A DNA stretch of 32,963 nucleotides, from the IMG/VR virus record IMGVR_UViG_3300014838_000049, positions 1-32,963 of that record; one strand, written 5' to 3'. This stretch comes from a virus. The position numbers were made by a program, and so were the translations under genes. The notes beneath the pieces are model-generated. The model was not told where the DNA came from. It was given only the letters and a program-made list of their open reading frames with translations, and made no database searches. Within the stretch, counting starts at the first letter, position 1. Each line of letters opens with the position of its first letter. Below are positions 1-32,963 of this stretch, piece by piece.

Positions 1-8
1 ACAGCCAT
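1..8 (-). CDS. start of a host gene (fragment)
   Basis: An ATG on the minus strand at 8-6 follows an AGGAG ribosome-binding site with five bases between them, just downstream of the mtnB-like remnant and on the same strand. Only about two codons (Met-Ala) fall inside the window, so the product cannot be identified. In methionine-salvage operons mtnB is often followed by mtnD (acireductone dioxygenase), which would fit, but nothing here proves it. Confidence 0.3.
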
Positions 9-59
9 GGTTGCTCCTGCATCGGTGTGCATCTGCGCAGCCACCAGGCTAGGCGGCGT

Positions 60-197
60 TTACGCCTGCCCGCCCAATAGCCGCCGCCCCTCTACCTCGA
101 AAAGGAATTCGAGGGCCTCCAGGCGGCGGCGCGCCTCGGCCACCGATTGCCCCCAAGTATAAAGCCCGTGGTGGCTCAGCAAAACCCCGTGTGCGCG
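60..197 (-). pseudogene. mtnB: 3' fragment of host methylthioribulose-1-phosphate dehydratase-like gene, cut by the prophage
   Basis: Read leftward, 197-60 gives 45 residues ending in TAA. They include [14 protein letters not shown] followed by an [14 protein letters not shown] helix, the C-terminal signature of class II aldolase/adducin enzymes of the MtnB type. MtnB dehydrates methylthioribulose-1-phosphate in the cytoplasm during methionine salvage; family members are roughly 200 residues, so most of the protein is missing. The frame runs straight into phage-end sequence at about 198, which suggests insertion into the gene. The recognisable host sequence reaches at least the first His of the motif (189-191). 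The rest of the gene should lie beyond the right end of the prophage. Another class II aldolase (fuculose- or ribulose-phosphate type) is the main alternative. Confidence 0.75.
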
Positions 198-223
198 TGT
201 GATTCCAATATTTACGTGTCACT
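192..223. other. probable left terminus of the prophage
   Basis: Host coding sequence stops being recognisable at about 192, and phage-end repeats begin at 212. Transposable phages usually have ends starting 5'-TG. The best candidate is TGTGATTCC at 198; TGTCACTGG at 217 is the alternative. With 198 as the end, the flanking host pentamer is gcgcg (193-197), which should reappear as the 5-bp target duplication beyond the right end. The second end is not in the window, so the exact base is inferred. Confidence 0.55.
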
Positions 224-329
224 GGTGGGATGTTGCGGTCAGTCACGGGAAACGGCGGGTTTGACGCGGGTCTGACGCGGTTTTCCACAGCGTTTTCCCG
301 CGCGGAAGATACCGGAATTACGTGTCACT
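212..329 (+). repeat. 12-bp direct repeat TTACGTGTCACT, two copies at the prophage end
   Basis: TTACGTGTCACT occurs at 212-223 and 318-329, 106 bp apart. The context is also similar (AATATTTACG versus GGAATTACG). In Mu the transposase binds several repeated sites within about 180 bp of each end; paired copies next to the terminus fit that role. This is inferred from position and repetition. Confidence 0.6.
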
Positions 330-340
330 ACTCTGGTCAG

Positions 341-544
341 TTGCACTCACCTTACGGCTGTAAGTTATTGATTCTTGGTTGAGCGCCCAGAAATATCCAA
401 GTGCAATTGCACTCCCAAGGAAAACCCTATAAAAACCAAACTGTGGAAATCTCCAAAAGGCCTTATATATCGCGGTGGCGAGGCCACTAATAGATCCAAG
501 TGCAACGGCCAAAAGCAAGATTTAAGGTCAGAATCCAAGTGCAA
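341..544. repeat. cluster of AGTGCAA sites (three ATCCAAGTGCAA plus two inverted TTGCACT)
   Basis: ATCCAAGTGCAA occurs at 395-406, 494-505 and 533-544. The inverse TTGCACT occurs at 341-347 and 407-413. The copies at 400-413 abut to form the perfect 14-bp palindrome AGTGCAATTGCACT. Five copies of a 7-mer in about 200 gene-free bases is far above chance. They are candidate transposase end-binding sites or binding sites for the repressor or another HTH protein. Confidence 0.6.
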
Positions 545-562
545 CCATGAGACTATGGAAAA

Positions 563-829
563 TCATATTTCAGCGCCTTCGGAGGCCCGGAGGCGGGCAA
601 AATAAGCCTCGCCGGATTCACGCACAAAGGTTACCTTCGCCTCCCTGGAATGGTCCGGACAAAAACGGTGCTCACTATATACCGGGCTGCCTTTGCCAAG
701 GGTTCCGGGACTGTCAAGAGGCGTCGTCACAACCAGGTCGTGCGCGAGCGTATTTGACGGTGCGCCGCATACCCCACAGGGGCCAAAACTTTCAAAGTCG
801 CTTAACGTATTGATGGCATCATTTGTCAT
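563..829 (-). CDS. small Cys/His-rich phage protein, putative zinc binder
   Basis: An 88-residue protein and the last gene of the leftward early operon. A CGVCG knuckle (residues 18-22) and a later HRFCPDH cluster could form one zinc site. The start is supported by GAGGAAG followed by four bases before ATG. It lies 23 bp downstream of the 853-1245 gene. I do not recognise the family; the role is unknown. Similar single-knuckle proteins are common in phage early regions. Confidence 0.65.
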   Translation of the reverse strand: MTNDAINTLSDFESFGPCGVCGAPSNTLAHDLVVTTPLDSPGTLGKGSPVYSEHRFCPDHSREAKVTFVRESGEAYFARLRASEGAEI

Positions 830-852
830 ATAACTTCCTCACTAAGATCAAC

Positions 853-1245
853 TTAGACAACCTTATACATTGCAGACATCTTCCGCAAAAGATTCTCAGC
901 CATCCGGATCGAATCACTGTAAGTTCCTTGTGGGCCATCAAGAGCAATAACTTTTCTCATCGCCTCGATCCCGTCTGAGAGTATTTGACGATATAAGTCC
1001 GCACCAGGATCCCGCAGCGCGAAGCTTAAGAAATTACGCGGCGGCGGCGGAAGGATCGACTCATCCCAGAACTCACGAAAACTCTTCGAAACAGGGGGGA
1101 ACACCTCCCCCTCCCGATCCATTCCAAGCCAACCTTGATCCTCGGAATATTCCACTATATCTAATGCCTGCTCTCGCTCATCGCCAACCTGGCGAACCCA
1201 ATAATAGCCCGGCTTCGTAGGCACCCGATCTGTCCATTCCGCCAT
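853..1245 (-). CDS. hypothetical phage protein with TKPGYYWVR N-terminus
   Basis: 130 residues. The N-terminus carries a TKPGYYWVR stretch of the kind seen in many small phage proteins of unknown role, followed by an acidic, aromatic middle and a C-terminal helix (about residues 85-125). There are no membrane segments. An AAGAGG ribosome-binding site lies seven bases before the ATG. It is one of the few early genes separated from its upstream neighbour by a gap (23 bp). Function unknown. Confidence 0.65.
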   Translation of the reverse strand: MAEWTDRVPTKPGYYWVRQVGDEREQALDIVEYSEDQGWLGMDREGEVFPPVSKSFREFWDESILPPPPRNFLSFALRDPGADLYRQILSDGIEAMRKVIALDGPQGTYSDSIRMAENLLRKMSAMYKVV

Positions 1246-1268
1246 CTCAAAACCTCTTTTCCGCTATC

Positions 1269-1538
1269 TTACAGCTCAAACCGCCGCTCGACGCCAGCCT
1301 CATCTTGAATCTTGGCCAAGTACTTTAGCACTGAATCGTAATTGATGCGCCAGGGCGAGCCCGCCACGCCCGGCCGGAGCTGGTAGGCAAGAATATCCCT
1401 GCGCTCAATCAACCGCAACACCGTCATGCGGCCGCAATCGAGCATCTCCGCTGTACGCGCCGCGGAGATGGTGGCGCGCGGGCTCCACGGCAACAAGAGC
1501 TGCTCGGGAACGCGAAAGCCGTTGCGTGCCAGGCTCAT
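1269..1538 (-). CDS. small HTH protein, excisionase/MerR-like fold
   Basis: 89 residues from the ATG at 1538, which overlaps the upstream stop as ATGA; a longer reading to 1586 is open but would run deep into the previous gene. Residues about 23-75 (ISAARTAEMLDCGRMTVLRLIERRDILAYQLRP, a recognition helix then a wing) look like a helix-turn-helix-17/excisionase-type DNA-binding domain, ending in a helix that contains YLAKI. It probably binds DNA. Target unknown; transposable phages do not need an excisionase, so a regulatory role is more likely. Confidence 0.65.
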   Translation of the reverse strand: MSLARNGFRVPEQLLLPWSPRATISAARTAEMLDCGRMTVLRLIERRDILAYQLRPGVAGSPWRINYDSVLKYLAKIQDEAGVERRFEL

Positions 1539-1909
1539 ATCTTCAACCCTTTCGCGGCGGCGCGCACAACTTCCTTCAGCAGCCACACGAGCGGATTTTC
1601 CAGATTCAAGAACGGGCGCGCGGGGATCGCCGGAAGCGGTTCTATTTTCGGCGCGGCCGGCGCGGGCGCGGAGATCTGAGGTTGCGGCTGGGGCCCCACC
1701 GCGACATCAGGCGCAATGCGCATGGAGCGGAGGAAGGCGGCATCGCTGTCGGCGCTCTGCGGTGCGGCTTCGAGATTGATATAGGTATCGATGCTAAAGT
1801 GAATGCCGGCGGCTTTCAGCTCTTCGGCGACTTCGATCAGACCCTCGCTCTCACGGAGAGCCTCCGCCACCGCCTGCAGCATCTTTTGCGCCGCGTTTTG
1901 TAGGGTCAT
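1535..1909 (-). CDS. hypothetical protein with Pro/Ala-rich linker
   Basis: 124 residues from the ATG at 1909, in ATGA overlap with the upstream stop. The N-terminal half is helical (an AAQKMLQAVAEALRESEGLIEVAEEL-type amphipathic pattern, written here with breaks omitted from a longer run is avoided: AAQKMLQAVAEAL then EELKAAG). A Pro/Ala/Gln linker lies at about residues 72-100 and a short helical tail follows. Family not recognised. It is co-translated with the HTH gene downstream, which may hint at a partner, but this is speculation. Confidence 0.55.
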   Translation of the reverse strand: MTLQNAAQKMLQAVAEALRESEGLIEVAEELKAAGIHFSIDTYINLEAAPQSADSDAAFLRSMRIAPDVAVGPQPQPQISAPAPAAPKIEPLPAIPARPFLNLENPLVWLLKEVVRAAAKGLKI

Positions 1910-2415
1910 CCCCGGTCTCTCTTTCTGGCGTCGGCCATGCGCTTCAGCGCCCACCAGACGCGGTTGGCATCCTTTAGGGTGCGGATCGCGGGCGTGGCGC
2001 GCTGGCCCAGCGGCGAGCGCGACGAGCGCAGCAGCGCGTCGAGCTGCTCCTGATTCCAGCCCAGCAAGTCCAGGGCATAGTTGATGCGCGCGAACTCGGC
2101 CGGCCCGGCCATGGTCACATCGTTGCTGGTGTTGCCGCGGCGGCCTTCGGTGCCGGCGCGCTGGGCGGCATCGCGGCTCAGGCGGCGACGCTTGCGCAAA
2201 GGCGCGCGCACGCCGAGCTGGCCCTGCAGGCCATCGATCAGAGTTTTCGATTCCTCGAAGGTTAGGTCACTGAAGCTCGCGATCGCCCGGCCGGTCTGTT
2301 CACTGGCCCAGCGCAGGCGCGCCACCCGATCGCTTCCCTCCTGGGTGTGGCGCGCGAGCTGGCCGTAGAGCGTCTGCAGCCGCCGTAACAGGTTCTTTGT
2401 GATCGCACGGTCCAT
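1906..2415 (-). CDS. early phage protein, possibly GemA/Mu gp16-related
   Basis: 169 residues, basic. The first half (YGQLARHTQ ... LTFEESKTLIDGL, residues about 17-65) and the C-terminal helices (FARINYALDLLGWNQEQL) resemble the layout of the Mu gp16/GemA regulatory family, which has helical repeats around an LT-x-E-x-LID motif. The match is by eye and weak. A GAGG ribosome-binding site sits six bases before the ATG. The 5' end overlaps the 2300-2647 gene by 116 bp, which is unusual. If GemA-like, it would modulate host or early phage transcription. Confidence 0.55.
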   Translation of the reverse strand: MDRAITKNLLRRLQTLYGQLARHTQEGSDRVARLRWASEQTGRAIASFSDLTFEESKTLIDGLQGQLGVRAPLRKRRRLSRDAAQRAGTEGRRGNTSNDVTMAGPAEFARINYALDLLGWNQEQLDALLRSSRSPLGQRATPAIRTLKDANRVWWALKRMADARKRDRG

Positions 2416-2647
2416 TGATTACCTCGTTATGCCTGGCGCTGAATCCGCAGGTTGGACAGCGTTTCTGGCCGGTCTTGATGGCTTCGCGGAGCGCGCGCCG
2501 GTCTTCGTTGCGGGCCGCCTTGCGGCATTCCGCGGAGCAAAAGCGATTGTCGCCCGGGAAGACTTTCTTGCATCCGGGGCGCTGGCATTGGCGCACGGTT
2601 CGAACTCCTGAGCGTGTTTGTGCGGCGTGGTCACCTTGAAATTCCAT
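2300..2647 (-). CDS. small zinc-finger protein with two Cys clusters
   Basis: 115 residues. Residues 20-41 (CQRPGCKKVF ... RFCSAEC) form a MYND/HIT-like Cys pattern, and RCPTCG near residue 63 a second knuckle. The Cys-rich core ends near residue 81; the remainder is low-complexity Pro/Gly/Ala and overlaps the next gene by 116 bp, so the tail may be accidental or the frame may have been extended by a mutation. The ATG overlaps the upstream gene by 17 bp and has no strong ribosome-binding site. Probable nucleic-acid or protein binder; function unknown. Confidence 0.55.
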   Translation of the reverse strand: MEFQGDHAAQTRSGVRTVRQCQRPGCKKVFPGDNRFCSAECRKAARNEDRRALREAIKTGQKRCPTCGFSARHNEVINGPCDHKEPVTAAADALRPARAPHPGGKRSGGAPALGQ

Positions 2648-2864
2648 TCCCGAGTTGCTTCGGCTTTTCGTCGAAAAACTCTCCGGTGTCTCTTGCTCCT
2701 GTCGTTTTCAAAAAAGCGACTTCTACCTTCGCCGACTCGATAAGTGTTCCTGCCACCTGGCTGATCGCCTTCGCACGCTCAATATCCATTGGCTTCTCTT
2801 CGTCCTTCAGCATTTCCAGCGTCTCGAATAGGTGGTTTCGCAGGTCCGTCATCGTGTTCTTCAT
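2631..2864 (-). CDS. conserved small helical phage protein
   Basis: 77 residues with AGGAG five bases before the ATG. The sequence LRNHLFETLEMLKDEEKPMDIERAK ends the first helix region and is followed by AISQVAGTLIESAKVEVAF. That is the signature of a widespread family of small all-helical phage proteins of unknown function, usually found among early genes. It starts 86 bp inside the 3' end of the HNH gene. Recognition is by pattern only. Confidence 0.65.
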   Translation of the reverse strand: MKNTMTDLRNHLFETLEMLKDEEKPMDIERAKAISQVAGTLIESAKVEVAFLKTTGARDTGEFFDEKPKQLGNGISR

Positions 2865-3678
2865 TCATTCTCCTAAGTACTCGTTTCAATGCGCCGTTTA
2901 ATTGGATTACGCTTGCGAGTTGTTCCGGCAGGTTATGGATCGAATTGCGGCGCATCAGGTCCGCGCGCGAAACCAATTCGAGGTTCTCTATCCCACACTC
3001 GGCGCGATCGCCGTTCTTGAAAATAACCGCGTGTCCGGGCGGGATCGGCCCGTAATGCTGTTCCCAGGCGTGCCGCTGCAACAGTGGCCAAATGTGCGTG
3101 TTGCCGAACCCATAGCACTTATCGCTTTCGTTCGATTCGCGAACCTTGATGCGCAGATAGCCTTCATTGTCGGGGCGAATCGTGCCAACAGCGCACCAGT
3201 TCCTCGCGGCCAGACCGCGACGCTCACCCTTCTTAAACTGGGTCTCGCTCATGCGGCCTGGTGCCCATCCGGGACGGCGAAGGCCTTTGTTGTGGGGCAC
3301 AATCCCCTTCTTAAATCGGAATTCCGCACCCACATTGTCTCCACGCCGTAGGCGGCATGCATCCGGTGAGTCCAGATACCCTTTGCTTTTTGCAAGGCCT
3401 AGCTTCGCGGCCTGCCGATAAACCTGGCCGACCGTGCGGCCGATCTGCTTCGCAATCTGTTCCGTCTTCATGTTCGGATACAACTTGCGCAGCATTGCAC
3501 GCTCTTTCGCCGCCCACGGCACGCGTATCCAGCGCGTCCTCAAGCCGAGTTCGCTTTGCATGTTCTGAACCGTGCGCAGGATGCAGCCCATATGCGCAGC
3601 GATCGCGGGCCCACTCTCGCCCTTCAACGTGAGCTGAGTGAGGTCCTCGATGCTGGTCTGGGTCCAGCGAAATTTCAT
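2779..3678 (-). CDS. HNH endonuclease with two N-terminal HTH domains
   Basis: 299 residues. Two helix-turn-helix repeats come first (about 10-47 and 58-96, the second TEQIAKQIGRTVGQVYRQA). Two FKKG motifs follow (122-125 and 148-151), typical of DNA-contact segments in HNH endonucleases. The nuclease core is at about 173-245, with candidate catalytic/metal residues His203, His216 and Asn232 in the order His ... GPIPPGHAVIFKNGD ... IENLEL. Such proteins nick or cut DNA and may be phage enzymes or free-standing homing endonucleases. The C-terminal 28 codons overlap the following gene. The ATG overlaps the upstream stop by four bases. Confidence 0.8.
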   Translation of the reverse strand: MKFRWTQTSIEDLTQLTLKGESGPAIAAHMGCILRTVQNMQSELGLRTRWIRVPWAAKERAMLRKLYPNMKTEQIAKQIGRTVGQVYRQAAKLGLAKSKGYLDSPDACRLRRGDNVGAEFRFKKGIVPHNKGLRRPGWAPGRMSETQFKKGERRGLAARNWCAVGTIRPDNEGYLRIKVRESNESDKCYGFGNTHIWPLLQRHAWEQHYGPIPPGHAVIFKNGDRAECGIENLELVSRADLMRRNSIHNLPEQLASVIQLNGALKRVLRRMNEEHDDGPAKPPIRDAGNAEGRREANGY

Positions 3679-4124
3679 GCGATCCTCCGCTCATCCAGGT
3701 CCACAAGATGGTCCACTTCGGTCTGTGGCTGCCTGCGCTGCTCGCAGTCTTTGCGCGGGCCGCGCTTGCGCACAGTGAGCTGTTTGGCGCGCTCGCGGAT
3801 CTCAGCACCGGAGCAGCATCCTTTGTACAGAACAGCATCGGCGCCCAATATCTCCAGCGCAGTCGCGGAATGTTCCATCAGAACCATCGACCGCACCATC
3901 CGATCTATGGCATGCAGATCGTTCAGCAGCCGTCCCAGGTCTGCGCCGGCCAGCGGCCAGCCGCACACGATCAAATCCAAGGGTTCGCTGGCAGCGATAT
4001 CGCGCGCGTCCTCAGCAGTGGCTGCGGAGAGCACGGCAAAGGCCCAGGTCACGAATTGGTACCGGCGGATCGACCGCCGCGTTTCGTTGCTATCGATTAA
4101 AAGAATGCGTTTCTTCGGTCTCAC
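3675..4124 (-). CDS. degenerate response-regulator receiver (pseudo-receiver) protein
   Basis: 149 residues from a GTG at 4124 that overlaps the upstream stop (GTGA) and has GAGGAG four bases before it. The fold is CheY-like: RILLIDSN (beta1, acidic Asp11), an alternating beta/alpha pattern, DLIVCGWPL where the phosphoacceptor Asp should be (Gly55 instead), VLMEH in place of the conserved Thr strand, and LYKG with the invariant Lys (Lys101). The tail (about 110-149) is charged. Losing the Asp and Thr argues against phosphorylation. It may act as a protein-interaction domain, perhaps mimicking or titrating a host regulator. No output domain is attached. Confidence 0.7.
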   Translation of the reverse strand: MRPKKRILLIDSNETRRSIRRYQFVTWAFAVLSAATAEDARDIAASEPLDLIVCGWPLAGADLGRLLNDLHAIDRMVRSMVLMEHSATALEILGADAVLYKGCCSGAEIRERAKQLTVRKRGPRKDCEQRRQPQTEVDHLVDLDERRIA

Positions 4125-4351
4125 TGTTCTCCTCGTTTTGGTTGCGCCACGGCCGCGCGGGCGGCTTCGATGGCCTTGATGTAGGGTTTGGGATCGCCGC
4201 CGCGCTGCCAGGCGTCCAGCGTCTCGTAGACCGCGATCTGAATGTCGCGGGGCACCATGCGCCAGTGTTTCGGGCACATCAGCAGGCGGCGCGCGATCTT
4301 GACCGGGCAGCCTGCGGCGAAGCATGGCTTTTTCGCTTGAAAGAGCGGCAT
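4121..4351 (-). CDS. small Cys/His phage protein (C-H-W type)
   Basis: 76 residues. CFAAGCPVKIARRLLMCPKHW (residues about 10-30) is a single Cys2-Cys-His knuckle followed by VPRDIQ, a pattern common in short phage proteins of unknown role. A helix YIKAIEAARAAVA closes the protein. The ATG overlaps the upstream stop (TGATG), and its own 3' end encodes GAGGAG, the ribosome-binding site of the pseudo-receiver gene. Confidence 0.65.
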   Translation of the reverse strand: MPLFQAKKPCFAAGCPVKIARRLLMCPKHWRMVPRDIQIAVYETLDAWQRGGDPKPYIKAIEAARAAVAQPKRGEQ

Positions 4352-4473
4352 CAGTGAGCCTCCGCGATGGTGAACATGAAGTACATGCTGGCTGCGGCCG
4401 CGCCCGCGGCAAACGCCGCCACCAGCGCGGCGAGATGAAGCACGGTGTCGAAGATCTCGTTCCTATCGGCCAC
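4351..4473 (-). CDS. 40-residue single-pass membrane protein
   Basis: A GTG at 4473 follows GGAAGG at six bases. The frame gives 40 residues, MADRNEIFDTV followed by an Ala-rich hydrophobic stretch (about residues 12-35, LHLAALVAAFAAGAAAA then SMYFMFTI) and ends in TGA at 4351, overlapping the next ATG. The spacing, ribosome-binding site and overlap fit the rest of the operon, so I regard it as real although short. Possible inner-membrane accessory peptide; function unknown. Confidence 0.6.
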   Translation of the reverse strand: MADRNEIFDTVLHLAALVAAFAAGAAAASMYFMFTIAEAH

Positions 4474-4702
4474 CTTGCACCTTCCTTTCCTTGGCCAGGC
4501 GGGCGCGGTTGTGGGCTACACGCTCGCAGATAAAGTCCACGCTGTCCTGCAGCGCGCCGTGCAGATCGGGAATACTGATGCGCGGATCGGCGGAGTGAAA
4601 GGCCGCGCCGCCAGGCAGGATGCCCACGACGATCAGCGCATCGGCCTGCACGCGCGCCTGCTCCACGAGGCGGAGGATGGCTTGCTCGCGCTGGCTATCC
4701 AT
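4463..4702 (-). CDS. hypothetical small phage protein
   Basis: 79 residues with AAAGAGG six bases before the ATG. Two helices (REQAILRLVEQARVQADAL and the C-terminal DSVDFICERVAHNRARLAKE) flank a short Gly/Pro segment. There are no motifs or membrane segments. It overlaps both neighbours by about 10 bp. Not recognised. Confidence 0.55.
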   Translation of the reverse strand: MDSQREQAILRLVEQARVQADALIVVGILPGGAAFHSADPRISIPDLHGALQDSVDFICERVAHNRARLAKERKVQGGR

Positions 4703-4871
4703 TGCTGGCCTCTTTCTCGCGGTGCTCGATCAGCTCGTCCAGGATCGACTGCATCAGCATGGCGCGGAAGCGCACGCCTGCGGCCCGGTTCTGGTCGCGC
4801 GTCACAGCCTCAAACTCCTCACGCAAGATGAGGAGACTCCCCACGGGAACAGATAGTCTTTCAGCCGGCAT
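4695..4871 (-). CDS. 58-residue hypothetical early protein
   Basis: The frame from the ATG at 4871 to TAG at 4695 encodes 58 residues beginning MPAERLSVPVGSLLILREEF and continuing as a helix rich in Arg and Glu (AMLMQSILDELIEHREKE). It overlaps the upstream gene by 11 bp and the downstream gene by 8 bp, exactly filling what would otherwise be a gap in the operon. The absence of a competing frame supports it. Family unknown. Confidence 0.55.
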   Translation of the reverse strand: MPAERLSVPVGSLLILREEFEAVTRDQNRAAGVRFRAMLMQSILDELIEHREKEASNG

Positions 4872-5346
4872 GCGTGGCCTCCGCTTCGTTTTCCTGCTGC
4901 ATCTGCATGTGGAGCTGGCCCAGCAGTTCCAGGCCGGCCTGGTGTCCGGCGGCGGCGCGGACGACGGCCACCTCCGCGCGCACCTGGTCGAAGACTTCTT
5001 TCACCCACGCGGCGCGATCGGCCTCGGTGAGGATGAGGTAATAACCGCCCTCGGTGCCATGTTTGCTGCTGCCGATGGGTAGGCGGAAGCTGATGCGCAG
5101 CGTGCGAATGATGCCCTTGATCGAGCGCACATCGAGCTTCGACTGCTGCTGGATTTCGCGAATATTGATAGCGGCGTCCAGGCCGCGGTGGTAGCGGATG
5201 GCGCGCAGCACCGCCTTTTCGCCCTCGTCGAGCGAGAGTGCGAGCGGGCCTCCAGGATGCCCCATTAAGAGCGCCAAGATTTGACTGTCGAGTCGCTCGA
5301 CAAACTCGGCCTGCGACTCGGGAAAGAGCGATGCTTGTGCGGTCAA
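4861..5346 (-). CDS. winged-helix DNA-binding protein
   Basis: 161 residues from a TTG at 5346 that overlaps the upstream stop (TTGA), with GGAGGG upstream. Residues about 40-105 (EKAVLRAIRYHRG ... INIREIQQQSKLDVRSIKGIIRTLR ... GYYLI) form a winged helix with a clear recognition helix and wing, followed by a long amphipathic helix and a Gln/Met-rich tail (QLHMQMQQENEAE). This pattern recurs in phage early regions as replication- or transcription-associated proteins. The exact role is not evident. Confidence 0.65.
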   Translation of the reverse strand: MTAQASLFPESQAEFVERLDSQILALLMGHPGGPLALSLDEGEKAVLRAIRYHRGLDAAINIREIQQQSKLDVRSIKGIIRTLRISFRLPIGSSKHGTEGGYYLILTEADRAAWVKEVFDQVRAEVAVVRAAAGHQAGLELLGQLHMQMQQENEAEATHAG

Positions 5347-5660
5347 TGGATCAGCCCTCCTTTCTTACACCCCGTCGACGTGTGCCTGTCGCCGGGGACC
5401 CCGTGTTTGTCGTGCTGCGCGGCGATGCCCTGCAACGCCAGTTGCGCCCTGTACTGAATCTGAATCAAGTTGCCCGCCTCCAGCAGCGCATGCTCCACGA
5501 TGTCCATGTGCTCGGCCAGCAGATAGCTCGCTTCGACGCTGGTGCCGGGCATGTTGTAGCGCAACGCGTCGCGCATCCGCGTGGCGGCTGCGGCCGAGGC
5601 CAGCAGGCGGTTGATGCCCACAGTGAGCAGCGCGTCGATCTTGGCTTGTTCTTCGGTCAT
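5343..5660 (-). CDS. hypothetical protein with a repeat-derived C-terminus
   Basis: 105 residues; the ATG overlaps the upstream stop as ATGA. Residues 1-82 are helical (EASYLLAEHMDIVEHALLEAG). The C-terminal 20 (GVPGDRHTSTGCKKG) are encoded by a palindromic DNA repeat that also forms the end of the neighbouring gene, so this tail was probably added by insertion of the repeat near the original stop. The downstream start (TTG) uses a GGAGGG encoded in this tail. Core function unknown. Confidence 0.6.
   Translation of the reverse strand: MTEEQAKIDALLTVGINRLLASAAAATRMRDALRYNMPGTSVEASYLLAEHMDIVEHALLEAGNLIQIQYRAQLALQGIAAQHDKHGVPGDRHTSTGCKKGGLIH
5362..5404. repeat. REP-like palindromic element, copy 1
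   Basis: 43 bases, identical to 5670-5712 at 41 positions. It contains CCCCGTCGAC (5370-5379), an 8-base loop, and GTCGCCGGGG (5388-5397), arms that pair at 9 of 10 positions. The two differences from the other copy are in the loop, as expected if stem pairing is maintained. It lies within the 3' coding end of the 5343-5660 gene. Confidence 0.7.
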
Positions 5661-5998
5661 TGCTTGCCCTTCTTACACCCCGTCGACGTGGACCTGTCGC
5701 CGGGGACCCCGTTTTTCTTAAGCAGCTCGGCCGTCTTGATGTCGCGGCCCACATGCCACCCGTTGCCATGCGGACACTCGTAAGGCTTCAGCGTCGATTC
5801 GTTGCGCCGCGTTGCGTGCGGCCTGGCCAGCAGCAGCCCGATGTAGCTATGCGCATCCGCTTCGCTGCGCAGCCCGATCTTGTTGCAGCGTCCGCACCAG
5901 GCCGAGTTCAGCAGCCGCCGGCGCGCCTCAGGCTCGCTGTCCCAGGTGATGGTCTCGGCGATCCGGCGCGGCACGTTCTCTTCAGCGGGCAGCTTCAC
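5657..5998 (-). CDS. zinc-ribbon-like small phage protein with a repeat-derived C-terminus
   Basis: 113 residues. CGRCNKIGLRSEADAHSYIG and, later, YECPHGNGWHVGRD form the CxxC ... CxH...WHVG pattern seen in a common family of small zinc-ribbon proteins from phages and mobile elements (residues about 35-88). The last 20 residues derive from the second palindromic repeat. The AAGAAGGGC in that tail lies just ahead of the next gene's ATG. It overlaps the upstream gene by 17 bp. Probable nucleic-acid-binding accessory protein. Confidence 0.65.
   Translation of the reverse strand: MKLPAEENVPRRIAETITWDSEPEARRRLLNSAWCGRCNKIGLRSEADAHSYIGLLLARPHATRRNESTLKPYECPHGNGWHVGRDIKTAELLKKNGVPGDRSTSTGCKKGKQ
5670..5712. 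repeat. REP-like palindromic element, copy 2
   Basis: The second copy, 308 bp from the first and in the same orientation, with arms CCCCGTCGAC and GTCGCCGGGG around loop GTGGACCT. It encodes the C-terminus GVPGDRSTSTGCKKG of the 5657-5998 gene. Its placement at the same position relative to a stop codon in two unrelated genes argues for insertion rather than gene duplication. Confidence 0.7.
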
Positions 5999-6299
5999 GA
6001 AGGGCCTTCTTTCTGCGCCGCGCGGCGCGCTTGCCCGCTTGGCTGCGACGGATCTGCTCGTCGATAAACTTGCGCGGGTTCTCCATCAGCCGCATATGCC
6101 GCGCATGGCCCGCGTCCCACTTTCCGAACTTCTTCGAGGTACGTACGGTGTCGAGGAGCGAATCGCGTTTCATGCCGCCCGTAATGCAGTCCAGATGCAA
6201 CACGAGGCTATCGATGAAACAGAGAAGCCCAAAGCGGTTCACGCTTTGCAGCTCCGCGTGCCACTGCTCTTTCGGTCCTTCGTAGCCGGGTAGGAGCAT
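5982..6299 (-). CDS. hypothetical protein with a very basic C-terminus
   Basis: 105 residues from the ATG at 6299 (GGAGG seven bases upstream, TGATG overlap); a GTG one codon earlier is also possible. The N-terminal part mixes aromatic and hydrophobic residues (FGLLCFIDSLVLHLD). The C-terminal third is strongly basic (RRSQAGKRAARRRKKALREAAR), suggesting nucleic-acid contact. No family recognised. Confidence 0.55.
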   Translation of the reverse strand: MLLPGYEGPKEQWHAELQSVNRFGLLCFIDSLVLHLDCITGGMKRDSLLDTVRTSKKFGKWDAGHARHMRLMENPRKFIDEQIRRSQAGKRAARRRKKALREAAR

Positions 6300-6562
6300 C
6301 ACTTACCCTCCGTGAAGAGGTTCTGTTGCGCGGGCTTCGGCGCATCCTTATGTGTGGGGCAATGGTCCAGGTCCGGACCGACCGAGGTTGCGCACCTGTC
6401 GCAAATCGGCGCGTCGCAGGTTTTGCCGTTGGGGCCGGTGACGAAGTCGCAGAGCTTGGTGCTGGTCTGGATGCGGCAGAATCGGCAAGCCTGCGCCCGG
6501 CCGCGCGTGCAAACGAAAGCGGTGATGGGGTCGTTCGGGCCGGGAATCTGGACGATCGGCAT
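6299..6562 (-). CDS. Cys-rich phage protein, double zinc-knuckle type
   Basis: 87 residues from the ATG at 6562 in TGATG overlap; the longer open frame to 6595 lies in the previous gene. It has many Cys residues in paired order (CRFCRIQTSTKLCDF ... KTCDAPICDRCATSVGPDLDHCPTH), consistent with two zinc sites. Proteins with this CxxC...CD...CDxxxCxxC...GPDxDxCPxH order recur in phage early regions, with no known function. Confidence 0.65.
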   Translation of the reverse strand: MPIVQIPGPNDPITAFVCTRGRAQACRFCRIQTSTKLCDFVTGPNGKTCDAPICDRCATSVGPDLDHCPTHKDAPKPAQQNLFTEGK

Positions 6563-6798
6563 CACGCCACCGCCTTCCGCGCTTCGATGTCGCACTGCGC
6601 TTCGTGCCGGAGCAGCTCCACGCCCATGAGCAGCGCACCGATGTTCGAGATCAAGTCCACGGAGTATTGCAGGCAGGTTTCCGCGCCGATCGGGGTGCCG
6701 GCGCTGTGTCGCGCGCTGCAGAGGCAGAGTTCGGCGATGCGGCGATTTACGTTCTCCCGCGCCGTGTCGAGGGGGATGCGCTCAGGCTTCGCAGTCAC
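6562..6798 (-). CDS. hypothetical small early protein
   Basis: 78 residues from a GTG at 6798 with GGAGG six bases upstream and a GTGA overlap with the preceding stop. The sequence is largely helical with four scattered Cys residues that do not form an obvious site. No family recognised. Translational coupling to the double-winged-helix gene upstream is likely from the overlap. Confidence 0.55.
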   Translation of the reverse strand: MTAKPERIPLDTARENVNRRIAELCLCSARHSAGTPIGAETCLQYSVDLISNIGALLMGVELLRHEAQCDIEARKAVA

Positions 6799-7649
6799 AG
6801 CAGGCCTCCGGCATTCTCCTCGCGCCCGAATGCACGATTGAGCCGCTCGGCCTTAGCCTTCCACTCCTCGGCCGTTTCGCCAGCGGTGCCGCGAACCGGA
6901 ATGCTTTGGTGCTCCGGCTCGATGTAGGTGTGGTTGTTCTCGCCGCGATACATCTTCAGTGCGAAGCCGGCGAAGCAATCGCCCTTCATGTCCACGTCGA
7001 GCGATTCCCACCACTCGTCCAGCTCGTCTTCGTCGAGGCAGATCACCGTGGTCGCGGGTTCCTCGGGCTCATGATGCCGGCAGCAGGGGGCGACGATGGG
7101 CTCGGTGGGAATGCGCTCCGTGAAGACGGCCTGCGCTTCCTGCCCGATCAGCCGTGCGCGGCCCTTGGTGGTGATGCTCCATTGACAAAAGCGGTCAGGC
7201 TGAGTCACGCGCAGGACGAGCCCCTGAGCGAGGAGCGATTCGAGCGCGGAATACACTTGCTCGACCGTGAGCTTATAGATTTCCCGGGGATCGGCGATCT
7301 CCATCAACGTCGCGCCCGTCATCGCGACCTCGCACTTCGACAGCGCATCTAAGATGAGGGCTTCCCGAAACGCGAATTGTTGTGGTGTCGTTTCCGGCCG
7401 CCTGTGCGCGAGGATACGGGCGCGGCCGGATTCTGTCGCTTGAAAGCGAATCTCGGGGTGACCATAGATGCGCACCGCGTAGCCTCTGCTGATCAGATCG
7501 GAGAGCGTTCGACCCACAGCGTCCCGATCCATCGCCGCGCCTACGTGCACCGAGGTAAGGTCCTGCAACGCCTGCACAGTGAGGGGCTGCGCCGCGCCGC
7601 AGAGTCCATCGAGCACGACGGCTTCATGAAGAGTGAGCAGGGGCTTCAT
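6795..7649 (-). CDS. protein with two tandem winged-helix domains
   Basis: 284 residues. Residues about 1-82 (HEAVVLDGLCG ... VGRTLSDLISRGYAVRIYG ... FQATESGRARI) and about 90-170 (REALILDALSK ... VYSALESLLAQGLVLRV ... WSITTKGRARLIG) are two copies of the same fold, each ending in a GRAR segment. An acidic C-terminal region follows (EDELDEWWESLDVDMKG). The duplication suggests a DNA-binding regulator that contacts two half-sites. It starts by ATGA overlap, its ribosome-binding site encoded in the previous gene's KKGGK tail. Confidence 0.65.
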   Translation of the reverse strand: MKPLLTLHEAVVLDGLCGAAQPLTVQALQDLTSVHVGAAMDRDAVGRTLSDLISRGYAVRIYGHPEIRFQATESGRARILAHRRPETTPQQFAFREALILDALSKCEVAMTGATLMEIADPREIYKLTVEQVYSALESLLAQGLVLRVTQPDRFCQWSITTKGRARLIGQEAQAVFTERIPTEPIVAPCCRHHEPEEPATTVICLDEDELDEWWESLDVDMKGDCFAGFALKMYRGENNHTYIEPEHQSIPVRGTAGETAEEWKAKAERLNRAFGREENAGGLL

Positions 7650-8200
7650 TGTTTGCCGCCTTTCTTGGCAGACTTCTTGGCAGACTTCTTGGCGGCGCGT
7701 TCGGCGCCCAGGCGTTCTTTCTCCTGCAACGCGCTGGCCAGGCTCACGCTCAGGCTGGGGGCCTTGGAGTTCACAGCAAAGCAGCGGGCGAAGATACCCA
7801 GAACGTGCGTCTGGATCTCGTCGGCCATGCCGCCGATCTTCAGCCGCAGGGTGTCGCCGGCGTCCTTGCGGAGCTGGTGCTTGACCTTGCGGTCAAAGAG
7901 TGTGGCGAAGAGGCTCGGCTTCTTCATGCGCGAAAGTTCACTACGCAGCTCGCCCACCGCGGCTTCGTCGATGTCCACCGTCGAACCAACGGTCGAGTCG
8001 GCGACGTAGAGCACGCCTTCCAGGCGCGTGGTCTTGTCGGCGCGCGGCGCGATGTGGCCCTGGGCCTGGACCGCGGCCAGCAGGTCGCCCTTGGCGGCGG
8101 AGTGGACGCGCTGCGCTTCCTCCAGGTGAATGCAGGCGTTGTCAAACTCAATGCAGAGATCGTCGATCTGCTCTGCGGTGTAGGTCTTTCCGTTGGTCAT
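7646..8200 (-). CDS. hypothetical early protein with Lys-rich repeat tail
   Basis: 184 residues from the ATG at 8200 (AAAGG upstream); the upstream open frame to 8251 would run into the preceding gene. The N-terminal half is a long helix (AEQIDDLCIEFDNACIHLEE and onwards), the middle is mixed, and the C-terminus repeats AKKS three times (AAKKSAKKSAKKGGK), encoded by tandem near-identical 12-mers at about 7665-7697. The tail may bind nucleic acid non-specifically. I do not recognise the family. Confidence 0.6.
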   Translation of the reverse strand: MTNGKTYTAEQIDDLCIEFDNACIHLEEAQRVHSAAKGDLLAAVQAQGHIAPRADKTTRLEGVLYVADSTVGSTVDIDEAAVGELRSELSRMKKPSLFATLFDRKVKHQLRKDAGDTLRLKIGGMADEIQTHVLGIFARCFAVNSKAPSLSVSLASALQEKERLGAERAAKKSAKKSAKKGGKQ

Positions 8201-8226
8201 TTGGACTGCCTTTCGAGTTGAGAAAC

Positions 8227-8451
8227 TTAAATCCATGGGGTTTCGAGCCATTGCGAAAAGCGCTTATGGGCGCACGCATGGCCGCAGATGTCTTCGTATT
8301 TCGCTTGCGGGTTGCGAGGGTCGTCGACAGCGTCGGCCGGGATGAACATGATGCCGGCGCGGTGCGGAACCGTGATCGCCACGATCCAGTGGTTGGTCTC
8401 GCCTTTCGCCGCGCCGCAAACGTCGCACACGATGTGGTTGGGAACTTCCAT
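8227..8451 (-). CDS. small Cys-rich phage protein
   Basis: 74 residues from the ATG at 8451, in TGATG overlap with the previous stop; the longer open frame to 8616 is out of step with that operon pattern. CDVCG (residues 9-13) and CGHACAHK near residue 55 could form one zinc site around a beta-rich middle (HWIVAITVPHRAGIMFIP). It is followed by a 26-bp gap, one of the few in this operon. Function unknown. Confidence 0.6.
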   Translation of the reverse strand: MEVPNHIVCDVCGAAKGETNHWIVAITVPHRAGIMFIPADAVDDPRNPQAKYEDICGHACAHKRFSQWLETPWI

Positions 8452-8645
8452 CACTTGCCGCCTTTCCGGCAGGCAGGGCAAATATCCGCGTGGCCGCGTG
8501 GCACGTCGGTTCGATAGCTCACCCAGCCGAGGCGCTTTGTTAAATCGCGGCGTAGCTCGGTCTCGGACATCTCGTTCACGTCGGTCAGCTCGCACGCTAC
8601 TCTGCAGTCGTCGCAAATAATTCGGATCGTGCGCTCAGTGCTCAT
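8451..8645 (-). CDS. small CxxC/CxxC zinc-ribbon-like protein
   Basis: 64 residues from the ATG at 8645 (TGATG overlap, AAAGGCGG upstream inside the previous gene). CDDC near residue 11 and CPAC near residue 57 flank a helix and a beta segment (ELRRDLTKRLGWVSYRTD), typical of a compact zinc ribbon. Its C-terminal RKGGK again encodes the next gene's ribosome-binding site. Role unknown. Confidence 0.6.
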   Translation of the reverse strand: MSTERTIRIICDDCRVACELTDVNEMSETELRRDLTKRLGWVSYRTDVPRGHADICPACRKGGK

Positions 8646-8836
8646 CACTCGCCGCCTTTCTTCGCGGCTCTGCGATAGGCGCTGCGTTGCTTGCGCCACT
8701 GACGCGCGCTGATGTTCTTGTCGCGCTTTGGGTCCCGGCGCATGATCACGCCGGTGGCGCGGTCGATGACGTGGCTCGACCGATCGTCCTGCGCATCCTG
8801 AGATTCGTTGAAATGCCGATGGCCTCTGTTCTCCAT
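8645..8836 (-). CDS. small basic early protein
   Basis: 63 residues from the ATG at 8836, overlapping the upstream stop (TGATG). The upstream continuation of this frame (to 9232) is a shadow of two other genes and is rejected. The composition is highly charged, with Arg/Lys concentrated in the second half (RRDPKRDKNISARQWRKQRS). Possibly a nucleic-acid binder; family unknown. Confidence 0.5.
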   Translation of the reverse strand: MENRGHRHFNESQDAQDDRSSHVIDRATGVIMRRDPKRDKNISARQWRKQRSAYRRAAKKGGE

Positions 8837-9123
8837 CACCGCCCGCCCTTCACCGCGTCGAGAATCATCTGCACGCGGCCGGAGAAAACGGCATACAAAA
8901 TCTGGTACCCGATGTAGAGCACGCCGCACCCGGCAGCGGCTACCGCGATCACGAAGAGGTTGCGCGCCGCGTGGTACAGGCGCACGGTGATATCGACGTG
9001 GCTGCCGCGGACGGTCTGCGTAATCCGGCCGCGCGAGGCGTTCCAGCGCTGCACTTCCGGCGCGGAAAAGCTGGTTATGGGTTGATCGACTCCACGGCGA
9101 AGCGGTGCGAATGTGGGACTCAT
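8836..9123 (-). CDS. single-pass membrane protein next to the transposition ATPase gene
   Basis: 95 residues. The start is an ATGA overlap with the end of the ATPase gene, whose last codons supply AAGGAGG. Residues about 52-82 (ARNLFVIAVAAAGCGVLYIGYQILYAVF) form one long hydrophobic segment, probably a transmembrane helix, with a basic N-terminal side likely facing the cytoplasm. Function unknown; a role in membrane attachment or exclusion is speculation. Confidence 0.6.
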   Translation of the reverse strand: MSPTFAPLRRGVDQPITSFSAPEVQRWNASRGRITQTVRGSHVDITVRLYHAARNLFVIAVAAAGCGVLYIGYQILYAVFSGRVQMILDAVKGGR

Positions 9124-10133
9124 GCAACCTCCTTAGCGATTGCGACTGCGGGTGTGGCCGCCGCCTTGAACTGGTCGAGAGCGTTGGTGAGCGTGCGGAC
9201 GTTGATGTAGGTGCGATTGCCTTCAAAGGCATCGCGGACGGTGGCGCCCTTGATCAGGTCGTCGATGTACTTCTGGGCTTCGCGCGGGGTGCAGCGCTGG
9301 CTGAGCAGCTCGCCGATCTCGCGCTCGATGATGCCGCAGGCCTCGGCGCGTTCCAGGCCCGGCAGGCGAACCTTGGCGATGATGCGCGAGTTCCACTGCT
9401 CCAGCGTGGCGCTGAACTCGTCGAACTTTCGTTTCAGATCGTGCGACCCGGCAAACAGCAGCGAGAAGTAGGGCGGCTGGTCGAGCAGCTCGCGCAAGGT
9501 CTCAAAACAATCCAAACTCAGGTGCTGGGCTTCGTCCACCACCAGCAGCACGCGGTGATGGCGGAAATCAAAGCGGAGATTGGCCAGCATGGGATCGAGA
9601 TCGTTCGAGGTGCGGCAGCCGCAGGCCAGCATCACGCGGCGCATCAGGTCGCGGGGCCGGATGCCGGCACGGGCGTAAATGTAAAAGCTGCGGCGGCCTT
9701 CGGCGTTGGCCACTTCGCGGGCATTCAGCTCCGCCACCTGGTGCTCCAGGACAAACGACTTCTGGCTTCCCGGCGGCGCATAGATCATGTAGGCCACAGG
9801 CCGCGGCAGCAGCTTTTCAAACGTGTCCTGGATGGCGCGCACGTTGGCGGTCTCATACAGCTCGCCCACCAGGCGGGTCGCCTGCCCCACCGGATGCGCG
9901 TCCATGAACCGGCTGACTTTCTCCACCAGGTGGACGGCGGTACCGGCGACGTTCTGGTAGTTGCCGTTCAAGAAGAGGCGCAGGCTCGATTCGCCATAGC
10001 CCACGCGGCGCGCGAAGTCTGGCACGGAGAGGCCGGTGCGCGCAAGATAGTCCTGCACCCGGAGCACGCATGCGGAGTTGCCCGCTTCTTCGTTGGCCAG
10101 CCGGGCTTTATTCAGTACGGTGTCCTGCTTCAC
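9120..10133 (-). CDS. B: AAA+ ATPase, MuB/TnsC-type target-selection protein
   Basis: 337 residues from a GTG at 10133 (GGAGG upstream, GTGA overlap with the transposase stop). An N-terminal HTH at about 35-60 (SVPDFARRVGYGESSLRLFL) matches MuB layout. Walker A is APPGSQKS (119-126), Walker B VLLVVDEAQH (195-204), and a sensor-like segment LLFAGSHDL follows. MuB-type ATPases form filaments on DNA, pick the transposition target, stimulate the transposase and give immunity to self-insertion. The position directly after the transposase gene supports the call. Confidence 0.9.
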   Translation of the reverse strand: MKQDTVLNKARLANEEAGNSACVLRVQDYLARTGLSVPDFARRVGYGESSLRLFLNGNYQNVAGTAVHLVEKVSRFMDAHPVGQATRLVGELYETANVRAIQDTFEKLLPRPVAYMIYAPPGSQKSFVLEHQVAELNAREVANAEGRRSFYIYARAGIRPRDLMRRVMLACGCRTSNDLDPMLANLRFDFRHHRVLLVVDEAQHLSLDCFETLRELLDQPPYFSLLFAGSHDLKRKFDEFSATLEQWNSRIIAKVRLPGLERAEACGIIEREIGELLSQRCTPREAQKYIDDLIKGATVRDAFEGNRTYINVRTLTNALDQFKAAATPAVAIAKEVA

Positions 10134-12205
10134 TTCAACGCCTCCAATAGGTTGTTGGCCAGATCGGCCGCGCTGGGCGGAGCCACGGCTTCTTTGTCCG
10201 GGCGCAGCCGCGGCTTGCGCTGGGTGATGACGGCGCCGGTGGCGGCGGGGAGCTGCAGGCGGCCGTAGAGCATCTCCTCGGCCGACTTGGCCCCGAGACT
10301 GCGCGCGCCCGCTGCGATGGTCTTCAGCGCGCCCTTGTAGGCTTTCTCCATGCCGCGGCGCGTCTCCATGGACTGGCCGATCTGCGCCTGCGTCGCCGAA
10401 TCGTTGGGCGCGAAGCGCAGCAGCGGCTCCGCCTCCAGCCAGGCCAGGAAGCGGCCGTCGAGCGTGAGCGCAACCACGAACTCCGGGTCCTCGGGGTTGT
10501 AGCCGATCAGGATTTCGGTTTCATTGGCCTCGTGCATCGCCGCCCACGCCAGGCGATCTTCAGGCCGCGGCGTGTAGCGGTAGTGATTCAACTGCACCGC
10601 GCACTCGCGCACCCCGCGCTTGGCGTATTCACTCAGCAGCAGCGCCAGCGTTTCAGGATTCGGCACCGGCTTCTGATTGGGATTCATCTCCGACGCGAAC
10701 ACTTCGTCCGGGCTGCGGCCGTCCATTCCTTCGCCCGATTGCGGCGTGGCATTGTATTCGCGGATCCACGAAAGGCAGCCCAAGATGAAGCGGCTGGCGG
10801 TGGGATGATTCGACTCCGCCACGCGCCCGGCTTTGAGCAGGCGGCGGTGGCGCATCATGGCGGCTTCAGTAGCCTCTGGACGCGTAAACGGCGAGCCCGA
10901 CGTGTAGGTCGAATGCACCGCGTCAAAGCGCTCGTGCATGGTGCGGAAGAAACGCTCGACGTGTTTCGATTGCGGATGGCGGGGAATGCAATGCGTAACG
11001 GCGATTCCAAGGCGCGCCAGCAGGCCGGTGCGCTCGATGCGCTTGTATTCGTCCTCGTACCAGCCCTGCGGGGCCTTCAGATCGTCGTCGCCTGGAACCT
11101 CTGATCCGTGCAGCGCGCCCTTAGCGACCTTCCGGTAATCTTTCCCGTTATCAACATAGATATGTTCGGGCGGCCCCACTTCGAGCATGGCGCGCAGCAT
11201 AGTGGCGGCGATGGAGCGCGAGCTGCCTTCCCATGCCCAGGTTCCCCACGCCTTGCGGCTGCGGTAATCCACAAAAGCCGAAATGCGCAGGCGTCCGGGC
11301 GTGCCAAAAGGAACTTCCTCAAAGAGATCGTTCGAAATCTCCGCGTCGTGGATCGCGTGATCGCCCACCCAGACCTGGTTCGAGAAGACATCGACGTAGC
11401 CGCGCCTGATGTAGGGAGACATGCGCTCGCGGTAGGCGCGCTGGCCTTCGCGGGCCAGCACCCGCATGGCCGGCGAAATGTTCTGCGAAAGAAACAGGCG
11501 GACCGTTTCGCGGCTGGGCAGATCGTCGGCTGAAATGCTCAGCATCTGCAGCTCGTACTCGATCTGCTCGCAGACGAACGTGACACTCATGCGCTCGACC
11601 AGGTAGAGGTAGGCGGCGAAGAGAGCGGCCTCGCGATGGCGATTGAACCAGCGGCTCTGGCCCTTGTCGGCGCGGATGCGGTCGGCGAGCGCGGTGAACC
11701 CGCTGGAGCGATACGCTGCCAGCCAGCGCTTGATGGTGCGCGGCGACTGCTGCTGCTGCAGGGCGATGTAGTCAATCAGCCGCGCCATGCTGGTGACCCG
11801 ATGGCCGTTGATCTGCAGCGCTAAATACCGGTCGGGATTGTCGTGGAAATCAAGGAGGGGTTCGAGGACGGCGAGACGTTTCTCCGCCTCCGCCTGGGAT
11901 TTCGGGTCCGGAAGCACGATGCGCTCCAGCGACGGCGGCTGGTTGGCGAAGAGCGGACCAAGCTGTGTAGCAGCGGGCACGACGGCGAGCTGCGTCGGCG
12001 CGGGCTTCTGCGGCAGGCTGGCGGCCAGGTATTCGCGCTGCGGGCGACCATTGGGGAGAAGTTGCTGTGAATCTCGCGACAAGAATTCGTGGCAGCGGTA
12101 AAAGAATTTCCGGCGCGACCAGCCAGTGACGGCGATCGCTTCGTCGAGCGAAAGCCACTGCTCGATGCTACGGGGGACCAGGGCTAGCGAAGGTAGGGGG
12201 GTCAT
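10130..12205 (-). CDS. A: DDE transposase, MuA-type
   Basis: 691 residues. N-terminal helical DNA-binding segments include an HTH at about 18-36 and a region of HTH pattern at about 137-172 (TSMARLIDYIALQ ... SPRTIKRWLAAY). The RNase-H-like catalytic core (about 268-425) supplies Asp282 (VWVGDH), Asp352 (IYVDNGKDY) and Glu417 (HPQSKHVERFF). A beta-barrel-like domain follows (about 530-600) and a basic helical tail that in MuA contacts the ATPase. It joins and cuts the prophage ends for integration and replicative transposition. The overall look is closer to the Tn552/BcepMu branch than to MuA itself, an impression not tested by alignment. Confidence 0.92.
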   Translation of the reverse strand: MTPLPSLALVPRSIEQWLSLDEAIAVTGWSRRKFFYRCHEFLSRDSQQLLPNGRPQREYLAASLPQKPAPTQLAVVPAATQLGPLFANQPPSLERIVLPDPKSQAEAEKRLAVLEPLLDFHDNPDRYLALQINGHRVTSMARLIDYIALQQQQSPRTIKRWLAAYRSSGFTALADRIRADKGQSRWFNRHREAALFAAYLYLVERMSVTFVCEQIEYELQMLSISADDLPSRETVRLFLSQNISPAMRVLAREGQRAYRERMSPYIRRGYVDVFSNQVWVGDHAIHDAEISNDLFEEVPFGTPGRLRISAFVDYRSRKAWGTWAWEGSSRSIAATMLRAMLEVGPPEHIYVDNGKDYRKVAKGALHGSEVPGDDDLKAPQGWYEDEYKRIERTGLLARLGIAVTHCIPRHPQSKHVERFFRTMHERFDAVHSTYTSGSPFTRPEATEAAMMRHRRLLKAGRVAESNHPTASRFILGCLSWIREYNATPQSGEGMDGRSPDEVFASEMNPNQKPVPNPETLALLLSEYAKRGVRECAVQLNHYRYTPRPEDRLAWAAMHEANETEILIGYNPEDPEFVVALTLDGRFLAWLEAEPLLRFAPNDSATQAQIGQSMETRRGMEKAYKGALKTIAAGARSLGAKSAEEMLYGRLQLPAATGAVITQRKPRLRPDKEAVAPPSAADLANNLLEALK

Positions 12206-12582
12206 TCCTGCGCGCCCTTCTTGGCAGCAAGTTCGGCGTTCCTGTCAGCACGGCGAAATGCGGCGTTGGCGCGATTTCTGCAACGTTTTGCTTCGTCCTC
12301 CCAACGCCAACGCTCGTGCATTTCCTCGTCGAGTCTCTTCGAGGCCTCCTGGAGCGGTGTTGTAATCGCGAGATAACCGATGCAGGTGCCTTCGATTTCC
12401 TCCCCGGGGGGAAGGATGCTTTTGTCGTTGAGATCGGGAATATCAAACTCACATCCCCCGGCCTCAATAAAGAGAGCCATTTGGAAGGCCTCTTCGTACT
12501 TGTGCTTAGCAACTTGCATCTCGGCGAATGCCGCTTCGACGAGGTCCCAGTTGGGCCGGTAATTCTCTCTGGGCCCGTTCAT
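12202..12582 (-). CDS. hypothetical early protein upstream of the transposase
   Basis: 126 residues, mostly helical, with an acidic middle (CEFDIPDLNDKSILPPGEE) and a basic C-terminal helix (RCRNRANAAFRRADRN) ending ELAAKKGAQE. The tail codons AAG AAG GGC sit just before the transposase ATG and probably act as its ribosome-binding site. Start ATG overlaps the upstream stop (ATGA). Not recognised; the gene's place between regulators and transposase is that of small Mu early genes. Confidence 0.6.
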   Translation of the reverse strand: MNGPRENYRPNWDLVEAAFAEMQVAKHKYEEAFQMALFIEAGGCEFDIPDLNDKSILPPGEEIEGTCIGYLAITTPLQEASKRLDEEMHERWRWEDEAKRCRNRANAAFRRADRNAELAAKKGAQE

Positions 12583-13214
12583 AGTTGCGCGGCCTTCTTG
12601 GCTGCCAGTTCGGCATCTACGCGGGCCATCTCGGAGCGAAGGGCCTTCAGCACGCGCGCCGACGGGAAATCTCCGAGCCGGATGTGTGAAACATGGCCCA
12701 CCGAAACATTGAGCTTCTTAGCAACAATTTCGAGGAGTCCGCAATACCTTCCGCCCCAGCAGAACTGCGAATTTTCTTCAGCGGTCAAGGGAGGCGTTTC
12801 AACGCGCTGGATTAAATCGATGCGCCGCCTCTCAGCCACAAGCTCTTGCATGATCAGCTCGGAGGTGACCCTCCCAGTGGCCACCTTGTATACGCCCGTC
12901 CGATGGATGCCAAGGGAATGCCCCACCCGAGTGAGAAGCCCGAAATATTTGGCACCTTTCCTAATGTCAAGTGAGCTTAGATCGGCCAAGGGTCCCACAT
13001 AATGGGGGATTGTTACGGGAGCATTGGCGGCCGGAGAAACGTCCTCCGGCTGATTGGGAATGTCCCCGGCCTGAACTGCGGCAGGGGGATCAATCTCCGC
13101 GTCTTCGAGCGCAAGTGCCTCGATTTGCTGGAGGAGAATTTCAGCTTTACGTTGCCACCGCCGTGCGTGATAGACGGCGTCTCCGTATTTCCAAGCCAGC
13201 GACTTTTCGTTCAT
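12579..13214 (-). CDS. protein with two tandem HTH-like repeats
   Basis: 211 residues. An N-terminal helix and Pro/Ala linker (1-80) precede two related modules: YFGLLTRVGHSLGIHRTGV with its continuation to RRRID (about 90-135), and YCGLLEIVAKKLNVSVGHV with its continuation to MARVD (about 155-200). Both share GLL-x-x-V-(x)4-L-x-(I/V) then a recognition helix and a terminal E-(x)-R-(I/V)-D. A third copy is in the 13211-13453 gene. The likely role is binding of repeated operator or end sites; target unknown. Confidence 0.65.
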   Translation of the reverse strand: MNEKSLAWKYGDAVYHARRWQRKAEILLQQIEALALEDAEIDPPAAVQAGDIPNQPEDVSPAANAPVTIPHYVGPLADLSSLDIRKGAKYFGLLTRVGHSLGIHRTGVYKVATGRVTSELIMQELVAERRRIDLIQRVETPPLTAEENSQFCWGGRYCGLLEIVAKKLNVSVGHVSHIRLGDFPSARVLKALRSEMARVDAELAAKKAAQL

Positions 13215-13453
13215 GCCGCACGCTCCGCCTTCCGTAGCTGGGCGGAAATTCTCGAAGCCTCAGCAATCAGAGCGCTCGCTATGCGCCGGGAAACATGCAT
13301 CCCAAGCGCCACTTTGCGAGCGTGACTGGGAGAAACCGAGTTCGCGCGGGCGATCCGGCTGAAGATTCCATAGGGCGGGTTCTCGAAAATCGGATGGATA
13401 GGCTGATTTTTCGGTTGACCCCGCCGTTTCGATGCCCTAGTTTGTAGCTTCAA
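13211..13453 (-). CDS. small HTH protein in the Ner position
   Basis: 80 residues assuming a TTG start at 13453, with AGAGG eight bases upstream. An ATG at 13528 is in frame but would reach 58 bp into the divergent repressor gene. Residues about 32-75 (YGIFSRIARANSVSPSHARK ... then SRRIASALIAEASRIS) form one HTH module of the same kind as those duplicated in the next gene. As the first gene of the early operon facing the repressor, it sits where Mu has ner, the negative regulator of early transcription. Function inferred from position and fold. Confidence 0.65.
   Translation of the reverse strand: MKLQTRASKRRGQPKNQPIHPIFENPPYGIFSRIARANSVSPSHARKVALGMHVSRRIASALIAEASRISAQLRKAERAA
13415..13443 (+). 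promoter_or_regulatory. possible repressor promoter
   Basis: TTGACC (13415-13420), 17 bases, then TAGTTT (13438-13443). The -35 is good and the -10 poor. Transcription would start around 13450, about 20 bases before the proposed repressor start, inside the opposing Ner-like gene. Confidence 0.3.
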
Positions 13454-13497
13454 GATTTGTACCTCTGGATTGAAGGATGAGAATATCGATGGTCGAT
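13448..13497. promoter_or_regulatory. divergent switch with inverted repeats, candidate operators
   Basis: CTTCAA (13448-13453) and TTGAAG (13470-13475) form an inverted repeat centred between the two proposed start codons. ATCGATGGTCGAT (13485-13497) is a 13-bp palindrome just inside the repressor gene, upstream of the Ner-like start. Both are plausible operator sites; no binding evidence exists in the sequence alone. Confidence 0.35.
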
Positions 13498-14204
13498 GTG
13501 CGCCAGATTCTATTCCGGCCAGGATCAAGTCACTGAGAAAGCGCTTGGGTGTCGATCAGACCGCTTTAGGAGAGGACATCGGGGTTAGCCAGGGGACGGT
13601 CTCCGAATGGGAAAGCGGCGAACATCCGGCCCCCGCTATGGCCTTAATGGCGCTGGGCAGGTTGGATTACGCCAACACAACGTGGTGGTACGAGCAAGCT
13701 GGCCCAAAATTTGCAGAGCGCTTGAAACTTCTTCAGGCAATTCAGAAGGTCCGCGCCGAACGTTTTGCGAAGACCCAGGACCCCAGAATCGCCTGGATTC
13801 CACTACTCCATGATTCAGTTGCGGCCGGCCCTCCGAGAGAAATTGATGAACGGGATATCGAACTGGAGATGCCCTTCACTTCCGATCTGCTCCCGCGGGG
13901 CGGCAAACTCTACGCCCTCAGGGTTGCTGGCAATTCAATGACCCCAATCGTGAACGAGGGATATGTTGTCATCGTCGATATGAATCAGCGGGAGCCCGGG
14001 AAACTGGTCGGCAGAATGGTCGCAGCGCGAGAAGACAACGCGGTCACCATCAAATGGCTGCGAAGCGACAAGGACCTTTTTCTATTGGTTCCTCACCACG
14101 TCTCCCTGGATATCCCCGTGCGAGTGATGCGCGAGGAGGACGACCAGGCAATCGTGGGAGCCGTGATAAAGTGGGTTGGTTATCCGCCGCCGATCAGAAA
14201 GTGA
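13470..14204 (+). CDS. LexA/CI-type repressor with S24 autocleavage domain
   Basis: 244 residues from a TTG at 13470, the only usable start after an in-frame stop at 13416; no clear ribosome-binding site, so the start is uncertain. The N-terminal HTH at about 16-52 (IKSLRKRLGVDQTALGEDIG ... TVSEWESG) binds operators. An Ala-Gly pair (119-120) in SVAAGPP is the expected cleavage site. The catalytic Ser156 (AGNSMTPI) and Lys195 (AVTIKW) complete a peptidase S24 domain. Such repressors cleave themselves when stimulated by RecA. It should maintain lysogeny and repress the divergent early operon. Confidence 0.88.
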   Translation: MKDENIDGRCAPDSIPARIKSLRKRLGVDQTALGEDIGVSQGTVSEWESGEHPAPAMALMALGRLDYANTTWWYEQAGPKFAERLKLLQAIQKVRAERFAKTQDPRIAWIPLLHDSVAAGPPREIDERDIELEMPFTSDLLPRGGKLYALRVAGNSMTPIVNEGYVVIVDMNQREPGKLVGRMVAAREDNAVTIKWLRSDKDLFLLVPHHVSLDIPVRVMREEDDQAIVGAVIKWVGYPPPIRK

Positions 14205-14210
14205 GAACGA

Positions 14211-14483
14211 ATGGCGCACTGCAAGCACTGCGGGCACTGGGCTGGCGTGGCCAGTGACGTGCACGAGGAATGCGCGGAGCTTAACACTCAAGGATTGACC
14301 GACGCTCAGATCACAGCCAAATATGAAGGTCGTGAGCCGGGCACCTTGCCGCCACCGCCAACCGTAAAGCCCGTTACGCTGTGGACGATCGTTCTCGGCG
14401 TCTTTATTGGGCAAGTACTCTTCGCGCTCGCCGCGGGAATCACTCACGGATTTATTTCTTTTATGGATAGCCTCGGACACTAG
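14211..14483 (+). CDS. small membrane protein with N-terminal Cys/His knuckle
   Basis: 90 residues, starting seven bases after the repressor stop. CKHCGHW (residues 4-10) and HEEC (18-21) could bind zinc; a Pro-rich linker (PPPPTVKP) precedes one transmembrane helix at about 57-80 (TIVLGVFIGQVLFALAAGI). The helix resembles that of the next gene. Expressed with the repressor, it could be a lysogenic-conversion or superinfection-exclusion protein; that is an inference from position. Confidence 0.6.
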   Translation: MAHCKHCGHWAGVASDVHEECAELNTQGLTDAQITAKYEGREPGTLPPPPTVKPVTLWTIVLGVFIGQVLFALAAGITHGFISFMDSLGH

Positions 14484-14513
14484 CTCTGCTCCGTTCTTTG
14501 CGTTCGGAATTCT

Positions 14514-14726
14514 ATGGAAAATGTTGGTTTGATCTTCTTCTGGGTGGCTGTGGTTTTGGCATTGGCAGTCGTGGCTCATAAGCTCACCACGCGCAACGAT
14601 CCCGCTCCCCCTGTGCCCGATGGACCGGTGGCGCCCATGACTTTCTGGCGCACTGTGCTTGCGGTCATCGTGGGCATGACGTTATTCTCTATTGCTGTAT
14701 CGATCCTCTATTTCATCACCCACTGA
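14514..14726 (+). CDS. small membrane protein related to its upstream neighbour
   Basis: 70 residues with two hydrophobic segments (about 4-22 and 43-66). The second, PMTFWRTVLAVIVGMTLFSI, aligns by eye with PVTLWTIVLGVFIGQVLFAL of the 14211 gene, and both follow a Pro-rich linker. No strong ribosome-binding site is seen. It probably arose by partial duplication. Function unknown. Confidence 0.55.
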   Translation: MENVGLIFFWVAVVLALAVVAHKLTTRNDPAPPVPDGPVAPMTFWRTVLAVIVGMTLFSIAVSILYFITH

Positions 14727-14745
14727 CGCGTCTCTCTCCTTTCAT

Positions 14746-14768
14746 TCGCCGCCCTTCCCGGGCGGCGA
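14746..14768. terminator. GC hairpin after the repressor gene cluster
   Basis: CGCCGCCC (14747-14754), loop TTCCC and GGGCGGCG (14760-14767) pair perfectly, extended by one A-T pair. There is no T-run on either side, so termination is possible rather than certain. It lies 20 bases after the last membrane-protein stop, in a 269-base gap before the lysis genes in which I see no gene and no convincing promoter. Confidence 0.35.
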
Positions 14769-14995
14769 TCTTGTCTGCACGGCATCGAACTCACCATGCG
14801 CACCGCGCGCATCGCGTGTGTCCAATTCAGAACAGACAAACCCTATCCTCGCATCAGACCTGAACGGTCGCGAACCCGCCAAATTCCATAACAGGAGGAT
14901 GGCGGAACGCCAGAGCAGCGCGGAGCCCGGCTGGGACGCATCTTGACCATGCCACCCCGGCCGCCGTGCTTCGTCCTGGCATGTGAGGCTACCCG

Positions 14996-15511
14996 GTGAC
15001 CGAGAACCAGAACGCATTTCTGAAGATGGTGGTGCCTCCGGCGCAGGCCGCGATGCGCAAGTGGGGCGTACCTGCCTCGGTCACGATTTCTCAGGCGATC
15101 CTGGAATCGAGCAACAAGCTGGGCTGGGGACAAAGCGAGCTGGCGCGCGAGGCGAACAATTATTTCGGCATCAAGGCTGTGCACAATGCCAGCCCCGAAA
15201 GCTACATCGAGCTGCCCACCCATGAAGTGCTGCATAACCACATCCAGTTGATCGACGCGGAGTTCGCGCGCTATCCCGATCTCGCCGGCAGCTTCGACGC
15301 GCATGCCCGGCTGCTGGCCACCGCACAGCGCTACAAGCCGGCCATGGCGGCCACACACAACGCGGTGGCCTTCGCCCTGCAACTGGAGCGTTGCGGCTAC
15401 TCGACCAGCCCTACTTACGCCGCATCGCTGTGGCAGTTAATGCGGCTCTACGACCTCGAACAATACGACGCACCGCCCCAAGACCCAGCCGCCGCGCAAG
15501 TTGCGGCCTAA
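14996..15511 (+). CDS. endolysin, glucosaminidase (FlgJ/LytN-type)
   Basis: 171 residues from a GTG at 14996 with GAGG seven bases upstream. The domain covers about residues 8-150: MRKWGVPASVTISQAILESS with the likely catalytic Glu37, then GWGQSELAREANNYFGIKA, the conserved core of the glucosaminidase family that cleaves the peptidoglycan sugar backbone. No signal peptide is seen, so release probably depends on the holin-like protein encoded next. It is the first gene of the late, lysis module. Confidence 0.88.
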   Translation: MTENQNAFLKMVVPPAQAAMRKWGVPASVTISQAILESSNKLGWGQSELAREANNYFGIKAVHNASPESYIELPTHEVLHNHIQLIDAEFARYPDLAGSFDAHARLLATAQRYKPAMAATHNAVAFALQLERCGYSTSPTYAASLWQLMRLYDLEQYDAPPQDPAAAQVAA

Positions 15512-15526
15512 CCGAAGGAGAATCGC

Positions 15527-16363
15527 ATGGAACTCTTCAGCAATATCTGGCAGCACCCCAAGACGTCGGTCACCGGCGTTTTAATCTGCCTTGTCACCAT
15601 CGCCGGCGTGCTCTCGCAGCAGGGCATCACCCTGGGCAACGCGGGCACCGGGACCATGGTGACGCTGATCGCCGCGGTGGCCACCGCGCTTCTCGGCCTG
15701 CTCTCTAAAGATCCCGGTTCCCCGGCGAGCCTGCCCACCAGCTCGAAGCTGGGCTGCCTGGCGCTGATTATGCTGCTGTTCATGCTGCCGTTTGAGACCG
15801 GCTGCACCCAGCAACAGAAAGTCAATGTGGCCCAGGAGATTGTGAACTGGACTCCAGTGCTGGTCTCGACCGCCGACACGGTGAGCGCCGCAGTGCAGGC
15901 GCTGGACCCTGCCACGGTATTGATCTTGGGACCGGTGACGGTAGCGCTCAACGCCTTCGCTCCTGAGGTGCAGAAGGCCGCACAGGCATACCTGGCCAAT
16001 CCGAGCCAATCCACCCTGCAGGTGCTGCAGGCGGTCGTGCTCCAAATACAACAGGACGCGACCAAGGCTCTTCTGGCAGCCGCCAAGATTACCAATCCGG
16101 CCAGCCAGGCGCTGGCAGTGAAAGACGTGAACCTGGTCGCCACCATCGCCAATACGCTGCTCGCACTGGTGCAGTCGATCAGCACCAAGACGCAGGTGGC
16201 AGCCATGGCCGCGCAAGTGCATGTGACCCTGGCCCAGGTGCGTCCGCTGATGGATCAGAATGCGCTCGAAGCCGCATCCTTGCGAGTCTCTGGCGATCTG
16301 GCCCTGAATCATGCACCCACAGTGAATCAGTTCTTCGCCTACGAAGCCCAATCTGGTTTCTAA
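15527..16363 (+). CDS. holin-like protein fused to a lipoprotein-like domain
   Basis: 278 residues, GGAG upstream. The N-terminal part (1-62) has two hydrophobic helices (about 13-30 and 42-60) and reads like a small phage holin ending KDP. A linker is followed by a third hydrophobic stretch (74-88) and Cys93 (ETGC), resembling a lipoprotein signal, then a soluble Ala/Gln/Val-rich helical domain (95-278) starting TQQQKVNVAQE. No internal start codon precedes the second signal, so the two parts are read as one protein. It may combine pore formation with an envelope-spanning lysis function; the lipobox is imperfect (Glu at -3). Confidence 0.65.
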   Translation: MELFSNIWQHPKTSVTGVLICLVTIAGVLSQQGITLGNAGTGTMVTLIAAVATALLGLLSKDPGSPASLPTSSKLGCLALIMLLFMLPFETGCTQQQKVNVAQEIVNWTPVLVSTADTVSAAVQALDPATVLILGPVTVALNAFAPEVQKAAQAYLANPSQSTLQVLQAVVLQIQQDATKALLAAAKITNPASQALAVKDVNLVATIANTLLALVQSISTKTQVAAMAAQVHVTLAQVRPLMDQNALEAASLRVSGDLALNHAPTVNQFFAYEAQSGF

Positions 16364-16379
16364 CGGCGCTGGAGACGCG

Positions 16380-16643
16380 ATGAAGCCGACATTTCAAGTG
16401 ACCCTCAACGCGGAGCAGTTCAACGCCATGGCCTCGAAGCTCAAGGGGATGGGCTACGGGGCCGATGCGTTGGAAAAGGGCACGCTGCCGGAGACGCGCG
16501 GCGTGGTGTTGAGCTACACGGTCGATGTGCAGCTCGGCGAGGCGCCCACGGCAACCGTCACTTTCACGGTAGAGAAAAAGCCGATGCTGGCCCCGGTCGG
16601 CATGATCGAGAGCGGCGTCAAGGAGATGATGGGGATCGGCTGA
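16380..16643 (+). CDS. hypothetical small late protein
   Basis: 87 residues, GGAG upstream. An N-terminal helix (EQFNAMASKLKGMG) is followed by a beta-rich part (VVLSYTVDVQLGEAPTATVT) and a KKP turn. No signal peptide. Family not recognised; it sits between the holin-like and LuxR-type genes. Confidence 0.55.
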   Translation: MKPTFQVTLNAEQFNAMASKLKGMGYGADALEKGTLPETRGVVLSYTVDVQLGEAPTATVTFTVEKKPMLAPVGMIESGVKEMMGIG

Positions 16644-16984
16644 TGAGCACCACTGCGAGCTGCCCGCACTGCGGCAAGGCGCTGGTTCTGAGCGCGCCCC
16701 GGCATCGGGAGGCGCCGGCCATGAACGGTCTGGAAGGGATCACGTTCAAGGGCCGGTTCGGCTTGTCGGAGCGGGAGGCTGATTGCGCGGACCTGGCCAT
16801 CCGCGGGGCGCGCAGCGCGGAGATCGCCGAGCGCATGGGGTACGCAAACGCGCAGGTGGTGCGCAACACCATGACGAAGGTCTTCGACAGGATTGGCGTG
16901 CGCAACCGGACCGAGCTGCTGATCGTGGGTGTCTTCGGCCGAAGGGGATTGGAAGTGGGGGAGGGACGGCTATGCAGCGCTTGA
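16643..16984 (+). CDS. LuxR/GerE-type HTH protein with a CxxC N-terminus
   Basis: 113 residues, TGATG overlap with the preceding stop. After a single CPHC (7-10) and a linker, residues about 41-95 (LSEREADCADLAIRGARSAE, IAERMGYANAQVVRNTMTKV, FDRIGVRNRTELL) form a four-helix LuxR/NarL-type DNA-binding domain. Receiver or ligand domain is absent. It could regulate late or host genes. In Mu the late activator is C, which is unrelated; this is the only clear DNA-binding regulator found in the rightward module, so it is a candidate for that role. Confidence 0.7.
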   Translation: MSTTASCPHCGKALVLSAPRHREAPAMNGLEGITFKGRFGLSEREADCADLAIRGARSAEIAERMGYANAQVVRNTMTKVFDRIGVRNRTELLIVGVFGRRGLEVGEGRLCSA

Positions 16985-18021
16985 ACTGGAAAACTGGCCT
17001 GGCGCATTGGACTGGGATCGTGCTGATGTGCGTTGGCTCTCTCACCATTCTGGGGAGCCTGATGCGGGGCTGCGACGATGCGACCTTGCCGCCGGCGTAT
17101 GCGCAGGCCGCGCCCGTCGATCCCGCCATGTTGCAGGCTCGCTATGACGAGCTGAATGCCGCGTACTGGACGACCCGCGATCCTCAGCTCATGGAGGCGC
17201 TGCTGGATAGGATGGCGGCTCTCGATAAGACGCTGACCGAGTTCAACCGGGCGGAGCTGGCCGCCAACACCGCCGCTCTGACCGCGGCGTTGCCCGAGCC
17301 GCTGGCAGCCTACCGTCTCCACGACGGCCTGGCGCTGCCCGATCCAGTGATCACGCCCGGCGCGGTGAATCCCGATGCGGTCGCCGATCTGACGGGGAAA
17401 TCGCACAAGGTCCACGGCCTGGAGATGAATCTCTGCGCCAAGGACTTTCGCGCCACGGCGGTGCGCAAGACGATCAAAAACTTCGCCGGACTCAAAAAGA
17501 GGGCCTGCGCGGAGTACGGCCTGGACAAATGCGATGCCAGCGTGGAGGGCGATCACCTGATCTCGATCGAGATCGGCGGCTGCCCCGACTGCCTGACCAA
17601 CATCTGGCCGCAGCCGATGGACGAGGCGCGGAAGAAAGATCACCAGTTGGAGGACGTGCTGCCCAAGCTGGTTTGTGGGGGGAAGATGACCCTGCCCGAC
17701 GCCCAGAAGTGCATCGCCTCGGACTGGGTCGCCTGCGCCCAGCGGATCGACGGGACGGCCATGACCTGGAATTTCCCTCCGCCGGCCGTTTTTGAGCCTC
17801 CGCCAGGGCCGGCGTGGAGCCTTCGAGACTCCTTCGAGGCTACTCTCCCACCACTTTCAAGTGTGGCGCGCGTACCTCGGGGTCAGAATCGCCGGGAAAC
17901 CGCATCGTACGAAACGGTCTTACCCGGCCTGAAAGGCTTTTTTGGTCTCCAAGAAGGGTTGAATCGGCTTTTGGGATGGGTTTCGGGCTCCAAAACCGAG
18001 TTTGAGAGGCCCTCCCGATGA
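16972..18021 (+). CDS. membrane-anchored protein with HNH-like nuclease domain
   Basis: 349 residues from the ATG at 16972 (GAGGG six bases upstream); an earlier open frame to 16783 is a shadow of the LuxR-type gene. A hydrophobic helix at 13-31 could be a signal anchor, with Cys34 next to it. A helical region (50-115) precedes a Cys-rich domain at about 143-260: VEGDHLISIEIGGCPDC (Asp194, His195), NIWPQP (Asn210), KKDHQLED (His224), an order seen in HNH-related proteins with DHLIPLELGG...NLWP motifs. If exported, it would act on DNA at the membrane or outside. Function inferred. Confidence 0.6.
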   Translation: MQRLNWKTGLAHWTGIVLMCVGSLTILGSLMRGCDDATLPPAYAQAAPVDPAMLQARYDELNAAYWTTRDPQLMEALLDRMAALDKTLTEFNRAELAANTAALTAALPEPLAAYRLHDGLALPDPVITPGAVNPDAVADLTGKSHKVHGLEMNLCAKDFRATAVRKTIKNFAGLKKRACAEYGLDKCDASVEGDHLISIEIGGCPDCLTNIWPQPMDEARKKDHQLEDVLPKLVCGGKMTLPDAQKCIASDWVACAQRIDGTAMTWNFPPPAVFEPPPGPAWSLRDSFEATLPPLSSVARVPRGQNRRETASYETVLPGLKGFFGLQEGLNRLLGWVSGSKTEFERPSR

Positions 18022-18563
18022 CCGTTCTTGGACTGGGTAGATCCGGGGCTCCTGCCAGCGAGGTGGCGGCCAGCTTTCGGGGGGGCTGGATACGGCATTT
18101 CCGGCTGGCGCTCAGCTCGGCTGGAGGAGCTGCCGTGGTTCTGGCTGGGTTCACGGTTCTGCGGGCCGAGCCGGACAAGGCTTTCGATCTGCTGCGGGTG
18201 TGGGGACCTGCGTTTCTGATCGCCATGCTGGCGATCGTGGTGCTGGGTAAGTTTTTGGAGGGCCTGAATACGACCGTCCGGGAGAGCTTCAACGTGGTGG
18301 CCACCAGCGCCCAGGCCAGCGCGGCCGCGGCCGGCAGGCAGGCGGACGCGCTGACTCGCCTGGCGGATCAGGGCAATAAGCAGGCGGAGGAAGTGCGGCG
18401 CCTGGCGATCTACGCGGCGCGCGAGTTTCCCGCCGTCTATGACCGGTTCGACCAGTTGGACGCGTCGATCCGCGAATTGACGGACGGCGTCAAGGGGTTG
18501 CATTGGGCAGTCAACGTCAAAGGGGCACATGGGGAGGAAGTAACCAATGAGCGCGGAGCGTGA
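18018..18563 (+). CDS. membrane protein with long coiled-coil tail
   Basis: 181 residues, ATGA overlap. Two hydrophobic helices (about 32-48 and 64-82) are followed by a long heptad-rich helix (about 88-150, SAQASAAAAGRQADALTRLA, KQAEEVRRLAIYAARE) and a short C-terminal part. Placed just before the packaging genes like the small membrane proteins of Mu-like phages; perhaps lysis- or spanin-related. Not recognised with certainty. Confidence 0.55.
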   Translation: MTVLGLGRSGAPASEVAASFRGGWIRHFRLALSSAGGAAVVLAGFTVLRAEPDKAFDLLRVWGPAFLIAMLAIVVLGKFLEGLNTTVRESFNVVATSAQASAAAAGRQADALTRLADQGNKQAEEVRRLAIYAAREFPAVYDRFDQLDASIRELTDGVKGLHWAVNVKGAHGEEVTNERGA

Positions 18564-18867
18564 GCTGATTCTCTCAAAGCGGCGGCGCGGCATCATCTTG
18601 AAGCTGGTTCGCCAGGGCCATGAGAACCAATTTCCGCGCCTGGACGACTTCGAGCTTTTCGCGATGCTCCAGGAGCTGGGCCAGAGTGTGGGGCGGGACC
18701 AGGTGTTGACGCTGCTGCAGGATCTGGAAGTGCTGCAATATGTGACTTTCAAATCCGCCAGCAATGAAATCACGGGCCGCAGGGAGCTGAGCCAGATTGA
18801 ACTGACGGCTGTGGGCTTGCGCTTTGTGACCCAAGGCAAGAGCAACGAAGACGTTCTTTTCGGGTAG
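18547..18867 (+). CDS. winged-helix protein in the Mu gp26 position
   Basis: 106 residues. RRGIILKLVRQG ... LDDFELFAMLQELGQSVGRD ... VLTLLQDLEVLQYVTF ... LTAVGLRFVTQG is a winged helix with a terminal strand pair, matching the small HTH protein that precedes the small terminase in Mu-like phages (Mu gp26 region). It overlaps the previous gene by 17 bp and ends four bases before the terminase gene. A packaging accessory role is inferred from position. Confidence 0.65.
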   Translation: MSAERELILSKRRRGIILKLVRQGHENQFPRLDDFELFAMLQELGQSVGRDQVLTLLQDLEVLQYVTFKSASNEITGRRELSQIELTAVGLRFVTQGKSNEDVLFG

Positions 18868-18870
18868 GCC

Positions 18871-19617
18871 ATGACCAAGCCCAGACCAAAAACCGGCGAG
18901 CCGCGGCAAGTACATCAGCCGCTCAAGATCGATTTATTGCCGCAGTCGGCGCGGGATGCGATCGAGCAGCTCTACGACCGCTCGCGGACCTGGAAGGAGA
19001 TCGAGGAGCAATCGGCGCTGCCCTACAGCGCCAAGTGGGCGTCGGACGGCGGCGGCTTCATCGATTGGGAAGCGCTGGAACTGCGCGTGCTGGAGCAGTT
19101 CCCGGGGATGCGGCTGGCGAAGAGCACGCTGCAGCGCTGGTTCGATCTGCGCGTGGCCCAGGCGCGGAAGGAAGTGTTGCGCGAGAGCGCCCAGGCCCGG
19201 GAATTCGCCAAAGCCTTCGCCGGGAATGACCTCTTTAATTCAAACTCGGCCGTGATCAACGCCTTACGCGACCAGGTCTTCAATCTCATCCAGTCGGCCG
19301 GGATCGGCGACAAGGCGCTTTTCGCGAAGGGCCTGAAGGATCTGACCCTGGCCATGAGCCGCATGCAGCGCGTGGAGCTGCAGGCCAAGCGGGTTGATGT
19401 CGACCAGCGCAAAATTAAGATCCTGGAGGATCGCGAGAAGAAGGCGCGCGAGAATCTCGACCAGGCGACGCAGCAGGCGGCGAAGAAGGGCGGCGGCCAA
19501 TTCTCGATCGAAGATATCAATCTGCTGCGGGAGCGCACCTTCGGCTTGCCGCCGTTGGTCCACCCCACCGACAAGGACCCGTCGTTGGGGACCCCGGTGG
19601 TGATCGCTCATGATTGA
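18871..19617 (+). CDS. terminase small subunit, Mu gp27-type (DUF3486-like)
   Basis: 248 residues. The N-terminal region has LPQSARDAIEQLYDR and later STLQRWFDLR, the signature HTH of the DUF3486/Mu gp27 family; the C-terminal half is a long charged helix (QRVELQAKRVDVDQRKIKIL) that would mediate oligomerisation, and a tail with LRERTFGLPPL. It recognises DNA and recruits the large subunit for headful packaging. It overlaps the large-subunit gene by 8 bp. Confidence 0.8.
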   Translation: MTKPRPKTGEPRQVHQPLKIDLLPQSARDAIEQLYDRSRTWKEIEEQSALPYSAKWASDGGGFIDWEALELRVLEQFPGMRLAKSTLQRWFDLRVAQARKEVLRESAQAREFAKAFAGNDLFNSNSAVINALRDQVFNLIQSAGIGDKALFAKGLKDLTLAMSRMQRVELQAKRVDVDQRKIKILEDREKKARENLDQATQQAAKKGGGQFSIEDINLLRERTFGLPPLVHPTDKDPSLGTPVVIAHD

Positions 19618-21037
19618 AGTCTTTGACCATCAGATCAAAATGCCGCCGGTGCTGCAGATGCGGCCCTACCAGCAGCGCTGGATCGACGACGATACCCGAT
19701 TCAAGTGCGCCGTAAAGTCGGCCCGCATCGGCTATTCGTTCGCCACCGCCTATCGCCGCGATGAGATCTCGATGCGGATTCCCGGGCGCACCACAACAGT
19801 GCTTTCGGCCTCGAAAGCACAATCTATCGAATTTGTGGAAACTGCGGCGAAGCTTTGCCAACTGATGGGCGGCACAGCCCAGATGGTTGCGAATGAAGAT
19901 TTCGTCGACGCCCTGGGCCGCATCGAAGCTATCCAAAGCAAGATCAGTTTTCCCAACGGTAGCCGCATCATCGCGCTGCCGGCGAATCCCCGCACCGCCC
20001 GCGGCTACCCCGGAGATGCGGTGCTAGATGAATTCGCACACCACGAAGATAGTTACGCGATCTTCGCCGCCGTCTTCCGCCAGGTGGCGCTGGGCAACTC
20101 ACTTGAAGTGTTATCGACGCCGAATGGCGAGCAGGGCAAGTTCTATGACATTGCGCGCGATCTTGGGCTTGACCTTGGAGTCGCGCCCACGGATCTGGCG
20201 GTAAAGAAAAATGGATGGAGCGGGCATTGGGTGGACGTCCACAAGGCAGTGGCTGAAGGCTGCCCCATCAACATCGAGGAAATGCGTCGCGGCTTGAACG
20301 ACGACGATACCTGGAATCAGGAATTTCTCTGCGTCTTCCTCAAATCAACTGGCGCGTGGCTTACTCTCGATCTCATCTCCGCCTGCGAAGACGCGGGCGC
20401 TACGGTCGATCTGCCGCCGGGCTTCGTTCCCCTCGGGCGCCTCCACGCCGGAATCGACGTGGGCCGCGATCACGATGCCACTTGTCTCTGGCTTGATGAG
20501 CAGATAGGCGATATTGCGTGGACCCGTGCGGTGATCAAGCTGCACGCCATGTCTTTTCCTGAACAGGCGAAGCGCCTGAATCCCATCGTGAAGATGGCGA
20601 CACGCGCCGCAATCGACAAAACCGGCATGGGTGTAGGCCTCTTCGATCTACTGAACCTCGATAACATGGGCCGTTTGATGGGTGTGAGCTTCGCTGGGAC
20701 CAACGATAACGGCGTAAAGATGAAGACCGACTTGGCTATCCGCATCAAAAAACGATTTGAGCAGATGCGCAGCCGAATCCCTTATGACCCGCAAATTCGC
20801 GCGGAGCTGCAGGCCATCAAGCGCCAGGCCACATCGACCGGCGTTACCTTCGACGCGCCGCGCGTCGAGGTGGATACGGCTGTCGCCGGCGGACCTAAGA
20901 AAAAGATATTCGCGCACGCCGACGCGTTCTGGGCGAAAGCGCTGGCTGATATGGCGGCGGATTCGGGGTTCATCCAGTTGGGCATGCAGACCCCAGCGAA
21001 GGCCACGTCGTATACGCAGATGAAAGGATACTTGTGA
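19610..21037 (+). CDS. terminase large subunit, Mu gp28-type
   Basis: 475 residues. The ATPase half has a variant Walker A, KSARIGYS (36-43), Walker B AVLDEFAHHED (137-147) and a coupling motif LSTPNG (169-173). The nuclease half starts at about 278 with GIDVGRDHD (Asp283), then AIDKTGMG, and a final acidic residue in HADAFWAKALA. It drives ATP-powered packaging and cuts the DNA. The Walker A resembles the KSARVGYS form described for lambda gpA. Stop and next start overlap (TGATG). Confidence 0.88.
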   Translation: MIEVFDHQIKMPPVLQMRPYQQRWIDDDTRFKCAVKSARIGYSFATAYRRDEISMRIPGRTTTVLSASKAQSIEFVETAAKLCQLMGGTAQMVANEDFVDALGRIEAIQSKISFPNGSRIIALPANPRTARGYPGDAVLDEFAHHEDSYAIFAAVFRQVALGNSLEVLSTPNGEQGKFYDIARDLGLDLGVAPTDLAVKKNGWSGHWVDVHKAVAEGCPINIEEMRRGLNDDDTWNQEFLCVFLKSTGAWLTLDLISACEDAGATVDLPPGFVPLGRLHAGIDVGRDHDATCLWLDEQIGDIAWTRAVIKLHAMSFPEQAKRLNPIVKMATRAAIDKTGMGVGLFDLLNLDNMGRLMGVSFAGTNDNGVKMKTDLAIRIKKRFEQMRSRIPYDPQIRAELQAIKRQATSTGVTFDAPRVEVDTAVAGGPKKKIFAHADAFWAKALADMAADSGFIQLGMQTPAKATSYTQMKGYL

Positions 21038-22518
21038 TGGCCGACGAAAAAGTTCAAGACCTTCCCGCGCTTCCGCCCCAAGGCGAGATGATCCCCGCCA
21101 ACAGCATGTACATGCAGCAGCTCTCGCTCTATCGGAACACCTTCGCCTTCGGCGGCACGCGCAATCCTACCGAGATCTGGGCGGCCATGACCTACAACAT
21201 GCCCCAGGTGATGGCCTACTTCCGCGAGCTGGAGGACAAGGACGAAGACGTCTCCAATGCTTTGGATGGGCTCAAACTGAGTGTGACCGAGCGGGCGCAG
21301 TCCGTGTTGCCGGCCGATGACCAGGACACGCAGGCCGTCGAGATCAAGGAATTCATCGAGACGCAGCTCAAGCGTTTCAACTTCGATGAGGTCCTTGATT
21401 GCATGCTCGACGCGCCCGGCTATGGCTTCAGCGTGCAGGAGATGATCTTTGACGTGAGCGCCGGCCAGGCCGAACTGCTGCGGATTGAAGACTGTCCGCA
21501 GGAGCTGTTTCTCTTCGGCAACCGTTTCTATCCGCAGGTGGGATCGCTGCAGCTGCTCGACAATCCCTGGGCCTCCGAGGGCCAGCCCGTTCCGGAACAG
21601 AAGTTCCTCATCTTCACCTATCGCAAGCGCGGGCGCAATCGCATGGGCCGCCCCTTGTTGAAGTCGGTCTTCTGGCCGAGCTGGTTCAAGCGCAACATCC
21701 AGCGCCTCTGGATGCAGTTCGCCGAAAAAGGCCCTGGCACCGCGGTGGTGCGGTACAACGATCCGGATAACGAGCAGGAACGGCAGCAGGCCGCGGCGAT
21801 CGCCCAGGCGATCGTAGACAACGTGGCGATCGCCGTGCCCAAGAGCTTCGAGTATGACCAGGAGCTGCTCAAGATTGCGCGCTCGCAGGATCCCAAGGTC
21901 TACGAGAACTTCTTCCAGAAGATGCAGTACGCCGTTGTGCGGCGCATCCAGGGCGAAACTTTGACCAGCTTCGGAAACGAGGGTGGCACCGGATCGAACG
22001 CACAAGGCAAAACCCACGCCGACACTTTCGATACGCGGTCGGTCAGCTTGTCGAAGGCGCTGATGGCTGTGGTCAACGATCAATTCGTGCGCCCCATGGT
22101 GCTGTGGAATTACGGCCCAAACGCTCCGATGCCGAAGTGGATGGTGGAGATCAAGGACGGCGGCGACCTGGTCAAGCGCCTGGCCGTGGACGCGGGCCTG
22201 CAGCGCATGGGTAAGAAGTTCAATGTGGGCTATGTCACCGAGCGCTATGATGTGCCGCCGGCCACCGGTGAGAATGCCGAAAATCCGGACGACGTGCTTG
22301 TGCCCAACGTCAACGCTCCCCGGGTCGCGATCGCGGACCAGGCGCGGGCCACCTTTGCCGAGGATGCCGCGCGCCGCGTGCTGGTGGAAGCCCAGGCGCA
22401 TCGCGAGATGGGCGAGTTCGACAAGCTGTTCGATCAATTGCACGGCGACGCGGCCGGGCTGCTGAAGGAGCGCGTGGGCGAGCTGGCCCGCGCGGCCACG
22501 CCCGTAGAAAGGCCGTAG
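21037..22518 (+). CDS. portal protein, Mu gp29-type (DUF935)
   Basis: 493 residues from the ATG at 21037 (AAAGGA upstream; a GTG one codon earlier is also open). Features of the DUF935 portal family: MPQVMAYFRELEDKDEDVSNALDGLKLSV split over residues about 51-80, a GYGFSVQEM stretch, RRIQGETLTSFG, and ALMAVVNDQFVRPMVLWNYG. The portal forms the dodecameric DNA channel at one capsid vertex and docks the terminase. The gene order terminase-portal-F is that of Mu. Confidence 0.88.
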   Translation: MADEKVQDLPALPPQGEMIPANSMYMQQLSLYRNTFAFGGTRNPTEIWAAMTYNMPQVMAYFRELEDKDEDVSNALDGLKLSVTERAQSVLPADDQDTQAVEIKEFIETQLKRFNFDEVLDCMLDAPGYGFSVQEMIFDVSAGQAELLRIEDCPQELFLFGNRFYPQVGSLQLLDNPWASEGQPVPEQKFLIFTYRKRGRNRMGRPLLKSVFWPSWFKRNIQRLWMQFAEKGPGTAVVRYNDPDNEQERQQAAAIAQAIVDNVAIAVPKSFEYDQELLKIARSQDPKVYENFFQKMQYAVVRRIQGETLTSFGNEGGTGSNAQGKTHADTFDTRSVSLSKALMAVVNDQFVRPMVLWNYGPNAPMPKWMVEIKDGGDLVKRLAVDAGLQRMGKKFNVGYVTERYDVPPATGENAENPDDVLVPNVNAPRVAIADQARATFAEDAARRVLVEAQAHREMGEFDKLFDQLHGDAAGLLKERVGELARAATPVERP

Positions 22519-22519
22519 C

Positions 22520-23359
22520 GTGGCTCTCGGCTTTCATCTTGGCAACCCGGGCGACACGGGTATCCAGCGCCGCTTGGGCGACACGCTGGCGCGGCATCTG
22601 GCCGCCGCCGATTTGCTCGGCCGTTTGCAGATCATGCGCCATGCGCATAAGAAAACCGGCAAGCTGCTGCCCATCTCTCCCAGCAGCCGCGTGGCGCGAT
22701 TCGCCGAAGATCCGCACGACCAGGTCACTGGCGGGTTCAGCTTCGATCTTCCCAACGACGATGCGCAGCGCTTCATCCAGGCGCTGACTCCGGTTACGCG
22801 CCAAGTGTTTGACGGCCTCACCGCGCAATACCAGCGCGATGCGTTCACCCTGGCCGGCGTGAGCGACGTGCGGTTGATCGAGAAGATTCGCGACAGCCTG
22901 GCCGAGATCGCACGCGATGGCGGCACGGCGCAGGACTTCCACGCCGCGGTGCGCAAACTCGCCGGCGATGCGGCCGTGGACGGGCTGAACGCCTTCACGC
23001 TCGACACCGCATTTCAGACCGCGATGCAGAAGGCGTATTCGAGCGGCCGCCTGGAACAGATGCGCGAGCCCTCGACAATGGACGCGCTGCCCTTCTGGCA
23101 GTATTGGACCGTCGGCGACCTGCGCGTGCGGCCTGAACATGCGGTGCTTGACGGCTTCATGGCTCGCGCGATAGACCCTGTATGGATTAAGATTTATCCG
23201 CCGTCCGGATTCAACTGCCGCTGCTCGGTAGTGCCGATCCCCGCTAAGGAAGCGTTGAAGATCGATCCGGATGCGGGCGAGGGCGGCATTGAACGGCTGC
23301 CGCTTCTGGCTCGCGCACTGGTTCCGCAGCGCGGTTTCCACACTCTGATCCACGCATAA
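22520..23359 (+). CDS. head morphogenesis protein, Mu gp30/SPP1 gp7-like (F-like)
   Basis: 279 residues from a GTG at 22520, two bases after the portal stop. The C-terminal region carries TAFQTAMQKAYSSGRLEQM, PFWQYWTVGDLRVRPEHAVLDG and GFNCRCSVVPI, the diagnostic elements of the phage Mu F / SPP1 gp7 minor head protein family. These proteins bind the portal and act in early head assembly. The N-terminal part is more variable. Confidence 0.85.
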   Translation: MALGFHLGNPGDTGIQRRLGDTLARHLAAADLLGRLQIMRHAHKKTGKLLPISPSSRVARFAEDPHDQVTGGFSFDLPNDDAQRFIQALTPVTRQVFDGLTAQYQRDAFTLAGVSDVRLIEKIRDSLAEIARDGGTAQDFHAAVRKLAGDAAVDGLNAFTLDTAFQTAMQKAYSSGRLEQMREPSTMDALPFWQYWTVGDLRVRPEHAVLDGFMARAIDPVWIKIYPPSGFNCRCSVVPIPAKEALKIDPDAGEGGIERLPLLARALVPQRGFHTLIHA

Positions 23360-23370
23360 AATCAGGCGAA

Positions 23371-24801
23371 TTGAGGGTCCACACTGCGCTTCGTGGCGTA
23401 GTCCTCACCATCCGCCCCGGCTGTTTCTTCCTCCCCCACGACCGCACGCAAAGTCAAGATACTTGGGTCGTGGCCGCACTTACCAAAACAGTCGACGGTA
23501 CGCCCCTTGCTGCGGACGACTTCGCATATGTAGGCGATGGCAAGGATATTTCGACCTGGCATCTGCCGGTCGATAAGAAGCACATCGACTCCGCCGTAAA
23601 GATGTTTGGGCATGAACAGCATGTGCCCGCATCCGCCAAAGGTGCGGTGGCGCGCAAGATCGCCTCTAAGGCCAAAGCCGCTGGCATCGACACCAAAGAC
23701 TTCGAATCGAAGTACTGCAAATCCACAGAGCATGCCGACTTCGACAACGGCTGGGTGCAGATCTTCCGCACCGGAAGCTACGGCCCGAAAGGCACCTTCA
23801 GCGCCGACGATCTCGACCGCGTGGTGCGCAACTATGATCCCGATTTCCATGAAGCGCCCGCCTGTATCGGCCATCCCAAGGATGATCTGCCTGCGTTTGG
23901 CTGGGCCTCTCGCCTGATGCGCGACGGCGATACGCTCCTGGCGAAGTTCAAGGAGGTCGAGCCCAGCTTTGAATCCGCGGTGAAAGCCGGCCGCTACAAG
24001 AAACGCTCGGCCGCATTCTATCTCGACGCCGACGGCAAGATCCAGAATCTGCGCCATGTGGCGTTCCTGGGCGCGCAACCGCCCGAGGTCAAGGGACTCA
24101 AGAATCTCAATTTTGAAGACAACGGCCGCACGTTCACTGAGGTGGACTTCGGCGAGGAGGAAGCTGTGGCAGCAGAAACCGACAAGACTATCCGCGAACA
24201 AATCGCCGCATTTTTCGCTGAGATGTTCAGCAAGAAACCCGGTGAGGCAGTGACCTTCAGCGAAGCTGACGCCAAGCGCATCGCCACTGAAGCTGCGACC
24301 GCCGCTGCCGCTCCACTGCAGGCGAAGGTCACGGAGCTGGAAGGCAAGCTGACGCAGCAGACCGCGAAGTTCGCGGAGCGGGAGACCGCGATTGCGGCCA
24401 GCGAGACCGGGCAGAAGTCGATCGATGCCGTCAACCGGCTCAAGTCTGCGGGTAAGTGGATTCCGGCCTTCGAGAAGATGGGCATGACCAAGATCTTCGA
24501 CGAGCTGGCCAAGCTCACTGTGACAGTGGAGTTCGGCGAGGGCGACGCGAAGAAGACGGTGACGCCGCTGGAGCTGCAGGTGCTCTTCCTCGAAGGGCTG
24601 CCCAAGATTGTGCCTGGTGGACGCCTGACCGAAATCTCCGCGCCTGCCCGTGCCAGGAACGGCAAGGATGATCCGTTGACGGTCGCAGCCCGCGCACGCC
24701 AGAAGGAAAAGAACATCACGTTCGGCGAGGCCTTATCGCAGGTCGCCGAAGAACAGCCTGAGCTGACTGTGGCCGGCAACGCTGCGGGCGGCGCGGTCTA
24801 A
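23371..24801 (+). CDS. prohead protease/scaffold protein with an extra N-terminal domain
   Basis: 476 residues from a TTG at 23371; a GTG at 23470 (codon 34) is an equally reasonable start since residues 2-33 look unconserved. Residues about 46-118 (LAADDFAYVGDG ... HIDSAVKMF ... GAVARKIASKAKAAGID) resemble a small domain often found alone in phage proteins (DUF6582-like). The Mu gpI-type protease follows at about 125-245 (ACIGHPKDDLPAFGWAS, KKRSAAFY with Ser213, HVAFLGAQPPEVKGL). The C-terminal part, with a coiled coil at about 310-350, is the scaffold (Z-like). It matures the capsid. Confidence 0.8.
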   Translation: MRVHTALRGVVLTIRPGCFFLPHDRTQSQDTWVVAALTKTVDGTPLAADDFAYVGDGKDISTWHLPVDKKHIDSAVKMFGHEQHVPASAKGAVARKIASKAKAAGIDTKDFESKYCKSTEHADFDNGWVQIFRTGSYGPKGTFSADDLDRVVRNYDPDFHEAPACIGHPKDDLPAFGWASRLMRDGDTLLAKFKEVEPSFESAVKAGRYKKRSAAFYLDADGKIQNLRHVAFLGAQPPEVKGLKNLNFEDNGRTFTEVDFGEEEAVAAETDKTIREQIAAFFAEMFSKKPGEAVTFSEADAKRIATEAATAAAAPLQAKVTELEGKLTQQTAKFAERETAIAASETGQKSIDAVNRLKSAGKWIPAFEKMGMTKIFDELAKLTVTVEFGEGDAKKTVTPLELQVLFLEGLPKIVPGGRLTEISAPARARNGKDDPLTVAARARQKEKNITFGEALSQVAEEQPELTVAGNAAGGAV

Positions 24802-24902
24802 AACTTCCGAGCGGATGCCGCGTTGTTTGAATTGCGGCATCCGGCGACGCGGGGCTCGCGATTGCCCCGCAGCTTTTGAAACCTCAGCCCCGAGGAGGGC
24901 AC

Positions 24903-25316
24903 ATGGCGAACATTTACGTTGAAGCAAAAGGCCCCAAGGGCGGACAGTTCAAGGAATCTCTGCTGCCCACGGCCGTATCCGGCTACGAGCGCGGCCTGGC
25001 CGTCGTCTACGGCGCCGATGCTTATCACGCCACTCTCGCCGGCGCGGCAGCCGCCGCGATCGGGATCATGGAAGAGGATGCGCTGAATGTCGCCAATCCC
25101 ACCGCGGTGGTCGAGTTCGGCCAGGTGGTGGCGCAGATCGGCGCCAACGTGGCGGCCGGGCAGTCTCTCGCGGTGAATGCCGCGGGGCAGCTCGTGCCCG
25201 CGGTCGCGACCAACCCGATCGTTGCCGTTGCCCTGGAGGCTCAGGTCTACGTTGCGCCGGGCAGCTTCGCCAATGTTTTTGTGCTGGGATTCTTCGGCAC
25301 CGTGATCCATCCGTAG
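24903..25316 (+). CDS. capsid decoration/head protein
   Basis: 137 residues from the ATG at 24903, GAGGAGG upstream. It is rich in Ala, Val and Gly with short beta strands (GQVVAQIGANVAAGQSLAVN then GQLVPAV and FANVFVLGFFGTV), the look of DUF2190-type or trimeric decoration proteins encoded just before the major capsid protein. It would stabilise the expanded head from outside. Family assignment is by position and composition. Confidence 0.6.
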   Translation: MANIYVEAKGPKGGQFKESLLPTAVSGYERGLAVVYGADAYHATLAGAAAAAIGIMEEDALNVANPTAVVEFGQVVAQIGANVAAGQSLAVNAAGQLVPAVATNPIVAVALEAQVYVAPGSFANVFVLGFFGTVIHP

Positions 25317-25387
25317 CAGCTTGCGGGGATCGTTCAACAAGTTTCGGCAGTAACGCTTCACCCGCGATCAGCGGCAGGAGGAACTAA

Positions 25388-26464
25388 ATGGGCGGTTATG
25401 TAGGTCTTGCGCCGGCGGGCTTTCCGAATGTGGCGCTCAGCAACTACGCGAAGGAATTCGCGGACGACGATGTGCCGCTGGTGGGAGACCTGGTGTGCCC
25501 CAAGGTTCCCGTCGAGCGGCAGTCGTTTCCGTTTTTGATCTGGAACCGCGACAACCTTCGCATTCCGGGATCCACGCTGCGCGCGCCGGGCGACTCGCCT
25601 ACCACGATTCGCCGCTCCTACTCGACCAGCAATTACTTCTGCCGGTCGCACGCGCTGGAAGGCACTGTGCCTTTCGAAGACGAGGCTTACGGTCTCGGCT
25701 TGGGCTTCTCGACCAAGCAACACCTGACGGGCGACCTGATCGGCCGCATCCGCCGGGCGCGCGAGGCGGAGATTGCGGCCCTGGTACTCTCGACCGCGAA
25801 CTTCCCCAACGGCGAGACCCTCAGCTCCGGCTCGTTGTGGGACTCCTACATCACCACGCCCGCCAACGACACCACGGCCACGGTCACTTCTCATCCAATC
25901 CTGGATGTTGAGGCTGGCATGGAAGTGTTGCGCCAGGCGGCCGTGCAGGATGCCCAGATGGTCCTGATTCTCTCCAGCCCCGTGGTGCGGGTCCTGATCA
26001 ACCATCCGGACATCGTGGAGCGCTTCAAATACACCAACACGATGGGGATCATCGACTTGGACAAACTCAGTAGCGTCTTCGGCGTCAAGTGCGTGCGCGC
26101 AGGCGCATTGCAGATGTCGCAGAACAACACCCCTTCCTGGATTTGGGGCAACCATGCGTTCCTCGGGTTCACCAAGCCGAGCGCGGACCGCAACGACGTG
26201 AGCTGCGCCAAGACCTTCGTTTGGGCCGGCGGCAAGGGACCCGGCGGCGACGGCGGCACCATAGACCTCCCGGGCGCACCGGGCACCGTGGATGGCTATG
26301 GCGTGCTGGAATGGATCGACGGTCACCTCTCCAAGAAGCGCTACCTGCAGTCGGTCGACTGGTACTACGACACCCAGGTGACGGCCGCCGAGACCGGCTA
26401 TCCGATCCTGAATGCCGTCAGTGGCGAAACGATGGCCGCGATTCTGGGCGACATCGAAGGCTAA
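25388..26464 (+). CDS. major capsid protein
   Basis: 358 residues, AGGAGG before the ATG. It follows protease/scaffold and decoration genes and precedes connector genes, the capsid position. Features: an N-terminal arm (VALSNYAKEFADDDVPLVGD), a beta-rich stretch with RRSYSTSNYFCRSHALEGTV, a spine-like helix AREAEIAALVL, VLILSSPVVRVLINHPDIVERF and a C-terminal ETGYPILNAVSG. It looks like an HK97-fold capsid protein of the siphovirus/gpE-like kind rather than Mu gpT. A strong hairpin follows. Confidence 0.8.
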   Translation: MGGYVGLAPAGFPNVALSNYAKEFADDDVPLVGDLVCPKVPVERQSFPFLIWNRDNLRIPGSTLRAPGDSPTTIRRSYSTSNYFCRSHALEGTVPFEDEAYGLGLGFSTKQHLTGDLIGRIRRAREAEIAALVLSTANFPNGETLSSGSLWDSYITTPANDTTATVTSHPILDVEAGMEVLRQAAVQDAQMVLILSSPVVRVLINHPDIVERFKYTNTMGIIDLDKLSSVFGVKCVRAGALQMSQNNTPSWIWGNHAFLGFTKPSADRNDVSCAKTFVWAGGKGPGGDGGTIDLPGAPGTVDGYGVLEWIDGHLSKKRYLQSVDWYYDTQVTAAETGYPILNAVSGETMAAILGDIEG

Positions 26465-26493
26465 GAGATAACCCGCAATAGAGCAGTAGACGA

Positions 26494-26532
26494 CACAAGA
26501 GGCGCGCTTCCATAAAGGGCGCGCCTTTTGTG
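26494..26532. terminator. strong hairpin after the major capsid gene
   Basis: CACAAGAGGCGCGC (26494-26507) pairs with GCGCGCCTTTTGTG (26519-26532), 14 positions with one G-U pair, around an 11-base loop; the T4 run lies in the 3' arm. It is 30 bases past the capsid stop and 33 before the next start, so it likely attenuates downstream transcription or protects the capsid mRNA 3' end. Confidence 0.7.
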
Positions 26533-26564
26533 AATGAGAACCAGGGAACCCAAGGAGATTCGCA

Positions 26565-26714
26565 ATGGCCGCTGATCCGATGACTTCCGCCTACAAGGTG
26601 CTGTCCACGCTCAAGCACAACAACAAGGTCTACCGCAAAGGCGCTCAAGTGCGCCTCAGCGACAAAGACGCCGCTCCGCTGCTCAAGATCAAGACCGTCG
26701 AGCCCGCAAAGTAG
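26565..26714 (+). CDS. 49-residue phage protein between capsid and gp36-type genes
   Basis: ATG at 26565 with AAGGAG seven bases upstream, ending TAG at 26714. The sequence YKVLSTLKHNNKVYRKGAQV then RLSDKDAAPLLKIKTVEP follows the pattern of a small conserved phage family (Y-x-V ... L-x-HN-x-K-x-Y-x-x-G ... V-x-L-x-D-x-x-A-x-x-L-L) found at this spot in Mu-like head operons. Function unknown; probably a small structural or connector-associated protein. Confidence 0.7.
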   Translation: MAADPMTSAYKVLSTLKHNNKVYRKGAQVRLSDKDAAPLLKIKTVEPAK

Positions 26715-26717
26715 CCG

Positions 26718-27179
26718 ATGCCCTACGCGACCCAATCCGACCTGGCCCCGCTGCGCATGTCCGCGAAGGACCTGACCGAGCTTACCGTCGATGTGCCGAG
26801 CGGCGTTCCTGCAACGGATGCCGCAATCACCGCCAGCATCACGGCGGCGGCTCTGGAAGAGGCATCGGGCCGCGTGGACAGCTATTGCCGGGCGCGCTAC
26901 GTGACGCCGCTGCAGCAGTCGGACGATGTGAAGTCGCTCACCCTCGACATCGCGCAATACCTGCTCTTCAGCCGGCGGCGCGAGACGCGGATCAGCGACA
27001 CGGTGCAGCAGCGGTTTGACCAGGCCATCGCCTTCCTGAAGGACATCTCGACGGCGAGGGCTTCGCTCGATCAGCCCGCAAGCGTGGCGACGCCGCAGGG
27101 TTCGATGGCTGGACCGGAGATCTCAAAGAAGGATAGTCACCTGACCTTCAGCGAGAAGAACCTTGAGGGCTTTGTGTGA
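26718..27179 (+). CDS. Mu gp36-type connector protein (DUF1320)
   Basis: 153 residues. MPYATQSDL and AAALEEASGRVDSYCRARYVTPL, then the helix LTLDIAQYLLFSRRRE, match the DUF1320/Mu gp36 family. These are head-completion/connector proteins that bind below the portal. It starts three bases after the preceding stop and overlaps the next gene. Confidence 0.8.
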   Translation: MPYATQSDLAPLRMSAKDLTELTVDVPSGVPATDAAITASITAAALEEASGRVDSYCRARYVTPLQQSDDVKSLTLDIAQYLLFSRRRETRISDTVQQRFDQAIAFLKDISTARASLDQPASVATPQGSMAGPEISKKDSHLTFSEKNLEGFV

Positions 27180-27811
27180 TGGCCAACCTGGTCCAGGTCG
27201 ATGACAGCAAGGTGGTGGTGGCCCTGGGCCGCTTCCACCTTTCACTGGTGCAGAACGAAGAGCTGATGAACCAGATCGGCGCTTCGCAACTGCTGTCGGT
27301 GCGCCGCACCTTTCGCGACCAGGGCGTTCCCGCGGGGTCCTGGGTTCCGCTTGCGCCGAGCACCATCAAGAGCAATCCGAAGATTTACGGCGCGGGACAC
27401 AAGCTGCTGATCCGCAGGGGCATCCTCTTGAACTCGATCAACTTTCATGCGCAGCCAGGCTCGGTCACGATCGGGACTAATTTGAAGTACGCCGCGGTGC
27501 ATCAGTTCGGCTCGCAGGATCGCAGCACCGCCATCGGGCCAAAGACCGGCGCGGAAGCGAATGCCACCGTGGGCGTCAAGGCGCACCGCTATTTCCGGCT
27601 TTCGAGCGAGCTGGGCGTGGGTAAGCTGCGCGGCCATCGCCGCCGCATTCAAGGCCCGCGCAACCGCCAGCTCGTGATTGTGGGCGCGCATCGCCGCCAC
27701 CAGAACATTCCGCCACGGCCCTATCTCGTGTTCCGTCCGGAAGACCCCACGCGCATCCGCGGCATCGTCTCGCGTTACGTCACTGATGCGAAGAAGAAGG
27801 CCGGGCTATGA
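27179..27811 (+). CDS. virion morphogenesis protein, gpG-type
   Basis: 210 residues from the ATG at 27179 (TGATG overlap; a GTG one codon earlier is also possible). The order VRRTFRDQGVPAGSWVPLAPSTI, HKLLIRRGILLNSI, YAAVHQFGSQDRS and IPPRPYL is the signature of the phage virion morphogenesis (Mu gpG/P2 S) family that acts in tail completion or head-tail joining. The protein has a basic insertion at about 155-180 (GHRRRIQGPRNRQLVIVGAHRRH), an enlargement compared with typical members. Confidence 0.8.
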   Translation: MANLVQVDDSKVVVALGRFHLSLVQNEELMNQIGASQLLSVRRTFRDQGVPAGSWVPLAPSTIKSNPKIYGAGHKLLIRRGILLNSINFHAQPGSVTIGTNLKYAAVHQFGSQDRSTAIGPKTGAEANATVGVKAHRYFRLSSELGVGKLRGHRRRIQGPRNRQLVIVGAHRRHQNIPPRPYLVFRPEDPTRIRGIVSRYVTDAKKKAGL

Positions 27812-28302
27812 ACACAACCTTCCGCATTGACTACGTCGAGGCCGCGCTGCTGCAGCTTTTGAACGCCAACTTGGCCGCAGCTTACGGCGCGCCGGTGGAT
27901 ATCGATTCGCTGGGAGACAACGACTTCGACGAGAATGGACGGCTCGCACTGCGGCCGCCTTCAATCCGCGTGCGTTTCGGCGTGGCCGACTACGATCCGC
28001 TGCACGACAGCCGGCGGCTGACTTACCAGGCGAATCCGCAGTTCGAGGTGCTTTGCTTTGAATCCTCGTTGCGGTCGAAGGCCGATGAACGCAGGCAGAC
28101 GCTGATTTTGGTGGGCGTGGTGCAGGATCAGCTTTCCGGCGCGCGGCTCAACCTGGCCGATGGCAGCAAGTCCATGCCGCTCACGCTCGGCCGCGTGGCG
28201 CTGGTGGAAACGGAAGAAGGCCCCGTCGATCAGCTTTTTTCGATTGGGGTCACGGTGGAAGGCATCGCCCAGTTCAGCGGGGTCAACGCACAGTTGCCGT
28301 AA
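27808..28302 (+). CDS. Mu gp37-type protein (DUF1834-like)
   Basis: 164 residues, ATGA overlap. DYVEAALLQLLNANLAAAYG at the start, IRVRFGVADYDPLHDSRR in the middle and RVALVETEEGPVDQLFSIGV near the end fit the DUF1834/Mu gp37 family, a tail terminator-like protein made just before tail genes. The start overlap suggests translational coupling with the gpG-type gene. Confidence 0.7.
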   Translation: MNTTFRIDYVEAALLQLLNANLAAAYGAPVDIDSLGDNDFDENGRLALRPPSIRVRFGVADYDPLHDSRRLTYQANPQFEVLCFESSLRSKADERRQTLILVGVVQDQLSGARLNLADGSKSMPLTLGRVALVETEEGPVDQLFSIGVTVEGIAQFSGVNAQLP

Positions 28303-28315
28303 GGAGAAAAAAGAA

Positions 28316-28630
28316 ATGGCAAACGTACCTTCGGATTTTGTAAACATTCAGCTCAGCGCCGCAGGTATCGCGGCAGCGGGCGCCAACGGCGCGCTGCGCA
28401 TCACCGCGGCTCATTTGAGCTATCAGTTCACGCCCGGCGCGCCGGTACGCGTGCTTACCAGCGAGTGGAGCAAGGTGCTTTCGCGCGAGACGCTCAAGGG
28501 CAAGACCATCTTCGAGCTGGCCCCGGCCGTCGTGCTCACGGCCGCACCCGTTGCTGCCAAACCTCAAACGCCGGTCGCGACTAGCGCGCCGGCCGCGACT
28601 GCAAGTCAGACCGCAAAGGAAGGGAAATAG
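28316..28630 (+). CDS. small protein before the tail tube gene
   Basis: 104 residues, AAGGAG upstream. A core of about 70 residues (ALRITAAHLSYQF, APVRVLTSEWSKVLSRETL, GKTIFELAP) is followed by a Pro/Ala/Thr-rich tail (from about residue 72). It occupies the place of the DUF2635/Mu gp38 gene, but similarity is only positional. Family not recognised; likely tail or connector associated. Confidence 0.6.
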   Translation: MANVPSDFVNIQLSAAGIAAAGANGALRITAAHLSYQFTPGAPVRVLTSEWSKVLSRETLKGKTIFELAPAVVLTAAPVAAKPQTPVATSAPAATASQTAKEGK

Positions 28631-28632
28631 CC

Positions 28633-29652
28633 ATGGCCGGACCTTACAATTTTGAATCCCAACCGAAATTTCTGCGCAACCTGGTGTTGAGCGCCAACAC
28701 CCAGATCGCGTGGAATACCGCCCTGGGCGATGCGGCGATGACCTACCGCCAGCGTTTCGATGGCGCGGCCATCCTCGAACGCACCATCACGCGCCGGTCG
28801 GATATCGATTACGCCGGCAAGGGCACCGCCTTCGCCACTGACGGCCAGATCACCAGCTACGACACCAAGTTCACCGGCCTCAAGTGCGAGGCAACAGGAT
28901 GGCTGCTGGGCTATCTCATCTCGCTGCTGATGGGCAAAGAGACGGTCGCCGGCAGCGGCGTGGCCCCCTATACGCATACCTTCACCTTTGACGAGTCGAC
29001 GCGCACCGCGCAGATGACGACGCTCTACGTCGAGGACACAGAGGATGTGCATTATCTGGTTCCGGACATGGCGGTCAACGACCTGACCCTGACCATCAGC
29101 GACATCGGCGCCCTCATGATCGAAGCGACAATGATGGGCACCGGATACCAGATTTCCCACAGTCTCACCTCGATGCCAGACCCGCCCTCGGAGCCCTATC
29201 TTCTCGGCTCTGACGCCACGCTGATGTTCGGCCCGGTGGGTGGCACGTCCTCCTTCATTGGCCGCCACATGAGCACCACGCTGAAGCTGGATAACCAGCT
29301 CGTCGTGCACAAGGCGCCCGGCGGCGGACTCTACGGCATCTTCGTGCGCAAGGGCAATCCCAAGTTCTCGCTGAGCACGACGTTTGCCGCCAAGGACACG
29401 GACGATATCTATACCCTCTTTCAGAACGACACGGCCTCGGATTACGAACTCACTGTTGCATCTGGAGATATTGCTCAAATGAATATCATCATTCCGCAGA
29501 TGCACTTGAAGACCACGAAGCTCGGCTTCGACGGGGACATGATCGTGTGGCAGGTGGAGAACGACGAAACCACCAACTACCAGGCCCCCGGCGTTCCACC
29601 GATCACACTGACGGTTTCGAACGACGTTCCCGCCTACCTGATCGCAGCGTAG
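28633..29652 (+). CDS. major tail tube protein
   Basis: 339 residues. GAAILERTITRRSDIDYAGK, DTKFTGLKCEATGWLLGY, then beta-rich repeats and the C-terminal MHLKTTKLGFDGDMIVWQV form the look of a phage tail tube protein of a non-contractile tail, with an extra C-terminal domain (IPQMHLKTTKLGFDG onward). No sheath gene precedes it, unlike Mu where L (sheath) comes first. The position just before chaperone and tape-measure genes supports the call. A hairpin follows its stop. Confidence 0.75.
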   Translation: MAGPYNFESQPKFLRNLVLSANTQIAWNTALGDAAMTYRQRFDGAAILERTITRRSDIDYAGKGTAFATDGQITSYDTKFTGLKCEATGWLLGYLISLLMGKETVAGSGVAPYTHTFTFDESTRTAQMTTLYVEDTEDVHYLVPDMAVNDLTLTISDIGALMIEATMMGTGYQISHSLTSMPDPPSEPYLLGSDATLMFGPVGGTSSFIGRHMSTTLKLDNQLVVHKAPGGGLYGIFVRKGNPKFSLSTTFAAKDTDDIYTLFQNDTASDYELTVASGDIAQMNIIIPQMHLKTTKLGFDGDMIVWQVENDETTNYQAPGVPPITLTVSNDVPAYLIAA

Positions 29653-29668
29653 GTTCTCTCTCGATCGA

Positions 29669-29694
29669 CGGGGCGCCCCCCCTTCGGCGCCCCG
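29669..29694. terminator. GC-rich hairpin after the tail tube gene
   Basis: CGGGGCGCC (29669-29677) pairs perfectly with GGCGCCCCG (29686-29694), 9 bp around an 8-base loop, 17 bases after the tail tube stop. No T-run follows, so it may be an mRNA-stabilising or weak attenuating structure rather than a full terminator. A second GAGGC/GCCTC pair overlaps its 3' side. Confidence 0.5.
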
Positions 29695-29781
29695 AGGCTC
29701 TCCAATCCTTCGGGGGCCTCAAGAAATACAGGGTCCTTCACCTTGGCAGTACAAAATCCAAAACGACAGAAAGAAGGACCT

Positions 29782-30522
29782 ATGCCCTCCATCGAACTCG
29801 CAAAGCCGCGCATCCTGGCCATCAAGGAACGCGGGAAAACCTATCTCCTCACCGTCGCGCCCATCGCCAAGAAGCAATGGCTGCGCTACTTCGAGGGGAT
29901 CGTCTCCACGTCGGAAAATCAGGCCGGCAAGCGCATCGACAGTTTCGATTCCAGCTCCGCGCGCATCGCGCTGCTGGAAGCGAACCTGACCGACGCCAGC
30001 GGCTACAAGACCGCCGACGGCTCGCCCGTGAATGCAAAGCCCGGCTGGCAGCAGTTGATTCCGCTGCGTCACCGCCAGGCTGCCGCCAACGCACTGGTGG
30101 ATGTCGAGCGCGCCGATCCGGACGAAGACGCTCAGCTGATGCTCGGCGCGGACGCCGTGTATCTGAACGCGGTGTGGAGTGCGGATGAGAAGGGCATGGT
30201 CCAAAAATTCAACGGGCTCTGCCACCGCTTCAAGACGCCTACCGACGAGCAGCAGCGGCGCTATTCGCGCGATTCCAGCCGCTCGGTGATCGTGGGCGGC
30301 TCGCGCAAAGCGAAGACGCGCTGGCTGGGGCCGCAGGCGACCTTGGTGGAGTTGTACGACGAGCTGATCGTGAGCGTCGAGGGTTACGCGATGAATGGCG
30401 GAGACCTGGGCGGAGATCGCGACGCGATTGTGAGCTGGATGGACGCCTACCACAAGGTTGCGGCGGCCGACATCCTGTTCTCTCCGGCGGCGGCCAACGT
30501 AGTGGACGAGGCAAATGATTGA
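29782..30522 (+). CDS. protein in the tail-assembly chaperone position (first)
   Basis: 246 residues from the ATG at 29782 (AAGGA upstream); a TTG at 29743 is in frame but weaker. The N-terminus has RGKTYLLTVAPIAKKQWLRY, the body is mixed alpha/beta with a central LRHRQAAANALVDVE, ending in VVDEAND. It lies between tail tube and tape measure and overlaps the next gene by 8 bp, the arrangement of tail assembly chaperone pairs. I see no obvious slippery heptamer, so frameshift synthesis is not supported. Function inferred from order. Confidence 0.6.
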   Translation: MPSIELAKPRILAIKERGKTYLLTVAPIAKKQWLRYFEGIVSTSENQAGKRIDSFDSSSARIALLEANLTDASGYKTADGSPVNAKPGWQQLIPLRHRQAAANALVDVERADPDEDAQLMLGADAVYLNAVWSADEKGMVQKFNGLCHRFKTPTDEQQRRYSRDSSRSVIVGGSRKAKTRWLGPQATLVELYDELIVSVEGYAMNGGDLGGDRDAIVSWMDAYHKVAAADILFSPAAANVVDEAND

Positions 30523-30916
30523 TGTTGTCAACGATGCGGAAGGCGTGCGGATGGCTCTCGAAGAGATTTTCGAAGAGGACTTCGTGCGCGCCCGCGTCCG
30601 CCGCGAATCGGCCCACGCCAGCGAGGAGACGCAGGAACGCCTGCTCTGCCAGGTACCCCTGCGCACGCTCTCTCCGGGCTATTACAAGTTTGGCGAACAT
30701 TTGCTCCTTCTCGAAGAGGAGCAGAAGGCGGGCGTCGGCTTATCCGCCGGCGAGCTGCTGCGCTTCGAGGCCCGCGGCCTGGTCGCTCTGGCGCAGGCGC
30801 GTGGCAATTTCGGATACAGGCACCCGGCCTGCAGTGCGTGTGGAACGCGGCAGCAAAACCGGTTCGGCGTGGAGTGCGGTAATTGCGGCACGAAGTTTCG
30901 ACGCAAGGGGATCTGA
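30515..30916 (+). CDS. zinc-ribbon protein in the tail-assembly chaperone position (second)
   Basis: 133 residues, overlapping the first by 8 bp and ending three bases before the tape measure. An acidic N-terminal helix (VRMALEEIFEEDFVRARVRRE) leads to SAGELLRFEARGLVAL and a C-terminal zinc ribbon (CSACG at about 105 and CGNCG at about 121). The ribbon is unusual for a chaperone. Likely assists tape-measure handling, by position. Confidence 0.6.
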   Translation: MIDVVNDAEGVRMALEEIFEEDFVRARVRRESAHASEETQERLLCQVPLRTLSPGYYKFGEHLLLLEEEQKAGVGLSAGELLRFEARGLVALAQARGNFGYRHPACSACGTRQQNRFGVECGNCGTKFRRKGI

Positions 30917-30919
30917 CTT

Positions 30920-32963
30920 ATGTCGGTAGAAACCAGCGCGGTCCAGATCACGATCAACGTCGTCGATAGCAACTCCGGCGAGGTAGTGAACCGCGTTACG
31001 AAGAGCATTGAATCGATTGGCGCAGCGGGTGCCACGACCGGTCCGAAGGTTAAGCAGTCGATGGATGGCATTGGCGCTTCCGCACTGAGCGCACGCGAGA
31101 AGACGCGCCTCCTCAGCGAAGAATTCGGCATCCGCCTTCCGCGCGCGATGCAGAGTCTCATTGCCCAGAGCACCATTGCCAAAGCTGTGCTGGGCAGCCT
31201 GACCACCGCCATGATCGGGCTGGGGACCATTCAGATCGGGGCCATGATCTTCACGGCATTGATCAGCGGTGCGGAAAAGCTTTGGCACAACTATTTATCT
31301 CTGAACGGGGCGCAGAAGGAATACGAGGAGCAGCTCGAAAAAACGCAGCAAGAGGATTATTGGGACTCTCACGATATCGAGACGACGACGCTGCGAATCA
31401 AGGAAGCGACCAGTGCGGCGAAGGGCTACCGGGCTGAAGCCGAAGCGGCCAATAAAGGAGGCTGGGCCAGTGTTCTGTCGGGTGGGCCGATGGCTATGGG
31501 CGCGGGCCTCGGCATGTTGTACGCGGCCCATAAGCAAGCTGGGATGGCGGTGACTCAACAGCAGGGTGTGGACAAGCTCGCACTCGCGAAGGCCGAGCAA
31601 CAGCACGACCTAACGCTTCTAGCCATCAAGGCCACACATCCCGATGGTCTGGGTCGCTCCCTAGCCGAGAACGAGGAGAATTTCTCTTATACCCGCGCTC
31701 TTAATACCAGGCTCGGCAACGGGGCTCCGGACGACGCTGGCGCAAAAAAGAAGGCATACGAAGATCAGATCGCCCAGCAGGAAGCCAAAGGCCACAGAGA
31801 CGCCAAGTCTCAAACCGAGGAACTTGCGCGGCTCCACGAAGAAGCTCTTGAAGCGCAGTTGCACGGATCGGCGCTCTATCACGCGCAGGAAGCTTTTGCG
31901 ATCGAGGATCTTCAGCGAAGAGGAATCACTGCAGCTTCGGCGGTCAATGACGTGCACGCCAAGTTTCACGCCGAAGAGCTGAAGCGCATGCAGGCGGAAG
32001 AGAACCAGATCCGCAAAATGCGCGAAGAGACTGCGCTGGGCGGATTGACGGGCGTCGCGCGGATACAGCAGGAGGGCCGGAACAAAGTCAGCGACATCGT
32101 CAACGACGCCAATTCCAATATGGACCCCGGCCAGCGCCTGGCTGCGATTCACGAGGCGACGCTGCAAACGCAGCAGGCCATCGCCAAGGAGCAGGAAACC
32201 TTTGCGGAACACGTCAACAGTGTGGTGGCGCAATCGGCCGATCGCGCAGTGACTGGCTTTGCGCGCATTCACGCCGAAGCGGATCGAGCGATCGCGCAAC
32301 TGCAGCAGGAATCGAAAGAGAAGGGCGGCAAGCCTTCGGATCTGCAGCGCGGCGAAGCTGGCATCCGCAGGGGTGAGGCTGGCCAGGTGGTTGACCTGAA
32401 TGCAAAGAATCAGGAAGAGACGGCGCAACTGGAGAGCGAGGCGCGCAGCAAGCTGCTCTCGGCCGAGAAACAGCAGACCCAGGCGATCGAGACCGAATAC
32501 GAGCAGCGTACCCGCAAATATAAAGAGGAGCTGCAGCAGCAGGAGATTTCGCAGGACGATTACAACCGCCGCGTGGTGGCGGCGGGCGAGCTGCGCGACG
32601 CGCAGATGGTCGAAGCCTCGAAAGCCGCGCGCGAGAAGATGGCCGGTGAGTTCACCAGCCTCTTTCGCGGCCTCGATCATCCCATCGAAGCGCTGAAGGG
32701 TCTGGGCGAGAAAGCGGCGGGCGAAGCCGCGGCGGCCATGGTGCAGCGCATGCAGTCGCACTTCGGCGGCGGCACAGGGGCTGCCAGCGCGCCCACAGGC
32801 CAGGGCTTGATGGAAAGCCTCATGAGCCGCATCGCGGGCCATCCTGGCGCGCCTGGCGCGGCTGCAAGCCATGCGCACGGTGGAACTTCAGAACTCGCGT
32901 CGGTGAAGACAATCTCACTGGGCACCGCCGAGATCCACATCCAGAGCGCCAGCGTAGCTTTCG
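30920..32963 (+). CDS. tail tape-measure protein (3' end outside the window)
   Basis: At least 681 residues from the ATG at 30920 (AGGGG upstream), frame open to the window end. Residues about 95-117 form a hydrophobic helix (LTTAMIGLGTIQIGAMIFTALI); another hydrophobic patch is at about 190-205. Long Ala/Gln/Glu-rich coiled-coil stretches follow, including repeated GEAGIRRGEAGQ. This is the usual composition of tape measures that set tail length and are injected with the DNA. Its full length, hence tail length, cannot be read from this window. Confidence 0.85.
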   Translation, partial: MSVETSAVQITINVVDSNSGEVVNRVTKSIESIGAAGATTGPKVKQSMDGIGASALSAREKTRLLSEEFGIRLPRAMQSLIAQSTIAKAVLGSLTTAMIGLGTIQIGAMIFTALISGAEKLWHNYLSLNGAQKEYEEQLEKTQQEDYWDSHDIETTTLRIKEATSAAKGYRAEAEAANKGGWASVLSGGPMAMGAGLGMLYAAHKQAGMAVTQQQGVDKLALAKAEQQHDLTLLAIKATHPDGLGRSLAENEENFSYTRALNTRLGNGAPDDAGAKKKAYEDQIAQQEAKGHRDAKSQTEELARLHEEALEAQLHGSALYHAQEAFAIEDLQRRGITAASAVNDVHAKFHAEELKRMQAEENQIRKMREETALGGLTGVARIQQEGRNKVSDIVNDANSNMDPGQRLAAIHEATLQTQQAIAKEQETFAEHVNSVVAQSADRAVTGFARIHAEADRAIAQLQQESKEKGGKPSDLQRGEAGIRRGEAGQVVDLNAKNQEETAQLESEARSKLLSAEKQQTQAIETEYEQRTRKYKEELQQQEISQDDYNRRVVAAGELRDAQMVEASKAAREKMAGEFTSLFRGLDHPIEALKGLGEKAAGEAAAAMVQRMQSHFGGGTGAASAPTGQGLMESLMSRIAGHPGAPGAAASHAHGGTSELASVKTISLGTAEIHIQSASVAF

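Follow-up and report, generated by a model that had tools for sequence, protein, structure and literature searches.

Terminal tails of two early genes of a Mu-like phage are very probably insertions of a small mobile palindrome of Acidobacteriota

Palindromes that lie in frame within protein-coding genes were discovered in Rickettsia. The Rickettsia palindromic elements (RPEs) are 105-146 bp long and their target duplication is marked as unknown (PMC2229807); RPE-4 and RPE-6 carry CGTC tags (PMC3733652). How protein-coding palindromes spread has been an open question since that discovery, as for the Rickettsia elements neither a mover nor a settled target duplication is known.

According to one description, a RAYT gene always has two inverted REPs at its sides, and members of the IS200/IS605 family generate no larger target duplications (PMC2817692). 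MITEs are 70-300 bp long, with terminal inverted repeats of 15-30 bp (PMC3733652). Acidobacteria are not among the phyla listed for intragenic REPs with GTAG or CGTC tags, and the acidobacterial transposases mentioned in the same study are one group among those bordered by long terminal inverted repeats and not by REPs (PMC3733652). No paper on an element like the one described below was found in the literature on acidobacterial palindromes; the Solibacter paper mentions short repeats in general terms only.

The tails of two adjacent early phage genes, here called A and B, very likely arose when a small, mobile but non-autonomous palindrome of Acidobacteriota inserted there.

Three copies of a hairpin in a phage genome

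The window, that is, the whole stretch of DNA that was analysed, is a virus record of 32,963 bases. Its gene content is that of a Mu-like phage. Mu-type transposition proteins A and B, a repressor, an endolysin, a terminase, a portal protein, a head protease and a major head protein were recognised, in agreement with a previous annotation made from the letters alone (the sequence-only reading), which had called the two tailed genes phage genes. The MuA and MuB genes by which a Mu-like (transposable) phage is recognised are both present. The genes considered here are:

10130-12205, minus strand: Mu-type transposase A (phrog_310, E 2e-72), with a homologue in Acidobacteriota prophages
9120-10133, minus strand: Mu-type transposition protein B (phrog_296, E 2.5e-21), whose homologue in the G409 prophage (see below) has a C-terminal element
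5657-5998, minus strand: gene A, 113-residue early phage protein carrying copy 1; its stop overlaps the start of gene B; weak PHROG matches only
5343-5660, minus strand: gene B, 105-residue early phage protein carrying copy 2
18871-19617, plus strand: terminase small subunit (phrog_426), with copy 3 near the C-terminus

The reference phages have no DNA match to the region, and their MuA identity is below 30% among the matches listed; the relatives of the window phage are therefore IMG/VR contigs and prophages.

Two near-identical palindromes had been reported at the 3' coding ends of two adjacent genes. Both are real. They lie a few codons upstream of the stops of genes A and B, are identical at 41 of 43 bases with both differences inside the 8-nt loop, and give the peptide GVPGDRSTSTGCKKG near the end of gene A and GVPGDRHTSTGCKKG near the end of gene B. 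The count of two was too low, as a third, diverged copy had been overlooked; it was detected by similarity and again with a covariance model. The copies and their flanking repeats are:

5675-5711, minus strand: 37-nt core of copy 1, in frame with gene A at its 3' end, encoding GVPGDRSTSTGC (56.5 bits, E 5e-13, covariance model)
5670-5674, minus strand: right-hand 5-bp direct repeat of copy 1, AAGAA, a putative target-site duplication, matching AAAAA at 5712-5716 at 4/5 positions
5712-5716, minus strand: left-hand 5-bp direct repeat of copy 1, AAAAA
5367-5403, minus strand: 37-nt core of copy 2, in frame with gene B at its 3' end, encoding GVPGDRHTSTGC (48.3 bits, E 1e-10)
5362-5366, minus strand: right-hand direct repeat of copy 2, AAGAA, matching AAACA at 5404-5408 at 3/5 positions
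5404-5408, minus strand: left-hand direct repeat of copy 2, AAACA
19560-19596, minus strand: copy 3, diverged, in the 3' end of the small-terminase gene and antisense to it, peptide HPTDKDPSLGTP (55.6 bits, E 9e-13)
19555-19559, minus strand: right-hand direct repeat of copy 3, ACCAA, matching ACCAC at 19597-19601 at 4/5 positions; ACCAA occurs once in the empty site of the relative L111
19597-19601, minus strand: left-hand direct repeat of copy 3, ACCAC

The element is a 37-nt hairpin, CGGGGTCCCCxGCGAC-N8-GTCGCxGGGGTGG, whose two ends, CGGGGTCCCC and GGGGTGG, are not identical. Its stem has 10 bp, and 96.3% of the cells are paired, which makes it a palindrome as that term is used for protein-coding palindromic elements. 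In copies 1 and 2 the stem is imperfect, a G standing opposite an A at one position. Pair 10/29 occurs as A-T 27 times, G-C 16, G-T 8, T-A 3 and C-G 2 times, thus including all four Watson-Crick types, and the covariation score of the stem was reached by none of 500 shuffles. As the forms of this pair show, selection acts on the hairpin itself as a nucleic acid. The consensus is open, with no stop, in all six frames.

The hairpin might be a functional RNA: a terminator, an mRNA stabiliser or a translational-coupling element, kept by the phage to regulate overlapping early genes. The element folds, and all three window copies lie just upstream of a stop that overlaps the next start codon. However, the window copies do not fold clearly better than shuffled sequences (z -0.4 to -1.2), and the element has no match among the curated RNA families of Rfam. 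The relatives of all three phage genes manage without it, and in the hosts it is found mid-gene in unrelated enzymes, on both strands. Paired RNA structures had been suggested for the two phage genes, and each transcript would carry a hairpin, but the dispersal of the insertions over unrelated housekeeping genes speaks against a common RNA role, which is very improbable.

Alternatively, the common tail could be a conserved protein motif, for instance one that marks proteins for degradation or localisation, with selection acting on the peptide. The two tails are indeed near-identical peptides, and the intragenic copies show a bias in frame use. Yet it is the DNA that is conserved: the copies use five or more frames, on both strands, yielding different peptides, while the paired bases covary. 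The peptide-tag reading was dropped in view of the several frames and both strands in use, and hardly any weight is given to it.

Lysine-rich tails (AKKGG, KKGAQE, KKAAQL) also end four other early genes of the window, at 7646-7669, 8642-8665, 12202-12225 and 12579-12602. These four gene ends form a 24-nt repeat family with 75-79% identity. The element may prefer such AAG-rich gene ends as targets.

Empty sites and the 5-bp duplication

In the relatives L111, L113, L114, L129, L130 and L132 the terminase small subunit ends in ...FGLPPL VIAHD without any insert. In the window the same terminus reads ...FGLPPL VHPTDKDPSLGTPV VIAHD, and in L003/L006 ...FGLPPL PHPGDKDPSPGTPV VIAHD. The gain over the empty relatives is exactly 42 nt, and the terminase gene provides the cleanest proof of insertion among the phage genes. 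The L109 homologue of gene B (85% amino-acid identity) ends QHDK GGLVH, against QHDK HGVPGDRHTSTGCKK GGLIH in the window; the net gain in the window is 45 nt, perhaps as the result of a lysine-codon indel. Gene A has homologues without the tail in L108 (63% amino-acid identity) and in an upstream ORF of L109, ending ..LLRKVKL and ..LLRKKQP. Tail-less homologues, with which comparison had been proposed, thus exist for both genes.

In bacterial genomes, in-frame copies are situated within aconitase, GatB, threonine dehydratase, 3-hydroxyacyl-CoA dehydrogenase (HADH), mannose-6-phosphate isomerase, PEP carboxylase, NadE and others. These genes were named by reading of their sequences, except for GatB, aconitase, threonine dehydratase and PEP carboxylase, for which solved structures served for comparison. 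When aligned with the solved homologues, each of the four shows a gap in the homologue at the position of the element; for threonine dehydratase and 1ve5 the gap is 14 residues. Orthologues were retrieved from 20 relatives with a chimeric protein query. HADH and NadE each have a net gain of 42 nt over empty relatives (seven in the case of NadE). GatB (L012, L183) gained 42 nt in G004 and 39 nt in G006, by independent insertions at two different sites in one loop. Over six comparisons of occupied with empty sites the gain is 42 nt in the four clean cases and 39 or 45 nt in the other two, so that 42 nt is the mode of the net gain and not a rule. In-frame insertion into conserved genes, missing from their homologues, is one of the properties by which protein-coding palindromic elements are recognised, and it is found here. 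The sequence-only reading had likewise seen mobile palindromes tolerated as protein extensions, which these empty sites and the dispersed copies described below bear out.

A codon-usage score trained on nine genes, which makes the assignment approximate, placed 30 of 75 copies within genes. The frames are used 15/8/3/3/1/0 times by these intragenic copies (chi-square p 7e-6), the bias being towards GVPGDRSSSxGW and HPGDEDLSxGTP and away from the arginine-rich frames.

Upon comparing the left flank of each copy with its own right flank at register 42, the identity over the whole tested stretch was found to be 0.50, against 0.377 in shuffled flanks (z 7.9; 0/5000 shuffles). The signal is confined to positions -6 to -2, and the neighbouring registers 41 and 45 give z values of 2.7 and 2.8. 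It is present both in the intragenic copies (z 4.8) and in the remaining ones (z 4.5). The unit therefore consists of 37 nt plus a 5-bp duplication, a target-site duplication as in DDE-mobilised MITEs. The 5-bp flanks agree at four or more of the five bases in 21/61 copies, where 2.4 are expected; in 40/61 they agree at three or fewer, the repeats being imperfect, and the duplication decayed, in most copies. In HADH it is intact, AAGGC-[37 nt]-AAGGC.

Direct repeats of this kind might instead be microhomologies, used when the palindrome was copied without a dedicated enzyme, when replication switches templates or breaks are repaired at short homologies, for example AAG/CCGG. Tandem arrays with a 42-nt period and the nested copies of L087 fit slippage, and the flanks share a weak common composition (AAGGC). 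Against such templated or illegitimate copying, the target is found once in empty and twice in filled sites with a net gain of 42 nt (HADH, NadE, terminase), and the sharp five-position signal appears over all copies together, the register-42 signal in coding and other copies separately. This explanation is unlikely, though it deserves more weight than either an RNA role or a peptide tag.

Dispersal in Acidobacteriota and in a related prophage

The impression that similar repeats are dispersed in Acidobacteriota was confirmed by a pattern scan of 84,980 species genomes: there were 11 matches, 11/11 in this phylum, and the loop was constantly 8 nt although 4-14 nt were permitted. A pattern scan of 2.9 million virus contigs gave four more contigs. 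Ten matching genomes hold 1-35 copies each at no more than 3 mismatches, in both orientations, some in tandem with a period of 42 nt. The genomes are mostly MAGs, and these copy counts are lower bounds, the searches having used patterns or capped lists of candidates. In none of the genomes where copies were counted did the reversed control pattern match, showing that the repeat is not due to chance. A covariance model built from 63 copies matched 56/120 genomes of the order at E<=1e-4 (the E-values are rough), one of them with 58 scored matches; only about the strongest third of the 56 are certain members, and the others may belong to sister families. Very strict patterns, which found the element in 4/297 genomes of the phylum and 14/150 of the family, understate the spread; the covariance model recovers more. 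The element is not phage-specific, being spread over the genomes of soil Acidobacteriota.

Some copies have more complex surroundings. Around position 1535 of L087 one element is nested within another. Six copies (L014, L074, L081, L083, L093, L097) have longer flanks in common, about TTTGTTTTTGCGGCTTC...GATCTAGGGTGGGA, and represent a larger composite repeat containing the hairpin; the flanks TCAAGTCGACGCGACCAACAG...GAGAGAGCGGCGACC, common to four copies in two genomes (L069, L073, L089, L094), represent another. The 134-kb IMG/VR contig L004, which may be bacterial chromosome instead of virus, has at least four copies within 3.5 kb. Next to the element at 1677-1711 of L009 the protein reads RSFDKLRAGSGAPTF, which looks like another, distinct repeat family of Acidobacteriota that lies in frame.

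The palindrome had been called REP-like, and a RAYT-type transposase had been suggested as a partner. In that case mobility would depend on an HUH (Y1) transposase acting on the hairpin in single-stranded form, the route proposed for REPs and REPINs. The element is a dispersed palindrome of REP size (20-40 nt) in many copies, its stem covaries, and all ten element-bearing genomes have PF01797 genes. However, none of the 20 PF01797 loci examined, out of 35 matches, has a copy of the element within roughly 1.5 kb to either side, or as far as the contig reaches. The element is flanked by 5-bp direct repeats, which point to a target-duplicating insertion, unlike the products of IS200/IS605-type enzymes. 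Neither GTAG nor CGTC tags are present at its ends, and a large share of the copies, the 30 of 75 given above, is intragenic, not extragenic. Because neither the end tag nor the RAYT association was found and the copies are not confined to extragenic DNA, the element is not classed as a REP, and its mobilisation by a RAYT is rather improbable.

A related prophage connects the phage with an Acidobacteriota host. Homologues of the window transposase occur in 16/250 genomes of one Acidobacteriota family. The best of them, with an identity of about 50% across 689 residues, comes from G409, whose genome includes a contig of 6.27 Mb; there it belongs to a Mu-like prophage whose MuA is about 50% and MuB 58% identical to those of the window phage. 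This prophage has copies of its own, one at the C-terminus of MuB (...AAKI GVPVDRSTSTGC EEEACA) and one at the C-terminus of the homologue of the window ORF 7646-8251 (...KKAKN GVPTDRSSSVGF QKGGAQ). The window MuB and ORF 7646-8251 are without the element. Since the prophage copies are at other gene ends than those of the window, elements have reached this group of phages more than once. When 398 genomes were surveyed, one of the prophage elements, at 1 mismatch, ranked with the sequences most similar to the window copies. The proposed link of the repeat between phage and Acidobacteriota host thus holds, and the outcome named in advance as contrary to the sequence-only reading, with no further host copies and the same tail in distant homologues, was not observed.

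Proposed mechanism and relation to known systems

The insertion of a small mobile palindrome could proceed as follows. A candidate enzyme would insert the hairpin by way of a 5-bp staggered cut, each insertion adding 37+5=42 nt. As 42 nt are 14 codons, the reading frame is kept. The element would be retained by genes able to bear the extra peptide, at surface loops or C-termini, hydrophilic frames surviving most often. The phage would have taken its copies from its host or from another phage, and terminal Lys codons (AAG/AAA) may have offered both a favoured target and a tolerant C-terminus. Most likely the element is selfish or neutral; there is no indication of a function for the phage.

It is conceivable, although we hold it only tentatively, that the 37-nt hairpin is itself an active transposable unit with a 5-bp duplication and a fixed 42-nt quantum, from a family that evolved to be frame-neutral and open in six frames, and that it spreads through coding DNA with Mu-like phages as carriers between Acidobacteriota. 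The mover would then possibly be a phage or host DDE transposase; Mu makes 5-bp duplications. If so, the hairpin would be among the smallest mobile elements that make a target duplication. Neither excision nor a new jump was observed, and these data do not demonstrate present-day movement. When half-sites of an autonomous partner were sought in three genomes, no pairs 0.7-3 kb apart were noticed in the match lists, just nested or long-loop copies.

With its numerous copies, nearby empty sites, sharp 5-bp duplication signal and a phage as vector, all in a free-living phylum, the element makes the insertion chemistry of its kind testable. The element also illustrates a route by which bacterial and phage proteins gain ready-made insertions of 14 residues. 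Segments common to unrelated Acidobacteriota proteins in databases (GVPGDRSSSPGWK, HPGDEDLSPGTP) call for caution, as they represent repeat DNA and not homology.

Among the known systems, REPs and REPINs with RAYT (GTAG family) resemble the element in being short dispersed hairpins with stem covariation and with tandem and grouped copies. The element differs in lacking the GTAG tag, in having no copy beside the PF01797 genes examined, in its target duplication and in being often intragenic. MITEs (Correia/NEMIS, RUP, ERIC) are likewise non-autonomous and palindromic, with target duplications and some in-frame gene fusions, whereas the element is 37 bp in total and no autonomous partner was seen in the three genomes searched. 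The intragenic GTAG/CGTC REPs (BMC Genomics 2013, 14:522, PMC3733652) lie, like the element, within ORFs, some of them at C-termini. The RPEs and the protein-coding palindromes of Wolbachia share with it the in-frame position in many unrelated conserved genes, the additional intergenic copies and the lack of a known mover. The RPEs (PMC2229807) and the intragenic REPs (PMC3733652) come closest to it in behaviour. In contrast to the RPEs, it is 37 nt long, has no CGTC end tag, is flanked by 5-bp direct repeats and occurs in Acidobacteriota and their phages. We class it as a new family of protein-coding palindromes, set apart from the RPEs by these descriptions.
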